Shown in pieces: positions 1 through 64,000 of a stretch of 64,000 nt of DNA; position 1 is the first letter of the stretch; every line of letters begins with the position of its first letter. The translations under genes were made by a program, and so were the position numbers. The notes beneath the pieces were generated by a model. It did no database searches. It had not been told where the DNA came from and saw nothing but the letters and a program-made list of their open reading frames with translations. Source of the stretch: Bacteroidetes bacterium GWF2_38_335 (GTDB lineage: Bacteria; Bacteroidota; Bacteroidia; Bacteroidales; GWF2-38-335); contig MEOH01000026.1 of the NCBI GenBank assembly GCA_001769535.1, positions 186,001-250,000 of the forward strand. Direction: 5' to 3'.

Positions 1-1703
1 CTCTTGTTGACACTTTTGTCTGGCAAACCGTTTGCGCCCATGTCAGAAAAAATCCTTATCAGGTGGTTTTTAAAGTTAAGGATGACGGAACTTGCCCCAC
101 ATGCGACGAAGATAACCGTGTAAGTCTCGTTGATCAGAAAAACCTTAATATTACAGTTGTCGGTCCGGCTCCCGAAAATCTTGTGCTTACTCCAACAAGT
201 ACTTCTATTTTTGTTGATTGGGATCAAAGCTCATGCGATAAAGCTGTTGGTTATTTTATTTACAGGAGAATTTCATATTACGGCTTTGTTCCGGAACATT
301 GTGAAACAGGCGTCCCCGCTTACACAGGTTACACCCTTGTTGCTACAGTGGACAGTCTCATTAATACAAGTTACCTTGATAATAATAACGGAATTGGCTT
401 ACCTCAGGGTTATGAATATTGCTATATGGTTACTGCCTTTTACCCCGATGGAGCCGAAAGCTATGCTTCTGAAGAAATCTGCACCGACCTTGTAAAAGGC
501 ATTCCTACCATTACAAATGTTGATGTGATCGAAACTGACCCTGTCGAGGGCATCATTAACGTGATTTGGTCGAAACCTACCGAATTTGATACCCTGCTTG
601 CTCCGGGACCATACAGATACCTCATTTACAGATCTGAAGGATATTGGGGCGAAAGTCTTGTTTTGATAGATTCTTTAGAAAATTATGAAACCGACACAAC
701 ATATCTTGATAGCGCATTAAATACATTTGAAAATCCGTATTCCTACAAAATTGAGTTCTGGAACGTCAACGATACTTTAAGATTCCTTATTGGCAGTCCG
801 CATGTAGCATCTTCCGTATTTATTAATCTTGTGCCCGATGATAATGCTGTTATTATAAACATTAATAAAAACGTTCCCTGGATAGACACTGCTTATGTGA
901 TTTACCGGAAAAACAACCTTTCAATGGCCTTCGATTCCATTGGCACCACACCACTTATTCAATTCAGGGATTCGGTTTTGCAAAACGGCGAGGAATATTG
1001 TTATAAGGTGAAAACCGCAGGGGGGTATGATGATCCGATGTTTGTTTATCCAATTATAAACAATTCTCAAATCAGTTGTTGCATTCCGGCCGATACAACC
1101 GCACCCTGCAAACCACAGCTTTTTGTTACAAGTTTATGCGACAGCATGGCAAACCGACTCACCTGGACAAATCCCAATCATTATTGTTGCGACGATGTGG
1201 TTTCCTATAAAATATACTATAAACCGGTTTTTACAGCCGCATTTACTTTCCTGACAGCGATAATGAATGTTAATGATACGCTTTATTTCCATTATCCCGA
1301 AAACACCATTGCCGGTTGTTATGTTGTAACGGCAGTTGACTCTTTTAATAATGAAAGTGCTTTTTCAAACTGGGTATGCGTTGATGAATGTACTTATTAT
1401 GTACTTCCAAATGTTTTCACGCCCAATGGTGATGGAATCAATGATCTTTATAAACCGGGACCATATAAATATGTAGATCATGTTGAGATGAAAATTTTCG
1501 ACCGGTGGGGAATTCTGGTTTATGAAACTACCAATCCCGATATCAATTGGGATGGATCTTATATGAAAAACGGCAAGATGGTCACAACCGGAGTTTACTA
1601 TTATATATGCGATGTATATGAAAACCGGCTTACCGGAATAATTCCCCGGAATTTGGTTGGATTCATTCACATCTTTGCTGAGGAAAAAACTAATAACGAA
1701 TAA
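1..1703 (+). CDS. T9SS-sorted secreted protein with Fn3-like domains (5' truncated)
   Basis: The reading frame is open from base 3, so the true start lies upstream of the window. The visible part is a series of fibronectin-III-like modules of about 90 residues (phrases such as YFIYRR, YRYLIYRSEGY and YKIYYKPV recur), rich in paired cysteines. The last ~90 residues form a gliding-motility-associated C-terminal domain (TIGR04131/CHU_C): LPNVFTPNGDGINDLY, then FDRWGILVYE and NWDG. In the Bacteroidota this domain is a type B sorting signal for type IX secretion, so the protein is expected on the cell surface or released. The substrate or binding role cannot be read from this fragment. The next gene starts 4 bp after the stop, suggesting co-transcription. 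Confidence 0.9.
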   Translation, partial: LVDTFVWQTVCAHVRKNPYQVVFKVKDDGTCPTCDEDNRVSLVDQKNLNITVVGPAPENLVLTPTSTSIFVDWDQSSCDKAVGYFIYRRISYYGFVPEHCETGVPAYTGYTLVATVDSLINTSYLDNNNGIGLPQGYEYCYMVTAFYPDGAESYASEEICTDLVKGIPTITNVDVIETDPVEGIINVIWSKPTEFDTLLAPGPYRYLIYRSEGYWGESLVLIDSLENYETDTTYLDSALNTFENPYSYKIEFWNVNDTLRFLIGSPHVASSVFINLVPDDNAVIININKNVPWIDTAYVIYRKNNLSMAFDSIGTTPLIQFRDSVLQNGEEYCYKVKTAGGYDDPMFVYPIINNSQISCCIPADTTAPCKPQLFVTSLCDSMANRLTWTNPNHYCCDDVVSYKIYYKPVFTAAFTFLTAIMNVNDTLYFHYPENTIAGCYVVTAVDSFNNESAFSNWVCVDECTYYVLPNVFTPNGDGINDLYKPGPYKYVDHVEMKIFDRWGILVYETTNPDINWDGSYMKNGKMVTTGVYYYICDVYENRLTGIIPRNLVGFIHIFAEEKTNNE

Positions 1704-1707
1704 ATGC

Positions 1708-2931
1708 ATGTACAGAACTGGCTATAATATAATGATCGTTTTCCTGTTTTTGCTGCCGGCATTGTTATTTTCACAAAGCAGTAAGGATGATTTCATAAAC
1801 GCATCGGTTTTACTGATTAAAAAAGATTATCAGAAAGCCATCGATTATTCTGAAAAATGTATCAGCAATAACTTCCGTGTTGCCGAAGCAAACCTCATGG
1901 CAGGAAAAGCATATTACGAAATGGGAAATTTTGAAAAAGCAATTTCATGCTTTACCCAGGCAAATTCCGGTAAAAACAACGTTGCCGACCTGGAATTGGC
2001 AAAAGCATACGCCTCTTTAAATAACAATCCCGAAGCTGTAAAATTCCTTGAAAACCACCTGAAATCATCTTACAAGGAAACAAAAATTAAAATTTTCAAC
2101 GAACCTGCGTTTAAAAATCTTCAGGAAACCGATTTATGGAATAATCTTTGGAAAGAAGAATGGTATACACCTGCAGAAATAACGCTGGGCGAAGCGCATT
2201 CGCTTATTTCAATCGAAAATTATAATGATGCCCTTGAAATTCTTGATGATTATTTAATAAAAAGACCAAAAGATCATTATGCGCTTTTTCTGCGGTCGAT
2301 GGTGTTTACCGGACTTAAAAACAACGATAATGCCATTGAAGACCTTTCTGCCGCCATTGAGGCAAAATCTGCTACCCTTTATCTAAAAACAAGAGGTGAT
2401 CTTTATTTTATTGAAGGTAAATTAAGAAAAGCATTTGATGATTATAATTTGTGTGTAGAATCATCTCCCTATGATGTTACATTTTTTTATCTCAGAGCAA
2501 AAGCTTCCTATCACCTTAAAAAATACGACGCCGGTAAAACTGATATCGACAATTATCTGAAGTATTTCTCTAACAATAAGGATGCTTTCTATTACAGCGC
2601 GTTGATAAACATTGAACTTAAAGATTATCAAACGGCACTTATTGCCATGAACAACGCCATGGAAATTGATAGTCAATCGGCTAAGTATTTTTACACCCGT
2701 GCAAATATCTTTTTCTTCATGAAATCATATCAGTTTGCATATCAGGATTATACCATGAGCCTTGATTTTAATCCCTCATCGGGAGAAACCTATCTTATGA
2801 GAGGAAAAACAAGACTGGAACTTGGAAACCCCGAAAAAGCATGCAATGATTTTCAAAAAGCCGACCAGCTTAAAAATCCTGAAGCATCAAGCCTCATTGA
2901 ACTGCACTGCAGACAATACCTGAAAAATTAA
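1708..2931 (+). CDS. secreted/periplasmic TPR-repeat protein
   Basis: The frame is open further upstream, but Met at 1708, just after the preceding stop, gives a clean N-terminus with a hydrophobic signal peptide (VFLFLLPALLFSQ). A second Met at 1732 is also possible. The mature protein is a run of tetratricopeptide units: AEANLMAGKAYYEMGNFEKA, DHYALFLRSMVFTGLKNNDN, ETYLMRGKTRLELGNPEKA. TPR arrays are protein-protein interaction scaffolds, and no catalytic domain is visible. Its position directly after a T9SS-secreted protein suggests an envelope role, possibly in handling that protein. That link is inference from adjacency only. Confidence 0.85.
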   Translation: MYRTGYNIMIVFLFLLPALLFSQSSKDDFINASVLLIKKDYQKAIDYSEKCISNNFRVAEANLMAGKAYYEMGNFEKAISCFTQANSGKNNVADLELAKAYASLNNNPEAVKFLENHLKSSYKETKIKIFNEPAFKNLQETDLWNNLWKEEWYTPAEITLGEAHSLISIENYNDALEILDDYLIKRPKDHYALFLRSMVFTGLKNNDNAIEDLSAAIEAKSATLYLKTRGDLYFIEGKLRKAFDDYNLCVESSPYDVTFFYLRAKASYHLKKYDAGKTDIDNYLKYFSNNKDAFYYSALINIELKDYQTALIAMNNAMEIDSQSAKYFYTRANIFFFMKSYQFAYQDYTMSLDFNPSSGETYLMRGKTRLELGNPEKACNDFQKADQLKNPEASSLIELHCRQYLKN

Positions 2932-2940
2932 TCGACTTTT

Positions 2941-5109
2941 TTATTGATTACTTTGGTCATTGGACCCGTCTGATCTTACCAAAATTCCGCCTGCAAAAAG
3001 CAATCCTGATCTCATTACGCTTTCGGGCACAATTACAGGCTCTTCATTAAAAACTAACAGCTTGGCGAATGAATCATCCCCGTTCAACAATCCGGGATTT
3101 TTTCCGGTGAACTTTATCAGAACAACATTGTGCTGGCGGTCTCCCGAAATATAAGGAGCATCAAGCCTAACCACAAACCAGTTTTTTTCTCTTTTCTTTT
3201 GTTTAAAGGACCATATTTTGTCATTTTCAATGCAAATTCGGTCTGTAATCAAACCTGAATATGGAAAGACAACTTTATCAAGCATTTCTAAATTTCTTTT
3301 GTAATTGAAGAATCTGATTTTATATCCGACAAAATTAAGAGGCTGCCTGAAAATAAATGGATTGACTCTGATATCGATAATATTCCAGTGCTTCCTGACT
3401 AAATCGAAATGACTTAATCTGAATGCCAGCAGGAAAATAACTATACTTCCGGTCGAGGTCATTGACATTATCGCATCATTTGCGGCATGCGGACCAAATA
3501 TCCAACCCATAATGGCATACTCAAAAACCAGAATGCCTGTGAGGGTAATAATCAGATAATATTGTATTTTGGTCATCGGCAGCCTGGCTTCAAAAGTAAA
3601 ATATTTTGAATTGTTAAGTGCATTGTTAATGAATGTAACCCATATTTTAATGATTACCAGATAGTAAAAAACAAAAATAAAAGAATAGCCAAAATAAAGC
3701 AGAAAATTATATAACCCGTGCGAAATGGCAGCAAAAATGAAAAACACGAAAAACAGGGGCAGGGGATGTGTTTTAAATTTGTACTTTGCCAAAACTAGTC
3801 CATAGGCAATTATCGATGAAAAAAACATATGTCCGACTACCGATATCAAAGCACGTCCATGAATTATATCAACCGAGTCGGTATGAAAATAAATCATGTT
3901 TTCAATAAAGGAGAAACCCAATGCCGAAACCGATGCATAAAAAATATAGTCATAGGGCTCATCCACAATTTTTGTAAACAAAATAAAAATAACAAGAGGC
4001 AAAATCTTTACCGTTTCTTCAACTCCGCCAGTTACAATTATTGAATACATCAGGTCATTAACCGGTTCTCCATTACGGTTGAAATGTACGTAGTAATTGA
4101 AAAAAGTTGACATGTAATCACAGAAAAAGCTAAAAAATGCACCCATAAAAAAGACAATCAGGATATGCCTGATTTTTTCCTTTTCATACAAGTCAGCCAT
4201 TCTGAGATATATAATATATGTAAAGGTAATAAGCAAGGATGCGATAAATCCAATTAAATTGATGCGGGCAAGTATTATCTGAATCAGAGAAATAAAATAA
4301 TATTCAAAATCATTATTCAGATAGGCAAGATCTTTTACAATGGATTTGGGAATATATTCTGCACTTTTGTCATCATAAATTAATACTGTTGCCTTTCCAT
4401 AATCCTTATTGTCCATGTACATAAAAGCCAGGCTTCGGTATGCAAACAGCAGACTTCCATTTGCTTTTATCTCATCATAATAGAACTTTTCGGCAATATT
4501 GAATTTGCCGGCACCTTCATAGATAAATCCGATAATCAGGTTCCTGTATTTAAATGTTTTTGGCTTTATATTAAACAAGGTGTAAATTGCTTCCTTTGTT
4601 TCTCCTGCCTTATATTTGCAGTAGCCCAGACCAAAATAGCCCAACGCAGCACTATTGATATCAATGGAATTGGAAATGATTCGGTTATAATAATTAAAAA
4701 GCGAGTCATCATTTCTTTTTATTTCCAAACCTTTTATATCATACGTGATTTCTTCCTGAGAAAAATGGGCATTAATAAGGTTAAAGTTGTTTTCAAGGTT
4801 TGCGGAATCTTTTTTCACCATCTCCCAGCAAGCTTCAGTCAGTAAGGCCGGAATGTCCCTTTTCTTTGCAAATTCCATTTTCTCTTCCGGCGATTCAAAC
4901 ACAGGCTCTTCAAAAAGCAGGTTTACTGCAAAAAATGCAATTCCGGTGAGTAATATTATACTTAAAAGAGATTTATTTCTTATCAGAAAAGATCTTCTGT
5001 ACCTTTCTTTTCGCAAAGATTTTTGCTTGTATAATTCCGTCCCATATGCCAATCCGAAAACGGGCAGAAATACAAGGACCAGAAACAGAATAACCTTAAA
5101 AGGATACAT
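2941..5109 (-). CDS. PrsW-family intramembrane protease with N-terminal TPR-like region
   Basis: This 722-residue protein has two N-terminal membrane segments (about 3-22 and 48-66). A soluble helical TPR-like region follows (about 75-275, e.g. AALGYFGLGYCKYKAGETKE), then a block of about eight hydrophobic segments (about 285-560) and a soluble C-terminal domain. The membrane block carries the PrsW signature: EETVK near residue 363, FIENMIYF near 403 and SHGLYNF near 462, supplying the Glu and His residues thought to form the active site. Bacillus PrsW makes site-1 cleavage of an anti-sigma factor. No sigma/anti-sigma pair lies nearby, so the substrate is unknown. PrsW proteins are often only 200-400 residues, so the TPR region and C-terminal domain are extra. 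Confidence 0.85.
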   Translation of the reverse strand: MYPFKVILFLVLVFLPVFGLAYGTELYKQKSLRKERYRRSFLIRNKSLLSIILLTGIAFFAVNLLFEEPVFESPEEKMEFAKKRDIPALLTEACWEMVKKDSANLENNFNLINAHFSQEEITYDIKGLEIKRNDDSLFNYYNRIISNSIDINSAALGYFGLGYCKYKAGETKEAIYTLFNIKPKTFKYRNLIIGFIYEGAGKFNIAEKFYYDEIKANGSLLFAYRSLAFMYMDNKDYGKATVLIYDDKSAEYIPKSIVKDLAYLNNDFEYYFISLIQIILARINLIGFIASLLITFTYIIYLRMADLYEKEKIRHILIVFFMGAFFSFFCDYMSTFFNYYVHFNRNGEPVNDLMYSIIVTGGVEETVKILPLVIFILFTKIVDEPYDYIFYASVSALGFSFIENMIYFHTDSVDIIHGRALISVVGHMFFSSIIAYGLVLAKYKFKTHPLPLFFVFFIFAAISHGLYNFLLYFGYSFIFVFYYLVIIKIWVTFINNALNNSKYFTFEARLPMTKIQYYLIITLTGILVFEYAIMGWIFGPHAANDAIMSMTSTGSIVIFLLAFRLSHFDLVRKHWNIIDIRVNPFIFRQPLNFVGYKIRFFNYKRNLEMLDKVVFPYSGLITDRICIENDKIWSFKQKKREKNWFVVRLDAPYISGDRQHNVVLIKFTGKNPGLLNGDDSFAKLLVFNEEPVIVPESVMRSGLLFAGGILVRSDGSNDQSNQ

Positions 5110-5206
5110 TTGATAAACAATAAATAATCTGTGGTTAAAGATACAATTATTTTGCCAAAATTAAATTCATAAAAAAGTTTGTGAAAGACTAATTACTTGC
5201 TGACAC

Positions 5207-6343
5207 CTAACTGAAATGACCTGAACATAAAGCTCCAAGAAATTCAATGGATTTGGGTATTATGCTATCAGGAAAATCATATGATTCCTGATGAAGCCCC
5301 GGACAATCTTTTCCGGCTCCGATTCCAAAATAACATGTTTTTGCAATATTGTTATAATGGGCAAAATCCTCGGACCATCTGAATGGCTCATTTTGCCTTT
5401 TTATTTTTATTTTCATTTTTCTTGCTGCCTGTTCAACTATTGCGAGGGCTTCAGAATTATTAACCAATGCTGGAAAAACATCTGAAAGGGAAGTTTTTAT
5501 TTCCAACCTATGATTAACTTTTAGCTCAAGGATTTTATTGCTTATCTTCTTAATAATTAAATTCATATCCGTATCAGAAAAGGATCTTAAAGTGACCAGC
5601 ATTTTGGCTGAGCCCGGACTGATTCCAAACACAGGTTTTCCAATGCTCACATGGGTTATTGTATTAAGAATGAAATCCTTAAACCCTGATGGTTTTTTGT
5701 TTAATTTCTCAAAAAAATCAATCAATGACATTACTGCCAGCACAGGTGAAATTCCACTTTCAGGATTTGCAGCATGAGCATTTTTTCCTTTAAGTTCAAT
5801 CGCTAGTCCGCTTGAAGCTGAAGCAAATGTTCCTTCCTTAGTAATAATGGTGTTTTCAGAAAATCCGGGTAAATTATGGTATCCAAAAATAAAATCCGGC
5901 GCAATTTCATTTAAAACTCCCTTGCTGATTATCCTTTTTGCCCCATTTCCTGTTTCCTCTTCGGGTTGAAACAACAAAACAATTTTTCCATTAACAGGTC
6001 TGTTTTTATTAAGAAAGGATGCTAAACCGGCAAGAATTGCAGAATGTCCGTCGTGCCCACACTGGTGTGATACACTTTTATTTAGCGAGCTGTAATCATT
6101 GACAACTGAAGATGATACCTTTACTGCATCCATATCTGCCCTGATCATCGTAGTAAATCCGGGTTTCATTCCGTTAAATATTGCAATAATTGCATTTCCG
6201 CCCTGTTTTGTAAGTAATGTATCCGGGTTTTGCTTTTTAAGAAAATCTTCAATTATGGTAGATGTTTTAATTTCTTTTCCCGAAACCTCGGCGTTCTGAT
6301 GAAGCAAATGCCTCAGTTTCTTCATATCTGCTATATTTTCCAT
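5207..6343 (-). CDS. M20-family metallo-amidohydrolase
   Basis: The protein (378 aa) belongs to the M20D amidohydrolase group (IAA-amino acid hydrolase / N-acyl-amino acid deacylase type). Metal-binding and catalytic motifs are present: HQCGHDGHSA near residues 93-102, PEEETGNGAK near 125, and GYHNLPG further on. A central dimerisation domain contains KGKNAHAANPESG. Such enzymes cleave N-acyl or aminoacyl amide bonds with two zinc or manganese ions. The exact substrate cannot be assigned. No signal peptide is seen, so it is cytoplasmic. It lies on the same strand and upstream of the PrsW gene, about 100 bp apart, and is divergent from sbcD. Confidence 0.9.
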   Translation of the reverse strand: MENIADMKKLRHLLHQNAEVSGKEIKTSTIIEDFLKKQNPDTLLTKQGGNAIIAIFNGMKPGFTTMIRADMDAVKVSSSVVNDYSSLNKSVSHQCGHDGHSAILAGLASFLNKNRPVNGKIVLLFQPEEETGNGAKRIISKGVLNEIAPDFIFGYHNLPGFSENTIITKEGTFASASSGLAIELKGKNAHAANPESGISPVLAVMSLIDFFEKLNKKPSGFKDFILNTITHVSIGKPVFGISPGSAKMLVTLRSFSDTDMNLIIKKISNKILELKVNHRLEIKTSLSDVFPALVNNSEALAIVEQAARKMKIKIKRQNEPFRWSEDFAHYNNIAKTCYFGIGAGKDCPGLHQESYDFPDSIIPKSIEFLGALCSGHFS

Positions 6344-6457
6344 GGTATCTGAATTTGGTTGAAAAAATATAAAAGTTTATAATCAAAAACAAATTCCCTT
6401 TTGTTATTTTTATTGCGGTTTCAACGTACTAAAGAAAAATTGCATAAAACCAACCTG

Positions 6458-7672
6458 ATGAAAATTTTACATACCTCGGACTGGCATCTCGGTAAAAAAC
6501 TCGGTGATTATCACAGACTGCCCGAACAGAAAGAAATTCTTGAGGAAATTACAACCATTGCAGACAAGGAAAAAGCCGACCTGGTAATTATTTCCGGTGA
6601 CCTTTTTGATACCTTCAATCCACCCGCAGAAGCTGTTGAACTTTTCTATAAAAACCTTAAAAAACTGTCGCTTAACGGAAAACGACCGGTTATTGCTATT
6701 GCAGGAAACCATGATTCGCCCGAGCGTATTGAACTTGCCGATCCACTGGCACGAGAATGCGGAATCATTTTCATTGGCTTTCCAAATACGATTGTTCCTT
6801 TGCTGAAACTGGAAACCGGAATGAAAATTGCCAATTCCGAAGAAGGTTTTGTTGAACTTTATATTCCTGATTCTGAAATCCCTGTCAGAATTCTTCATAC
6901 CGCTTATGCCAATGAATTCAGGTTGAAAGCCTTTCTGGGTAATGATGACAGTGAAGCAGAAATGAGAGAAATTCTCAGGGAAAAATGGAAGCTTCTTTCT
7001 GAAAAATACTGCGACCAAAAGGGAATAAATTTGTTAATCAGCCATCTTTTCTTTGTTAAAGAAGGCGAAGTATTACCCGAAGAGCCTGAAGACGAAAAGC
7101 CTATTGTTCATGTTGGGGGTGCTCAGGTAATTTTTACTTCGGCAATTCCGGGCAATATCCAATATACAGCTCTTGGCCATTTGCACCGAAAACAATTTGT
7201 GGATAAAACTCCTTGCCCTGTTTGCTATTCAGGTAGTCCGCTTGCCTATTCATTTTCTGAAGCAAATCAAAAAAAATATGTTATTTGCGTTGATGCTGAG
7301 CCCGGAAAAGCAGTCAAAATCAAAGAAATTGAATTGCAAACAGGAAAAAAACTTTTACGATACCGTGCCGAAAACATTGAAAACGCTCTTGAATGGCTCT
7401 GCAACAATGAGAAAAGTCTTGTGGAATTAACACTTGTTTCAGATACCTATATCAGTGCACAGGACAGGCGACAACTCTATAATTGTCACAAAGGAATTAT
7501 TAGCATCGTTCCCGAAATCATCCGGAAAGACAACGCGGAATCCGAAAAAATCTCGATTGACCTGACTAAAAACATTACTGAATTGTTTGTCGATTATTTC
7601 AAACATGAGAAAGGCCAGGAACCAAACGAAAAAATAATGAAATTGTTTAAGGAAGTATTATCCGAAAAATAA
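6458..7672 (+). CDS. sbcD: exonuclease subunit SbcD (Mre11-like)
   Basis: This is the calcineurin-like nuclease subunit of the SbcCD complex, which opens DNA hairpins and processes blocked DNA ends. I place the start at 6458 because the family begins with MKILHTSDWHLGK. The frame extends 19 codons upstream without similarity. Metal-binding motifs appear in order: SDWH at residues 7-10, SGDLFD near 46, GNHDSPER near 82, SHLFF in mid-protein and GHLHRKQ after it. A capping domain follows. The sbcC gene starts 6 bp after this stop, so the two subunits are translated from one message, as is usual. Confidence 0.96.
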   Translation: MKILHTSDWHLGKKLGDYHRLPEQKEILEEITTIADKEKADLVIISGDLFDTFNPPAEAVELFYKNLKKLSLNGKRPVIAIAGNHDSPERIELADPLARECGIIFIGFPNTIVPLLKLETGMKIANSEEGFVELYIPDSEIPVRILHTAYANEFRLKAFLGNDDSEAEMREILREKWKLLSEKYCDQKGINLLISHLFFVKEGEVLPEEPEDEKPIVHVGGAQVIFTSAIPGNIQYTALGHLHRKQFVDKTPCPVCYSGSPLAYSFSEANQKKYVICVDAEPGKAVKIKEIELQTGKKLLRYRAENIENALEWLCNNEKSLVELTLVSDTYISAQDRRQLYNCHKGIISIVPEIIRKDNAESEKISIDLTKNITELFVDYFKHEKGQEPNEKIMKLFKEVLSEK

Positions 7673-7678
7673 ACCGAA

Positions 7679-10600
7679 ATGATACCAGTAAGCTTAACAA
7701 TAGAAGGCCTCTATTCATATCAGGAACCTCAAAAAATCAATTTTTCAGAGCTGGGAAAAGCCCATTTGTTCGGGATCTTTGGTCAGGTTGGCTCAGGTAA
7801 ATCAACCATCCTCGAAGCCATTTCATTTGCTCTTTATGGAAAAACTGACCGTTTAACTACCGCCGATAAAAGAAATTACAATATGATGAACCTCAAATCT
7901 GACAAGATGTTCATCAGCTTCGAATTTACTGCCGGCGAAAATGGTAGCTTGTATATTGCCGAAGCTTCAAGCAAAAGAAATAAGAAAAAATTCAGCGATG
8001 TTAATGTAATAGAACGGAAAGCATACAAATTGGAAAATGGCGAGCGCACTCCCATTGAGGTGACCGCTCTCGAAGAGGCTGTGGGTTTAAGTTACGAGAA
8101 CTTTAAAAGAACTATTATAATTCCTCAGGGAAAATTCCAGGAATTTCTTCAGCTTAGCTCAAAGGACAGAACACAAATGATGAAAGAACTGTTCGGTTTG
8201 GGAAAATTTGAGCTTTCGCAAAATGTGTCTTCACTTGAATCTGAAAATAACGCCAAAAAACAAAACATTGAAGGTCAACTTCAGCAACTTGGAAACATTA
8301 GCCATGAAGAAATTGAACAAATTGCCCAAAAGGTTTTGGCCCTGGAAACTAAGATTATTGAAATAACAATTCAGTTAAAGAAAAAACATGAAGAAGAAAT
8401 TGAAGTAACAAGGATTAAAAATTTGATAATCAAAAAAGAAGAGCTTGAAAAACAGAAAAAGGAACTTATTGAAAAAAAGACACAGATAACCAAACGTGAA
8501 GAAATTATTTCAAAATATGAATATTGTCTTCAGCATTTTCAGGGACTGTTTGAACTAAAAAAATCCGGAGCGGAAAAAATATTATCTCTTGGAAAATCTT
8601 TGGAAATTAATAAAAAAGAACAATCCGATTTTTTGAATAAAATTGAATTGGCTAAAAAATTACATTCTGAAATTCAGCCTGCTTATGACGCCAGAGAATC
8701 GGAGTTGAAAAAAGCTGATGAACTTTCAAAATTAAAAACAGTTTCAGGGTTGATAAACGAAATTAATGCATTGGAAACCAGATTAAAAAACGGGGAGGAT
8801 AAGCTTAAAGAAAACGAGAAAACTGCAGCCGAATTTAAAGAAAAACAGGAATCGACTACAAAGACCATTGCAGAAATCAAAAAAAACATGCCCGATCTTG
8901 CCGAATTGAGTCTGATAAATGCCTGGCATATTGAGAATAAAAATCTTACAGAAGGATTAAAAAAGAATCAGGAATCAATTAAAAATCATGAAATTGTGTT
9001 TTCAGACATCAAATCTGCTGTCTTAAATATTATTCCGGAAGCAGTCATTTCAAATGCCTCTGAACTAACAACTTTAATTGATGAAAGAATTACTACATCA
9101 AATACAGATCTTGAAAAAATCAATGGAGAAATTGATGAACTGAATATAAGAGCTAAACTTCTTGAATTTTCTGATTCCCTGAAAGATGGTCATGCTTGTC
9201 CGCTCTGCGGCTCAACCCACCATCCTTCAAAATACAAAAACAAAGAGATTGCTGAACAGCTGGACTCATTCAAAAAACTGAAATCAAAGGAAGAAAATCA
9301 AATAAAAAAACTCAGCGAACTCAGACAAAAACTAGATGGAAATATTGAAAACATTGAAAAGGCAATTAATGAAAAATCCCGTCAGGAAAATCTCATTGAC
9401 CTGCACTTGAAAAAATTTAAATGGCCTGAATATGAGAATTCCGACGAATCTGACAAAGCTTTTGAACTAGCAAAGAAACTCTCGGAAAAGCTGAAAAACG
9501 AGGAAGACATTATTGCCAAAGTGAACGATGCTTTAAATATCGAGAGTGCCAACCGTGAAAAATATATCGCAGCGCTGGCCCAGATTAACAATGACAAAAC
9601 AAACAAATGCGCACAAAAAGACCTGCTTCTGAGCCAGATAATGCAACTGTGTCCCGATGATTTCATAAATATGGAACCCGAAAAAATTGAAGCTTTGATA
9701 TCTTCAATGAAAAAAACCATCTCTGAAACTATTGCCAAATATGAAAAAATAACACAAGAGCTGGCCAATCTTCAAAAATCATCCGATGAACTTACCGGAT
9801 CCATTAATTCAGAAGAAAAACTTTTAGCAGAAGAAAATTCTAAGCTTTTATCCTTAAATGAAAAAATTTCTATAAAAATTGCTGATTCTCCTTTCTCAAA
9901 CCCAACAGAAATTGAAGAAATCCTTGAAAGATCAATGAACACTGAAAAGGAGAAAAAAGATATCTCAGATTTTTATTTGCAGTTTAAATCAGTTAACGAC
10001 CAATTTGACAACATCCTGACCGAAATTGGCAATAAAACATATTCGCCCGAAAACCATAAAATACTTACCGAAGAAATTCAAACCTTACAGCACTCGAAAT
10101 CCCTGACTGATCAGGAAAAAGGGGAGACCACTGCCATTTTGAAAAGAATGAATGAAGATGCATTGAAAAAAATAGCCTTAAACAAAGAATTAACCGAGGT
10201 TATCGAACGTGGCGATGATTTGAAAACACTGAAAAAGCTATTTCATGCAAGCGGTTTTGTTAATTTTGTAAGCACAGCCTATTTAAGAAATCTTTGCACC
10301 GCAGCAAATATCAGGTTTTATAAAATGACCGGACAAAAACTTAGTCTCGAACTTTCCGAAGACAATGACTTTTTAGTGAGGGATTTTCTCAATGGAGGAA
10401 ATTTGAGAAGCATCAAGACACTTTCGGGCGGACAAACTTTTCAGGCAGCCCTTTCAATGGCGCTTGCACTGGCCGACAACATCCAAAATCTTCAGAATTC
10501 TTCACAAAACTTCTTTTTCCTTGATGAAGGATTTGGCACACTTGATAAAAACTCCATTTTAACTGTGTTTGAAACACTGAAATCCCTAAAAAAAGAAAAC

Positions 10601-10714
10601 CGGGTTGTTGGAGTTATTTCACATGTGGAAGAATTGCAACATGACATTGAAATGAATCTTAAAATTGTTAATGACGAGGAAAGAGGAAGTTTGATTACAA
10701 AAAGTTGGGGATAA
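7679..10714 (+). CDS. sbcC: exonuclease subunit SbcC (Rad50-like ATPase)
   Basis: This SMC-like ATPase partner of SbcD is 1011 residues, normal for the family. Walker A is GQVGSGKST (residues 35-43), followed by the Q-loop region IIPQGKFQEFLQL near 150. Two very long Lys/Glu-rich coiled coils (about 190-500 and 520-840) flank a zinc-hook CPLCGSTHHP near residue 507, which dimerises two arms. The ABC signature LSGGQTFQAAL is near 914 and Walker B FFFLDEGFGTLD near 944. Together with SbcD it forms the ATP-dependent nuclease. All key motifs are intact. Confidence 0.97.
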   Translation: MIPVSLTIEGLYSYQEPQKINFSELGKAHLFGIFGQVGSGKSTILEAISFALYGKTDRLTTADKRNYNMMNLKSDKMFISFEFTAGENGSLYIAEASSKRNKKKFSDVNVIERKAYKLENGERTPIEVTALEEAVGLSYENFKRTIIIPQGKFQEFLQLSSKDRTQMMKELFGLGKFELSQNVSSLESENNAKKQNIEGQLQQLGNISHEEIEQIAQKVLALETKIIEITIQLKKKHEEEIEVTRIKNLIIKKEELEKQKKELIEKKTQITKREEIISKYEYCLQHFQGLFELKKSGAEKILSLGKSLEINKKEQSDFLNKIELAKKLHSEIQPAYDARESELKKADELSKLKTVSGLINEINALETRLKNGEDKLKENEKTAAEFKEKQESTTKTIAEIKKNMPDLAELSLINAWHIENKNLTEGLKKNQESIKNHEIVFSDIKSAVLNIIPEAVISNASELTTLIDERITTSNTDLEKINGEIDELNIRAKLLEFSDSLKDGHACPLCGSTHHPSKYKNKEIAEQLDSFKKLKSKEENQIKKLSELRQKLDGNIENIEKAINEKSRQENLIDLHLKKFKWPEYENSDESDKAFELAKKLSEKLKNEEDIIAKVNDALNIESANREKYIAALAQINNDKTNKCAQKDLLLSQIMQLCPDDFINMEPEKIEALISSMKKTISETIAKYEKITQELANLQKSSDELTGSINSEEKLLAEENSKLLSLNEKISIKIADSPFSNPTEIEEILERSMNTEKEKKDISDFYLQFKSVNDQFDNILTEIGNKTYSPENHKILTEEIQTLQHSKSLTDQEKGETTAILKRMNEDALKKIALNKELTEVIERGDDLKTLKKLFHASGFVNFVSTAYLRNLCTAANIRFYKMTGQKLSLELSEDNDFLVRDFLNGGNLRSIKTLSGGQTFQAALSMALALADNIQNLQNSSQNFFFLDEGFGTLDKNSILTVFETLKSLKKENRVVGVISHVEELQHDIEMNLKIVNDEERGSLITKSWG

Positions 10715-10788
10715 CTTGTTAAAAACTAACTTGTGTATTGTAACCCGGTCACATTATTAGTCCTTTATTTTGCAGAAAATTTTTCTAT

Positions 10789-11322
10789 ATGCACAAAAGT
10801 ATTGTATTTTTCGTAGTACTTTTTTCCTTAATTGCCTGTTCTGAAACAAAAAAAGAAGAACAAAAAATAAATGTCAATGGCGGAGATTTTACACTGACAC
10901 TCCCTGAATACATGAAAAAATCGGAGAATATTTCTTCAGAAGGAAAAGCCGAGTACATGTACAAAAATGAAAATTCCTATTTATTCTGTGTTGTTTACAA
11001 GGACTCAAAAAAAGATTACAAAACAGGATTCAAATTGGCAGATTATTACACATACATTGCCAATGATATTCTTAATAATTATCTTGATTACGGGACTTTA
11101 AAACCCGAAAAAGAAATTAAAATCAATGGGAAAAATGCCTTGCAGTTCGAGTTAAATGGTATTCTCATGCATTCACCGGGCGATCAGAATTCATTTTTCA
11201 TTGTAACCGTTGTAGAGTCTGAAAATGCCTTTTATGAGATTCGCACCTGGTGTGACTATCAGTCAAAAAGCAAATTTCAACTGGACATGATCGAAATTGC
11301 AAAGTCATTTAAAACAAATTAG
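10789..11322 (+). CDS. small lipoprotein
   Basis: The protein has 177 residues. Its N-terminus is a lipoprotein signal: a charged start, a hydrophobic core and a lipobox ending LIAC, followed by a Lys/Glu-rich spacer. The rest resembles periplasmic lipoproteins with a PsbP/DUF1795-like alpha-beta fold (FTLTLPEYMKKS, NGKNALQFELNG), but I do not recognise a specific family. It is 74 bp downstream of sbcC on the same strand and may have its own promoter. It ends 14 bp from the convergent gene at 11337. Confidence 0.75.
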   Translation: MHKSIVFFVVLFSLIACSETKKEEQKINVNGGDFTLTLPEYMKKSENISSEGKAEYMYKNENSYLFCVVYKDSKKDYKTGFKLADYYTYIANDILNNYLDYGTLKPEKEIKINGKNALQFELNGILMHSPGDQNSFFIVTVVESENAFYEIRTWCDYQSKSKFQLDMIEIAKSFKTN

Positions 11323-11336
11323 GTTAAAACAGATTA

Positions 11337-12008
11337 TTAATAGCTGTACAAATACAGTAAATATTCATCAAACAACAACTTTTTACTTTCTGAAAGGTCT
11401 TCTCTTGAGATGTAAAACCACTTTGTGCCATTAAAATATTTTAACTCATTGGCTTTGTTTTCATTAATAATATCTGAAGAAAATTCAAGAAATGGAATAA
11501 TATCTTCAAAAACTTTTTCTACAAAAGTCCTGTTCAGCTTTATGCTAATGCTGTCAATTACTTTCTTTTGTGTTATTAATGCTTGATCAAATTTAATCAA
11601 CCTGCATTGAACAATAGCCAAGCTATCTTCAGCCCTCTGTTTTAAATTTAATAATGCAGTATCATTAGGATATTTTTTTAGTTTTTTTTCGCATGCTGAA
11701 ATTTCCTTTTGCACATTTCCCAATTCCCAATTAGTTCCAATTCTTTTTTCTTCAAGATTTCTATATACATCAAACTCCAAGGGATATCCTTCAATATTAA
11801 CAAGTTTCTCTTTTTTCGAATATTTAGCGACAAATGAATATACCGGCTTTCCTTTTTCAATTTCAGATATACTGAATTTTTCACCATTTTCAAATAGAAC
11901 ATTTACTTTCTCATCCTCACCTGGCCAAAGAATATGCTTTTGTGAAAAATTTTGTGCTTTAATATATACACTTGAAAAACAAATAAATAACACTAAAATA
12001 AATTTCAT
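11337..12008 (-). CDS. secreted protein of unknown function
   Basis: The protein has 223 residues with a signal peptide (FILVLFICFSSVYIKAQ). The mature part has a helical, probably coiled-coil middle (about residues 90-165, rich in Lys, Glu and Leu) between two beta-rich ends. I recognise no domain. It starts 2 bp after the stop of the TPR/SPOR gene at 12011, so the two are almost certainly one operon and may act together in the envelope. Confidence 0.7.
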   Translation of the reverse strand: MKFILVLFICFSSVYIKAQNFSQKHILWPGEDEKVNVLFENGEKFSISEIEKGKPVYSFVAKYSKKEKLVNIEGYPLEFDVYRNLEEKRIGTNWELGNVQKEISACEKKLKKYPNDTALLNLKQRAEDSLAIVQCRLIKFDQALITQKKVIDSISIKLNRTFVEKVFEDIIPFLEFSSDIINENKANELKYFNGTKWFYISREDLSESKKLLFDEYLLYLYSY

Positions 12009-12010
12009 TG

Positions 12011-13333
12011 TTATTTTGCATAAGGTTTGATATCCGATATTCTTTCCCCATTCTTATAGCCAATAATAAATGCACCGGCAACCCCACATTTAGTCTTAAT
12101 ATCAACTGCTTCAGCATATGATTTTACATTTCCAATGGTATATTTATATAAACCGCCTGAAAAGGATTCTTCAATTTTCAAATCTCCGGAATAAACCTGT
12201 CTCAGTTTGGTAATAGGCTGCTTTGTTGAAGTGGAGCTTATCTGAACTTTAAAAACAACCCCGGTCATATCAGGTTTTTCACCAGATGTGTTTACGGGAT
12301 TATCATTTTTTACAGTTGTATTTCCTTGATTACCATTCTTTTGGGTGTCATTATTAACAGGATTGTCTGTTTTAACAGGATTATCAGCCATGGCCTTTTC
12401 ATCAACCGGTACGTAATCATTTAATGATTTTTTACCTACAATAATTGCACCACCCACGCCACACTTATTTTTTAATTCAAGTGCTTTTTCATAATTGGTA
12501 AAAGCACCGATATAATATTTATACATTTCCTCATTATAAAGCTCTTCAATCGGATATTCACCGTTATAAACCAAATGAAGTTCCTCAGGAGTTTTCCTGA
12601 TCTTGCTGGTTATTATCAATACTTTATAAATATCGTATTTCTGAGAAGGAGCATAACTGGTAACTTTCTCAGTATTTCCCTGTGTTTTTCCCTGTTCAGG
12701 TTTCGATTCAGTTTTTACCGGTTCGGTTTTTTCTGGCACATCAGATACAGGTGTGTTTTCAACGGGATCTGTTTCATTGACGGGATTGCTGCTAATGGCA
12801 GTTTCATCAGCATTTCTGTTTTCATCTTTACCGACTTCTCCTTCCATGGCAACCATACATTCCCTTATTTTGCCATCTACCGTCTCCTGCATGCTTTGTC
12901 TGTTTGTATTGTCAAGCCCGTTTAAAAACGCATTATACTGGGTAATTGCTTTGTCGTATTCACTATTGTATTGCAAGGCCTGAGCAATGGCGTAATCAAT
13001 TTTAATATCAACTTTCGGATTGATGCTCTTTGCAGCAGTAAAATACTCAAGTGATTTATTTTCAGATCCGGGCATATTCAGGTAACAAGCGCCTATTTTA
13101 AAGTTTAGCACCGCATTTTTTCTATTGAACCCATTGGCTTTGAGATAGAGGTCAACTGCCTGAGGATATAAAGCAGGATCTTTTTTACTGAAAAGCTTAT
13201 CGCCTTCTTTCAGGTTTTTAACTGCCTCTTTCAATCCTTCCTGATCATCAAAGTTTTCCTTTGTAAATTCAACATTCTGAGAAAATGAGCCTGTTGTAAA
13301 CAGAACTAAAAATAAAAAATAAATGCGTTTCAT
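12011..13333 (-). CDS. periplasmic TPR protein with two SPOR-like domains
   Basis: After a signal peptide (IYFLFLVLFTTGSFSQ), residues ~25-165 form TPR-like repeats (NFKIGACYLNMPG, EYFTAAKSINPK). A low-complexity linker rich in Asn, Pro, Val, Thr and Glu follows. Two SPOR-like modules of about 80 residues come next (about 230-312 and 355-435). Each has the pattern of a beta strand, an L-x-x-V-Y-x-G-E/D segment, a Y-K-Y-x-I-G turn and ending in K-x-K-C-G-V-x-G-A. A second N/P/V-rich linker separates them. SPOR domains bind denuded peptidoglycan glycan strands at division or growth sites, so a cell-wall-bound scaffold is likely. The assignment rests on pattern, not alignment. Confidence 0.8.
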   Translation of the reverse strand: MKRIYFLFLVLFTTGSFSQNVEFTKENFDDQEGLKEAVKNLKEGDKLFSKKDPALYPQAVDLYLKANGFNRKNAVLNFKIGACYLNMPGSENKSLEYFTAAKSINPKVDIKIDYAIAQALQYNSEYDKAITQYNAFLNGLDNTNRQSMQETVDGKIRECMVAMEGEVGKDENRNADETAISSNPVNETDPVENTPVSDVPEKTEPVKTESKPEQGKTQGNTEKVTSYAPSQKYDIYKVLIITSKIRKTPEELHLVYNGEYPIEELYNEEMYKYYIGAFTNYEKALELKNKCGVGGAIIVGKKSLNDYVPVDEKAMADNPVKTDNPVNNDTQKNGNQGNTTVKNDNPVNTSGEKPDMTGVVFKVQISSTSTKQPITKLRQVYSGDLKIEESFSGGLYKYTIGNVKSYAEAVDIKTKCGVAGAFIIGYKNGERISDIKPYAK

Positions 13334-13359
13334 AGTTTTTTAATTTTAACAGCTTAAAA

Positions 13360-13830
13360 TTAACTCTTTATATTATTATTTAAACTGATGTGGTTAAATT
13401 TATTCCACAATTTTTCAAACTCGATAATGTATTGATTTACAGTATTTATATGATTAATTACTAACATATTTTCATAATTTACCTTGCTTGCACTTCGTGT
13501 CCAGTTGAAACTGCCGGTAAGGACTATTTTATTATCAATGATTGCAAATTTGTGGTGCATGTGCTGATTTGAATCATCCGCCTTTATTCTGACTCCTGTT
13601 TTTAAAAGAGATTCAATATCCGACCCTTCGTCAAATCTTTTATCATTGTCTGTTATAATCCTTAGATCGATTCCTCCGTGGTATAAATCTTTAATTATTT
13701 CAGAAATCCTGTTGTCAGAAATTGTGAAAACGCAGATCTGCAAACTGGTTTTTGCATTTTCAAGATATTGTTTTACTGCATTAAAACAATCATCTCCCGG
13801 AGAAAAATATGCTTTGCTTATCTGTTCCAT
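13360..13830 (-). CDS. single-HKD phospholipase D-like nuclease
   Basis: This 156-residue protein contains one PLD catalytic motif, HHKFAIIDNKIVLTGSFNW (H-x-K-x4-D plus the following G-S-x-N), near residues 90-110. A YF-x-P-G-D-D-C N-terminal strand typical of the Nuc/mitoPLD-type proteins precedes it. Such small proteins dimerise to build one active site and cleave phosphodiester bonds in DNA, RNA or cardiolipin. There is no signal peptide, so it is probably cytoplasmic, unlike secreted Nuc. It has no restriction or defence genes beside it. It is divergent from cinA. Confidence 0.85.
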   Translation of the reverse strand: MEQISKAYFSPGDDCFNAVKQYLENAKTSLQICVFTISDNRISEIIKDLYHGGIDLRIITDNDKRFDEGSDIESLLKTGVRIKADDSNQHMHHKFAIIDNKIVLTGSFNWTRSASKVNYENMLVINHINTVNQYIIEFEKLWNKFNHISLNNNIKS

Positions 13831-13908
13831 TTTTTTTTAAGGATTAAATAAAATCATTATTCAAATCATGATATTGATTTGATGGGTAAATTTGCAAAAA
13901 AATATATC

Positions 13909-15156
13909 ATGAAAGCAAATATTTTGACAATCGGTGATGAAATATTGATAGGACAGGTCGTTGACACCAACTCAGCATTTATTGCAGCAGAATTAAATAA
14001 AGCGGGAATTAAAGTTCAAAGGATATTTTCAGTGGGCGATGAGCCGGATGAAATTATTGCCGGACTTGATCTTGCCGGAAATAATTCGGATTTTGTTTTT
14101 GTAACCGGAGGGCTAGGTCCAACCCGTGATGACATCACCAAACAAACTATTTGTAAATATTTTAACTCAGTTCTTAAACTTAATGACGAAGTTCTTGATG
14201 ATATAAGGGCTTTTATTGGGAAACGAGGTCTAACCGAAATTAGCGAACTTAACCGGAAACAGGCTGAAGTACCCGATAAATGTACGGTAATCAGAAATAC
14301 CAACGGCACCGCGCCTGCAATGTGGTTTGAAAAGACAAAAACACATTTTGTATTTATGCCCGGGGTACCACACGAAATGAAAGGACTGATGACTGATACC
14401 ATCATTCCAAAAATCAAAAACCTGTTCAGTCTTCCTGCCATCGTACATAAAACAGTTCTGACTTTTGGCTCATTTGAAGCATCTCTTGCCCAAATACTGG
14501 AAGACTGGCATAAACAGCTTCCCGAAGGACTTAAAATTGCCTATTTGCCCGGAGGCGGAATTATCAGGTTGCGGTTTTCAATGTCAGGACCTGAAAAACA
14601 AACCATTGTCAATACCATCAATTGCGAACTTGAAAAATTGCATCAAATTATCCCCGGTATTATTTTCGGGTATGATGAAGATACCATGGAAAAAGTAGTG
14701 GGAGTGAAGCTGGCTGAAAGAAATCTGACTGTATCATGTGCCGAAAGTTGCACCGGAGGTAAAATCTCTTCCATGATTACTTCAATACCAGGAAGTTCAA
14801 ACTATTTTAAAGGTTCGGTTATAGCATACAGTAACGAAATAAAAACCAATACGCTGGATGTAAATGCTGATGATATTATCAAACACGGAGCTGTAAGCCA
14901 ATGCGTTGCCGAACAAATGGCAAAAGGTGTACAGAAACTCACCGGCTCAGATTGCTCCATTGCTGTAACCGGAATTGCCGGTCCGGATGGTGGCTCCCCC
15001 GAAAAACCGGTCGGAACAGTGTGGATAGCTGTTTCAACCAATAAAAGGACAATAAGCAGGAAATATGTGTTTGGCGGAAATAGGGAATTTAACATTCTAA
15101 GGGCTTCTGTCGCGGCTTTGAATATGCTCAGAGAAGAATTAATTCAAATAAATTAA
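13909..15156 (+). CDS. cinA: CinA-family protein (NMN amidohydrolase / ADP-ribose pyrophosphatase type)
   Basis: The N-terminal half is a MoaB/MoeA-like molybdopterin-binding (COG1058) domain: NILTIGDEILIGQVVDTNS, then FVTGGLGPTRDD and MPGVPHEMK. The C-terminal half (from about residue 270) is a PncC-type nicotinamide-nucleotide amidase: SCAESCTGGKISSMIT, then GSVIAYSNEIK and AVTGIAGPDGG. I choose Met at 13909, because family members begin MKANIL-like. The frame also offers starts at 13879 and 13882. In other bacteria these proteins salvage NMN in the NAD cycle. The gene precedes the ribosomal-protein cluster, about 190 bp away. Confidence 0.93.
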   Translation: MKANILTIGDEILIGQVVDTNSAFIAAELNKAGIKVQRIFSVGDEPDEIIAGLDLAGNNSDFVFVTGGLGPTRDDITKQTICKYFNSVLKLNDEVLDDIRAFIGKRGLTEISELNRKQAEVPDKCTVIRNTNGTAPAMWFEKTKTHFVFMPGVPHEMKGLMTDTIIPKIKNLFSLPAIVHKTVLTFGSFEASLAQILEDWHKQLPEGLKIAYLPGGGIIRLRFSMSGPEKQTIVNTINCELEKLHQIIPGIIFGYDEDTMEKVVGVKLAERNLTVSCAESCTGGKISSMITSIPGSSNYFKGSVIAYSNEIKTNTLDVNADDIIKHGAVSQCVAEQMAKGVQKLTGSDCSIAVTGIAGPDGGSPEKPVGTVWIAVSTNKRTISRKYVFGGNREFNILRASVAALNMLREELIQIN

Positions 15157-15274
15157 TTCTTTTTCCTTTTCAGCAATTTGCAGTTCGTAGGGCTTGAACT
15201 TTATACTCTGTATAGGTTTCCTGACTTATTAACAATTAAATTTTAATAAAAACATCATTTTTTCATAATATTGC

Positions 15275-15306
15275 TTGATTAATTAAATAAAAATCACGTA
15301 ATTTGC
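15275..15306 (+). promoter_or_regulatory. Bacteroidota-type promoter for rpmB
   Basis: A TTG at 15275-15277 is followed after 21 bp by TAATTTGC at 15299-15306. This matches the Bacteroidota primary-sigma pattern (-33 TTG, -7 TAnnTTTG). Transcription would start near 15312, so the leader would begin at a small hairpin (arms 15310-15315 and 15319-15324), about 35 nt before the rpmB start. Whether the hairpin is regulatory is not known. Confidence 0.55.
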
Positions 15307-15346
15307 ATCCCGTTTCAAAAACGGAAAATGATAAAATTTAAACGAT

Positions 15347-15589
15347 ATGTCACAGATTTGTCAAATTACAGGAAAGAAAGCGATAGTGGGAAATCACGTA
15401 TCTCACTCCAATAAAAAGACTAAAAGAAAGTTCCATCCGAACCTTTTTACAAAGAAGTTTTTCAATGAAAAAGACGGAAATTGGGTGACTTTAAAGGTTT
15501 CTGCAGCAGGCATCAGAACCATTGATAAAATGGGTCTTGAAGGTGCTTTGAAGCATGCAAAAGAAAAAGGATTTATTATTAACTGCTAA
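15347..15589 (+). CDS. rpmB: 50S ribosomal protein L28
   Basis: This 80-residue protein begins [20 protein letters not shown] and continues with [17 protein letters not shown], the standard L28 pattern of a basic beta-rich protein. L28 binds 23S rRNA in the large subunit near the E site. It is the first gene of a tight cluster (rpmB, rpmG, a DUF4295 gene), with 13 bp to rpmG and a recognisable promoter upstream. Only one cysteine remains in the N-terminal region, so this is not a zinc-ribbon form. Confidence 0.97.
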
Positions 15590-15602
15590 ATCATAATCAG
15601 CA

Positions 15603-15785
15603 ATGGCAAAGAAAGGAAACAGAGTTCAGGTTATCCTGGAATGTACCGAGCACAAAGAAAGCGGTAAACCCGGAACATCTAGATACATCACAACTAAGAA
15701 CAGGAAAAATACTCCTGACAGAATTGAAAAAAAGAAGTTTAACCCGATCTTGAACAAAGTAACTGTTCACAGAGAAATTAAATAA
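15603..15785 (+). CDS. rpmG: 50S ribosomal protein L33
   Basis: This 60-residue basic protein begins [17 protein letters not shown] and contains [11 protein letters not shown] and [18 protein letters not shown], characteristic of L33. It lacks the CxxC pairs of the zinc-binding form, so it is a zinc-independent paralog. It lies 13 bp after rpmB and 8 bp before the DUF4295 gene, so all three are presumably co-translated. Confidence 0.96.
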
Positions 15786-15793
15786 TTTGAGAT

Positions 15794-15949
15794 ATGGCAA
15801 AGAAAGTTGTTGCTACACTTAAAAAAGCCGACGGCAAGGGAGTTGCCAGGGTTATTAAAATGGTAAAATCTCCTAAAACAGGCGCATACCTGTTTAAAGA
15901 AGAAATTGTTGACAAGGAAAAAGTTCAGGACTACCTGAAAGAAAAGTAG
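15794..15949 (+). CDS. DUF4295 small basic protein (ribosome-associated candidate)
   Basis: This 51-residue ORF starts MAKKVVATLKKADGKGVARV and ends YLKEK. It matches the small DUF4295 family that sits downstream of rpmG in Bacteroidota genomes. It is lysine-rich, and its conserved place next to L28 and L33 suggests a ribosomal or ribosome-associated role. The function is not established as far as I know. It begins 8 bp after the rpmG stop and is followed by a strong terminator, so it is the last gene of the operon. Confidence 0.9.
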   Translation: MAKKVVATLKKADGKGVARVIKMVKSPKTGAYLFKEEIVDKEKVQDYLKEK

Positions 15950-15973
15950 TCCGTTGTACATACGAATTATAAT

Positions 15974-16010
15974 ATAAAGCTTTCTTCCCCTTGAAGAAAG
16001 CTTTATTTAT
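15974..16010 (+). terminator. terminator after rpmB-rpmG-DUF4295
   Basis: A perfect 14-bp stem (15974-15987 with 15993-16006) closes a 5-nt loop, followed by a T-rich stretch. It ends the ribosomal-protein message 31 bp before ftsY. Confidence 0.8.
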
Positions 16011-16040
16011 ATTTACATACCTAACCAAAATAATAAATGA

Positions 16041-16991
16041 ATGGCTCTTTTCGGTTTCTTTTCAAAGGATAAAAAGGAAAGTCTGAATAAAGGACTTGAA
16101 AAAACGAAGGAAAGTGTTTTTAAAAAACTTTCCAGAGCTGTAATGGGCAAATCAAAGGTTGATGATGAAGTCCTCGACAACCTTGAAGAAGTACTAATTT
16201 CCTCAGATGTTGGCGTTGAAACAACATTAAGAATTATTGAACGGATCGAAAAAAGGGTTTCCCGTGACAAATTTATCGGAACCGAAGAGCTAAATAAAAT
16301 TCTTAAAGAAGAAATTGCAGCCCTGCTTGAAGAAAATAATTCAGGAATCAGGGAAATTTCTTTTGAAAATTTACCCGCCAAACCCTATGTTATTATGGTT
16401 GTCGGAGTTAATGGTGTAGGAAAAACCACAACAATTGGAAAACTGGCCTGGCATTTTAAAAATGCCGGAAAGTCTGTTTATCTTGGAGCAGCAGACACTT
16501 TCAGAGCTGCAGCTATCGACCAGCTTGTTGTTTGGTCACAACGGGTTGGCGTTCCCATCGTTAAACAAAATATGGGATCTGATCCGGCTTCCGTTGCTTT
16601 TGATACTTTACAGTCTGCTGTTAAAAACAATGCCGATGTCGTCATTATTGACACTGCCGGCCGACTCCATAACAAGGTAAACCTTATGGCCGAACTTTCC
16701 AAAATCAGGAAAGTCATGCAAAAGGTCATTCCTGACGCTCCCCATGAAGTTCTGCTGGTTCTTGATGGGTCAACCGGACAAAATGCTTTCGAACAAGCCA
16801 AACAATTCACCATCGCCACAGAAGTCAATGCTCTTGCCCTCACTAAACTCGACGGTACCGCTAAAGGCGGAGTGGTTATTGGCATTTCTGACCAGTTTAA
16901 AATTCCGGTTAAATATATCGGAATTGGTGAAAAAATGGAAGACTTACAATTATTTAACAGAACTGAATTTGTTGATTCACTGTTTAATTAG
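16041..16991 (+). CDS. ftsY: signal recognition particle receptor FtsY
   Basis: This SRP-type GTPase is 316 residues: N domain (about 1-100), then the G domain with GVNGVGKTTTIGKLA near 122, DTFRAAAIDQL near 152, DTAGRLHN near 208 and TKLDGTAKGG near 271. It docks ribosome-SRP complexes at the membrane for co-translational insertion. The long acidic A domain of E. coli FtsY is absent. The N-terminus is a short amphipathic, Phe-rich helix (ALFGFFSKDKKE) that could contact the membrane, as in other short FtsY proteins. It lies 36 bp upstream of rimO. Confidence 0.97.
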   Translation: MALFGFFSKDKKESLNKGLEKTKESVFKKLSRAVMGKSKVDDEVLDNLEEVLISSDVGVETTLRIIERIEKRVSRDKFIGTEELNKILKEEIAALLEENNSGIREISFENLPAKPYVIMVVGVNGVGKTTTIGKLAWHFKNAGKSVYLGAADTFRAAAIDQLVVWSQRVGVPIVKQNMGSDPASVAFDTLQSAVKNNADVVIIDTAGRLHNKVNLMAELSKIRKVMQKVIPDAPHEVLLVLDGSTGQNAFEQAKQFTIATEVNALALTKLDGTAKGGVVIGISDQFKIPVKYIGIGEKMEDLQLFNRTEFVDSLFN

Positions 16992-17027
16992 TCTTTTACT
17001 TAAAGTCTTTGTTAAACTCAGCTTCTT

Positions 17028-18323
17028 TTGAAAAAAATTAAGAAAATCAATATTATTACCATGGGATGTTCTAAAAATCTCGTGGACTCTGAAGTCCTTG
17101 CCGGACAGCTTAAAAAAATGGGCATTAGTGTTGCTCATAACGATGAAAACAATAATTCAGACACAATTATTGTCAACACCTGCGGCTTCATCAACGATGC
17201 AAAAGAGGAATCAATTGATACCATTTTGCAGTTAGCAAAGGATAAAAAAAATGGATTAATAAATCACTTATTTGTATTTGGCTGCCTATCTGAAAGATAC
17301 AAGGATGAACTCAAAAAAGAAATCCATGAAGTTGATGAGTTTTTTGGAGTAAACAGTTTAACTGATATTGTACAAAACATTACGAAAGATTTTGAAAAAG
17401 AGCTGATTGGAGAACGGCTTATTGCCACTCCGCCGCATTATGCTTATCTCAAAATTGCTGAGGGATGCGACCGCAAATGTTCTTTTTGCTCCATTCCTTC
17501 GATTCGCGGAAAATATATTTCACGAACAAGCGGCAGTCTTCTGACCGAAGCTCAACATCTTTCCGCTCAGGGTGTAAAGGAAATGATGGTTATTGCACAA
17601 GACCTTACTTATTACGGAACCGATTTGTATAAAAAACCACAACTCACTTCTCTGATTGATCGTTTGTCAAATGAAAGTGGAATGGAATGGATTCGCCTGC
17701 ATTATGCATACCCTGCAAAATTCCCCAAGGACCTGATCAAACTGATGAAAGAACGTGAGAATATTTGCAATTATATTGACATTCCCTTTCAGCACATTTC
17801 TGATAAAATGCTGAAAATTATGCGGCGAAATCACACAAAATCTGATATTCTTAATCTGATTGACTACTTCAGAAAGGAAATTCCCGACATGGCCATTAGA
17901 ACCACCTTGCTGGTCGGCCATCCCGGTGAAACCAAAAAAGATTTTGATGAACTGCTCCGTTTTGTTGAAGATGCCCAGATCGACCGCCTTGGAGTATTCA
18001 CCTATTCTCATGAGGAAGACTCCTGGTGCTGGAATAAGTACAAAGACAACATTCCGGCAAAAACAAAAAGAGAAAGAATGGAAACGGTTATGGAAGTACA
18101 ACAATCCATCTCTGCAAAACTGAACAGTGGTAAATCAGGAAAAACCTTTAAAACAATTATTGACCGCAAGGAGGGAGATCTGTTTATAGGACGGACTCAA
18201 TATGATTCGCCTGAGGTAGACAATGAAATCATTATCAAAAGCAAAAAGAACCTTAAGCCCGGTTCTTTTTATAATATTCTGATCACCGATTCCAGTGAAT
18301 TTGATTTGTTCGGTAAATTTTAA
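17028..18323 (+). CDS. rimO: ribosomal protein S12 methylthiotransferase RimO
   Basis: This radical-SAM methylthiotransferase (431 aa) modifies an aspartate of ribosomal protein S12. The N-terminal UPF0004 domain holds three cluster cysteines: MGCSKNLVDSE, NTCGFINDAKEES and FGCLSERYKDEL. The radical-SAM motif is CDRKCSFCSIP (Cys147, 151, 154), and a TRAM domain ends the protein. No ATG precedes the conserved start, so TTG at 17028 (MKKIKKINIITMGC) is the most likely initiator. It follows ftsY by 36 bp and ends at a bidirectional terminator shared with clpC. Confidence 0.95.
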   Translation: MKKIKKINIITMGCSKNLVDSEVLAGQLKKMGISVAHNDENNNSDTIIVNTCGFINDAKEESIDTILQLAKDKKNGLINHLFVFGCLSERYKDELKKEIHEVDEFFGVNSLTDIVQNITKDFEKELIGERLIATPPHYAYLKIAEGCDRKCSFCSIPSIRGKYISRTSGSLLTEAQHLSAQGVKEMMVIAQDLTYYGTDLYKKPQLTSLIDRLSNESGMEWIRLHYAYPAKFPKDLIKLMKERENICNYIDIPFQHISDKMLKIMRRNHTKSDILNLIDYFRKEIPDMAIRTTLLVGHPGETKKDFDELLRFVEDAQIDRLGVFTYSHEEDSWCWNKYKDNIPAKTKRERMETVMEVQQSISAKLNSGKSGKTFKTIIDRKEGDLFIGRTQYDSPEVDNEIIIKSKKNLKPGSFYNILITDSSEFDLFGKF

Positions 18324-18331
18324 TCCACAAA

Positions 18332-18366
18332 AAAAAACCGGATCGTGTGATCCGGCTTAGTTTTTA
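18332..18366. terminator. bidirectional terminator between rimO and clpC
   Basis: A 7-bp GC-rich stem (18338-18344 with 18349-18355, loop GTGT) is flanked by an A-run on the left and a T-rich run on the right. It can therefore stop transcription of the convergent rimO and clpC genes from both sides. Confidence 0.85.
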
Positions 18367-20904
18367 CTATTGATTTGCTTCCGTTTTTTCAATTTCGGTT
18401 GGCTTTTCAAGTTTGATCTTAATTTCATCATCCTTTTTATTATATCCTACAGAAAGCACGTCACCTTCTTTTGGTGAATGTTTCAGAATGGCTTCTGCCA
18501 AAGGATCTTCAAGATATTTCTGTATGGCTCGTTTCAACGGACGTGCACCATATTGGGCATCATATCCTTTTTCAGCAATATATTCTTTTGCAGGAATAGA
18601 AAGTTTAATGGTAAATCCAAGCTCCATAACCCTTTTAAACAGGCTTTTTAGCTCAATTTCAATGATTTCATAGATATGATCTTTGCTCAGACTGTTAAAT
18701 AAAATCACATCATCAATTCTGTTCAGAAACTCCGGAGCAAAAGTCTTTTTCAATGCTTTTTCAAGAATACCTTTGGATGTAGCATCTGTCGATTCTTTTT
18801 TTGCTGATGTGTCAAAACCGACGCCTTTTCCATAAGTCACCAAATCGCGTGTTCCGATATTGGATGTCATGATTACAATGGTGTTTTTGAAATCGATTCT
18901 TCTTCCCAATCCGTCGGTTAATCTGCCTTCATCCATGACCTGTAGCAGAATATGGAACACATCCGGATGTGCTTTTTCTATTTCGTCAAGCAATACAACA
19001 GAATATGGTTTTCTTCTGACTTTTTCAGTCAGCTGTCCGCCTTCTTCGTATCCAACATAGCCGGGAGGAGCTCCAACCAGACGAGATACCGAGAATTTCT
19101 CCATAAACTCACTCATATCAACTCTGATAAGCGTGTCGGCCGAGTCAAATAAATATTCTGCCAAAACTTTAGCCAACTGGGTTTTTCCAACCCCGGTAGG
19201 ACCAAGGAAAATAAATGTTCCAATGGGCTTATTCGGGTCTTTTAGTCCGGCCCTGTTACGATGAATAGCTTTTACAATTTTTTCAATGGCTGCTTCCTGA
19301 CCAATAACCGAGCCCTTTAGTTCTTCCATCATTTTAAGCAGACGGTTTCCTTCAGCCTGGGCGATACGTGTAACAGGAACGCCTGTCATCATTGCCACAA
19401 CTTCAGCAACATTTTCTTCATTGACAATTTCCCTGTGCTTTGCCAGTTCCTTTTCCCATCTTTTCTTTTCCTGATCAATCTGGTCCAGGAGTTCCTTTTC
19501 CTTATCACGATATCCGGCAGCTTCTTCAAAACTCTGACTTTTTACCGCATTGATTTTTTTATGTTTGGTCTTTTCAATTTCACCTTCAAGTTCAAGTATT
19601 CTCTGTGGCACATGAATATTTGAAATATGAACCCTCGAACCGGCTTCGTCAAGCGCATCAATGGCTTTGTCGGGAAGATGCCTGTCGCTGATGTAACGCT
19701 GAGTAAGCTTAACACAGGCAACGATGGCTTCGGGAGTATAGGTCACATTATGATGATCTTCATAACGCTCTTTAATGTTATTAAGAATTTCAATGGTTTC
19801 TTCAGGAGTAGTGGGATCAACCATGATTTTCTGGAATCTTCTTTCGAGAGCTCCATCTTTTTCAATGTGTTGACGGTATTCGTCAAGTGTTGTTGCGCCG
19901 ATACACTGAATTTCTCCGCGGGCAAGCGCAGGTTTGAGCATATTTGCAGCATCCAGCGATCCTGTTGCTCCGCCTGCACCAACAATGGTATGAATTTCGT
20001 CAACAAAAAGAATAATATTTGGATTTTTTGCAAGCTCATTCAAAATAGCTTTCATTCTTTCTTCAAACTGACCACGGTATTTGGTTCCTGCCACTATTGA
20101 AGCAAGATCAAGAGTCATAACCCGTTTATCAAAAAGCACCCTTGATACTTTTCTTTTAATAATGCGCAAGGCGAGACCTTCAGCAATGGCTGATTTTCCA
20201 ACACCGGGTTCCCCGATCAACACAGGGTTATTTTTCTTTCTTCTTGACAAAATCTGGGCAAGTCTTTCTATTTCACGCTCCCTGCCAACAATTGGATCTA
20301 ATCGGTCTTCTTCAGCGGCCTTTGTAAGGTCAATTCCAAAATTATCCAGCACCGGAGTGTCGGATGTTGATTTGGAAGTGGGAGCAGAGCCTCCCTGAGC
20401 ACCGCTTCCTCCACCTGTAAATCCGCCTTTGTCATCGTCATCATCATAAGAACTTGCCTTGGCTTCAGGTTTAAGTTTTTCAAGCTGTGAGCGAACAAAA
20501 TGATAATCAATGTTCAACTCTTCCAAAACCTGCGTCACGGCACTGGTAGAATCCTTTAAAATGGCCAGCAACAGATGCCCTGTATCAATGGTAGAACTGT
20601 GAAGTGATTTGGCTTCCAGATAAACAAGTTTTAAAACCCGTTCGGATTGCTTAAGAAGGGGAATATTATCCGGTTTGGGGGCGTTTTTTATCTGCTCCGG
20701 TTTAATTTTGTTTTCAACAGCGTTCCTCACATCCATAATATCAACGCCCGACGACACCAGTATATCAATGGCAATTCCTTCGCCATCCCTCAATATTCCA
20801 AGAAAAAGATGCTCGGTTCCAATGTAATCATTACCCAGTCGAATGGCTTCTTCCTTACTGTAAGTAAGCACATCCTTAATCCTTTGCGAAAATTTTGAAT
20901 CCAT
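18367..20904 (-). CDS. clpC: Clp protease ATP-binding subunit ClpC
   Basis: This Hsp100 unfoldase is 845 residues. Domains in order: two N-terminal Clp repeats (about 1-145); a Gly/Ser/Asp-rich linker; AAA-1 with GEPGVGKSAIAEG near 232 and FVDEIHTI; a UVR-bearing middle domain (about 430-500, AAGYRDKEKELLDQ); AAA-2 with GPTGVGKTQLAK near 570 and LLDEIEKAHPDVF; and a D2-small C-terminal domain. A VGF tripeptide near residue 696, in the position of the ClpP-binding loop, indicates partnership with ClpP for degradation. It is divergent from gyrA across a 189-bp gap. Confidence 0.96.
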   Translation of the reverse strand: MDSKFSQRIKDVLTYSKEEAIRLGNDYIGTEHLFLGILRDGEGIAIDILVSSGVDIMDVRNAVENKIKPEQIKNAPKPDNIPLLKQSERVLKLVYLEAKSLHSSTIDTGHLLLAILKDSTSAVTQVLEELNIDYHFVRSQLEKLKPEAKASSYDDDDDKGGFTGGGSGAQGGSAPTSKSTSDTPVLDNFGIDLTKAAEEDRLDPIVGREREIERLAQILSRRKKNNPVLIGEPGVGKSAIAEGLALRIIKRKVSRVLFDKRVMTLDLASIVAGTKYRGQFEERMKAILNELAKNPNIILFVDEIHTIVGAGGATGSLDAANMLKPALARGEIQCIGATTLDEYRQHIEKDGALERRFQKIMVDPTTPEETIEILNNIKERYEDHHNVTYTPEAIVACVKLTQRYISDRHLPDKAIDALDEAGSRVHISNIHVPQRILELEGEIEKTKHKKINAVKSQSFEEAAGYRDKEKELLDQIDQEKKRWEKELAKHREIVNEENVAEVVAMMTGVPVTRIAQAEGNRLLKMMEELKGSVIGQEAAIEKIVKAIHRNRAGLKDPNKPIGTFIFLGPTGVGKTQLAKVLAEYLFDSADTLIRVDMSEFMEKFSVSRLVGAPPGYVGYEEGGQLTEKVRRKPYSVVLLDEIEKAHPDVFHILLQVMDEGRLTDGLGRRIDFKNTIVIMTSNIGTRDLVTYGKGVGFDTSAKKESTDATSKGILEKALKKTFAPEFLNRIDDVILFNSLSKDHIYEIIEIELKSLFKRVMELGFTIKLSIPAKEYIAEKGYDAQYGARPLKRAIQKYLEDPLAEAILKHSPKEGDVLSVGYNKKDDEIKIKLEKPTEIEKTEANQ

Positions 20905-20960
20905 ATTTTATTATAAATATTACCTTGTAAAATCTTAAAAATTAAAATTATAAAACAATA

Positions 20961-20988
20961 CAAAGATAAACAATAAAAATGATATCAA
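20961..20988 (-). promoter_or_regulatory. candidate promoter of clpC
   Basis: On the minus strand a TATCTTTG box (20968-20961) matches TAnnTTTG, with TTG about 17 bp upstream. That is a little shorter than the usual Bacteroidota spacing. It would give a leader of about 50 nt. No CtsR-like direct repeat is evident. Confidence 0.4.
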
Positions 20989-21093
20989 TTATTAACAGAT
21001 TTCTGTTTATAATTAAGGGATACAAAAGAACTGTTTATCCCTTCGTTTTGATTAATTTAGGGCCTTGTTAAATTTTTATAAAAAATTTGTTAA

Positions 21094-23631
21094 ATGACTG
21101 AAGGAGAAAAAATTATTAAAATCAACATCGAAGAGGAAATGAAATCGGCCTACATAGACTATTCTATGTCGGTTATTGTTTCAAGGGCGCTTCCGGATGT
21201 AAGGGATGGATTAAAACCTGTTCACAGAAGGGTTTTGTTCGGAATGTCTGAACTTGGTGTGTATTCAAACAAATCTTATAAAAAATCTGCCAGAATAGTG
21301 GGAGAGGTGCTTGGTAAATTTCACCCGCACGGCGATTCATCTGTTTATGAAGCAATGGTCAGAATGGCTCAGCCCTGGTCTCTTCGCTATCCATTGGTTG
21401 ACGGACAGGGTAACTTTGGCTCCGTCGACGGTGATAGTCCGGCCGCCATGCGTTACACCGAAGCCCGACTAGCAAAAATAGCAGAAGAAATTCTGTCCGA
21501 TATAGAAAAAAATACCGTTGACTTTAAACTTAATTTCGACGATTCACTGGAAGAACCTACCGTTCTGCCTACCAGAATTCCGAACCTGCTTGTCAACGGC
21601 GCTTCCGGTATCGCTGTTGGTATGGCTACAAACATGCCTCCCCACAATTTATCTGAGGTTATTGACGGCACTGTTGCTTTTATTGATAATCCGGATATTA
21701 CCATTGCCGAATTAATGGAATTCGTTAAAGCACCCGATTTTCCAACAGGCGGAATAATTTATGGTTATCAGGGAGTTAAGGAAGCTTTCGAAACCGGAAG
21801 GGGCAGAATTGTTATGCGTGCCAAAACCGAGATTGAAGTAACTGATTCCGGACGAGACACAATAATTGTTACCGAAATTCCTTATCAGGTTAATAAGGCT
21901 GAAATGATCAAAAAGACTGCCGACCTGATCAATGAGAAAAAAATTGAAGGCATTTCTTATGTGAATGATGAGTCAGACCGTAATGGAATGAGGATCGTTA
22001 TAATTCTTAAAAAAGAAGCCATTTCGAATGTTGTCCTCAATAACCTTTTCAAGTATACTGCCCTCCAGACTTCCTTCAGCGTTAATAATATTGCGCTTGT
22101 GGCTGGCAGACCAATGACTCTCAACCTGAAAGATATGATCAATCATTTCGTGGAACACAGACACGATGTGGTTGTCAGAAGAACTAAATATGAATTGGAT
22201 CAAGCCGAAAAACGTGCCCACATCCTTGAAGGTCTGATTATTGCCAGTGACAATATCGACGAAGTTATTAAAATAATACGCGCATCAAAAAGTCCGGACG
22301 AAGCCAAAGACAATTTGATTGAGCGGTTTAAACTCACTGACATTCAGGCAAGAGCGATTGTAGAGATGAGACTGAGACAGTTAACCGGTCTTGAGCAGGA
22401 TAAATTGCGTGCCGAATATGAAGAACTGATTAAACTGATAGAATATTTGAAAGGTGTGCTGGCCGACAAATCTCTCAGAATGAAGATTATCAAAGATGAA
22501 CTTATCGAGATTAAAGCCAAGTATGGTGACGAACGCCGCACTGAAATTGTACAGTCTGCCGAAGATTTTAACCCCGAGGATTTTTATGCCGATGAAGATG
22601 TGGTAATCACCATTTCCCACTTAGGCTATATCAAGCGCACCCCGTTGACCGAATTCAAACGTCAAAGCAGGGGAGGTGTGGGCTCAAGAGGAAGCCAAAC
22701 CAGAGATGAAGATTTTGTTGAGCATTTATATATTGCGTCAATGCACAACACTTTGTTGCTTTTCACTGAAAAAGGAAAAGTTTTCTGGCTGAAAGTATAT
22801 GAAATTCCCGAAGGCACTAAAACATCAAAAGGCAGAGCCATTCAGAATCTTCTGAATATTGAGCCCGACGACAACGTGAAAGCATATATCAATGTGTTAA
22901 AACTGACTGATCAGGAATATGTTGATAATAATTTCATCGTGCTTTGTACCAAGAAAGGCATTATTAAAAAGACTTCACTCGAAGCATACAGCAGACCAAG
23001 ACAAAATGGTATCATTGCAATTAATGTGAGAGAAGGTGACCAGCTGCTTGAAGCAAAAATGACCGGTGGAAAACATGAAATCATGATTGCTATTAAATCG
23101 GGCAGGGCTATCAGGTTCCCCGAAGCAAAAGTGAGACCTATGGGCCGCGGTGCATCCGGAGTAAGAGGCATTAAATTAGATAACGAAGTTGATGAAGTAA
23201 TTGGAATGGTTTGTGTTGAACAGGAAAAAGAAGATATTCTGGTTGTTTCAGAAAACGGATACGGAAAACGCTCAAGCATTGAAGATTACAGAATCACTAA
23301 CCGGGGAGGTAAAGGCGTAAAAACCATTAATGTTACCGAAAAAACCGGATGTCTGATTGCTTTAAAAGCCGTTACAGATAAAGACGACCTTATGATTATC
23401 AACAAATCAGGTATTATTATCAGAATGGCTGTTCTTCAGATGAGAGTCATGGGCAGGGCAACTCAGGGGGTAAGATTGATTAACCTGAGAAATGGTGATT
23501 CAATCGCAGCTGTTTGTCCGGTTGAAGTATCCGACGAGGAAAGAGCTCTTGATGCCGCTACTGCAGAAAATACAGAAACTTCTGAAACAAATACAGAAAT
23601 TTCAAGCACCGAAACTGAGGCCGAAAACTAG
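21094..23631 (+). CDS. gyrA: DNA gyrase subunit A
   Basis: This is the type II topoisomerase breakage-reunion subunit, 845 residues. The N-terminal domain contains [15 protein letters not shown], the quinolone-region [17 protein letters not shown], and the catalytic tyrosine in [10 protein letters not shown] near residue 121. The C-terminal beta-pinwheel has repeated blades and a GyrA-box-like QSRGGVG near 525. That box favours GyrA over ParC. At the E. coli Ser83 and Asp87 positions it has Ser and Glu, which does not suggest quinolone resistance. The last ~30 residues are an acidic Thr/Glu tail. Confidence 0.96.
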
Positions 23632-23645
23632 AATGTAATAAGATT

Positions 23646-23708
23646 GCAAGTGTGCAGATTGTAAAGATGAATCCTGATTTTGGATAAATTTTTCATCTGC
23701 ACATTTGC
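23646..23708. repeat. inverted repeat downstream of gyrA
   Basis: Arms 23646-23659 and 23695-23708 are complementary at 13 of 14 positions with a 35-nt loop. No T-tract follows, so this is not a classical intrinsic terminator. It may still stabilise the gyrA 3' end. Confidence 0.5.
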
Positions 23709-23830
23709 TAATTATTAAATTTACTAATCAAATAATTTTGCTCAAATTATGAATTATATATAGTTTTGTCATCAATTTAAATGAATTGGCAAAATTTTTG
23801 AAGGAAGAACATAAATAAAATTTATAAAAT

Positions 23831-25141
23831 ATGAAACGTATCTTAATCCTGTGTCTTTTTGCTGTTTTCAGCCTTTCTGTATTTTCACAGCCTTACAAGG
23901 TAACCACCGCTAATAACTACATGAAAACTAGTGAATGGGAAAAAGCAAAAGAAAATATTGACCCGGCAATTCTGGACAGTAAAACCTCCTTATGGGCCAG
24001 AACTTGGCTTTTTTATGGGCAAATTTATAAATCAATAAGCGACAGTTGCATGTTCAATAACAGCAAGCAATATTGTGATCTTGATTCAGATGCATTGAAT
24101 AAAGCCTATAAAGGATTTACGAAAGCATGGGTATTAAATTTTAAAGATCCTGTCAACAGAACTCTGAATATTGAAGACTCAGTAGATTATTTCAAATTTA
24201 TTGCAGTTTTAAGTAATCCGAAAACTGCATATAGCGATTTTGAAGATACTCAGATGAAAATATTTTTTGGCATTGCCGGATTAACAAATTCATTTGTAAA
24301 CAAAGGGATTCAGGAGTTTCAGAAAGGTGATTTTAAAAAATCCGCATCTACTTTTGAAACCGCGTTAATGATGTCGGGCTTCAAATCACAAATTGACCTG
24401 TTAACAGGTGAAGCAGATAGTTTAATTATTGACACAGAAATTATTTACTACGCTGCACTTGCAAACGAGCAAGCCAAAAATTTCAAGAAAACCCGCGAGT
24501 TATTCAAAACACTGATTGATAATAAATACGGCAAGAATGACGAGGAAAAAGCTAAATTATACATTTATGTAGCCAATACATATTTAGCTCAGAAGGATAC
24601 AACCAAATATGTAGAAACTCTTGAAAAAGGCATTAAAAAATACCCCAATGAAAAAGTGATATTGGTTGAAATGATAAATTACTATATTATTGCTGATCAA
24701 ATGGATAAGGCAAAAGAGACCATTATTAAAGCCATCAATGCCGATCCATCAAACAAACTTTTGCATTACAATCTTGGTTACATATATGATAAAGAAGGGG
24801 CGTTTGATCAGGCAAAGGCAGCATATCTGAAAGCTTTGGAAATTGATCCCAATTATTTCGATGCCGCTTACAACCTTGGAGCTTTGTATTTCAATAAAGC
24901 TGTTGAAGTAAATGATAAGTGTGATGAAATTCCTCCCACAAAAACAAAGGAATACGAAGAATGCAAGAAGCAGGCCGAAAATGGCTTTAAAGAAGCACTT
25001 CCACATCTTGAAAATGCTTACAAGATTGACCCGAAAGATAAATATACCCTTTCAAACCTGAAAACACTGTATGCATGGTTCAAAGACACCGCCAAGTATG
25101 AAAGAGTGAAAAAGGAACTGGAAGAACTTGATAAAAAATAA
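23831..25141 (+). CDS. secreted TPR protein, copy A of a duplicated family
   Basis: This 436-residue protein has a signal peptide (ILCLFAVFSLSVFSQ). TPR units follow: a degenerate N-terminal part, then clear repeats such as LLHYNLGYIYDKEGAFDQAK and NYFDAAYNLGALYFNKA. It ends in a Lys/Glu helix (ERVKKELEELDKK). No catalytic domain is present, so a periplasmic scaffold is likely. It is paralogous to the gene at 26949 along most of its length. A decayed third copy of its 3' end lies at 26557-26730. A strong terminator follows the stop. Confidence 0.85.
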   Translation: MKRILILCLFAVFSLSVFSQPYKVTTANNYMKTSEWEKAKENIDPAILDSKTSLWARTWLFYGQIYKSISDSCMFNNSKQYCDLDSDALNKAYKGFTKAWVLNFKDPVNRTLNIEDSVDYFKFIAVLSNPKTAYSDFEDTQMKIFFGIAGLTNSFVNKGIQEFQKGDFKKSASTFETALMMSGFKSQIDLLTGEADSLIIDTEIIYYAALANEQAKNFKKTRELFKTLIDNKYGKNDEEKAKLYIYVANTYLAQKDTTKYVETLEKGIKKYPNEKVILVEMINYYIIADQMDKAKETIIKAINADPSNKLLHYNLGYIYDKEGAFDQAKAAYLKALEIDPNYFDAAYNLGALYFNKAVEVNDKCDEIPPTKTKEYEECKKQAENGFKEALPHLENAYKIDPKDKYTLSNLKTLYAWFKDTAKYERVKKELEELDKK

Positions 25142-25158
25142 AATTTTTCAATATTTTA

Positions 25159-25188
25159 AAAACCCGGTTAACAGCCGGGTTTTTTGTT
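25159..25188 (+). terminator. terminator of TPR copy A
   Basis: A CCCGG stem (25163-25167 with 25175-25179), extended by flanking A/T pairs, is followed by six T residues. Its sequence is nearly repeated at 26749-26774. Confidence 0.85.
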
Positions 25189-25325
25189 GTAATTGACAGA
25201 GTTATTACTTTTTTATTTTATCCCTAAATTAGTTTTGATTCAAAAAAGGCAAAGGAAAACATTATCCAGACTCAAAGAATCGTTATAATGCATTTATAAA
25301 TTTCCAGGGCACACATACTCTAATC

Positions 25326-25362
25326 ACTATGGGGTTTGTTCCCCGCATCTTCCTGCGATAGT
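25326..25362. repeat. compact three-way-junction-forming inverted repeats
   Basis: Outer arms ACTAT (25326-25330) and ATAGT (25358-25362) enclose two hairpins back to back: GGGG/CCCC with a 6-nt loop (25331-25344) and GCA/TGC with a 6-nt loop. It lies in the 470-bp gap between TPR copy A and the orphan gene at 25612. The rest of that gap is AT-rich and shows nothing else. The role is unknown; it could be a remnant of a mobile element end. Confidence 0.4.
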
Positions 25363-25611
25363 TAAACAAATTCTTACTAGATACCTCGAAATATTTCATT
25401 TTGATAAAATTGAGAGTAAGTCAAAATTTTGTTTTTAATTCATTTGGTTTTTTAAACTAATTTGTTATTTTTGATTTTAATAAGATTTTTTGTTTTAATT
25501 GAAATTGACATACAGTTTTAATTTAGAGTGCTTACAATCAATTACTTAACAATTTTTATTGAAAACCTACACGTTACCATTTATTTAATATTAATTAATA
25601 AGTTGTTTAAA

Positions 25612-26535
25612 ATGAAAAATTTAGGGTTAATGATGGTTATAACTATCATTTTATTTGTAAACAAAGGCTTTTCTCAATACACTTTTACTTCTTATAAACA
25701 TAGTTATTTTGAAAAGTTTTTATCATCAGAAACACTTGTTCCTATTACTGGAATTCAGAATATTGATTCTATAATTAAAGAAACATTAGATAGAGATTGG
25801 AAATTTACTAAATTAAAGTTTGTACCTATAAATGAAATTGAACAATTTAGTAAGAATGGTAATGTTTCAATAATAAACTTACTTCCCATTCAATTTGGCA
25901 ATTTTGGTAATTCAAGCTTATGTTTGTACGTTCCTGGTAATTTTAATATTACAAGAATGACTAATGTAATATCTTCAGTTCCTATAAAATGTGGTTTTTC
26001 TGGAGATAAAAAATATAATACCGAATGTAGCTTTGAGCAAATAGGTTATAAAATAGATATTCTTTTTGTTCAATTGATTGAAGTCATAAAATTTATGAAG
26101 GAAGAAAAATATATACCATTAGGCGCTCATATTACTGGTGTAAATAAATACGTTAATTTATACAACAAAAAAATTGCAAAAAGCAATCTAGATATAAAAT
26201 TAAAAACACTTTTAATTAATGAAAATTTTTTTAATAACAAAATGGATTCGGTAATTTTTAAAAAGTACTATTCATACAAATTTAAAGTGGTTACTGAAAA
26301 TGAGTACCAAAAAATAATATCTTCTGACAATGAAAACTATTTTGTTATGTTACAATCTAATATACCTAATTCAGTTATTTCAGTATTTGATTTACAAATT
26401 AATAAGACTCTTTTTATAGATTTAAATTTTCAAAAAAATCCATTTACATCTTCTGCTAAATTAAGAAAATTAAATCTAAAACAAGTTAAGAAATTAGATG
26501 CTCAAATTGAGAAAATCGCTTCTGACAATAATTAA
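25612..26535 (+). CDS. AT-rich orphan secreted protein
   Basis: I start the gene at Met 25612, which gives a clean signal peptide (LGLMMVITIILFVNKGFSQ). The frame continues upstream another 28 codons without plausible sequence. The mature protein (about 285 residues) is rich in Asn, Lys, Ile and Phe. I recognise no domain. The coding sequence is visibly more AT-rich than its neighbours, pointing to recent acquisition or weak constraint. It stands between TPR copy A and the decayed TPR fragment. Its stop at 26533-26535 is in the same frame as that fragment. Confidence 0.6.
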   Translation: MKNLGLMMVITIILFVNKGFSQYTFTSYKHSYFEKFLSSETLVPITGIQNIDSIIKETLDRDWKFTKLKFVPINEIEQFSKNGNVSIINLLPIQFGNFGNSSLCLYVPGNFNITRMTNVISSVPIKCGFSGDKKYNTECSFEQIGYKIDILFVQLIEVIKFMKEEKYIPLGAHITGVNKYVNLYNKKIAKSNLDIKLKTLLINENFFNNKMDSVIFKKYYSYKFKVVTENEYQKIISSDNENYFVMLQSNIPNSVISVFDLQINKTLFIDLNFQKNPFTSSAKLRKLNLKQVKKLDAQIEKIASDNN

Positions 26536-26556
26536 AATTATATAATATCCATAATA

Positions 26557-26730
26557 TTGGAAATTGAACCGAATTATTTTGACGCCACATACAACCATTT
26601 AGCAGGCTTCAAAATTGACCCGAAAGACAAATACACACTTTCAAACCTGAAAATCTTATATGCATGGTTCAAAGACACAGTCAATTATGAAAAGATAAAA
26701 AAGGAACTCGAAGAACTTGATAAAAAATAG
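26557..26730 (+). pseudogene. truncated, internally deleted copy of the 3' end of TPR copy A
   Basis: Translated, the fragment reads LEIEPNYFDATYNHLAG, then FKIDPKDKYTLSNLK and ILYAWFKDTVNYEK, ending ELEELDKK and a stop. This parallels copy A (LEIDPNYFDAAYNLGA ... YKIDPKDKYTLSNLKTLYAWFKDT ... ELEELDKK) with about 45 intervening codons missing. The deletion kept the frame. It has no start codon of its own except a TTG at 26557, and no signal peptide, so it is most likely dead. The terminator downstream is duplicated too. Confidence 0.85.
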
Positions 26731-26748
26731 AATTTTCCAGTATTTTAA

Positions 26749-26775
26749 AAGCCCGGTTTATTGCCGGGTTTTTGT
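26749..26775 (+). terminator. duplicated terminator after the TPR remnant
   Basis: A CCCGG/CCGGG stem (26752-26768) is followed by a T-run. It is nearly the same as the terminator after copy A at 25159, including the AT stretch that precedes it, so it was copied with the gene. The remaining 170 bp up to the next gene show nothing further. Confidence 0.8.
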
Positions 26776-26948
26776 TGACTTTTTTTAGTCACCAGAAAAA
26801 CATCATTTACTTTAATAGTTAATGTAATGTTGAATTTCATTGTTCAAAATCATCCGTTAATAAAAAAATCCAGGCCATTACCGGCATTTTGGAAACATTT
26901 GAAGAATTATAACGTTTTAATGGTAGTTTAAAGAACTTTTTTGAAGAT

Positions 26949-28094
26949 ATGAGGATAAAATATTTATTGATACTGCTTTTATTTTGTGCAGGAGCAGCAG
27001 TTTCACAGGGAAAGATAGAAAATACCTACAACTATTTAAAGCAGGGAACTCTGGACAAAGCAAAGGTTGAAATTGATCTGGCTACCGGACAAACCGACTT
27101 GCAGGCAAAGGCTTCCACATGGTATTACAGGGGAGTGGTATACCATTCAATCTACGAAAGTACTAATGAAACTTACCAGAAACTTAGCACAGATCCACTT
27201 ACTGAAGCATATAATTCATATCTGAAAGCCATTAAACTGGATGAAGAAAAAGAATATCTTAATGATATAACAAAAAGACTTGAAATTGCTTCCATAAGCT
27301 TCTATAATATTGGTGTTGATGAATTTAGTAAAAACAATTATGAAAGAGCATTTGCCTGTTTTGAAAACTCATTAAACATAAATCAAATGCCTTTGTTCAA
27401 TGTGATTGATACGATTGTTTATCTGAATGCTGCCATTTGTGCAGATAAAAGTGGTAAAACAGAGAAAGCAAAGGAGTATTACAAAAAATTAATTGAATTA
27501 AAATACGGCGGACCGAAGGTTTTTCTTGGCATGGCAGAATTGTATTCAAAAGAAAAAAAATACACTGATTTTGTTGAAATTCTTAAAGCTGGTATTTCAA
27601 AGTATCCAAATGACTGTAAATCACTGTTAATTAAGTTAATAAATTACTATATGATGAATAATCAAAAAGATAAAGCACTTGATTATCTGAATATAGCCAT
27701 TGAAAAGGATTCGGGGAATGAAACTTTTTATTTCGTTAAGGGAAGTATTTATGACCAAATGGAGGATTATGACAACGCATTGATTTTTTATACTAAAGCC
27801 CTCGAAATAAACACACAGTATTTTGATGCGCTTTACAATGCCGGAGTAATTTATTTCAATAAGGGAATTGATTACATCAAAAATGCCGAGGAAAATATGA
27901 ACAACAATTCTGCATATGAAGAATTAAAAGCAAAAGCAGAAATAAATTTTAAAAAGGCATTGCCATATCTAGAATCTGCTTATTCAAATAAAAATGATGA
28001 TTTTAGTACGATGAAAACTTTGTTGGTTATTTATAACCGGCTTCAGATGGAGGAGAAATTCAAGGAGATGAAGAGTTTATTAAATACAGAATAA
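26949..28094 (+). CDS. secreted TPR protein, copy B
   Basis: The protein has 381 residues with a signal peptide (YLLILLLFCAGAAVSQ). It aligns with copy A in order: NTYNYLKQGTLDKAKVEID at the N-terminus, DSGNETFYFVKGSIYDQM, then QYFDALYNAGVIYFNKG and KKALPYLESAY near the end. It is much more diverged from copy A than the remnant at 26557 is, so it is an older paralog. TPR scaffolding in the periplasm is the likely role. No partner enzyme is encoded beside it. Confidence 0.85.
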   Translation: MRIKYLLILLLFCAGAAVSQGKIENTYNYLKQGTLDKAKVEIDLATGQTDLQAKASTWYYRGVVYHSIYESTNETYQKLSTDPLTEAYNSYLKAIKLDEEKEYLNDITKRLEIASISFYNIGVDEFSKNNYERAFACFENSLNINQMPLFNVIDTIVYLNAAICADKSGKTEKAKEYYKKLIELKYGGPKVFLGMAELYSKEKKYTDFVEILKAGISKYPNDCKSLLIKLINYYMMNNQKDKALDYLNIAIEKDSGNETFYFVKGSIYDQMEDYDNALIFYTKALEINTQYFDALYNAGVIYFNKGIDYIKNAEENMNNNSAYEELKAKAEINFKKALPYLESAYSNKNDDFSTMKTLLVIYNRLQMEEKFKEMKSLLNTE

Positions 28095-28176
28095 TCTGTA
28101 TTTTTTTAATATATTTTATTTAACATAATATTAATTATCAGACTTGATAATTAATGCTATTTTATTGATATTTAGG

Positions 28177-29295
28177 TTATTTCATTAATATTTCGAACAT
28201 TTCGGTATGACTTACCACCTGGTGGGTTTTCCGGTTCTTTAAGATTATTATTGTCCAGTCTTTCTCAGGAACACGCACAAACATATTATGAAATCCATGC
28301 CACCAACCACCGTGAAAATAAACATTAAATCCCAGCTCTGATTTATACATTCTCCAACCATATCCGTAATTTTCGTCTGATTCTTCATTTTTGCCATAAG
28401 GTTGTAAACTTAAATCAATCATTTTTTCAGATAATATTTTATGTTCATGCAATGCCCGGTCCCATTTATATAAATCGTACACTGAACTATAAATTCCTTT
28501 GTCTCCGATAACACCATCAATAAAATTATCATCTGCCTCTGATTTACCATATTTATAACCTGTAGATGGCTTATAATTATGTTTAACTGAGTTTTCGGTA
28601 TATGAATTGCTCATTTCTAATGGCTTGAAAATATTTTTTTCAAGGTATTCATTGTATTTCATCCCTGAAACCTGCTCTACTATTGCTGCAAGTATTATAT
28701 ATCCCGTATTGCTGTAATCAAAAGTAATATCTGGCGGATAATATGGATCAGGCTTATGCTTTGTAATGGAATCCAGAACTGTCTGATTACTTATTTTTGT
28801 TGTTTTATCGGGTATTATATCATCCATGAAATAGATGTAATTTGGCAATCCGGACCTATGGCATAATAACAAATGTATCGTAATATTATGATAAGGAAAA
28901 TCAGGGAAAAATTTCTGAATGGTATCTCCCAGCGATATTTCACCCTTTTCTACAAGCTGCAAAATGCATGCAGCTGTAAACTGTTTGGAAACACTGGCCA
29001 ACTGAAAAGAGTGATGAATGGTGAGTTGTTCATTCTTTTTAAAATCGGCCATTCCAAAACACTTTTCATATATTATTATACCATGCTGTGCAATAAGAAC
29101 ATTTCCGTTAAATGCCTGATAATTATATAAACTGTCAAAATAAAATTCAAATAAGGCTTGTTTTTCTTTGATGTTCAGCGATTCTATCACAAATCTGGAA
29201 GTGTCATTATAATAAATTTTCCTGACAAAATTTACTTTCTCCTCACTGCAACTAAAAATTATCAATGCAGAAAATAAAATAATGATAAGCTTCAT
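28177..29295 (-). CDS. serine hydrolase lipoprotein, class C beta-lactamase fold
   Basis: A lipoprotein signal (LFSALIIFSCSEEK, lipobox Cys at residue 16) precedes a beta-lactamase/transpeptidase-like domain. Motifs in order: SVSK (S-x-x-K) near residue 101, YSNTG (Y-x-N) near 194, and HGGWWHG in the place of the K/H-x-G box near 336. Family members include D-Ala carboxypeptidases, esterases and peptidases, and the substrate cannot be told from sequence. At 372 residues it is a single-domain enzyme, outer- or inner-membrane-anchored. It lies 6 bp after the gene at 29302 on the same strand. Confidence 0.9.
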   Translation of the reverse strand: MKLIIILFSALIIFSCSEEKVNFVRKIYYNDTSRFVIESLNIKEKQALFEFYFDSLYNYQAFNGNVLIAQHGIIIYEKCFGMADFKKNEQLTIHHSFQLASVSKQFTAACILQLVEKGEISLGDTIQKFFPDFPYHNITIHLLLCHRSGLPNYIYFMDDIIPDKTTKISNQTVLDSITKHKPDPYYPPDITFDYSNTGYIILAAIVEQVSGMKYNEYLEKNIFKPLEMSNSYTENSVKHNYKPSTGYKYGKSEADDNFIDGVIGDKGIYSSVYDLYKWDRALHEHKILSEKMIDLSLQPYGKNEESDENYGYGWRMYKSELGFNVYFHGGWWHGFHNMFVRVPEKDWTIIILKNRKTHQVVSHTEMFEILMK

Positions 29296-29301
29296 ATTGA
29301 T

Positions 29302-29979
29302 TTAGAAGACTTTTGCCAGACCAAATCCAAAGTCAGAAATACCAATTGTAGGGATTTTTCCGGTATAAGCTTTGTATTTAAGCGTTTTTTTGCCTAGCGA
29401 CTTATAAAACATAAATCTAATAATACCTAAATCCTTAATTTCAAGACTGAATTCAACATTAATTGATGGAAGAAGGTATTTATAGTTCATTTTATCTTTG
29501 TAGTAATCAGTTACCCCTGAGCCATATTCAAAACCTATTCCAAAACCCCAACCTGTTGGTCCGCTCCTACGCTTACCATATTGCTGGGTTGTTATGGATC
29601 CAACTCCGGATTTAAATGAGAGGTATGATTGCAAATTGAAAGTGTAAAAGTATGTGGCCTTCAGTCCGGCACTATTTGTATTCCTTCCTGATGAATAACC
29701 AAGATTCATTCTTTCTGTGAATCCAATTGATTTTTGCTCAATATGCCAGTTTTTAAATGGCATAAAACCTCCTATTAAGAGAGAAGAAATCGGGTAAACA
29801 TCATTTACTTGTGTAAGAATATAATCAGGCATAGTGGAAACTGGTGATATATCAACAATCCTGTTTCCCTTCATTTTATATGATTGGTAAACATATCCAA
29901 CTTCAAGGCATTGGGCAAAAACCAGGTTTCCACACAGAATAAAAAGCAATATAAAAATATTTCTCCTCATTTTATTCAT
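29302..29979 (-). CDS. secreted beta-rich protein, probable outer-membrane barrel
   Basis: A signal peptide (IFILLFILCGNLVFAQ) is followed by about 200 residues of alternating hydrophobic/polar strands with aromatic ends (YVYQSYKMKGN, TYFYTFNLQSYLSFKSG, GWGFGIGFEYGSG). It ends in phenylalanine, as many outer-membrane barrels do. I know no specific family. It overlaps the end of the upstream YCF48-like gene by 8 bp and is followed at 6 bp by the serine hydrolase, so the three form one operon. Confidence 0.65.
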   Translation of the reverse strand: MNKMRRNIFILLFILCGNLVFAQCLEVGYVYQSYKMKGNRIVDISPVSTMPDYILTQVNDVYPISSLLIGGFMPFKNWHIEQKSIGFTERMNLGYSSGRNTNSAGLKATYFYTFNLQSYLSFKSGVGSITTQQYGKRRSGPTGWGFGIGFEYGSGVTDYYKDKMNYKYLLPSINVEFSLEIKDLGIIRFMFYKSLGKKTLKYKAYTGKIPTIGISDFGFGLAKVF

Positions 29980-30772
29980 TGAATTTTATCACTGTTCCAC
30001 CCTCACCCACTGCAAAACCCATGGAACTGTTAAAACAATATACACCATACAGATTCTTACTTATATTTATTCCGGTTTGGTTTCTTAGCCATTCCCAATA
30101 CAAACCCCCATTTGATGTTTTTAAAAGAGATTTTTGGCCTACAGCGTAACCATTATAATCATCCACAAAATATAAACCGTATAATGGATAAGTAACACCG
30201 GTATTTACCGTTTGGTACAACTCCATATCCTCATACACATAAATCAATCCGTTATAATTTACACCCTCATCCGAAATTACTTCAAAACCCAGATCAGGTG
30301 AATAATAATATGCCCCTTTGTGAGGATAAGTTCTGCGGTATTGTTCTTTTATAATCTTGTAATATATAGTGTCGCTTTCGTCCAGACTGTCACAATGTAT
30401 CCAGGTCATTCCTGAATTATAGGTAAAAAGAAATTTTGCATCATCAACTGAATAGCTATTAAAATCATTTAATTCTATGATTCCCATACTTTTACTGGAA
30501 AAATATATTCCAACCACATCTTTTTTTGATGAATCAGGATACATTTCGATTGTCCATACTTTCCCGGCGTCAACAGTTTTAAGCAATAAACCATCCTCTC
30601 CGCCGATATAACCATCCTCCTGGTCAGAAAAGCAAACAGAATATAAATCAGATGTAACTCCGCTTTCAAATTCAAAAACATTGATATTGGGTATCTCAGG
30701 TTCTTTATGGCAACCGCACAAAATAGACCCTAAAACACATAAAATCAATATAATTGAAAAATATACCTTCAT
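29972..30772 (-). CDS. lipoprotein with YCF48/BNR-like repeats
   Basis: A lipoprotein signal ends at a GC lipobox (GSILCGC). The mature protein carries repeats of the photosystem-II-assembly-factor (YCF48)/BNR type: LYSVCFSDQEDGYIGGEDG, LLLKTVDAGKVW, LYGLYFVDDYNGYAVG, LLKTSNGGLYWEW, FNSSMGFAVGEGGTV. These form beta-propeller-like modules. In non-photosynthetic bacteria the proteins are cell-envelope proteins of unclear function. It is the first gene of a three-gene operon with 29302 and 28177. Confidence 0.8.
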   Translation of the reverse strand: MKVYFSIILILCVLGSILCGCHKEPEIPNINVFEFESGVTSDLYSVCFSDQEDGYIGGEDGLLLKTVDAGKVWTIEMYPDSSKKDVVGIYFSSKSMGIIELNDFNSYSVDDAKFLFTYNSGMTWIHCDSLDESDTIYYKIIKEQYRRTYPHKGAYYYSPDLGFEVISDEGVNYNGLIYVYEDMELYQTVNTGVTYPLYGLYFVDDYNGYAVGQKSLLKTSNGGLYWEWLRNQTGINISKNLYGVYCFNSSMGFAVGEGGTVIKFNE

Positions 30773-30874
30773 AAATCAAGCTTAGCGAATAGCAGCAAAT
30801 ATAATGATTTAAATATTCTTCGTAAAATAGAATGAATTTAAATATTCATATTTAATCAAATTTTTCAAATTTGG

Positions 30875-31156
30875 CTATTTTACGATTTCACTTAATTTTT
30901 TGAAAGAGTCGTCAGCCCTTTTTAAAAGCTCAATATAAATCTCTTTATAAAATGCCTTGGCTTTTTTGCCTTCGGGAATTGACGGGTTATTTATTTTATT
31001 GAAAAGGTCTTGCCTGATCTGAAATGCTCCATTCATCAATTCTCCAACCTGTTCGGCTTTTTGGCCGGAATTCATCATTTGGTAAGTTGCGCAATCTGAA
31101 AGTAATTCGTATACAACGTAATCAACGTCTTTTTTAAGATTCCTGATGTTTGCCAT
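30875..31156 (-). CDS. small helical conserved protein
   Basis: This 93-residue, mostly helical cytoplasmic protein begins MANIRNLKKDVDYVVYELLS. It has no signal peptide or cofactor motif. It looks like a conserved hypothetical of Bacteroidota (a pattern I have seen, not a named family). It starts 4 bp after the cysH stop on the same strand, so the two are co-transcribed. A sulfur-related role is not otherwise supported. Confidence 0.7.
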   Translation of the reverse strand: MANIRNLKKDVDYVVYELLSDCATYQMMNSGQKAEQVGELMNGAFQIRQDLFNKINNPSIPEGKKAKAFYKEIYIELLKRADDSFKKLSEIVK

Positions 31157-31160
31157 ATTA

Positions 31161-31877
31161 TTATTTTTTAAGTTTTATATTTTCCATTATATGTAATCCA
31201 CATTCCTTATGTCCGCTTTCCCACCACCATCTTCCGGCCCTAAAATCTTCATCCTTTTCTATTGCCCTTGTGCATGGTTGACAACCAATACTTTTATATC
31301 CTTTGAAATGAAGTGGGTTAACCGGTATGTTATTTTTTTCAACATAGGTGTAAACCTGTTGTTCTGTCCAGTCAATTAAAGGATTAACCTTAACCAATCC
31401 ATTTTTTTCATCCCATTCAAATACGTTAATTTTGCTCCGGTAATCTGATTGCTCCTTTCGGATACCGCTGATCCAGGCATCAAAATTCTTCAATTTTTTA
31501 GTCAGGGACTTGACTTTTCTTATTTCACAACATTCCTTTCTGTTTTCAACAGAATCATAAAAAAGGTTTATTCCTTTCTCATGAACCATTTTTTCAACTT
31601 CCTTTGATGATGGAAAAGCAATGTCAATGGTTATTTTGTATTTAACAGATGTTCTGTCTATCAGGTCATAAGCTTCAGGAAACAATCTTCCTGTGTCGAG
31701 GGTGAAAATTTTAATTTTAGGATTCACCGAGCAAATTACATGAGTAATTACCTGATCTTCAACTCCCATACTGGATGAAAAACACAACTTGCTGCCAAAT
31801 TTTTCATAAGCCAGTTTGATAATTTCTTCCGGACTTTTTCCTGCAGATTTCTTGTTTAATTCATTAATCAAAGTCAT
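31161..31877 (-). CDS. cysH: phosphoadenylyl/adenylyl-sulfate reductase
   Basis: This 238-residue PAPS/APS reductase reduces activated sulfate to sulfite with thioredoxin or glutathione. It has the PP-loop-like FSSSMGVEDQVI at residues 34-45, ECCEIRKVKSL near 116, SIGCQPCTRAI near 197 and the catalytic ECGLH near the C-terminus. The CC and CxxC pairs are the four [4Fe-4S] ligands that mark APS-type (not PAPS-type) assimilatory enzymes. No other cys genes are in view. Confidence 0.93.
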   Translation of the reverse strand: MTLINELNKKSAGKSPEEIIKLAYEKFGSKLCFSSSMGVEDQVITHVICSVNPKIKIFTLDTGRLFPEAYDLIDRTSVKYKITIDIAFPSSKEVEKMVHEKGINLFYDSVENRKECCEIRKVKSLTKKLKNFDAWISGIRKEQSDYRSKINVFEWDEKNGLVKVNPLIDWTEQQVYTYVEKNNIPVNPLHFKGYKSIGCQPCTRAIEKDEDFRAGRWWWESGHKECGLHIMENIKLKK

Positions 31878-32078
31878 GGTGCAAATATACTTATTACTTT
31901 CTTAAGTACACCACCTGTCTGCCAAGGTATTTGTCCAAAGAAATTAACAATTGAATTACATTTAACATATATATTACTAATGTGTGAATAAAAAATACGA
32001 ATGATGCTATATAGCAAATTTTTAACGCAACTTCTCTCAGTAATATTGCGTAAACTGAAATAAATAAACATTACGGCC

Positions 32079-32975
32079 ATGAAAACGAATAATAAACATA
32101 AAAATTCGAAAGCCGGATACAAGTTGGTCAGTTTACTGTGTTTTGTGATTATCTTTCCCTTTAATTCCTTTTCGGGATCATCTGAAAAAACAGACCAGAT
32201 AACATTGACTTACAAACTAGACCATTTTTATGGTTTAAACATTAAATCCGGATTTGACATTGTCCTTCATCAATTTGAAGCAGACCCTGGTCAACTGAAA
32301 CTCTCTGGCACTGAAAATCAATTGAAAAATGTAAAATTTGAAGTTATTGACGGTGTACTTAACCTTTCTTCGGGGATTAAAACCGAAAACAGCCAGCCAA
32401 TTAAAGTCTACGTTACCTTTACTGATTTACAATTAATTAAAACTCAAGGCATTGTTAACATCACCACACAGGAGAACATGTGTCTTAAAAAAATTAACCT
32501 TGATCTTAGTGAAGAAACCTATCTTACTCTTTTTGTTTCATCTCTGGATTTTATGTGTGATGCATCCGGAAAAGGTACAGTTAATATTTCGGGTGATATT
32601 ACCAATTTCCGATTGAGTTGCAGCAGCGAAACAGTAATAGATTGCAATGTTCTTACCCACAACCTTTACACCTACCTTCAGGATGAAACCCAGGTTAATG
32701 TAAAGGGAAAAGCCGACTTTTTTCAGGTAAAGGTCATTAACGAATCGTTTCTTAATGCTTATGATCTTAAAACCAGTGATTGTGTTGTAACAGTTGGTGA
32801 TTATGGCGATGCTTGTCTGAGTGTTTCAAAAACTCTGGAAATTACAGGAACCAAAGATGGATCAGTTTCTTACAACGGAGCTCCTGTTATAACCAACAGG
32901 TATGTATCAGAATCAGTTTTTGTCAGAAGTAATAAAAGTAAAAAGAGTAAAGAACTTACAACATATAAAAAATAG
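32079..32975 (+). CDS. secreted GIN-domain (DUF2807) protein
   Basis: After an N-terminal hydrophobic segment (KLVSLLCFVIIFPFNSFSG) comes a long right-handed beta-helix-like region typical of the DUF2807 putative auto-transporter adhesin head (GIN) domain. Short strands alternate with G-x-x-x-I/V-x-x-x-G steps, for example FDIVLHQFEADPGQLKLSG, LKKINLDLSEETYLTLFVSS and GTVNISGDITNFRLS. The function is unproven (adhesion is proposed for the family). The C-terminus is Ser/Lys-rich. It is divergent from cysH across 201 bp and convergent with 32976; the two stop codons abut. Confidence 0.85.
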   Translation: MKTNNKHKNSKAGYKLVSLLCFVIIFPFNSFSGSSEKTDQITLTYKLDHFYGLNIKSGFDIVLHQFEADPGQLKLSGTENQLKNVKFEVIDGVLNLSSGIKTENSQPIKVYVTFTDLQLIKTQGIVNITTQENMCLKKINLDLSEETYLTLFVSSLDFMCDASGKGTVNISGDITNFRLSCSSETVIDCNVLTHNLYTYLQDETQVNVKGKADFFQVKVINESFLNAYDLKTSDCVVTVGDYGDACLSVSKTLEITGTKDGSVSYNGAPVITNRYVSESVFVRSNKSKKSKELTTYKK

Positions 32976-33365
32976 TCATATTGTAATAATATAACAGATG
33001 CCTTTTTTGATTTTAAGTATCTTATATTGATCCGTATTGTTCATGGTGTTGTTAACCAGTACACATTTATTTTCGAGAATATCGAACAGCTCCCCTCCTT
33101 TTTTTCTAAAAATATACGTCTCCCCTTCCTGATAATAAGGATGTTTTGGTTCAAAGAAAATCTTTCCTTTACAATTTATTTTATCTACGCGGCATAACAC
33201 TGTTTTCCCTGGATTTAACTCATATCTTTCGTAATTCTCTGTTTTTAGTAAATGCTTCTGATTAAAGGGATCCATGATAATAAAATATTCATCATCCCCC
33301 GGCAGTTTTACTTTGTTGAGGATAAGCATTTCATACCATTCTTTTTCTTGCAGAAGCTTAATCAT
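32976..33365 (-). CDS. conserved protein with OB/S1-like C-terminal half
   Basis: This 129-residue cytoplasmic protein is beta-rich. The stretch GKTVLCRVDKINCKGKIFFE near residues 53-72, followed by PKHPYYQEG and a final strand, looks like an OB-fold of the S1 nucleic-acid-binding type. I do not know a named family, and RNA binding is inference. It begins just downstream of a terminator that separates it from the GH3 gene at 33398. Confidence 0.65.
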   Translation of the reverse strand: MIKLLQEKEWYEMLILNKVKLPGDDEYFIIMDPFNQKHLLKTENYERYELNPGKTVLCRVDKINCKGKIFFEPKHPYYQEGETYIFRKKGGELFDILENKCVLVNNTMNNTDQYKILKIKKGICYIITI

Positions 33366-33370
33366 AAATA

Positions 33371-33394
33371 AAAAAAGGGGAATAGACCCCTTTC
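33371..33394 (-). terminator. terminator of the GH3-type synthetase gene
   Basis: On the minus strand a stem of AAAGGGG with CCCCTTT closes a 6-nt loop and is followed by a run of T. It lies 4 bp after the stop of the upstream gene at 33398. Confidence 0.8.
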
Positions 33395-33397
33395 AGA

Positions 33398-34936
33398 TTA
33401 TTCTTTTGTTTTCAGGAAATTTTCCCAATCAGTATAAACATCTTTTTTAATCACCCTTGGAAATTTATTTTGGGCCCCCTCCTTGCCTTTTATTTTTAAC
33501 CATTCATAAAACCAGGAAACTGGAATTACTTTCATATATACTTCACACAAAGCACCTTTCCTCTCTACCCCATAATCATCATTCAGTTCAACAAGATAAT
33601 TATCAATTTTGCTTTTAATAACACCATCGTTAACTTCCCTAACTTTATCATCATCAACCCCAACATACCATTTATGTGCGAACAGACTGCCATGGGGAAT
33701 TCCGGATACAGTGAATTCATTTATATTGATATTGAGGTCATCAGCGGTCATTTTAACAGCTTTTGTCATATTGTCTACTGAAAGATGTTCACCAACCAGA
33801 CTTAAATAATGGCGTGTTCGGCCGGTAATAATCATCTGGAAATCTTTTTTGTTGGTAATCTTTACTGTATCTCCGATAATATACCTCCATGCACCTGCAC
33901 ATGTACTGATTAAAATGGCATAGTCAACCCCTTCTTGTACATTTTTCAAATCAATAACTTCTGGGTTTTCAACAACCTGACCATCGTGATCGAAGTTTTT
34001 ATCATTAAAGGGAATAAACTCAAAGAAAAGTCCTTTGTCTAAAACCAGTTGCATTTTTTTATTTTCATCAAACTGAGCTGCTAAAAATCCTTCTGAAGCA
34101 AGATAAGTTTCAAGAAAATGAATCTTTTCACCCAAAAGTTTTTCAAAACTGTTTTTGTAAGGTTCAAAGGAAACGCCGCCATGAACATAAAATTTCAGAT
34201 TGGGCCATACATCGTGGATGGTTTCAACCTTATAATGGCTGATAATTCTTTCAAAAAGAATCTGATACCAGGCAGGAACACCGGCACAGAGACCAATATC
34301 CCATTTCCCTGCTTTAGCAACTGTTTTATCGAGTTTTGTTGGCCAATCCTTTACTGCTGATATTTTTGCTCCGGGCTTATAAAAGTTCTGAAACCAAATT
34401 GGCAAATTACCGGTCATTATTCCGCTTAAATCGCCCTCATATCTCTTTCCAACCTTAGTAAGTGTAGTGCTTCCACCAAGCATTAAAGCGCTTTTTTGAA
34501 AAAACGAAGGTGGCAGGTTATAGTTTGAAAGCGAATAAGTCTGGCTAATACTGGTGCGACGAATGCTTTGAATCATGTCATTGGAAACAGGAATCCTTTT
34601 GCTTGCAGATTCCGAGGTACCGGAAGTCAGCGCGAAAAACTTAATTTTTCCGGGCCAGGTTACATTCGGTTCTCCTTCAATAGTCCGGTGCCAGTATTTT
34701 TCAAATATAGTTTCATAATTGTAAACCGGAACTCTTTTTTGATATTCAGCAATAATATTTCCTGATGTCAATATTTCTGAAAAACCGTAATCGCGCCCAA
34801 ACTGAGTATTTTTTGCCTTATTTAGTAGTTTTTTCAGTGTTTTTTCCTGAACCTCATAAGGATTAATAAGTTTCTTTTTCCTTTTAGCAGATTTTTGTTT
34901 AACAACTTCCTGTAATATTGTGCCAATAAATGCCAT
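33398..34936 (-). CDS. GH3-family acyl-acid amido synthetase-like protein
   Basis: This 512-residue member of the GH3 auxin-responsive-promoter family belongs to the acyl-adenylate-forming superfamily. The ATP/AMP phosphate-binding motif FALTSGTSESASKRIPVS lies near residues 105-122. Later motifs YLASEGFLAAQ, CAGAWRYIIGDTVKIT and TGRTRHYLSLVGEHLS are in the right order. Plant relatives conjugate hormones to amino acids; the bacterial substrate is unknown. No signal peptide. It is preceded by a 120-bp gap and ends at its own terminator, so it is probably transcribed alone. Confidence 0.9.
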   Translation of the reverse strand: MAFIGTILQEVVKQKSAKRKKKLINPYEVQEKTLKKLLNKAKNTQFGRDYGFSEILTSGNIIAEYQKRVPVYNYETIFEKYWHRTIEGEPNVTWPGKIKFFALTSGTSESASKRIPVSNDMIQSIRRTSISQTYSLSNYNLPPSFFQKSALMLGGSTTLTKVGKRYEGDLSGIMTGNLPIWFQNFYKPGAKISAVKDWPTKLDKTVAKAGKWDIGLCAGVPAWYQILFERIISHYKVETIHDVWPNLKFYVHGGVSFEPYKNSFEKLLGEKIHFLETYLASEGFLAAQFDENKKMQLVLDKGLFFEFIPFNDKNFDHDGQVVENPEVIDLKNVQEGVDYAILISTCAGAWRYIIGDTVKITNKKDFQMIITGRTRHYLSLVGEHLSVDNMTKAVKMTADDLNININEFTVSGIPHGSLFAHKWYVGVDDDKVREVNDGVIKSKIDNYLVELNDDYGVERKGALCEVYMKVIPVSWFYEWLKIKGKEGAQNKFPRVIKKDVYTDWENFLKTKE

Positions 34937-35056
34937 ATTAATTAGTTTTCAATGCAAATTAAAGTAAACAAAATCGTGGCAAAAATAATGTAATAAATAA
35001 ATTTTCGGCCTATTAATTCCATAATTTTATCCACAACCCTTTCTGATAAGTTTATT

Positions 35057-38000
35057 TCAGTTTATTTTCTCTGAAAACCCTTCAGATTTTTTAAGAGACA
35101 GATAAACCACATCATGCACCCGCTGCCGAATCTTTAAAGTATTTAAACGCCAGTTTTTCACATTAGGATGAACTCTGTTGGAGAGAAAAACATATACAAT
35201 TTTGTTGTCAGGATCGGCCCAAATGCAAGCTCCGGTAAATCCTGTGTGCCCAAATGTATTGCGCGAAGCCATGGAAGAAACAATATTCTTGCCTATTGCC
35301 TTATCAAAACCAAGACCCCTGTATGTATCAGGTTGATAATCGGTAAATAAATCGATTATATTTTCACTAAGGTAACGTTTTCCTCCGTAGACACCTTTAT
35401 TCAATAGCATTTGCAATATTATTCCAAGGTCATGTGCGCATGAAAACAGTCCGGCGTTACCCGCCACTCCCCCAAGTAAAGCAGCCGAAGGATCATGCAC
35501 ATAACCTCTTAAAGACTGTTCACGCCATCCTTTATCATTTTCGGTCGGAACAATTCGCTCTCTGGCATATTTCTTAAGTGGTCTGAATCCAATCGCCTGT
35601 AAACCCAAAGGTTTATAAAACTTTTTTTCAAGATACTCATCTATTGGAAATTTGTTTACCGAGTCAATGGCCTGTTGCAACACGATCATATTGGCATCAC
35701 TATACTGATATACCTTTTTCGAATAAATGCCGATCTGTTTAATATCATTCCAAAGCGTATCAAAATATTCATTTCTGAAATAAAGTTTTTCAGCAACCTG
35801 AATATCGCAGGTATCTTTTAGAAATTCCCTTGAATAGTACTTTTCAAAAAGAAATTTGGTGGTGTCGCGGCGCGATTTCAGGACAAGATCTTTATATTTT
35901 TCTCTGATACTGTCATTTGGAAAAAGATTTTTATCCTTTCGGTACTGCACATACCTTAAAATGGGAATAGCCGGAGGAAGACCGCTCCGGTGTGTAAGTA
36001 ATTCACGAACTTTGCATTTAAAGATATTCAACCGCGGAGTAACTCTTGAATAAAGTGTATCAAAAGCAATTATTACCGAATCATTTATATGAATTGTATC
36101 ACGTTCCCTTAACAACTTTGACATATCAGGAACATCCGAAACAACAAATGTATCAATAACTACGGTGGTATCCTGTTTAATTCTTTTATAATCAATTTGC
36201 CGGTCCTTAAAGTATTTTTCCATCTGATCGTTTAAGCCTATTTTACCTTCTTCGATCATTTTCATGGTAGCCAAAGTCGTAGCCATGACCTTGGTGACAG
36301 ATGCCACATCATACAAATCGTTCCACTTTACCGACGATCCACCATCATATGAATGCCTCCCATAGCCCTTATTTAATATTACCTTACCATCTTTTGCAAG
36401 GAAAACCTGACAGCCGGGGGTTGCACTTGATTTTAGTCCATCAAGTATCACAGAATCAATTTGAGAAAAGTCATCCTCAAGAATTCCAACCTCCTCGGGA
36501 AAGGAATACTGCAACCGGGTTTTTGGCGTTTTCAAGCCCAATCCGGTTTTGCCATCCCTTTCAATTTTCCAGGGTAATTTTCCACTGATGGCTATCCCTC
36601 CAAAAATCATTTCAGCAGCAATTTTACAAGCAACACTCTGGAAACTATTCATTTGAATAAAGCTGCAATTCATCTTTTGGAATAATTTATAATTCTCGAA
36701 ATTGAAATTATTGATGACAACCAAATGACCATTTTTAGAAACAGACTTTAAGTTTTTTAATAAAGCTGAATGACTGACTGTATCTATTACAATATCGTTC
36801 ATAAGAACTACTATATAGCCTGACTGCGGAAAAGATGGCTTGCTGTCGGCTGAAAAATGTTTGTAGTTATATTTCGGGGTATAATATTGAAGAATATTTT
36901 CAAAATCATTTGGTACTGTTTTGCCTATTGATGTGAAGCTAAACGTAGAATTCAGGTCGGGAACCGGAAGGTTTGCATTATGGTTTTTCAACAGCACCGG
37001 AGACTTCTCAAACAGTTGTGCTGCAATGTTTTTTGCCAGAACAAAATTTAATCTTTGGGCTGTTGAATCATTACGCAAAACATTGAATTTTTCTAAACCC
37101 GCCCATGATTTGGCAAGTAAAATTCTTTTGACTTTTTTATCAAGAAGCTCATCTGTAAAACTCCCTGCTTCACGAAGGGTTTTTATTTTTTCAATAATTT
37201 CTCTTGATTTAAAAAGGCCTTTAACAGAGATAATATCAGTTTCTGAATTCAGGATTTTTTCCAGCTCATTAGTATTGTTCAGTTTACAGATAATCAATCC
37301 CCTATAGTTTAAGTTTTTATTCAGATAATCTGTTATAAGTACCTTTTTTTCAATGGTTAACTCAAAAATTGAATCAACAATTATTGCTGATAACCCGGAA
37401 GAAATAAGCTGCTTATATATTGATTCTATCAGCTTAAAGGAAGATGAGTCATTAGTAAGTTTTTCATTAAACAATTCAACCCCCATGATGATGTTTTTTT
37501 TCTGAACTTTGCTGATCATTCCCTTTAAGATATTTACAATCCCGTTTAGTGAAGAAGAGTCTATCAGCATTTTTTCCGAAAAAGAAGAAAGTAGCCCGTT
37601 TGCAGTGAATGATACTCCAATATTTTTATTAAAAAAAGAAGAAAAATCCGAATATTTGCTGAGCAGAGCAGTATCATTAACAGTAAGGAGAGCATCGGAT
37701 TCAGGAAACACGATATTTTGATATGCAAAAGATTCAATCCCATTATTTTTATTACAATAAACAAACATTGGAATTTTGCAGTTATATTGGAGATTGTTAA
37801 CTGCTGAAAGGTATTTTTGGACAGAATCGAATGAAAAACTGACAGAACCAATGCTATAATACTCGCAGAACTCTTTTATTTTTTGAGTATCAGGGTTTAA
37901 AGAGTCAGTAATATCCACATGCAGCAATTCACCGATTTTTTCTTCGGTACTCATTACATTGATGAGTGAATCGGCCCATGCAGATTTGTGGTTCAGAAAT

Positions 38001-38128
38001 GGGGCATAGATTTCTGAAATTTCTTTTTTTTCAGAATTTGAAAGAATATTATGAATCAGAAACAATAAAACTGCTGAAATTGCTGCAATAATTGCAATAT
38101 CCTTTTTCAGACCTGCTGAATTTTTCAA
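35057..38128 (-). CDS. membrane-anchored fusion: degenerate GH3 glycosidase + class C beta-lactamase-like hydrolase
   Basis: The protein has 1023 residues: an N-terminal membrane anchor (about 10-30), a region with the layout of a family-3 glycoside hydrolase (about 45-350), a linking alpha/beta domain (about 360-530) and a serine-hydrolase domain (about 555-1010). The hydrolase motifs are intact: SVTK near 608, YSDAN near 818 and GHTGFTG near 973. An insert of about 60 residues follows the first motif. The glycosidase half has lost its signature residues. Where relatives have KHFPGHGDT it reads IIMGVELFNEKLT, and where they carry the nucleophile Asp (TDALNM) it reads ICKLNNT. A role in peptidoglycan recycling or modification is inference from the family. 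Confidence 0.85.
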   Translation of the reverse strand: MKNSAGLKKDIAIIAAISAVLLFLIHNILSNSEKKEISEIYAPFLNHKSAWADSLINVMSTEEKIGELLHVDITDSLNPDTQKIKEFCEYYSIGSVSFSFDSVQKYLSAVNNLQYNCKIPMFVYCNKNNGIESFAYQNIVFPESDALLTVNDTALLSKYSDFSSFFNKNIGVSFTANGLLSSFSEKMLIDSSSLNGIVNILKGMISKVQKKNIIMGVELFNEKLTNDSSSFKLIESIYKQLISSGLSAIIVDSIFELTIEKKVLITDYLNKNLNYRGLIICKLNNTNELEKILNSETDIISVKGLFKSREIIEKIKTLREAGSFTDELLDKKVKRILLAKSWAGLEKFNVLRNDSTAQRLNFVLAKNIAAQLFEKSPVLLKNHNANLPVPDLNSTFSFTSIGKTVPNDFENILQYYTPKYNYKHFSADSKPSFPQSGYIVVLMNDIVIDTVSHSALLKNLKSVSKNGHLVVINNFNFENYKLFQKMNCSFIQMNSFQSVACKIAAEMIFGGIAISGKLPWKIERDGKTGLGLKTPKTRLQYSFPEEVGILEDDFSQIDSVILDGLKSSATPGCQVFLAKDGKVILNKGYGRHSYDGGSSVKWNDLYDVASVTKVMATTLATMKMIEEGKIGLNDQMEKYFKDRQIDYKRIKQDTTVVIDTFVVSDVPDMSKLLRERDTIHINDSVIIAFDTLYSRVTPRLNIFKCKVRELLTHRSGLPPAIPILRYVQYRKDKNLFPNDSIREKYKDLVLKSRRDTTKFLFEKYYSREFLKDTCDIQVAEKLYFRNEYFDTLWNDIKQIGIYSKKVYQYSDANMIVLQQAIDSVNKFPIDEYLEKKFYKPLGLQAIGFRPLKKYARERIVPTENDKGWREQSLRGYVHDPSAALLGGVAGNAGLFSCAHDLGIILQMLLNKGVYGGKRYLSENIIDLFTDYQPDTYRGLGFDKAIGKNIVSSMASRNTFGHTGFTGACIWADPDNKIVYVFLSNRVHPNVKNWRLNTLKIRQRVHDVVYLSLKKSEGFSEKIN

Positions 38129-38151
38129 ATACCAGTTTTTTTAATTAAAAA

Positions 38152-38175
38152 AAAGCAAGATAATATCTTGCTTTC
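38152..38175 (-). terminator. terminator after the 38197 gene
   Basis: A stem GCAAGATA/TATCTTGC (38155-38171), extended by A/T pairs, is followed on the minus strand by a long T-run. It separates the 145-residue secreted protein gene from the fusion gene at 35057. Confidence 0.8.
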
Positions 38176-38196
38176 AATATTTTATACAACAAGGAA

Positions 38197-38634
38197 TTAT
38201 TCTTCGTCGTCATCTTCAGGATCGACGTAACCGTTTGGGTTTTCAGTAACTTTAACTTTTCTGAGCACCCCTTCAAGGCGGAAGTTTGGATCCTTGTATC
38301 CTCTTTCGCTTGGGTTTTCGGTAAAAAATACTTTACCATGAATCAACAATTTATTTCCGGTATCATCGTCAACCAACAATGAATCATTGAGATCTTTTGT
38401 GATGTAAACAGAAAAATTCGAAAAACCCCAGCTTTTCATTTTCCACATACAATCCCATGCCTGAAACTCATCTTTGAGCTCAGTCCGGTAAATAATCACG
38501 TCAGCTTCATCCTTATTGTCAACCTGCAGCAATACGATATTCGCATCAGAAGGATGCATCATTTCGATAACTGTCTGGCAGTTAGCCCAGGTAAAAATGA
38601 AACAGAACAATGCTGAAACAATTAAACTTTTCAT
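38197..38634 (-). CDS. small secreted protein, DUF6150-like
   Basis: The protein has 145 residues with a signal peptide (SLIVSALFCFIFTWANCQ). The mature part contains repeated short strands of the kind ANIVLLQVDNKDEADVIIYR and WGFSNFSVYITKD, resembling small DUF6150-like periplasmic proteins. The C-terminus is acidic (DPEDDDEE). No function is known to me. It is monocistronic, with a terminator directly downstream and 159 bp upstream to the next gene. Confidence 0.65.
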   Translation of the reverse strand: MKSLIVSALFCFIFTWANCQTVIEMMHPSDANIVLLQVDNKDEADVIIYRTELKDEFQAWDCMWKMKSWGFSNFSVYITKDLNDSLLVDDDTGNKLLIHGKVFFTENPSERGYKDPNFRLEGVLRKVKVTENPNGYVDPEDDDEE

Positions 38635-38793
38635 ATTCTTAACAGTTAGTTTTCAAGTTGTTATATTACAGAATAAAAATTTATTGTGCAATAAATAAGT
38701 CCATTTTTTTACAAAAATACTAATATCTTTGACAAAATCCGCATTGTAATTGGTAAAAATACCTATAAAAACACGTAATTTTTACTGATTATA

Positions 38794-39015
38794 TTAAAAA
38801 TTGTATTTTACACCGTCAACAACGGCAGATTTTATTTCTTTATAATCAACAATTTCAATATTTTTATTTGTTTCATTATGAGCCACAAAGCTTTCATCTG
38901 TATAACAGGTATTTCCGGTTAGCGGAATAAAATAAATGAACCTGTCCGTTTTTAAAATGAACTGGTATTTTGCCTGTTTCAGCATTTTTTCAAATGTACT
39001 TTTGTTTAAGCTCAT
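38794..39015 (-). CDS. small protein coupled to the acyltransferase gene
   Basis: This 73-residue ORF starts MSLNKSTFEKMLKQAKYQF. Its start codon overlaps the stop of the acyltransferase gene at 39012 in an ATGA arrangement, which argues for translational coupling. It is an alpha/beta cytoplasmic protein with no motif I recognise. Its sequence does not restore the missing C-terminal subdomain of the upstream protein, so it is not simply a frameshifted continuation. Confidence 0.6.
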   Translation of the reverse strand: MSLNKSTFEKMLKQAKYQFILKTDRFIYFIPLTGNTCYTDESFVAHNETNKNIEIVDYKEIKSAVVDGVKYNF

Positions 39016-40697
39016 TTTTTTAAAAATAAAAATCCATCTTTATCTATATAGCCATTGCTGCAAGAAACGTACCAGCCCTTTTCAAAACGGGCTTCTTTTA
39101 ACGTTTTTTCACTTAACCCAAAGCCTTTTATCTGCAATCGCCCCTCTTCACCCTCACCTTTTAGAACAAATCCGTCATTTTCATCACATATCTTAATTGC
39201 GACTCCGGGCAACATACGACCAACAGAACCTTCCCTGCTGCAATGCTGGACAAACTCTTTTCCCGCAATATCTTTACCTGAAAAATCAGGTGTATTCAAC
39301 GAAATCATCGGGAAAAATTCGTCTCCATATCCTTCTAATACCTTTATACCATTTTCTGAAGATAAATGTTTCTTAATTTCAGCAGATAATAGTCCGTCAG
39401 TGACAATTATTTTTCCAACCCCATCTGACAGAAAAAGGTAATTTTCCTCAACCCATTTCTTTTCCGAAATAATTATTGAAACATCTTTGTTAATATCCTT
39501 ATTTTCAATGCTAAAATTAATTTGTTTTAAACCTTTAATTAAAGCAAGTAACGTAAAAACAACTGCAATGGGTTTATCTGGTTGAATTGTAAGTCCGATG
39601 GTATCATTTTTATTAAATGCAAGCACCTGATCAAGACTTAAAACACACAAAATTAAATTTTTATGAGTATAATCACCGTTTTTGGTAATTAAAGAGATCA
39701 AATTTGAATTTCCCTGAAGTCTGGTAAATGGAAATAATTTTCCTAATATTCCATTTGCCATACAAACCGGACTGATGGTGTTTTTCAGTTCCTTTGTAGT
39801 GAAAACCAAATCTTCTCCTATAAAGGTATTTTTTTCATTTACTATCCTTATAAAATCAGAATAATTATTTGCAATATCCTTAGTTATCATCGTTTTGCCA
39901 GCCAGCAGGATAATTTTTATAAAAAACTGATATTCATCGGAATTAAAATCCATGTAAATAAGATTTTGTTTTTTCATGGTTTTTAAAAAACGAGCTGAAA
40001 TTGCCAGATCAAGGTATGAAACGGAGCTTTTTTTGGAAAACAACAGGTAATACGATATACTCTCTTCATTTTTTACCCGGTAAGTAAAGGCTTCCGACTC
40101 CAGCTCCTTTAGTTTTTGTCTGATTTGAAAGGAACTGGTATCAAAGGGTAATTTTTCGCCAATTGAAATTGTAATCGGAGTGCGGAAGGGCGATATTTTC
40201 AGTTTTACAGGTTTAGATTTACCCGTTTTAAAAGTAAAAGGCGAACCCAGCGCATTATCCACATAAAAAGGAATGATTGGTGATTTTGACTGTCGGGCAA
40301 TTAGCTCAAACCCCTTTTTAAATCCAAGCATAAATCCATTGCGGGGCATTTCACCCTCGGGAAATACGCAAACAATTTCACCTGCATTGATTTCTCTGCA
40401 ACATTTTCCGTAGAAATCCATTAATTCTGTTTTGCTTCTTGTGCTTGCAATGGGAATCATTCGTAAGGAAAAAAGGAACTTCCCAAGTATTGGGGTTTTA
40501 AAAACCTCTTTATAAATAACGAACCTTATCATTCTGGGTTCACCAGAAGCAACGATTGCTGCATCAAGTAATGAATTATGGTTAGGAATAAGCAGTGCAC
40601 CTCCTTTGAGAGGAAAATTTTCGGCTCCGGTAACCCTTACTTTATACAGCAGCTTACCGATAACCCGGAAAGTGTATCTTACTATTTCAGTGATCAT
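39012..40697 (-). CDS. PlsC-type acyltransferase fused to a degenerate AMP-binding domain
   Basis: I start at 40697, where ATG overlaps the stop of the MFS gene by one base; the frame runs 28 codons further without similarity. Residues ~10-210 are a 1-acyl-glycerol-phosphate acyltransferase: NHNSLLDAA (H-x4-D) and FPEGEMPRNG are intact. The rest (about 230-561) follows the layout of an acyl-ACP synthetase of the Aas type, with GYGDEFFP and GSVGRMLPGVAIKI. However, the ATP-binding Ser/Thr/Gly loop is missing, the TGD motif has become SCS (GWYVSCSNG), and the protein stops at IDKDGFLFLKK, lacking the C-terminal lysine subdomain. With the adjacent LplT-like transporter it suggests lysophospholipid salvage, with an inactive synthetase half. 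Confidence 0.8.
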   Translation of the reverse strand: MITEIVRYTFRVIGKLLYKVRVTGAENFPLKGGALLIPNHNSLLDAAIVASGEPRMIRFVIYKEVFKTPILGKFLFSLRMIPIASTRSKTELMDFYGKCCREINAGEIVCVFPEGEMPRNGFMLGFKKGFELIARQSKSPIIPFYVDNALGSPFTFKTGKSKPVKLKISPFRTPITISIGEKLPFDTSSFQIRQKLKELESEAFTYRVKNEESISYYLLFSKKSSVSYLDLAISARFLKTMKKQNLIYMDFNSDEYQFFIKIILLAGKTMITKDIANNYSDFIRIVNEKNTFIGEDLVFTTKELKNTISPVCMANGILGKLFPFTRLQGNSNLISLITKNGDYTHKNLILCVLSLDQVLAFNKNDTIGLTIQPDKPIAVVFTLLALIKGLKQINFSIENKDINKDVSIIISEKKWVEENYLFLSDGVGKIIVTDGLLSAEIKKHLSSENGIKVLEGYGDEFFPMISLNTPDFSGKDIAGKEFVQHCSREGSVGRMLPGVAIKICDENDGFVLKGEGEEGRLQIKGFGLSEKTLKEARFEKGWYVSCSNGYIDKDGFLFLKK

Positions 40698-41926
40698 TAA
40701 GCTTTTCTTTTTCTGAATAATTTTATAAACAGCTTTATAATACCGGGATGTAAAATAATTGACAGGGCAATCATGATCCAAGAAACTGCAGCAATTGCAA
40801 GGAAAACCATTACAGAATTTTCTATAACCATAAAAATTACAGCAGACGTCAGGACAAATGAAAAAATTGAAAAATTATTAAAGGCCAGGATATCACCTAA
40901 TTTTCGGCCTTCAACCCTATCCTGTATAAAAGCATTCAATGGAACCATATAAATACCTGCAAAAAAAGCTGCAATAAGAAGCAACAGTGTAAAAAGTTCA
41001 ACGGCTGGATTCAAAAAATAAATCATGGTAAAAGGGATGGAAAAGCCAATTGCCCCAATGGGCACAAGAGACAACCTGACTTTCTTTCCGGAAAGCAGTC
41101 CGGCAGCCAGACTCCCTGCAGCCACGCAAACAGCAACACCGGCAATAATGTATCCTGTTTCAGTTTTACTAATATTCAAAACATTTGGTCCGTGCACCGC
41201 GATAACCATATCAACCATTGAAACTGAAAGCCAGAATAGACCTAGACAGAGAATGACATTTAACAATCCAGGAATATTTTTTGACCATTTAATAGAACCA
41301 ACAAAAGATTTAAGTGTTGATTCATTGTTTTTTTCAGTTTCAGATTCAACGGCTTTTATGTTTATAGCCGAATACCATCCATTAAACGCGATGAGAATGA
41401 CCAAACCAATAATAAAATAATCCTGATGGCCTGAAACATCTGCAACAATACCGGCCAGAACAGCTCCTGATAAATTTCCAAGAAAGGCAACCATTTCAAA
41501 TGCACCACTACCGAACGATATTCCCTCCTTTCCTCCAATATCCCTGATCAATCCATATTTAGCGGGACTAAAGAGACATGAAATGATACCCATAAGAAAA
41601 ATCGTTAATAAAACCAGGTACACTGAGTTCATCAGAAATCCCATTCCACCAATTACAGCAACAGGAAACTCAGCAATTTTAGCCCAGATAACAATTTTTC
41701 TTTTGAGGTATTGGCGTGATAGCTTTCCGGCAAATGGTGAAAAAACAATGTATGGCAGAACAAATAAAAAACCGCTCAATCCCAGATAGAAATTCATCAG
41801 GTCCCCATCATTTTCCTTTCCTGCAATCCAGTAAATACTCACAAATGCGAATAACTTTTTCAGGAAACTGTCATTTAATATTCCGAAAAAATTCAGAGAC
41901 AACAATGGGAACCATTTACCAAGCAT
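40697..41926 (-). CDS. MFS transporter, lysophospholipid flippase (LplT)-like
   Basis: This 409-residue protein has about 12 membrane segments. The N-terminus LLSLNFFGILNDSFLKKLFAF and the loop FSPAKYGLIRDI match the LplT branch of the major facilitator superfamily, which flips lysophospholipids to the cytoplasmic leaflet for re-acylation. The acyltransferase gene starts within its stop codon (TAATG), so both are co-translated. In many bacteria these parts are fused in one Aas-type polypeptide. Here they are split. Confidence 0.85.
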   Translation of the reverse strand: MLGKWFPLLSLNFFGILNDSFLKKLFAFVSIYWIAGKENDGDLMNFYLGLSGFLFVLPYIVFSPFAGKLSRQYLKRKIVIWAKIAEFPVAVIGGMGFLMNSVYLVLLTIFLMGIISCLFSPAKYGLIRDIGGKEGISFGSGAFEMVAFLGNLSGAVLAGIVADVSGHQDYFIIGLVILIAFNGWYSAINIKAVESETEKNNESTLKSFVGSIKWSKNIPGLLNVILCLGLFWLSVSMVDMVIAVHGPNVLNISKTETGYIIAGVAVCVAAGSLAAGLLSGKKVRLSLVPIGAIGFSIPFTMIYFLNPAVELFTLLLLIAAFFAGIYMVPLNAFIQDRVEGRKLGDILAFNNFSIFSFVLTSAVIFMVIENSVMVFLAIAAVSWIMIALSIILHPGIIKLFIKLFRKRKA

Positions 41927-42008
41927 AGGATATTATTTGAACCAAAATAACTGATAAAAAGTGAAAATTCTGTTGATAAAATCAAAAAGTACTTAACATG
42001 TTATCAAA

Positions 42009-42051
42009 AAAAAAACCGCTGAAGATCAAAAATTGATTTTTCAGCGGTTTA
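42009..42051. terminator. strong terminator between the small basic protein gene and the MFS gene
   Basis: A 10-bp stem (AACCGCTGA-type arm at 42013-42022 with 42041-42050), extended inside by GATCAA/TTGATT, is flanked by A9 on the left. Read on the minus strand this gives a T-run after the hairpin. It terminates the small gene at 42071. Confidence 0.85.
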
Positions 42052-42070
42052 TATTATAATATTAGATATG

Positions 42071-42229
42071 CTATAGCGGCATTATTTGTGCTTCAGGGTA
42101 TTTTTCCTTCCACATCTCGAATACTTTCATGCTCTTGACGGTTATAACTGTCCGTCTGTCTAATCTCACTTTTAATGGTTTTAGAATCGATTCGAGTACT
42201 TTTTTCTTATTTTTTCCTTTTGTTCTCAT
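42071..42229 (-). CDS. small basic protein (52 aa)
   Basis: The reading frame ATG 42229 to TAG 42071 encodes 52 residues starting MRTKGKNKKKVLESILKPLK, with RLDRRTVITVKSMKVFEMW and a C-terminus YPEAQIMPL. It is strongly basic at the N-terminus. The amino-acid pattern (a Lys-rich head, an R-x-D-R-R-T-V-I-T strand, an amphipathic helix) looks like a real folded protein. A strong terminator follows 20 bp after the stop. The function is unknown; nucleic-acid or ribosome binding is a guess from charge. The 199 bp upstream to 42428 show nothing else. Confidence 0.6.
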   Translation of the reverse strand: MRTKGKNKKKVLESILKPLKVRLDRRTVITVKSMKVFEMWKEKYPEAQIMPL

Positions 42230-42428
42230 TTTCAATATATCGTTTTAACGTTTTATTTGGATTTAATCTATATAAAGATACTTCCTTTTAATCCCCAAAT
42301 CAAGCTTTTTAACAATTTTAACAATTTAATTTATTAACATGCTTTCAAATAACTTACGATAAAAAAGTCCCTACACACAAAATAACGCTATTTCAATTAA
42401 AAAATTAGTTTAAAAAAGTTAAAAGTAC

Positions 42429-44102
42429 TTAATACACACTTGCCACAGGTTTGTTTTTGTCATAAACGACATTATAAGTAAATACATGTTTTTTTGATTC
42501 TTTTGACAGAAGTTTATATTTCCAGGTAAGCAATCCCATTCCCTCATCAACTTCAGCTTTGCCGCCATCAACAAGTTCAACTTTTATATCCTGGTCCTGT
42601 GATACGGGAATCTGGTCCTGAACAATAATGTTGGCAGCGACAGCTTTATTATTTTTTATAGAAATTTCATAGGAGATTACTTTAGTTCTGTAAGATCCAA
42701 TAATTTTTGAATTTACTTCATCTTTCAGTTTCTTGCGGTTAATAACGATGCTGCGGTCTCTGCCCAGCGCCAACTCCATTGTATCTTCAAGTGTATTGGG
42801 ATTGATCATTGTTTCACCGATAAAAGTGCCATCAAAATAGATATTTGCATTTCCGGGTAAAAGATCCATGGTTTCCCAGTCGGTTAGTTTAGCAACAAGG
42901 AAAGCCTGGCTTTCAATTTTGGGAACAATATAATGATAGTAAGTGGTAGGAATTTCTTTATTCTGAACCGGAACCATATGAGATTTGCCATCAGACGGAA
43001 CTGAATAACTGAGTTTTATATCAAATTCAACATTGGTCAGGGTTTGCACTGCGCTTGTATAGTTATAAGCATAATCAGCTGGTGCGGTTGATGGCGAGCC
43101 TGAAGCTGCCAATTCTCTTGCGCTAAAGTCATCGGCAGCGTATGCTCTATCCCTTTTTTCTGAATCTGTTCTCAGATAAGCAGGTGCAGTATAATATCCG
43201 AGGTAAAATACCGGTAAATACGGCTTCACATTGTTGGCAGTCGGTGTTATAGTGGAAAGTTTCAGTTTAACGTTGTCCCAGTTTTCACCGGTATTTTGCC
43301 ACACATTTGCTTTATAAATGAGCTGCATTGGTTGGTCTGAGCCATTTGCGCGCAGGTCATATGAAGGGGCCCAACCAGCGTTGTTAACCATGTAGTTAAT
43401 ATCCATTGAGCCTGAAACCGCAGCTTCAGCAGAAACAGTTACGACAATCTGGTAAATTGGCACCTGTGGTTGAACTGTAGGTAAAACCTGGGAGTTATAA
43501 GCTAAAAGATCATTTAATCTTATTTGCATATTATTTTGTTTAAGAGATACTTTATACTCATCCTTTCTGATTTTCACCAGTTCGGTATTGATGTCATTAA
43601 GTTTGACTCTGAAAAACTCAAGAGTTGCTTTCAACTCAGGAATGGTGTCACCTCCGCTTCCCTTGACAAGTGAATTATTCATCAAAAGGGTTTTTTCCAG
43701 ATTCAACACATCAATTTTGCTGCGAATAGCTTCAAGCTCGAAGCTTACATCTGCAAGGGAATCCTGTAGAAATTTAATTTCAGACAGAATTTTAGGTGGC
43801 AGTATATTATTATAAACAGGAAGAGCTGGTTCGGGTTGTTTAACCCTAAATTGAACATCCAGAATTACATAGCTTCCGGCACCCTTTGCCTGAATACTTT
43901 TTGGGTCAACAAACGGAGAAACATTTTCGAATACCAATTCTGTAATGCCGCTTGAAATAGAAAAAGAGCCGGAGCGAAAAAGTTGTGCAGATCCCGGAAA
44001 AACAGTAACGTTTTTAAGATCAGATTTGATGGTTTTTTCATCGGTTGCAAAACCAAGGATGTATATAGCCATCAGGACGAATGTAATAGTCAGCGTTTTC
44101 AT
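42429..44102 (-). CDS. DUF4139/MuiA-like secreted protein
   Basis: The protein has 557 residues with a signal peptide. Order: an N-terminal DUF4140 domain (about 25-125, KNVTVFPGSAQLFRSG), a coiled coil (about 125-190), then a DUF4139 domain (about 215-557) with SGSMDINYMVNNAGWAPSYD, YKANVWQNTGENWDNVKL and a beta-rich C-terminus. This matches the mucoidy-inhibitor A family. The role in Bacteroidota is unknown; a surface or polysaccharide-related function is suggested only by the family name. Probably monocistronic. Confidence 0.9.
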   Translation of the reverse strand: MKTLTITFVLMAIYILGFATDEKTIKSDLKNVTVFPGSAQLFRSGSFSISSGITELVFENVSPFVDPKSIQAKGAGSYVILDVQFRVKQPEPALPVYNNILPPKILSEIKFLQDSLADVSFELEAIRSKIDVLNLEKTLLMNNSLVKGSGGDTIPELKATLEFFRVKLNDINTELVKIRKDEYKVSLKQNNMQIRLNDLLAYNSQVLPTVQPQVPIYQIVVTVSAEAAVSGSMDINYMVNNAGWAPSYDLRANGSDQPMQLIYKANVWQNTGENWDNVKLKLSTITPTANNVKPYLPVFYLGYYTAPAYLRTDSEKRDRAYAADDFSARELAASGSPSTAPADYAYNYTSAVQTLTNVEFDIKLSYSVPSDGKSHMVPVQNKEIPTTYYHYIVPKIESQAFLVAKLTDWETMDLLPGNANIYFDGTFIGETMINPNTLEDTMELALGRDRSIVINRKKLKDEVNSKIIGSYRTKVISYEISIKNNKAVAANIIVQDQIPVSQDQDIKVELVDGGKAEVDEGMGLLTWKYKLLSKESKKHVFTYNVVYDKNKPVASVY

Positions 44103-44318
44103 ATCATTTAAATTTAAGTTTGTACTTTGTTTATTAAGAGATACAAAGCATGAAGAAATTCCATAAATGAGAAAAAAGTTGGATTTCTAATGAGGGACTA
44201 TCATATAAAAATGAATGATTATCAACAGTTAAATGACGCTCATAACAATTTTAAAAACAATTCTTTTAATAATCGTACAAAATGGTGAAGGCAAAAAGTA
44301 CATAAAGGATTTACTCTG

Positions 44319-44423
44319 CCGGAGATTTATTAGTTAATGTTTATAATGGTTTAGAGCACACTTAATTAAAGCCCCCTGAAGGCAGCAACGAAAGTGATAA
44401 TTAAATAAATCTCCGGTTTTTTT
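44319..44423 (+). ncRNA. structured RNA candidate with intrinsic terminator (SRP-RNA-like core)
   Basis: A perfect 12-bp outer stem (44319-44330 with 44405-44416) is followed by seven T residues, so a ~100-nt plus-strand transcript is plausible in a gap between two minus-strand genes. Inside, CACUU pairs with AAGUG, and the apex contains GCC...UGAAGGCAGCAACGA. This resembles the bacterial SRP RNA domain IV pattern GGAAGGxAGCAGCC, but the CAGG strand opposite is not matched and the apical loop is not a clean GNRA tetraloop. It may be the SRP RNA (ffs) or another small RNA. The rest of the 319-bp gap shows nothing else. Confidence 0.4.
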
Positions 44424-44901
44424 ATTTGTATTTTTCGGGGTTAAGAGCAGCCGGTGACCAATCTTTCAGGAATCCCATAATCTTTTGTTTATCATATCCT
44501 TTATCCAGCTCAAGATATGCTGAATTTTGAGTATGTATGCGATTACCTTCGGCATCCAGAATAACAATTACGGGGAAACCAAAACGTTGGGGATAACCAA
44601 GTCGCTTCATTAATTCCGGATTTTTATTTTCTGAACTATAATTCAGTTTCATTACCACATAGTTAGCATGGAGCATGGAATCAACCTGAGCTTCTTCTTT
44701 CATAAAATTATGTAGTTTAACGCACCAGGGACACCAGTTGCCGCCGACCTGAATAAAAACATGCTTGTTGTCCTCTTTTGCTTTAGTTAAAGCATCAGAC
44801 AATTCTTTTTCTGCATCGGCATCGGGATTATATATTTTAACCTGAGCAGAAGCTGAAATAAAAACAAACACAAGCAAAAAGGAAATAAAAAGTTTTCTCA
44901 T
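44422..44901 (-). CDS. periplasmic thioredoxin-like protein (WCPWC)
   Basis: The protein has 159 residues with a signal peptide (LFISFLLVFVFISASAQ). A thioredoxin fold is indicated by GNWCPWCVKLH near residue 53 (C-P-W-C active site), then the cis-Pro strand FGFPVIVILDAEGN. The W-C-x-W-C context is typical of the thioredoxin_7/DUF255-like secreted proteins, which reduce or isomerise disulfides. It begins 2 bp after the pyrD stop on the same strand, so it shares the pyrK-pyrD message. Confidence 0.88.
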   Translation of the reverse strand: MRKLFISFLLVFVFISASAQVKIYNPDADAEKELSDALTKAKEDNKHVFIQVGGNWCPWCVKLHNFMKEEAQVDSMLHANYVVMKLNYSSENKNPELMKRLGYPQRFGFPVIVILDAEGNRIHTQNSAYLELDKGYDKQKIMGFLKDWSPAALNPEKYK

Positions 44902-44903
44902 TT

Positions 44904-45821
44904 TCAGGATTTTTTAATAATTAAACCCACGATATCGTTGATATCTTTGATGTTATGTTCAATGCAATAGCTATTAAGTCCGTCAATTATCTTCATAGTT
45001 ACAGCAGGATCAATAAAATTGGCAGTCCCCACCTGCACAGCAGTTGCTCCGGCCAACATAAACTCGATCGCATCAGTAGCATTCATGATTCCGCCCATAC
45101 CAATAATAGGGATTTTAACGGTTTTTGCGCATTGCCAAACCATTCTGAGTGCAACGGGTTTAATAGCAGGACCAGACAATCCGCCAGTAATGGTAGAAAG
45201 GACAGGTTTTTGTTTTTTTGCATCGATGGCTATTCCAAGCAAAGTGTTGATAAGTGAAATTGCTTCTGCGCCTTCATTTTCAGCAATCTGAGCAAACTGG
45301 GTAATATCTGTAACATTTGGCGACAATTTTACAATCAATGTTTTCTTGTAAACTTTTCGTACAGCCTTTATTACTTCAGAAGCAGCCGAACAGCTGGTTC
45401 CAAAAGCCATTCCGCCCTCTTTAACATTCGGACAGGAAATATTGAGTTCGATTCCGGGAATATCCTCAAGATCACCAACCCTTTCAGCAGTTTTCACATA
45501 ATCATCGACCTTAGAGCCAGAAACATTAACAAAAATATGAGTATTGTAATGTCTGATAACCGGATAAATTTCTTTACAAAAATAATCAACCCCTTTATTC
45601 TGTAACCCAACCGCATTAAGCATTCCGGATGGTGTTTCGGCCATTCTCGGGTAATTATTTCCCTCACGGTGTTCGAGTGTGGTGCCTTTAACAAAAATTC
45701 CACCAAGTTTATTATTGTCAACAAAATCGTCAAACTCAGGTCCGTAACCATAGGTTCCCGAAGCCGTCATCACCGGATTTTGCAACACAAGATCACCAAT
45801 TTTAACATTTAAGTTTACCAT
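44904..45821 (-). CDS. pyrD: dihydroorotate dehydrogenase B, catalytic subunit
   Basis: This FMN-dependent TIM barrel (305 aa) oxidises dihydroorotate to orotate in pyrimidine synthesis. [11 protein letters not shown] near residue 129 carries the class 1 catalytic Cys. Also seen: [33 protein letters not shown] and [19 protein letters not shown] (FMN phosphate binding). The class 1B assignment is supported by the adjacent electron-transfer subunit. It overlaps pyrK by 7 bp, indicating translational coupling. Confidence 0.96.
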
Positions 45822-46579
45822 ACAACATCATTGAAATTAAAAACAGGACCGTCGGTACATACACAAAGATTTCCCCTGACTGTTTTCTGGATACAGCATA
45901 AACAGGCTCCGATACCGCAGGCCATAGTATTTTCGAGAGATACTTCGCACTGAATATTTAGGTTTTTTGCCCATTCACCAACCGCTTTCATCATTACATC
46001 CGGACCACAAGTGTAAACAAAGTCAAATTTATTTTGATCCTTCATAACCGGATGGTCAATCACAAGTCCCTTCACTCCTGCTGATCCATCATTAGTTGTG
46101 GTTACAACCTTTCCATATTTTTCGAAAGTATTTATTTCGAGTAAACCATCAGCAGTGCGGGCACCCAAAAGTATCACAACTTCATTTCCCGATTTTTGTA
46201 GTTCAGAGGCCAACAGCAATAAAGGAGCAATACCACTGCCACCGCCAACCAAAAGCACCTTTTTTTTATTAACCAGAGTAAATTTGTTTCCCAAAGGATA
46301 AACCAGGTTCAAGGTATCATTTTCATTAACCATACCCAAATACTTTGTACCTTCACCAACTATGCGTACATAAAGAGAAAGCATGTTTTTGCTTTTATCA
46401 TAGAAATGCACCGAAAGTGGTCTGCGAAGAAAAGTAGTTTTTGAATCCGGGATTTCAATTTGGACAAACTGACCGGGACAAACATCTTCAATTGGGTGTT
46501 TTGATTGAAGTTCAAGAATGTAGTGATCTGCGTTTAACCTTCTGTTTTTTAATACATTAAAATCTTGAATCTGCTTCAT
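45815..46579 (-). CDS. pyrK: dihydroorotate dehydrogenase electron-transfer subunit
   Basis: The protein (254 aa) has a ferredoxin-reductase-type FAD domain ([11 protein letters not shown]), an NAD-binding domain ([29 protein letters not shown]) and a C-terminal [2Fe-2S] cluster motif, [13 protein letters not shown] ... CVCTDGPVF. It passes electrons from PyrD to NAD+, so pyrimidine synthesis does not depend on the quinone pool. It is first in the pyrK-pyrD-thioredoxin operon. Confidence 0.95.
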
Positions 46580-46776
46580 AATATTGTTTAAAATCAGAAT
46601 TCAAAGATAATAAAATAATAGTGTTGCGGGATAAAAAGAAATTAACAACCAATGGTATTTATTGATAAAACAAGTTGTTTTATATTGTTGTACGATAAAA
46701 AATAAAAAACTCACATTTATCCAAACTATTGAATTATTATACAATTGAAATTGAATGACATATACGACAACATGAT

Positions 46777-46872
46777 GTCAGGCCTAAAGGCCTTTCCCTG
46801 CACAGACATAATAACCCCTGCCTTAAGGCAGGGGTTATGAAATGCCTCTAGTATAAGGCCTTTAGGCCTGAC
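46777..46872. repeat. 96-bp nested inverted-repeat element
   Basis: Perfect 18-bp outer arms (46777-46794 and 46855-46872) flank a perfect 28-bp palindrome (46811-46838, centred on CCTTAAGG). The arms themselves contain GGCCT/AGGCC palindromes. The element resembles REP-type or MITE-like mobile repeats; no transposase is present. It could also act as a terminator for the XRE gene. It accounts for the middle of the 347-bp gap between pyrK and the XRE gene; the remaining AT-rich flanks show nothing else. Confidence 0.75.
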
Positions 46873-46926
46873 TAATAAATTTTTATCAGACAACAGTGAT
46901 TGTTTTATACTAAAATAAACAAATAC

Positions 46927-47349
46927 CTACTTTTTAAAATACTCATCAAAGGTTTTATCAGAATAGAAAACTAAAATACGCTCAATATGCTTTATTTCAG
47001 CTTCTTCAATCACTTTTGAAGATTCAGGCGCACCAGAAAAATCTATTTTTTCAGAAGATTTATCCGAATACAAATCAGGTTCAATATCCGGCACCTCAGA
47101 AATTACGGTAGTTAAAACCTTAACAGGCTCAGATGCTGAGTTTTTAAACATGTCGCCTCGTCCTGAAATTAACCATTCGGCATTAATATTTCGATATCTG
47201 CTAAGTATTTTCTGTATTAAATCAAGACTTGGGTTGTTTCGGCCAGACAAAATATGTGAAATACTTGAACGTTGAACACCTATTTCATCTGCAAACTTTG
47301 AAGAAGTAATTCCTTCAACCCTTAGTAAATTGTCAATTCTGTCTTTCAT
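46927..47349 (-). CDS. XRE-family transcriptional regulator
   Basis: This 140-residue protein has an N-terminal Cro/C1-type helix-turn-helix (about 1-65; KFADEIGVQRSSISHILSGR is the recognition region), followed by INAEWLISGRGDMFK. A disordered acidic linker and a conserved C-terminal helix (IERILVFYSDKTFDEYFK) complete it. Such regulators are common in Bacteroidota. Its 766-bp upstream region has palindromes overlapping probable -7 boxes, so autoregulation is likely (inference). Monocistronic. Confidence 0.92.
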   Translation of the reverse strand: MKDRIDNLLRVEGITSSKFADEIGVQRSSISHILSGRNNPSLDLIQKILSRYRNINAEWLISGRGDMFKNSASEPVKVLTTVISEVPDIEPDLYSDKSSEKIDFSGAPESSKVIEEAEIKHIERILVFYSDKTFDEYFKK

Positions 47350-47370
47350 ATTTTTAATAAAAAATCAATA

Positions 47371-47438
47371 TTACAAAAGTATACAAATATTTGATTACAA
47401 ATGTAACTTTTGTAAATTATTTAACTTCACATATGTAA
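47371..47438. promoter_or_regulatory. operator-like cluster A upstream of the XRE gene
   Basis: A central palindrome TTACAAATGTAA (47395-47406) is flanked symmetrically by TTACAAAAGT (47371-47380) and its inverse ACTTTTGTAA (47406-47415). A near copy TCACATATGTAA follows at 47427-47438. On the minus strand these include TACTTTTG and TACATTTG, both matching the -7 consensus TAnnTTTG. Repressor sites on top of promoters would fit. Binding by the XRE protein is inference. Confidence 0.5.
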
Positions 47439-47881
47439 TCACAAATTACGAGAAATTTTGCCAATTACCATTAATAGTATTTTTTCTGTAACTAGAATTA
47501 ATGTTTCATTCCTAAAGCTTGATAAATCATAGTTACAGAATATTTAAAATAACATCAGAACAATAATAAGAATATATCAACAAATCCCAATATACCAGTC
47601 ATTCAAATCAAAAAGCACAGCATAATATTAGCAATTAATACTTTAAAACAGAATGAGGTGTTTAAATTAAATCTCCTTAACTAATTAAATCTTTACTTTA
47701 TGATTATTTTATAATATATTGATATACAATGTTTTTAAATTAATAAATAATGTGATATTTGATTGTTTTTCGCGAAAAACCTACTCATGTAAATTAATAA
47801 TTAAACTAATACTTTATTTTAAAGTTATAACTACCTGATTTTACGATACATATAATTACTACTAAAAGTTTATAAATATGT

Positions 47882-47990
47882 ATACAAATGTAATATTGTA
47901 ATTGTAAATTATCAGCCTGTTTTTACTACATTCTTATTGATTACATTTGTAACAATTTAATAATTGTAAAACTTTGAGTTACATATGTAA
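47882..47990. promoter_or_regulatory. operator-like cluster B upstream of the HEAT/cyclase operon
   Basis: Two perfect palindromes, TTACATTTGTAA (47941-47952) and TTACATATGTAA (47979-47990), and a near copy ATACAAATGTAA (47882-47893) lie 126-234 bp before the start at 48116. The first includes TACATTTG, a -7-type box on the plus strand. They share the core of cluster A, so the regulator and the operon may be controlled by the same factor. Confidence 0.5.
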
Positions 47991-48115
47991 TTTTTAATGA
48001 GTATTGCCTTATCATGCTATTTTGCATATAAAAGAAGATTTTTTTGTTTCCGGGATAATTATCATTTTCGAACGATAATCTCTTAAAATCAAAAAAAACA
48101 CATTAATTTTGGATT

Positions 48116-48664
48116 ATGGATCTGGAAAAGCAATTATTGGCCGATTTATCCAAAGGAAATGTACAATTTGTATCCAATGTGATACTAAATGACCTTAATT
48201 TGCTTGACAAATTATGGAACATCATAACCTCCTCACCTGCCCCATTGCCAATGCGGGCGGCATGGACTATGCAGCAGATAATTGAAGAATTTCCGGAATT
48301 GCTTAACAAATATTATTCAAGGCTTGTTCCTCAGATTGAAAAATGCCCGGATGACAGTACCAGAAAGGTGTTGATGAAAATGATAATACTCACAGAACTT
48401 AAAGAAAAGCACATTAATAAGCTGTATGATATTTGTTACAGGTATTTTCTCGATGCAAAAAGATCTTTGGCTGTAAGAGCGTATAGTTTAGAAATTCTTT
48501 ATAAAATATCGTTAAAATATCCTGAATTATCCAATGAAGTTCTACTATTATTAGATTTAATAACTGAAGAAGATGCTCCTGCGCTGCAGGCAAAGCAAAG
48601 ATTACTAAGAAAATCCATATTTAAAAATATTACTAGAAATGAAAAACAAAACCACTCAAATTGA
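48116..48664 (+). CDS. HEAT-like helical repeat protein
   Basis: This 182-residue, all-helical protein has no signal peptide. Paired helices such as PMRAAWTMQQIIEEFPELLN and LAVRAYSLEILYKISLKYPE look like HEAT/ARM units, suggesting a protein- or nucleic-acid-binding solenoid. I know no specific family. The next gene starts inside its last 26 bases (48639), so the two are translationally coupled and probably work together. Confidence 0.75.
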   Translation: MDLEKQLLADLSKGNVQFVSNVILNDLNLLDKLWNIITSSPAPLPMRAAWTMQQIIEEFPELLNKYYSRLVPQIEKCPDDSTRKVLMKMIILTELKEKHINKLYDICYRYFLDAKRSLAVRAYSLEILYKISLKYPELSNEVLLLLDLITEEDAPALQAKQRLLRKSIFKNITRNEKQNHSN

Positions 48665-49571
48665 CTTTGATAAAATTGCCGAAATTCTGCAAAATCATGA
48701 TACAGAGTCTTTTTTTGAAAAAGTAAATGTAATTCCGGATAGTTCGGGACTAAAAAAGGAGCTTTCCCTGTACATGAATGTGGAAAATTTCAGTAAACGG
48801 ACAGTTTTGGGAATTGATATTTACCGATACAGCTCCTTTAAACACCTTGAGCAGTCACTTATTCCGTTTTTGTTCAAGATTCTCTTTCACAAAGCCAGCA
48901 TGCTGTGCCTTGAACAAAACCAATATGTTTTTCAAAAATATTCTAATGACCGGTTTGAAAAATCGTTTCTAAGTACAGGAGATGGCGGATATCTGATATT
49001 ATCAACTCCCCTGCATGCGCTCTTGTTCGCCATTAATTTTCAGGCTGTTGTAAGAGCTTATAACTCATATCACCTGTATCCTAAATTACGCCATATAATT
49101 GGTGAAATCAGTTTAAGATATGCCATTACTTACGATGCAATATATTATTTCGACAATAATTTTTACGGAAGAGCCATTATTAATAATGCGCGGATACTTG
49201 AGAAAGACAATCTCAATAGATGTCTGATCGACCAGCAAACCTACGAATGGTTTATGATCAATATTGACGGCACTGAAAATCTGCAAATTCTTACCATTAA
49301 TGAGATTTCCAATATACTTGATTTTCAGGACTATGATGAAGTTTTTAAAAATAAAGCAAGAAATACAATAATAGGAAACTCCATTTCCAGAGAAGTTGGT
49401 ATAGTAAATTCTGACATACTGAAAATTGGAACCATAAAATCAAAAGAATCAGAACTTGACGTTTATAATATTCATTTACAGGTTACTATGAATATTTCTG
49501 ATGAAAAGAACCTGAATCAAAAACGGACAATAACTATAAGTTTGGGGAATCTTAATACCACAGGGATTTAA
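48639..49571 (+). CDS. divergent class III nucleotide cyclase-like protein
   Basis: This cytoplasmic protein has 310 residues. Residues ~53-205 follow the class III adenylate/guanylate cyclase layout: VLGIDIYRYSSF with Asp60, FLSTGDGGYLIL with Asp115 (the two metal-binding positions), a helix HALLFAINFQ, LRYAITYDAIYYF, and FYGRAIINNARIL with Arg185 in the transition-state position. The base-selecting Lys before GD is replaced by Leu111, and the Asn of N-x3-R is shifted, so the nucleotide product cannot be predicted and activity is uncertain. Flanking regions are helical (N-term) and beta-rich (C-term). It overlaps the HEAT-like gene and precedes a SUI1 gene by 11 bp. Confidence 0.65.
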   Translation: MKNKTTQIDFDKIAEILQNHDTESFFEKVNVIPDSSGLKKELSLYMNVENFSKRTVLGIDIYRYSSFKHLEQSLIPFLFKILFHKASMLCLEQNQYVFQKYSNDRFEKSFLSTGDGGYLILSTPLHALLFAINFQAVVRAYNSYHLYPKLRHIIGEISLRYAITYDAIYYFDNNFYGRAIINNARILEKDNLNRCLIDQQTYEWFMINIDGTENLQILTINEISNILDFQDYDEVFKNKARNTIIGNSISREVGIVNSDILKIGTIKSKESELDVYNIHLQVTMNISDEKNLNQKRTITISLGNLNTTGI

Positions 49572-49582
49572 TTTATTAATAT

Positions 49583-49930
49583 ATGAGCAAAAACAATAAA
49601 AAAGACCGCATAAATATAGTTTATTCAACAAACCCCGATTTTAATTACGAGCATGTTGAAGAAGAAGCTAATGATACTTTACCCCCTTCGCAGCAGGATT
49701 TAAGAGTTCAGCTTGATAAAAAGCAACGGGCAGGAAAATGTGTAACGCTGATCACTGGCTTTGTTGGTAAAGAAGATGATCTGAAAGAGTTGGGTAAAAT
49801 GTTGAAACAGAAGTGTGGTGTTGGTGGCACAGTAAAAGACAATGAAATTCTTATTCAGGGCGATTTCCGGGATAAAATTCTTCAAATCCTTCTTAAAGAG
49901 GGATATAAAGCCAAGAAATCAGGAGGTTGA
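49583..49930 (+). CDS. SUI1/eIF1-family translation factor
   Basis: This 115-residue protein has a variable N-terminus and a C-terminal SUI1 domain (about 45-112): GKCVTLITGFVGKEDDLKEL, LKQKCGVGGTVKDNEILIQG and ILQILLKEGYKAK. Bacterial members (YciH type) are related to eukaryotic eIF1 and are thought to influence start-codon fidelity. It is the third gene of the HEAT/cyclase-like operon by spacing (11 bp). Whether this is functional or accidental is open. Confidence 0.9.
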   Translation: MSKNNKKDRINIVYSTNPDFNYEHVEEEANDTLPPSQQDLRVQLDKKQRAGKCVTLITGFVGKEDDLKELGKMLKQKCGVGGTVKDNEILIQGDFRDKILQILLKEGYKAKKSGG

Positions 49931-50090
49931 TTTTTTTCTGATGGTTTAAATATCAGATTATTACCTGTAGAATTATTTTTTATTTATTTTTATTTAGAAC
50001 CATTAAAAAAAACATCTGTTTTTTCTTTGTTCTTATTTAGAATCATTTTAAATTTGTAGAATTGAAGTAATTTAAATGTTTCTGAAATAA

Positions 50091-52526
50091 ATGGTTTTAT
50101 CTGAACTGGTTAGCGGGGAAAAAGGGATTATCACAAAGGTAACAGGACGCGGAGCGTTCAGAAAACGCATTATGGAAATGGGTTTTGTTAAAGGCAAAGA
50201 AGTTACCGTAGTTAAAAATGCACCTTTAAAAGACCCCATTGAATACAAGATCATGGGGTATGAAGTATCTTTAAGAAGATCTGAAGCCCAACTGATTGAA
50301 ATCATCACGCGTGAAGAGGCCATTAATCTGCAAAACGAAAAATACGAAGGAACTTTTACCGATGACCAGCTAAAAATAACAGCCCGCGAAAAAGGAAAGA
50401 TAATTAATATCGCACTGGTTGGCAACCCCAACTGTGGAAAAACAACATTATTCAATTATGCCTCTGGTTCACAGGAACATGTTGGAAATTACAGTGGTGT
50501 GACTGTTGATTCAAAGTCAGCCATATTTAAGCAAAGCGGTTATCAGTTCAATTTGGTTGATTTACCAGGAACCTATTCATTATCTGCATATTCACCCGAA
50601 GAACTTTTTGTAAGAAAATACATTATCAATAATGTGCCCGACATTGTGGTAAATGTTGTAGATGCGGGCAACCTTGAGCGTAATCTCTATCTTACAACCC
50701 AGCTTATTGATATGGATATCAAGGTTGTAATTGCCCTTAATATGTTTGATGAGCTGGAAAAAAAAGGTGATCGATTTGACTATGAGGCATTTGGAAAAAT
50801 GACGGGTATTCCTATAATCCCAACCATTAGCTCAAAGGGAAAAGGAATTCACGATCTGTTTTCCAGAATTATTGAGGTTTACGAAGACCGCGACACAACT
50901 ATAAGGCACATCCATATCAACTATGGGAAAGAAGTTGAAAACACAATCAAAATTTTACAGGATGAAATAAAAGTTCATCAGTCAGTAGATTTGAAGGTTG
51001 CCCCAAGATATCTGGCAATCAGAATGATAGAAAGGGATAAAACCCTCGATGTTTTTTTTCCTGAAGTAAACAGTTTTTTTAATCTTAAGCGTTTTGCAGA
51101 AAGACAATTAAAAAGTCTTGAAGATGAACTGAATGAAGAAGGCGAAACCATTATTACCGATGCCAAATACGGTTTTATAGCCGGAGCATTAAAAGAGACA
51201 TATTCAGAGGGAAAAGAAGAGCGAAAAAGGAAAACTCAGATGATTGACACCTTTGTGACCCATAAAGTTTTTGGTTTTCCAATTTTCATTGTTTTTATGT
51301 GGTTTATGTTTTTTGCCACATTTACTATTGGCTCCTATCCTATGGAATGGCTGGAAAAGCTTGTTGAACTCATTAGTGCCGGTGCCGAATCTGTCATTCC
51401 CGGCGGCACGTTCAAGGACCTTTTTGTTGATGGCATTATAAGCGGCGTGGGCGGTGTTATTGTTTTTCTCCCCAACATCCTGATACTTTTCTTTTTCATT
51501 TCTTTGATGGAAGACACAGGTTATATGTCGCGCGCGGCTTTTATAATGGACAAATTGATGCACAAAATGGGTTTGCATGGTAAGTCATTCATTCCCATGA
51601 TCATGGGCTTTGGATGTACTGTTCCGGCTATTATGGCAACACGAACCATTGAAAATCGCGGTGACCGTTTACTGACAATGCTGGTAACCCCATTTATGTC
51701 ATGCAGCGCGCGCCTTCCAGTATATGTACTGCTGATTTCTGCTTTTTTTCCAGGCAATCCCAGTCTGGTTTTGTTTGGCATTTACCTGACCGGGATTTTG
51801 ATTGCAATTATCATGGCAATTTTGCTTAAAAGAATATTTTTCAGATCGAAAGAAGCACCCTTTGTCATGGAGCTTCCACCATACAGAATACCTACTCTCC
51901 GTACCACTTCAAGACATATGTGGCACAAAGGAATGCAATATCTCAAAAAAATGGGAGGAATAATCCTTGTAGCATCAATTATTATCTGGGCTTTAGGATA
52001 TTTTCCGAGAGAGGTTGAATATTCCAAAAACTACGACAAACTTATTTCCCAAACCAATGATAAACAGTTGATTCATGAGTTGCATCTTGAGCAGCAAAGT
52101 GAAAAAATGGAGAATTCATATATAGGAAAAATAGGAAAGTTTATTGAACCGGTAATCACACCACTGGGATTTGACTGGAAAATGGGTGTTAGTCTGCTTA
52201 CCGGTATTGCCGCCAAGGAAATCGTTGTCAGCACCCTTGGGGTTTTGTATCATGCCGAGTCAGATGCTGATAAAACCTCTTTGGTTGAACATCTGAAAAA
52301 TGAAACTTACCGTGATGGCAAACGAAAAGGCGAAAAAGTATTTAACAGTCTGAGCGCCCTATCCTTCCTGTTATTTATCCTTATATATTTTCCATGTATT
52401 GCGGTTGTAGCTGCAATCAGGAAAGAATCAGGGAAATGGAAATGGGCATTTTTCACAATATTTTATACAACTGCACTGGCATGGGTTGTTTCATTTTTAG
52501 TTTATCAGGGAGGAATGTTATTATGA
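50091..52526 (+). CDS. feoB: ferrous iron transporter, FeoA-FeoB fusion
   Basis: The protein has 811 residues. Residues 1-75 are a FeoA (SH3-like) domain (LSELVSGEKGIITKVTGRGA ... YEVSLRRSEAQLIEI). Then comes the FeoB G-protein domain with GNPNCGKTTLFNYASG near 108, NYSGVTVDSK and DLPGTYSLSAYSPEE, and a membrane domain with two Gate motifs, the first with GFGCTVPAIMATR. It imports Fe2+ across the inner membrane. FeoA-FeoB fusions are known in Bacteroidota. It overlaps the Cys-rich partner gene by 4 bp (ATGA). A 160-bp gap separates it from the SUI1 gene. Confidence 0.96.
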   Translation: MVLSELVSGEKGIITKVTGRGAFRKRIMEMGFVKGKEVTVVKNAPLKDPIEYKIMGYEVSLRRSEAQLIEIITREEAINLQNEKYEGTFTDDQLKITAREKGKIINIALVGNPNCGKTTLFNYASGSQEHVGNYSGVTVDSKSAIFKQSGYQFNLVDLPGTYSLSAYSPEELFVRKYIINNVPDIVVNVVDAGNLERNLYLTTQLIDMDIKVVIALNMFDELEKKGDRFDYEAFGKMTGIPIIPTISSKGKGIHDLFSRIIEVYEDRDTTIRHIHINYGKEVENTIKILQDEIKVHQSVDLKVAPRYLAIRMIERDKTLDVFFPEVNSFFNLKRFAERQLKSLEDELNEEGETIITDAKYGFIAGALKETYSEGKEERKRKTQMIDTFVTHKVFGFPIFIVFMWFMFFATFTIGSYPMEWLEKLVELISAGAESVIPGGTFKDLFVDGIISGVGGVIVFLPNILILFFFISLMEDTGYMSRAAFIMDKLMHKMGLHGKSFIPMIMGFGCTVPAIMATRTIENRGDRLLTMLVTPFMSCSARLPVYVLLISAFFPGNPSLVLFGIYLTGILIAIIMAILLKRIFFRSKEAPFVMELPPYRIPTLRTTSRHMWHKGMQYLKKMGGIILVASIIIWALGYFPREVEYSKNYDKLISQTNDKQLIHELHLEQQSEKMENSYIGKIGKFIEPVITPLGFDWKMGVSLLTGIAAKEIVVSTLGVLYHAESDADKTSLVEHLKNETYRDGKRKGEKVFNSLSALSFLLFILIYFPCIAVVAAIRKESGKWKWAFFTIFYTTALAWVVSFLVYQGGMLL

Positions 52527-52696
52527 TACAGGATATATTAACTTATTGTGCTATTACATGGGCTGTTGGGTGGAGTATCTGGAGATTATACCGCACATTA
52601 AAACCGGCAAAAACTGATGGTTGTTCCGGAGGATGTTCCTCCTGCGAATTAAAAAATGAATTAAGGAAAAAAACTAAAACCTCAAACCGGCATTGA
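52523..52696 (+). CDS. FeoB-associated Cys-rich membrane protein
   Basis: This 57-residue protein starts at the ATG that overlaps the feoB stop. It has one membrane helix (about 3-22, with AITWAVGWSIWRLY), then a cysteine cluster C-S-G-G-C-S-S-C and a Lys-rich tail. This matches the FeoB-associated cysteine-rich family, thought to help iron transfer. Its last 23 bases overlap the end of the convergent gene at 52674. Confidence 0.85.
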   Translation: MIQDILTYCAITWAVGWSIWRLYRTLKPAKTDGCSGGCSSCELKNELRKKTKTSNRH

Positions 52697-53789
52697 ATCC
52701 AACCCAGTATTTCATTGTATTTCCATTTTTTGTCGTTCCTTCCTTAAATGTCCATGAGGGAGCAATACTTTCTTCAAGCTCAGGTGTTGCCGGAGTACCG
52801 GAAATGGCGACATTATATGATGGTCCGGCAAAAACCGAAACTTTTTCACTGATATCATAACTTATATTCAGCCGAATCTGATTCCACATGTTAAGTCTAT
52901 CCTGTAAAAGGAAGCTTGAATACGGGTTGTCTTTCTTTTTCTCACCGATCCAGACTTCCTGATGTACGATTCCTTCAAAGTTCATTCGGACTTTGGGACT
53001 GAGATCCGTTTCGGTTCCCATACCAAATCCATACGCCATACGGTTTGCAGGTCCGTTCAACTTACCAATAGAGTATATATTATAAAGTTTTTTCACGCCC
53101 AGTTTACCTGCAATAAAGAAATTGCCCAGGTCTGCTGTAGAAATTTCGAAAGCAGAATAGCCATTTGATCCGACAATATTAATAAAACCGATAGGTACTC
53201 CTTTTATTGAATCACAAATATTAATAAATCCGGCGAGTTGAACACCCTTTACATTTTTAGCAACATTAATAAAACCTCCGATCTGTAATCCGGTCAAATT
53301 CCTGGCAGTATTAATAAATCCGGATGTTTGTAGTCCGGTCACATCATAAGCAGTCCCCATGAAACCTGATAACTGAAGACCTTTTATATCTCCGGCAGAA
53401 TTGATAAAACCGCCAATTTGTGTGTAAAGTTCTCCGTCATCAGCCATGTTCAAAAAACCAGCAATTTGAACACCATTAACCTCGCCACCATTGATATTTG
53501 CAAATCCGGCAAGTTGAAAACCAGTCATATCTGAACGGTTATGATTTAAAAAACCGGCGAGTTCAAATCCATCAACACCTCCGGTAATACCGATAAATGC
53601 ATTGAATGAAAATTTGTATTCATACCGTCGTGTCTTTCCCAAATCGGTGCTTAACGGAGGCACCAACAGGGTAAATTGGGCAGCACGTTTAGTAAGGATA
53701 ACCAAACTCTCTTCTTCCTCCTCATCCTGCGAAAAAGCAGGCATAAGCGAAGTGATTAACATGCAAAAAAGCAACAAATATTTTATCAT
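52674..53789 (-). CDS. LA_2272-type surface repeat protein
   Basis: The protein has 371 residues with a signal peptide (LLLFCMLITSLMPAFSQ). Residues ~75-225 are at least eight tandem repeats of about 16-20 residues with the pattern G-x-Q-L/I-A/S-G-F-x-N-x-A (GFQLAGFANINGGEVN, GVQIAGFLNMADDGEL, GLQTSGFINTARNLT, GLQIGGFINVAKNVK). The C-terminal ~130 residues look like a membrane barrel with a terminal aromatic residue. It resembles the LA_2272-type surface repeat family named from Leptospira. The function is unknown; exposure at the surface is inference. Confidence 0.8.
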   Translation of the reverse strand: MIKYLLLFCMLITSLMPAFSQDEEEEESLVILTKRAAQFTLLVPPLSTDLGKTRRYEYKFSFNAFIGITGGVDGFELAGFLNHNRSDMTGFQLAGFANINGGEVNGVQIAGFLNMADDGELYTQIGGFINSAGDIKGLQLSGFMGTAYDVTGLQTSGFINTARNLTGLQIGGFINVAKNVKGVQLAGFINICDSIKGVPIGFINIVGSNGYSAFEISTADLGNFFIAGKLGVKKLYNIYSIGKLNGPANRMAYGFGMGTETDLSPKVRMNFEGIVHQEVWIGEKKKDNPYSSFLLQDRLNMWNQIRLNISYDISEKVSVFAGPSYNVAISGTPATPELEESIAPSWTFKEGTTKNGNTMKYWVGFNAGLRF

Positions 53790-53946
53790 CGATCTGGTTT
53801 TTCAATATAATGACAAATTAAGTAAAAAAAGTTGCTTTCAGGGTGGTGAAAAAAAATATTTTTGGTCAAAATGAATTTTTATTCTCAAAAACAGCTGCTT
53901 ATCAAAATTAAGTCACTATATTGCGAAAAATTATTTATTTATTATT

Positions 53947-54138
53947 ATGAACAAAGGAATCGTTAAATTTTTCAATGTAACCAAAGGTTTTGGTTTCATA
54001 AAAGATGAAAGTTCGTCGAAAGAATATTTCGTACATTCAACCGGTTTAATCGACCGTATCAAAGAAAATGATGTAGTAACTTTTGATCTTCAAGAAGGTA
54101 AAAAAGGTTTAAATGCTGTAAATGTAAAACTTGCATAG
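53947..54138 (+). CDS. cold-shock domain protein
   Basis: This 63-residue single cold-shock domain has GIVKFFNVTKGFGFIKDE (RNP1 KGFGFI) and EYFVHSTGL (RNP2-type YFVH). It binds single-stranded RNA or DNA and melts structure. It is standalone with a long untranslated upstream gap (157 bp to 53789, divergent) and a strong terminator. It could be cold-regulated through its leader, but no motif is evident. Confidence 0.95.
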   Translation: MNKGIVKFFNVTKGFGFIKDESSSKEYFVHSTGLIDRIKENDVVTFDLQEGKKGLNAVNVKLA

Positions 54139-54166
54139 TTTTTCCATTATAAACATTTGATTACCA

Positions 54167-54192
54167 GTCCCGCCCAGGCGGGATTTTTTTTT
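54167..54192 (+). terminator. terminator of the cold-shock gene
   Basis: TCCCGCC (54168-54174) pairs with GGCGGGA (54177-54183) across a 2-nt gap, followed by nine T residues. In practice the stem is a little shorter, with CAG/C in the loop. It is 29 bp after the stop codon. Confidence 0.9.
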
Positions 54193-54228
54193 ATCTGATT
54201 TTTTGGATCTTTATAAAAAAGCAAAGAG

Positions 54229-55785
54229 CTATTTAATATAACTGCCCGCCATTTCAGCAGCCCTTTGTCCGTCAACGGCAGATGATACAATTCCACCGGC
54301 ATATCCAGCACCTTCACCGCAGGGAAACAATCCTTTAACAGTCACATGCTGAAAACTTTCGCGGTCGCGTGGAATTCGCACCGGAGATGATGTGCGCGAC
54401 TCTACTCCCAGCATAACCGCGTCATCTGATACAAATCCCCTTATTTTATTATCGAAGTTTTTAAAGCCATCTGCCAGTCTGGCGGCAATATTTTCGGGGA
54501 GCCAAAAATGCATTGGTGAAGGAATAATTCCGGGATTATAGGAAGACGGAGGTAATTCAGAGGACATTTTACCTTTGACAAAATCGCTGATTTTCTGGGC
54601 AGGAGCAATCAGACCGTTTCCTCCGTTAATATAGGCCAGTTTTTCGATGGATTCCTGATACATTAATCCGGCAAGCGGACCGAATGAAGAAAACTCATTA
54701 AGATCTTCCTGTCTGATTTCCACCACGATTCCGGCATTTGCAAAAGGGGAGTTCCGTTTTGACGGAGACATTCCGTTAACAACCATCTCGCCCTGACCTG
54801 AAGCAGCGGGGACTATAAACCCACCGGGACACATGCAAAAAGAGTACACACCGCGGTCGCGGCTTTGGTGTACCAGACTATAAGTGGCAGCGGGAAGGAA
54901 ATTTTCGCGGTCAAGGCCATTATACTGATTGTGATCGATGAGTTCCTGCGGGTGTTCAACCCTTACTCCCATTGCAAAATTCTTTGATTCAAGTGCAATT
55001 TCGCGTTTGTGGAGCATTTTATAAACATCCTTGGCTGAATGTCCGGTAGCAAGAATAACAGCTGCAGCCTCGATGCGTTCATTGGTTGAAGTTAAAACAC
55101 CTTTTATAATATTATCCTTAATTATAAGATTGTCAACCCTTGAATTAAAATGCACTTCACCACCATATTTCAAAATAGTTTCCCTGATATTTTTAATAAT
55201 CCCGGGCAATTTATCAGAACCAATATGCGGGTGTGCTTCAAATAAAATTTCTTCGGGAGCACCATGCAGGACAAACAGTTCAAAAACCGATTCATTGTCG
55301 CCTCGTTTTTTCGACCGGGTATAAAGCTTGCCATCAGAAAAAGTTCCCGCACCCCCTTCGCCGAAACAATAATTGGAATCGGCATTCAGTCCATTGTTCC
55401 GGTTAAGCAAAGCAATATCTTTTTTTCTTGAATTTACATCCTTTCCCCGTTCAATGACTATGGGTTTAATTCCGAACTCTATCAACCTCAAAGCAGCAAA
55501 CAATCCCGCTGGTCCGGCCCCCACAACCACAACCGGAGTTTTTCCATTGACATTCTGCCATTCGGGTTGTTTCTGAAATCTTTTTTGAGGCTTTTCGTCG
55601 ATAAATATTTCAAGAGACAAATTTACCTTAATGAGTCTGGAACGCGCATCAATGGATTTTCTGAGTGTTCTTATGTATGCAATTCTGTGTTCAGGGGTTT
55701 TCAATTGCCTTGAAACAATTGACAAGATTTTCTTTTCATCAGAAGCTTCTATGGGAGTGACAATAAGGTCAATTTTATACGACAT
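54229..55785 (-). CDS. FAD-dependent dehydrogenase (COG2509 type)
   Basis: This 518-residue flavoprotein has a small N-terminal domain (about 1-85), then the dinucleotide fold VVGAGPAGLFAALRLIE near 95. Later motifs include NYCFGEGGAGTFSDGKLYTR, ILATGHSAKD and a C-terminal PCGEGAGYAGGIVSSAVDG for FAD. It fits the uncharacterised COG2509 dehydrogenases. The substrate is unknown. It follows porT by 1 bp on the same strand, so it is probably in the same operon. Confidence 0.9.
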   Translation of the reverse strand: MSYKIDLIVTPIEASDEKKILSIVSRQLKTPEHRIAYIRTLRKSIDARSRLIKVNLSLEIFIDEKPQKRFQKQPEWQNVNGKTPVVVVGAGPAGLFAALRLIEFGIKPIVIERGKDVNSRKKDIALLNRNNGLNADSNYCFGEGGAGTFSDGKLYTRSKKRGDNESVFELFVLHGAPEEILFEAHPHIGSDKLPGIIKNIRETILKYGGEVHFNSRVDNLIIKDNIIKGVLTSTNERIEAAAVILATGHSAKDVYKMLHKREIALESKNFAMGVRVEHPQELIDHNQYNGLDRENFLPAATYSLVHQSRDRGVYSFCMCPGGFIVPAASGQGEMVVNGMSPSKRNSPFANAGIVVEIRQEDLNEFSSFGPLAGLMYQESIEKLAYINGGNGLIAPAQKISDFVKGKMSSELPPSSYNPGIIPSPMHFWLPENIAARLADGFKNFDNKIRGFVSDDAVMLGVESRTSSPVRIPRDRESFQHVTVKGLFPCGEGAGYAGGIVSSAVDGQRAAEMAGSYIK

Positions 55786-55786
55786 A

Positions 55787-56485
55787 TTATTCGAAATGAA
55801 ATGAAAGTACGATCATTTTGGAATTCATTCGTTCAATAGCTTCAGTAAACTGAGAGTCATCGGGTCTAAGCACATTGAACTGACCAACTTCAAATTTTAT
55901 TTCTGTAGAGAATTTAAAATAAGGCAAATAATAGTCAACACCAAATCCCACATGGTAATATGCATCATTGCGGGCCAGTCTGACTTTTGGACGTTCCTTC
56001 GGATCGATTTTTTTCTGTGCAGCAAGGTCGTATTTATAATCAAAACCTGCTAACAGGTAAGGTCTGTAGTTATTAATTCTTTTTGCGCGGTATTTGAAAG
56101 TGAGTGGAAAATCGAGGAAAATGGATTCGATTTTCATAGTATGCCTCATTAGTGTTGAATCGGTATCCTTGACAATATAAACCAGATCACGCTGTCCGAA
56201 GTCCAAACCAGGCAAAAATCTCATATTGAAGTGCTTATTTAAGCGTAAATCGGAAACAATTCCAAGATTAAAACCTACATGCGGAATATTTTCGACTGAA
56301 AAAACAGAATCCAGACCAAAAAACGATCCTGAATTATGGATGGTAAAATCCATGGTATTCAGCGAAATAGTAAAACCAAAGTGAAGTGTTTTTGTGTCAT
56401 ACTTAGGCATATTCAGGGAAGTGGCCTTTTGGGCAGAACTGCCCATGAAAGCCAGCAAAATAAATATGACCAATAATTTTTTCAA
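55787..56485 (-). CDS. porT: PorT/SprT-like outer-membrane beta-barrel protein
   Basis: The protein has 232 residues with a signal peptide (LLVIFILLAFMGSSAQ). The mature part is a small barrel: LHFGFTISLNTMDFTIH, HVGFNLGIVSDLRLNKHFN, MRFLPGLDFGQRDLVY, DFPLTFKYRAKRINNYRPYL. It ends in F-H-F-E. This is the pattern of PorT/SprT, a component needed for type IX secretion. In many Bacteroidota it lies near the menaquinone methyltransferase gene, as here (1.2 kb away). The assignment is by pattern and context; other PorT-family barrels are possible. Confidence 0.65.
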   Translation of the reverse strand: MKKLLVIFILLAFMGSSAQKATSLNMPKYDTKTLHFGFTISLNTMDFTIHNSGSFFGLDSVFSVENIPHVGFNLGIVSDLRLNKHFNMRFLPGLDFGQRDLVYIVKDTDSTLMRHTMKIESIFLDFPLTFKYRAKRINNYRPYLLAGFDYKYDLAAQKKIDPKERPKVRLARNDAYYHVGFGVDYYLPYFKFSTEIKFEVGQFNVLRPDDSQFTEAIERMNSKMIVLSFHFE

Positions 56486-56614
56486 TTAATCCTTTTTTCT
56501 TAAGAAACTTAACTTTTGCAAAAATAGTATTTTATCAATAATAAAAGGGTAAAGTTTAAGAGGTTTTAGATAATGTTAAGGCAAAGCATCAATAATGGAA
56601 CCGCCACAGGCAAA

Positions 56615-57205
56615 TTAATCAGTCGGATAAGCCCAAAAAGAACATTCAGCCGGAATAAAATCATACATGATCCGCTGGGTATTTTCAGATTCCAGAGCAT
56701 CCATATCGGGATTTTGATCAGGATCAAAGTCAAAAACTATTCTTGTTACCGAAAAATAAGTGTCAAAAACCTCGGTATAAGTAATATTTTTTGATGCAGC
56801 CGGTTCACTTTCATCAATGGCAGCCAAAACTGATCTTTCAATTATATTATCCTTAATTACAATAATATAATACGCCAACCAGGGACTGTTGGGATCGAGT
56901 CCCTCCTCTTTGAGCACATAAAAATTGCAGCTATCAGGTTTAACCGGAATTTCACCAATAATTTTATAAGAAAAATTCTCTGTTTTTAAGGTGCCGCGGG
57001 CAAAGAAGATGAAGTTTTTGATATACTCTTCGGCTTCTTTTTTCTCAACAATTGAAAACAAATCAATGTCACAAAGTTCCTGCATACCATTTTCAATAGA
57101 AAAACTTAGTGAATATTTTGGAATATCTGTATTTGATTCCTTAACCTGTGAAAAAGAGGATAAATAAATTAAAAGCACAAAAAAACAAACAGCGTTGATT
57201 TTCAT
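56615..57205 (-). CDS. secreted protein of unknown function
   Basis: The protein has 196 residues with a signal peptide (AVCFFVLLIYLSSFSQ). The mature protein is alpha/beta with many acidic residues (FDFDPDQNPDMDALESE near the end) and no motif I recognise. It lies upstream of porT on the same strand with a 129-bp gap, and 55 bp after the 119-residue protein gene. The set may be envelope genes transcribed together. Confidence 0.65.
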   Translation of the reverse strand: MKINAVCFFVLLIYLSSFSQVKESNTDIPKYSLSFSIENGMQELCDIDLFSIVEKKEAEEYIKNFIFFARGTLKTENFSYKIIGEIPVKPDSCNFYVLKEEGLDPNSPWLAYYIIVIKDNIIERSVLAAIDESEPAASKNITYTEVFDTYFSVTRIVFDFDPDQNPDMDALESENTQRIMYDFIPAECSFWAYPTD

Positions 57206-57260
57206 TTAGATTTAATTACAAAGTTGATAACATTAACAAATATTAATAAGGTTCATTATT

Positions 57261-57620
57261 TTATTCAATAAATATTCCCGGACCAGGATTATGAAAATCA
57301 GGATAATACGAAGGTTTATAATGAAGATATGTTGGAATGAAACTGCCGTCTTTAAATTCATAATAAACTTTACAGAAGGGGTTGGACAGCTCTTCGGGTA
57401 CAAAATTTTTTGTATAGTCGGGCAATAAAATTTCAGGGGAATTGTGCTCAATGGATAAAATGTAAGCAGGTGAAAAATAGACTTGATTAATTGATAATGT
57501 GTTTTCAACAGACAGGTATTTGATTTTATAAAAGTCTATCAATGAGGATTCGTTATCGACAGACTGAGAAATACCAAAAACAGGTAAAAGAATTAAAATC
57601 AGAAAAAAAAACTTATTCAT
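57261..57620 (-). CDS. small secreted protein
   Basis: The protein has 119 residues with a signal peptide (FFLILILLPVFGISQ). The mature part is beta-rich with repeated Tyr/Pro (VYYEFKDGSF, YLHYKPSYYPDF). No known domain. It sits between the methyltransferase and the 196-residue secreted protein on the same strand. Confidence 0.6.
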   Translation of the reverse strand: MNKFFFLILILLPVFGISQSVDNESSLIDFYKIKYLSVENTLSINQVYFSPAYILSIEHNSPEILLPDYTKNFVPEELSNPFCKVYYEFKDGSFIPTYLHYKPSYYPDFHNPGPGIFIE

Positions 57621-57720
57621 TATTTTAATTTTATATCAAATTTATGACATAAGGCCATAAAATGCAAGAAAAAGGTGATTTTTTGAGTATTACCTTTATT
57701 TATTGCGCCGAACCATGCCC

Positions 57721-58386
57721 CTACTTTTCCCCATAATAAATCGAAACCACCCCAAAAGTCATTCGTTTCATGGCAAGGTTGGTAAATCCTGCTTCCTGCA
57801 TTACTGCAAGAAATTCCTTGCCTTCTTTAAAGGCCTTTACCGATTCGGGAAGATATTTGTAGGCCGATTTGTCTTTTGAGAACAACTTTCCGATGAACGG
57901 CATCAGAATTCCGGTATACAGCTGGTACACCTGTTTTTCAGGAAATTCATCGGGTTTTGAAAATTCGAGAACGACAAAGGCTCCGCCGGGTTTTAACACC
58001 CTGTAAATTTCTGAAATTCCCTTTTGCAGATCCTCGAAATTTCTAACGCCAAAAGCCACTGTAGCAGCATCAAAACTGTGGTCAGGAAAATGAAGATTTT
58101 CGGCATCGCCCAACTGCAGCTCAATAATGCCTTCAAGTTTCTTTTTCAATATCTTATCCCTGCCTATCTTAAGCATTTCTTCAGATATATCAATACCAAT
58201 AATTTTTTCAGGTTTCAGTGAATTTGCTTTAATGGCAAAGTCGCCTGTTCCGGTGGCGATATCTAAAATTTGGGCAGGTCTTTTTTTTCTAAGAAACTGA
58301 ATGGCCTGATGTCTCCAGTTTACATCAAAACCAAATGAAAGCAGACGGTTAAGAAAATCGTATCTGCCTGCAATGGTATTAAACAT
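57721..58386 (-). CDS. ubiE: demethylmenaquinone methyltransferase
   Basis: This SAM-dependent methyltransferase (221 residues from Met at 58386) performs the last step of menaquinone synthesis. Motifs: MFNTIAGRYDFLNRLLSFG, motif I LDIATGTGDFAIKA near 43, VAFGVRNFEDLQKG near 110, and LKPGGAFVVLEFSKPDEFP near 127. The frame remains open upstream to 58449 and encodes VKPYTEDSSKKTQVTL, which matches the conserved N-terminus of the family. So the true start is probably a rare codon (CTG at 58437 or ATT at 58446) just after the purL stop. It lies directly downstream of purL. Confidence 0.93.
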   Translation of the reverse strand: MFNTIAGRYDFLNRLLSFGFDVNWRHQAIQFLRKKRPAQILDIATGTGDFAIKANSLKPEKIIGIDISEEMLKIGRDKILKKKLEGIIELQLGDAENLHFPDHSFDAATVAFGVRNFEDLQKGISEIYRVLKPGGAFVVLEFSKPDEFPEKQVYQLYTGILMPFIGKLFSKDKSAYKYLPESVKAFKEGKEFLAVMQEAGFTNLAMKRMTFGVVSIYYGEK

Positions 58387-58452
58387 CAGGGTTACCTGAG
58401 TTTTTTTCGAACTGTCTTCTGTATAAGGTTTTACCAGTGTGTGAATTTTTTA

Positions 58453-60693
58453 TTACTGATTCAGGTATTCAGATAATGCATTGTCATATACTTTTTTAGC
58501 ATCTTCGATAAATCCGTAGGATAAATCATCCACCCTCAACTGTCCTTTGGTCACGTGACCCAGAGTTGAAAACGGGATGTTATTATCGAGCATATAATCA
58601 ATAAAAGGACCTTCTTTTTCGGGATCAACAGAAACAACAATCCTGCTTTGGGCTTCACCAAAGAGGAAAGCGTCCAATCTGATTTCGGCATCAGAAGTAA
58701 TGTCAAACCCCAGGTTATTGTGAATGGAAGATTCGACCAAAGTAATAAACAATCCGCCATCTGAAACATCATGAGCTGATTCGAGCAGTCCTTTTCTGAT
58801 CACATCTTTGATTGCTTTCTGAATTTTATATTCGAAATCAAGGTCAAATTGTGGCACAGGTGATTCTTTCACTTTATGCCATGAAACCAGATACTCAGAG
58901 CTTGAAATGTCGTTGGCTGACCGGCCCACAAGGAAAATCATGTCGCCTTTTTTCTTAAAGGCAAGAGATGTCTGAAGCTTTTTATCCTCAAGTATTCCAA
59001 GCATTCCGATGGTTGGGGTTGGCATAACCGGCTCGGTTTTCTTTCCGATAACGGTCTGATTATAGAAACTGACATTTCCTCCGGTCACCGGAGTTTCAAA
59101 CTTCAGGCAGGCAGCCGACATACCCTTGATAGCTCCAACAAATTGCCAGAAAGCTTCGGGGTTATATGGATTGCCAAAATTGAGGCAATTGGTTATTGCA
59201 GAAGGTTCGCCGCCCGAGCACACAATATTTCTTGCAGCTTCGGCCACAGCGATCATGGTTCCGATTTCGGGATCGGCTTTTACATATCGGGCGTTGCAAT
59301 CGACTGTAAGAGCCAGTGCTTTGTTGGTACCCTTAAGGTTTACAATTCCTGCGTCGGTGGGACAGTTTGTGCTCATATTTAAAGTCCGCACCATTGTATC
59401 ATACTGTTCGAACACCCATTTTTTTGAGGCAATATTGGGATTTTTCAGCAAGGACCAGGCAACATCCTTCATGTTTTCTGGTTCCTCAATTTTGTCGATA
59501 TTAAACTTTTTATATTGTTTGTAATAAGCAGGCTCTTTGTATTCGCGCTCATAAACGGGAGCGCCACCGCCAAGTACCAGTGTGGAAGCCGGAACTTTAG
59601 CAACCAGTTCCTTTTCCCAGAAAAATTCCAATTCATTACCTTTGGTAACTTCACCGATTACGGCGCAATTGAGATCCCATTTCTTGAAAATATCCTCAAC
59701 AATTTTTTCCTGTCCTTTTTTCACCACCACAAGCATTCGTTCCTGCGATTCGGAAAGCAGTATTTCCCATGGCTCGATATTTTTCTGGCGTAAAGGAACT
59801 TTTGAGAGATAAACCTTCATACCATGCTCACCTTTGGCCGACATTTCGGAGGTAGAACAAATGATTCCGGCTGCCCCCATATCCTGCATGCCCACCACTG
59901 CTCCGGTTTTATTCAGTTCGAGAGTGGCTTCCAACAGCAGTTTTTCCTGGAAAGGGTCGCCTACCTGGACTGATGGAATGTCATCAGCAGATTCTTCAGT
60001 GAGATCAGCTGAGGCAAATGTAGCGCCGTGAATGCCATCTTTTCCGGTTGAAGAACCAACAATATAGACAGGATTTCCAACACCGTAGGAAATAGCAGAA
60101 ATCATTTCATCTTTCTTCATGATTCCCACAGACATTGCGTTAACAAGAGGATTTTGGTTATAAGAATCATCAAAATAAACTTCACCGCCGATAACGGGAA
60201 CACCAAATGCGTTGCCATAGTCGCCGATGCCTTTTACCACACCTTTGATAAGCCATTTGGTACGATCGAGATCCAGATTACCAAAACGAAGAGAGTTCAA
60301 CTGAGCAATGGGTCGGGCGCCCATGGTAAAAATATCCCGGTTAATACCACCAACTCCGGTTGCAGCACCCTGATAAGGCTCAATGGCAGAAGGATGGTTA
60401 TGTGATTCGATTTTAAACGCGCAGGCCAGTCCGTCGCCCACATCAACCAATCCGGCATTTTCCTGACCAGCTTCGGCAAGCAGATGTTTTCCTTTACGCG
60501 GAAGGGTTTTCAGCCATTTGATTGAGTTTTTATAGGAGGCATGTTCTGACCACATAACTGAATAAATACTTAGTTCAGTGAAGTTGGGAGTGCGTCCGAG
60601 TATGTCTTTGATCATCTGAAATTCTTCGGGCAACAAACCCAGTCCTTTTGCGGTATCGACAGTAACTTTAATATCTGATTTGCTCATTTCCAT
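58453..60693 (-). CDS. purL: phosphoribosylformylglycinamidine synthase subunit PurL
   Basis: The small-type PurL (746 aa) converts FGAR to FGAM in purine synthesis. It has [16 protein letters not shown] near 43, [20 protein letters not shown] near 97, DMGAAGI, and the second half with [10 protein letters not shown] and [12 protein letters not shown]. It lacks the glutaminase domain, so separate PurQ and PurS are expected elsewhere. The gene ends in tandem TAA codons; the menaquinone methyltransferase frame begins immediately after. The initiator may be the first Met (60693) or Met 3. Confidence 0.97.
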
Positions 60694-60778
60694 TAAATTT
60701 TCAGCAAAATTAAGAATAATATCGGGAGAAGGATTACTTGGAAAGATTATAATTCAACAATTAATTAACATATCAGGA

Positions 60779-61201
60779 TTAGGGATTTTTCTTAAAAATA
60801 ATATAATCATTTTCCTTGAAATTTTCCATTGAAAATGAGATATCTAAAAAATCAGAACATGCTTTTATAGTGCTGAAAATACCAATTATATTTTTAAAGA
60901 AAGGAGTCTTTTTAAGCAATAAAGAGAAAGAAACCTGATCAGGCTTATCAGTCAATATAGCCCATCTGGCCTGAGGGTTTTCGCCGGGTGAGGACATAAA
61001 TTTTGCAAATTCCTCTATTTCCTCAACAGTTATCGCCAGGTCCGAATCAATAATATTTGAAAGAATTTTATGAACGCTTTTAAAATCGGGGTTTGCAATT
61101 TCCTGCAAAAACAACTCTTTCATGTTGTCATATGTCATAATACCTGTACAAACATCCACTAAAAGATTTTGCTCAGGATAGAATTTATATTTCATTGACA
61201 T
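60779..61201 (-). CDS. SpoIIAA/STAS-like protein
   Basis: This 140-residue cytoplasmic alpha/beta protein has the pattern VDVCTGIMTYDNMKELFLQE, NIIDSDLAITVEEIEEFAKF and ARWAILTDKPDQVS. It resembles the SpoIIAA-like/STAS-like group of small proteins. The function is unknown and the assignment is weak. It stands alone between purL and purC with gaps on both sides. Confidence 0.65.
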   Translation of the reverse strand: MSMKYKFYPEQNLLVDVCTGIMTYDNMKELFLQEIANPDFKSVHKILSNIIDSDLAITVEEIEEFAKFMSSPGENPQARWAILTDKPDQVSFSLLLKKTPFFKNIIGIFSTIKACSDFLDISFSMENFKENDYIIFKKNP

Positions 61202-61303
61202 AAAACCGGACTTTTTGAAATTACTTATATATCAAAAATAAAGAAAATTTTCAATATACATTACAAAACTATTATATTTTCTTATTCTCAATTAAATATC
61301 ATT

Positions 61304-61347
61304 AAAATATAAAAGTCAGGTTTTTTTGGGCCTGACTTTTATATTTT
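61304..61347 (-). terminator. strong hairpin downstream of purC
   Basis: Perfect 17-bp arms (61304-61320 and 61331-61347) close a loop of seven T and three G. Read on the minus strand the hairpin lies 42 bp after the purC stop. It probably ends the phoH-purC message. There is no long T-run directly after the minus-strand stem apart from the A/T base of the stem itself. Confidence 0.7.
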
Positions 61348-61388
61348 ATTGGACAGTGTGGAATAATATATTATGTATGGGTTAGGCT

Positions 61389-62339
61389 CTATATAGTTTT
61401 CAAAAAGTTGCTGATATTGTTTTCGATTCTTTTTAAAATTCCTGCGGTATCTGCTTTTTGGAATTTTTCTCCGGTTATATTTTCATAAAGTTCTATATAT
61501 CTGTCGGATATTTGATTTATGAATGTGTCCGGAATTTCGGGAAGTTTTTGTCCTTCAAGTCCCTGAAATCCATGTTCCATAAGCCATTCGCGAACAAATT
61601 CCTTAGAAAGCTGTTTTTGAGCTTCGCCCCTTGCCTGTCTTTCCTCATAACCTTCGAGGTAGAAATATCTTGATGAGTCGGGCGTGTGAATTTCGTCGAT
61701 CAGGTATATCTTACCGTCTTTTTTTCCGAATTCATATTTGGTGTCCACCAGGATCAGTCCCATTTTCTTTGCAATTTCAGTACCTCTCTGAAATAAAGCC
61801 AGCGAGTATTTTTCAAGCTGAATGTAATCTTCTTCGGAAACCAGGCCGGTACTGATAATCTCTTCGCGGGAGATGTTTTCATCATGTCGGCCCAGCTCGG
61901 CTTTTGTAGTTGGGGTAAGCAATGGCTTTTCAAAGCGCTGGTGCTCTTTCATGCCATCAGGAACGGGAAGGCCACAAATATGTCGTTCGCCGTTTTTGTA
62001 TCCGCGCCAGGAACTTCCGGTAAGGTATCCGCGCACGATCATTTCGACTGCAAAAGGTTTGCAATGGTGGCCAATAGTGACCATGGGGTCGGGTGAAGAT
62101 ATTTTCCAGTTTGGAACAATATCTGCGGTAGCATCCAGAAATTTTTCTGCAATCTGATTAAGAACCTGACCTTTATAAGGAATCCCTTTTGGAAGTACTA
62201 CATCAAAGGCAGATAATCGATCAGAAACTACCATTACAAGATATTTATCATTGATATTATACACATCCCTGACTTTTCCTTTATAAAATGATTTCTGTCC
62301 GGGAAATTTAAATTCTGTTTTTACAATTGCTTCGCTCAT
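61389..62339 (-). CDS. purC: SAICAR synthase
   Basis: This ATP-dependent ligase (316 aa) joins aspartate to CAIR in purine synthesis. It has [17 protein letters not shown] near 16, [30 protein letters not shown] near 96, [16 protein letters not shown] near 192 and [17 protein letters not shown] near 217. It is the longer form. It starts 12 bp after phoH on the same strand. Confidence 0.97.
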
Positions 62340-62351
62340 ATTATCAGTAGT

Positions 62352-63299
62352 TTAATCATTATTCTTTTCGTACGCTTCAACAATATTTCTCACCAAACGG
62401 TGCCTGATGATATCCTTTTCATTAAAATTCAGGATTGAGATACCCTGTATATCCTGCAAGATGTTAACGGCTTTGAGCAGTCCGCTTGATTTTTTATTTG
62501 GCAGGTCAATCTGTGTAAGATCTCCGGTTACAATAAACTTAGAATTTTCGCCCATACGGGTCAGGAACATTTTTATCTGGGCAGATGTGGCATTTTGCGC
62601 CTCATCAAGTATCACAAAAGCATTGGCCAGGGTTCGTCCGCGCATAAACGCAAGCGGAGCAATTTCCAGCACTCCTTCTTCAAAGCAGTCATTCAGCTTT
62701 TTATATGGAATCATATCCGTAAGGGCATCATAAAGAGGCTGTAAGTATGGATCGAGTTTTTCTTTTAAGTCACCGGGCAAAAAGCCGAGGTGTTCGCCTG
62801 CTTCGACAGCCGGACGGGTAAGAATGATTCTTCGCACCTGTTTTTCCTTCAGTGCGCGCACCGCAAGAGCAACAGCAAGGTAAGTTTTTCCTGTACCTGC
62901 CGGACCAACAGCAAACAGGAGGTCGTTGGTATTGATTTCCTCGACCATCTGAAACTGTGTTTTGTTGCGGGCTTTTATGGCGCGACCTTTATTTCCGTAG
63001 AGGATGACATCTGTTTCAATTTTAACGGTTTCCACAAAATCGCCATTGTCTTCCTCCATGATTTTTTCAATGGTGTACTCAGAAAGTTTATTGAATCTGT
63101 GATAATAGTCAATAAGCAAGTTAATTTTCTCTTCAAAACGGATGATTTCAGATTCCTCGCCTGCTACTTTGATCTCAGTTCCCCTCCCAATAATTTTCAA
63201 CTTAGGAAAATATCCAACCATTTTATTAAACTTTTTATTATTAATCCCATAAAAGTCAATAGGTTCAATATTTTCTATGAGTATCAGTTTCTCAATCAT
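62352..63299 (-). CDS. phoH: PhoH-like ATPase
   Basis: The protein has 315 residues. An N-terminal KH-like region (about 1-105) is followed by a P-loop ATPase: GPAGTGKTYLAVALAVRALK near 134, LTRPAVEAGEHLGFLPGDL, FVILDEAQNATSAQIKMFLT (Walker B) and VTGDLTQIDLP. PhoH proteins act in RNA metabolism; related PhoH2 forms are toxins but this has no PIN domain. It is upstream of purC by 12 bp. Confidence 0.94.
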   Translation of the reverse strand: MIEKLILIENIEPIDFYGINNKKFNKMVGYFPKLKIIGRGTEIKVAGEESEIIRFEEKINLLIDYYHRFNKLSEYTIEKIMEEDNGDFVETVKIETDVILYGNKGRAIKARNKTQFQMVEEINTNDLLFAVGPAGTGKTYLAVALAVRALKEKQVRRIILTRPAVEAGEHLGFLPGDLKEKLDPYLQPLYDALTDMIPYKKLNDCFEEGVLEIAPLAFMRGRTLANAFVILDEAQNATSAQIKMFLTRMGENSKFIVTGDLTQIDLPNKKSSGLLKAVNILQDIQGISILNFNEKDIIRHRLVRNIVEAYEKNND

Positions 63300-63397
63300 A
63301 AGCTTTTTCTAAAAAAATCATTATTTTTGAAGGACGATACAAAGAAAAATAAATTAAAAGTTAAATACTAAATAACTTTTTCAGCAATTATTAACAA

Positions 63398-64000
63398 ATG
63401 CCTGTCATTACTTTAACATCGGACTGGAATATAAATAGCTTTTACACAAGTGCTGTAAGAGGTCATATTACCTGTCTTTGTCCGGATGCCAGAATCATCG
63501 ACATTTCCCACAATATTGATGCATTCAATGTGCCGCAGGCGGCATTTGTTCTCCGAAATTCCTTCAGACATTTTCCGGCGGGAAGCATACATATCATTGC
63601 AGTAAACAGTGAGCCTGATAAAGAAAAGCATCCGGTAATCGTTAAATACCGCGATCATTATTTCATATCTTCGGATAATGGGATTTACGGATTATTGATG
63701 GACAGTGACCCGGAGATGGTAATCCGCATTGAAACCAATATAGAAAGCACCTTTCCCGAGATGGATATTTTTGTTCCGATCGCATGTAAAATTGCCAATG
63801 GTGAAAATATTGAAAATCTAGGCATTAAAACAAGTGATTTATATCAACACTCAAACTTTCTTCCAACCTTTTCCGAGAACCTTATCAATGGCCGGGTAAT
63901 ATTCATTGATTCCTATTCAAACGCCATCTCGAACATTACACCCGATTTATTTGAAAAAGCGGGCAGTAACAAGCCATTTGATATTTTATTTAAAAGTAAT
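63398..64000 (+). CDS. SAM hydroxide adenosyltransferase (DUF62), 3' truncated
   Basis: The ORF runs from ATG 63398 to the window end (201 codons). It matches the SAM hydrolase/halogenase-type DUF62 family: ITLTSDWNINSFYTSAVRGH at the N-terminus, HYFISSDNGIYGLL near 90, and IFIDSYSNAISNI near 168. These enzymes hydrolyse SAM to adenosine and methionine with hydroxide. It is divergent from phoH across 98 bp. Confidence 0.9.
   Translation, partial: MPVITLTSDWNINSFYTSAVRGHITCLCPDARIIDISHNIDAFNVPQAAFVLRNSFRHFPAGSIHIIAVNSEPDKEKHPVIVKYRDHYFISSDNGIYGLLMDSDPEMVIRIETNIESTFPEMDIFVPIACKIANGENIENLGIKTSDLYQHSNFLPTFSENLINGRVIFIDSYSNAISNITPDLFEKAGSNKPFDILFKSN

Follow-up and report, generated by a model that had tools for sequence, protein, structure and literature searches.

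A fusion protein encoded in the window (the whole 64,000-nucleotide stretch of Bacteroidetes bacterium GWF2_38_335 DNA that was analysed) joins a glycosidase half of the GH3 family, from which almost all of the active-site residues have gone, to a serine hydrolase that keeps its motifs. The preliminary description had read it in much this way, as a dead-looking glycosidase with the GH3 layout attached to a hydrolase with intact S-x-x-K, YSD and HTG; that reading holds, and it extends to a clade of 39 proteins. We favour, with moderate confidence, the explanation that the dead GH3 half is retained as a pedestal for a membrane-anchored serine hydrolase.

The open reading frame was confirmed on the minus strand, running from 38128 to 35057. 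The next methionine after the TTG start is residue 59, and a start there would drop the hydrophobic helix. The gene and the parts of its product lie as follows.

35057..38128, minus strand: gene of the fusion protein, 1023 aa, TTG start (start codon uncertain)
38036..38119, minus strand: N-terminal hydrophobic helix, residues 4-31, probable membrane anchor (predicted helix and hydropathy)
37109..37996, minus strand: dead GH3 domain 1, eight-strand barrel, residues 45-340 (fold model, profile comparison, mapped positions)
37442..37477, minus strand: site of the lost KHFPGH/DxH acid-base loop, residues 218-229 (E218 L219 ... D227 S228 S229)
37283..37285, minus strand: site of the lost nucleophile Asp, now K282 (position mapping)
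36524..37108, minus strand: GH3 domain 2 (alpha/beta), residues 341-535 (fold model, profile comparison)
35084..36496, minus strand: serine hydrolase with beta-lactamase fold, residues 545-1015 (Pfam and fold match)
36290..36301, minus strand: S-x-x-K motif, SVTK, residues 610-613
36020..36196, minus strand: clade-specific insert, residues about 645-703
35696..35704, minus strand: Y-S-D motif, residues 809-811
35240..35248, minus strand: H-T-G motif, residues 961-963
38151..38175, minus strand: terminator-like hairpin, 11 pairs and then a T run, between the upstream gene and the fusion gene

In Pfam searches the beta-lactamase domain PF00144 matched the fusion protein with E 1.5e-39 (136.6 bits, cut-off 27), while both GH3 domains stayed below their cut-offs (PF00933, 15.2 bits versus 27; PF01915, 12.5 versus 31). 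Among 19 clade members, PF00933 was detected at E ≤ 0.01 in six and not in the other 13. The GH3 identity of the first half is established by the agreement of a profile-profile match, a match to PDB sequences and the predicted fold. A profile of the 39 clade members aligned with that of 47 relatives carrying the catalytic motif (hereafter live, the motif-less proteins being dead) over 490 columns with probability 100 and E 2.8e-63, and a 19-row profile searched against PDB sequences matched Bacillus subtilis YbbD/NagZ at 3.5e-21. The AlphaFold2 model (mean pLDDT 74.9; the GH3 half mostly 80-94, with a few blocks at 63-77) superimposed on NagZ 3bmx with a Z-score of 31.8 and an rmsd of 3.5 over 484 aligned residues spanning 45-535. 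All eight barrel strands were modelled (69-77, 95-99, 122-125, 174-177, 214-218, 248-251, 278-282 and 299-303), as were the strands of domain 2. The first half is thus predicted to keep the two-domain GH3/NagZ fold of barrel and domain 2.

The active site within this fold is another matter. Twenty-four positions conserved in the live relatives were mapped onto the window protein, nine of which we take to be active-site positions from their presumed roles. The 47 live rows were selected by the pattern KHFPG[HQ]G, so K221, H222, P224 and G225 are invariant in them by construction; the conservation of D123, D232, H234 and D308 is independent of that selection. Among the nine, the window protein has N126 for D123, N128 for E125, F134 for R131, S191 for R191, E218 for K221, L219 for H222, S229 for the dyad histidine H234 and K282 for the nucleophile D308; only the dyad aspartate, D232, is kept, as D227. 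Three of the other fifteen positions also keep their letter (S192, S233 and D334, as S192, S228 and D298). Across the clade, KHFPGH and the dyad His are each present in none of the 39 members, nine members have Asp in the nucleophile column, and 34 have the dyad Asp, the other five showing gaps in that column. Of the losses claimed in the preliminary description, that of the nucleophile Asp motif is borne out by K282, whereas that of the His/Asp motif stands for KHFPGH and the dyad His and fails for the dyad Asp; the survey of homologues that it proposed finds KHFPGH lacking throughout the clade.

The surviving aspartate probably has a structural role. In the model, D227 directly precedes the helix 228-243, and D152 and D190, which are also among the best-kept positions, likewise stand directly before helices, so that helix capping is the simplest reason for its retention. 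A His/Asp pair restored from another part of the chain, the observation that the preliminary description had named as speaking against itself, was not found at sequence level: residues 45-340 hold just two histidines, H47 before the barrel and H70 in strand 1, neither in a column conserved at 70%. Nor is there any His or Glu conserved at 70% or more in domain 2 of the clade. From these residues we infer that the window protein has lost its glycosidase activity.

The GH3 half as a whole has drifted far in the dead clade. Median pairwise identity among the 39 dead proteins is 0.193 for the barrel (at 19% identity single alignment columns may be misaligned), 0.217 for domain 2 and 0.465 for the hydrolase, versus 0.482, 0.304 and 0.439 among the 47 live ones. 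Columns conserved at 70% or more number 11 of 296 in the dead barrel versus 131 of 332 in the live barrel, 19 of 200 versus 36 of 208 in domain 2, and 160 of 483 versus 135 of 406 in the hydrolase. The GH3 half is nonetheless under purifying selection: in eight of nine close dead pairs dN/dS was 0.20-0.38 for the barrel, 0.13-0.45 for domain 2 and 0.06-0.12 for the hydrolase (the ninth pair was saturated; dS was 0.93-2.88 in the eight used, and pairs share branches). Most of its length is retained, at 379-542 aa in the 39 dead proteins versus 509-542 in the live ones, although the barrel alone measures 197-307 aa in the clade and is much reduced in some members (one, L099, is cut by a contig end).

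The distribution of the remaining conservation bears on what the dead half might do. The preliminary description had considered a peptidoglycan- or sugar-binding module plausible. In a reading of this kind the dead half would act like a lectin, attaching to peptidoglycan or some other glycan of the envelope and delivering the hydrolase there, and the retained barrel shape and the one old-pocket Asp kept in 34 of 39 members are consistent with it. However, such a module should keep a conserved surface, and the pocket loops do not. Over the same positions, the pocket-side (active-face, top) loops have a mean BLOSUM62 score of -0.03 in the dead clade versus 3.54 in the live relatives; the corresponding values are 0.58 versus 2.82 for barrel strands, 1.04 versus 3.02 for bottom loops, 0.18 versus 2.08 for helices and 0.71 versus 1.42 for domain 2. 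The ranking is therefore inverted on the active face: no class of the GH3 half is better kept than the pocket-side loops in the live relatives, and none is worse kept in the dead clade. Between strands 4 and 8, moreover, the successive strand-to-strand spans of the window protein are shorter than those of its live sibling by 6, 14, 9 and 10 residues, the presumed sugar contacts D123, E125, R191, K221 and H222 have been replaced with no new majority residue, and the retained Asp stands before a helix in the same way as D152 and D190. We consequently regard the binding module as unsupported, and a lectin-like role as unlikely. The dead half may still bind something through a non-conserved surface, and a fast-evolving binding surface would give much the same pattern as a pedestal. 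Since the fold seems to be kept and the pocket is not, we think a structural role likelier than sugar binding.

The dead proteins share a common history. The family set comprised 91 distinct proteins of 600 aa or more, ORFs under 600 aa being left out, and the tree was built by a quick method from the hydrolase half without its insert. The 39 motif-less proteins, the window protein included, form one clade (SH-aLRT 100) inside the GH3-beta-lactamase fusion family, which rules out a single-genome accident or an assembly error. When named genomes were scanned for just the insert (one degenerate pattern), 18 loci were recovered, all lacking KHFPGH, but 17 of these are the same sequences as rows of the family set and the two counts of motif loss (18 of 18 and 39 of 39) are not independent. 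All 18 loci come from metagenome-assembled genomes, labelled Bacteroidales (8), Bacteroidetes (4), Bacteroidia (2) and Marinilabiliales (1), with Rikenella, Draconibacterium and Paludibacter once each as bin labels.

Five further motif-less rows, in four lineages, fall outside the clade, and the tree needs five changes in all. The AU test did not reject one origin for all 44 motif-less rows (p-AU 0.19), so the four outside lineages are unproven as separate losses. One of these rows (L073) keeps the nucleophile Asp, HFPGH and the dyad Asp, with Lys in place of the dyad His, and from its sequence looks like an early stage of loss. In another (L093_p13245, 650 aa) the barrel is missing altogether beside a hydrolase that looks functional, so that not every member of the family requires a barrel.

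Within the order, the insert profile matched 35 of 393 genomes, 34 of which hold a dead copy; the match in the remaining genome (G148) is to a live-type protein (L167) and was not counted as dead. In a draw across the phylum it matched one of 395 genomes, the window's own, members that lack the insert being invisible to this profile; one such insert-less dead copy (L066, in genome G036) was missed by the search of the order. A genome of the same genus (G001) has a live copy and no insert match. The window genome itself holds an intact sibling (L037, 986 aa) beside the dead copy.

Such pairs of genes invite the idea that the dead copy is a pseudoenzyme partner, pairing with the live sibling through their GH3 halves and regulating or stabilizing it. 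A strong match to a live GH3 domain (E below 1e-60) was found in 30 of 35 dead-bearing genomes, the motif itself being read in some of them, and the rest of the barrel is less well kept than its bottom loops and the helix that connects it to domain 2 (residues 326-342, mean BLOSUM62 score 1.80 in the dead clade). The co-occurrence is, however, uninformative, because the base rate is already high: a live copy is present in at least 45 of 60 genomes in the sample of relatives, the window's own included. For this reason we rejected it as evidence of pairing. Five of the 35 genomes lack a strong match, and no live copy occurs in the sequence stretches around the 39 dead genes. We consider a pairing role quite unlikely. 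A broader form of the idea, in which the glycosidase fold would have turned into a regulatory or assembly partner, the dead fusion pairing with its live sibling to control envelope hydrolysis while the insert-bearing hydrolase gained a new substrate, strikes us as a comparably long shot.

The hydrolase half presents a very different picture from the GH3 half. Enzymes of the serine beta-lactamase/DD-peptidase superfamily are defined by the motifs S-x-x-K, Y-x-[ND] and [KH]-x-G, and the window protein has all three, together with the PF00144 score given above. Its residues Ser610, Lys613, Tyr809, Asp811, His961 and Gly963 are kept in 39, 38, 38, 38, 39 and 39 of the 39 clade members, respectively. 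The closest folds are EstG (Z-score 35.8, 20% identity), family VIII esterases, D-amino acid amidase and class C enzymes. The NCBIfam cut-off for PBP4B (NF002968) was missed, with 162.3 bits against 385. Because HTG is typical of R61-type DD-peptidases, we lean towards a D-amino-acid peptide of peptidoglycan as the likeliest substrate.

An insert of about 54 aa sits near the active site, flanked by the serine and LLxHxSG helices. The region containing it spans 98-109 aa in 30 of the 39 dead proteins and 47-74 aa in the other nine; in the live relatives the same span is 47 aa in 45 of 47. It was modelled as strand-helix-strand at about residues 653-694, with pLDDT of about 72-79 in the middle and lower values at the edges. 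In 19 aligned rows a dozen insert positions do not vary, and over these rows the conservation of the insert exceeds that of the GH3 half. The insert is missing from the first branch of the dead clade (five rows), and so was most simply gained after the glycosidase had died. It probably shapes the choice of substrate.

The fold comparison raises the prospect that the substrates are glucans of the periplasm instead of peptidoglycan, by analogy with the EstG/BglX pair of Caulobacter. BglX is a GH3 enzyme, and no structure matched the hydrolase half better than EstG did. Family VIII carboxylesterases and EstG carry W-x-G as their third motif. The window protein does not have it, its HTG aligning with W-G-G in EstG, 4ivi and 7pp3, and identity to EstG is 20%. 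The available part of PMC11389396 names EstG and BglX as enzymes of osmoregulated periplasmic glucans and gives a cyclic glucan, not peptidoglycan, as the reported EstG substrate. We think a glucan substrate improbable.

The N-terminal helix is a probable membrane anchor, judging from hydropathy. Of the clade members, 38 have an N-terminal segment with a mean hydropathy of at least 1.8 and the remaining one is truncated at a contig end; one member has a lipobox-like motif. Live-type proteins also often start with a hydrophobic segment (34 of 47 pass the same threshold), so the preference for an anchor over a cleaved signal is one that we infer. The surroundings of the gene are not shared: no conserved operon was seen, and at 10 other dead loci the window's genes have no counterparts apart from a scatter of domain matches. 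Of the neighbour clusters at the 39 dead loci, the commonest was found at seven, and several of the stretches hold little besides the gene.

The only characterized enzyme of the type, as of its description in 2020 in the available part of PMC6987092, is RmNag3 of Rhodothermus marinus, an active beta-N-acetylglucosaminidase composed of GH3 domains 1 and 2 and a beta-lactamase domain. Compared by that description, the window protein resembles RmNag3 in its N-terminal export signal and, in the model, in the order of GH3 barrel, domain 2 and beta-lactamase fold that characterizes RmNag3-type fusions; it differs in lacking the needed residues, in its probable membrane anchor and in the insert of the hydrolase half. 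The intact sibling and the other live-type fusions share its architecture, hydrolase motifs and degree of hydrolase conservation, but have KHFPGHGDT..DSH and TDA..M intact and no insert. NagZ/YbbD of B. subtilis (3bmx, 4gyj), an active enzyme, has the same two-domain fold but only 16% identity and no hydrolase domain, while EstG, the family VIII esterases and the class C beta-lactamase/DD-peptidase relatives share the beta-lactamase fold. For a spacer domain within the Bacteroidota there is a precedent in DUF1735, which, according to the available part of PMC11216935, differs in having an Ig-like fold, in belonging to polysaccharide utilization loci and in not being a former enzyme. Our search of the open-licence literature found no account of a fusion of this type whose GH3 half is inactive, and neither 'glycosid' nor 'glycoside hydrolase' occurs in the available part of the pseudoenzyme review PMC10211241. 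On sequence grounds, the window protein is a member of the fusion family by descent, yet by its defining residues is not a GH3 glycosidase.

Under the pedestal explanation, a duplicated copy of a NagZ-beta-lactamase fusion would have lost its glycosidase activity and continued within one order of the Bacteroidota as a lineage of its own. Its single N-terminal helix would hold the protein in the inner membrane, and the dead GH3 half, with barrel and domain 2 still folded, would serve as a rigid pedestal and folding partner that places the hydrolase in the periplasm. The hydrolase would perform the chemistry by acyl-enzyme catalysis through Ser610/Lys613, Tyr809 and His961, and the conserved insert that most clade members carry beside the helix of the catalytic serine may tune substrate choice. 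Such a pedestal is not rigidly conserved, since some clade members have a much reduced barrel. Ordinary decay, with the GH3 half as passive baggage on its way out, would fit the low identity, the scattered loop deletions and the barrel-less relative outside the clade, but is the least probable reading in view of the confident fold prediction, GH3 dN/dS below 0.5 in the eight pairs with estimates and the finding that each of the 38 insert matches (37 dead, one live-type) lies in an ORF of 840-1079 aa interrupted by no stop, a claim that rests on the insert search, which had no length filter, because the family set left out ORFs under 600 aa.

These proteins also carry a warning for annotation: Pfam shows no GH3 N-terminal match in 13 of 19 clade members, fold-based annotation would suggest a glucosaminidase, and both mislead. 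If our reading is true, this is a pseudo-glycosidase lineage inside a bacterial two-enzyme fusion, spread over many family groups of one order. As the dead lineage is usually accompanied by a live-type sibling in the same genome, it would offer a natural test of why a dead enzyme domain is kept.

The dead fusion gene, whose GH3 half has lost its glycosidase residues, is probably transcribed alone, since a terminator-like hairpin separates it from the gene upstream, a 145-aa ORF for which no Pfam family was found at E<=0.001. The hairpin and the neighbouring genes lie in the window as follows:

38151-38175, terminator-like hairpin of 11 pairs
33398-34936, next gene downstream of the dead fusion gene, Pfam 'GH3' (PF03321)
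28180-29301, same strand as the dead fusion gene, stand-alone beta-lactamase-family ORF of 374 aa (PF00144, 5.2e-52)
39012-41926, acyltransferase ORF and MFS transporter ORF, overlapping by 85 bases

PF03321, which we take to be the plant-type acyl-acid-amido synthetase family, is unrelated to the glycosidase GH3 of the dead fusion; the short names are identical and easily mixed up. The 374-aa PF00144 ORF lies approximately 6 kb from the dead fusion gene. The 85-base overlap suggests that the start of the acyltransferase ORF, which also has a weak AMP-ligase match, is misplaced.

The relatives include live-type fusions (GH3 motifs intact). The live-type fusion L040 of genome G017 is broken into two ORFs of 697 and 314 aa; this genome also carries two dead copies and, on a different contig from L040, a second live-type match. 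In three genomes of a single family (G055, G325 and G386), a live-type GH3 domain is found within ORFs of 620-624 aa, a length too short for this domain plus a full hydrolase half, and the dead fusions of these genomes span 840-943 aa.

Two related fusion-family proteins, L093_p13245_650 (G038) and L055 (G035), fall outside the dead clade. One has lost the barrel and the other KHFPGH and the dyad residues; in both, the Ser, Lys, Tyr and His of the hydrolase are retained. The L073 fusion (G018) has Lys at the position of the dyad His but retains HFPGH and both Asp residues, that of the dyad and the nucleophile; it possibly represents an early stage of glycosidase loss.
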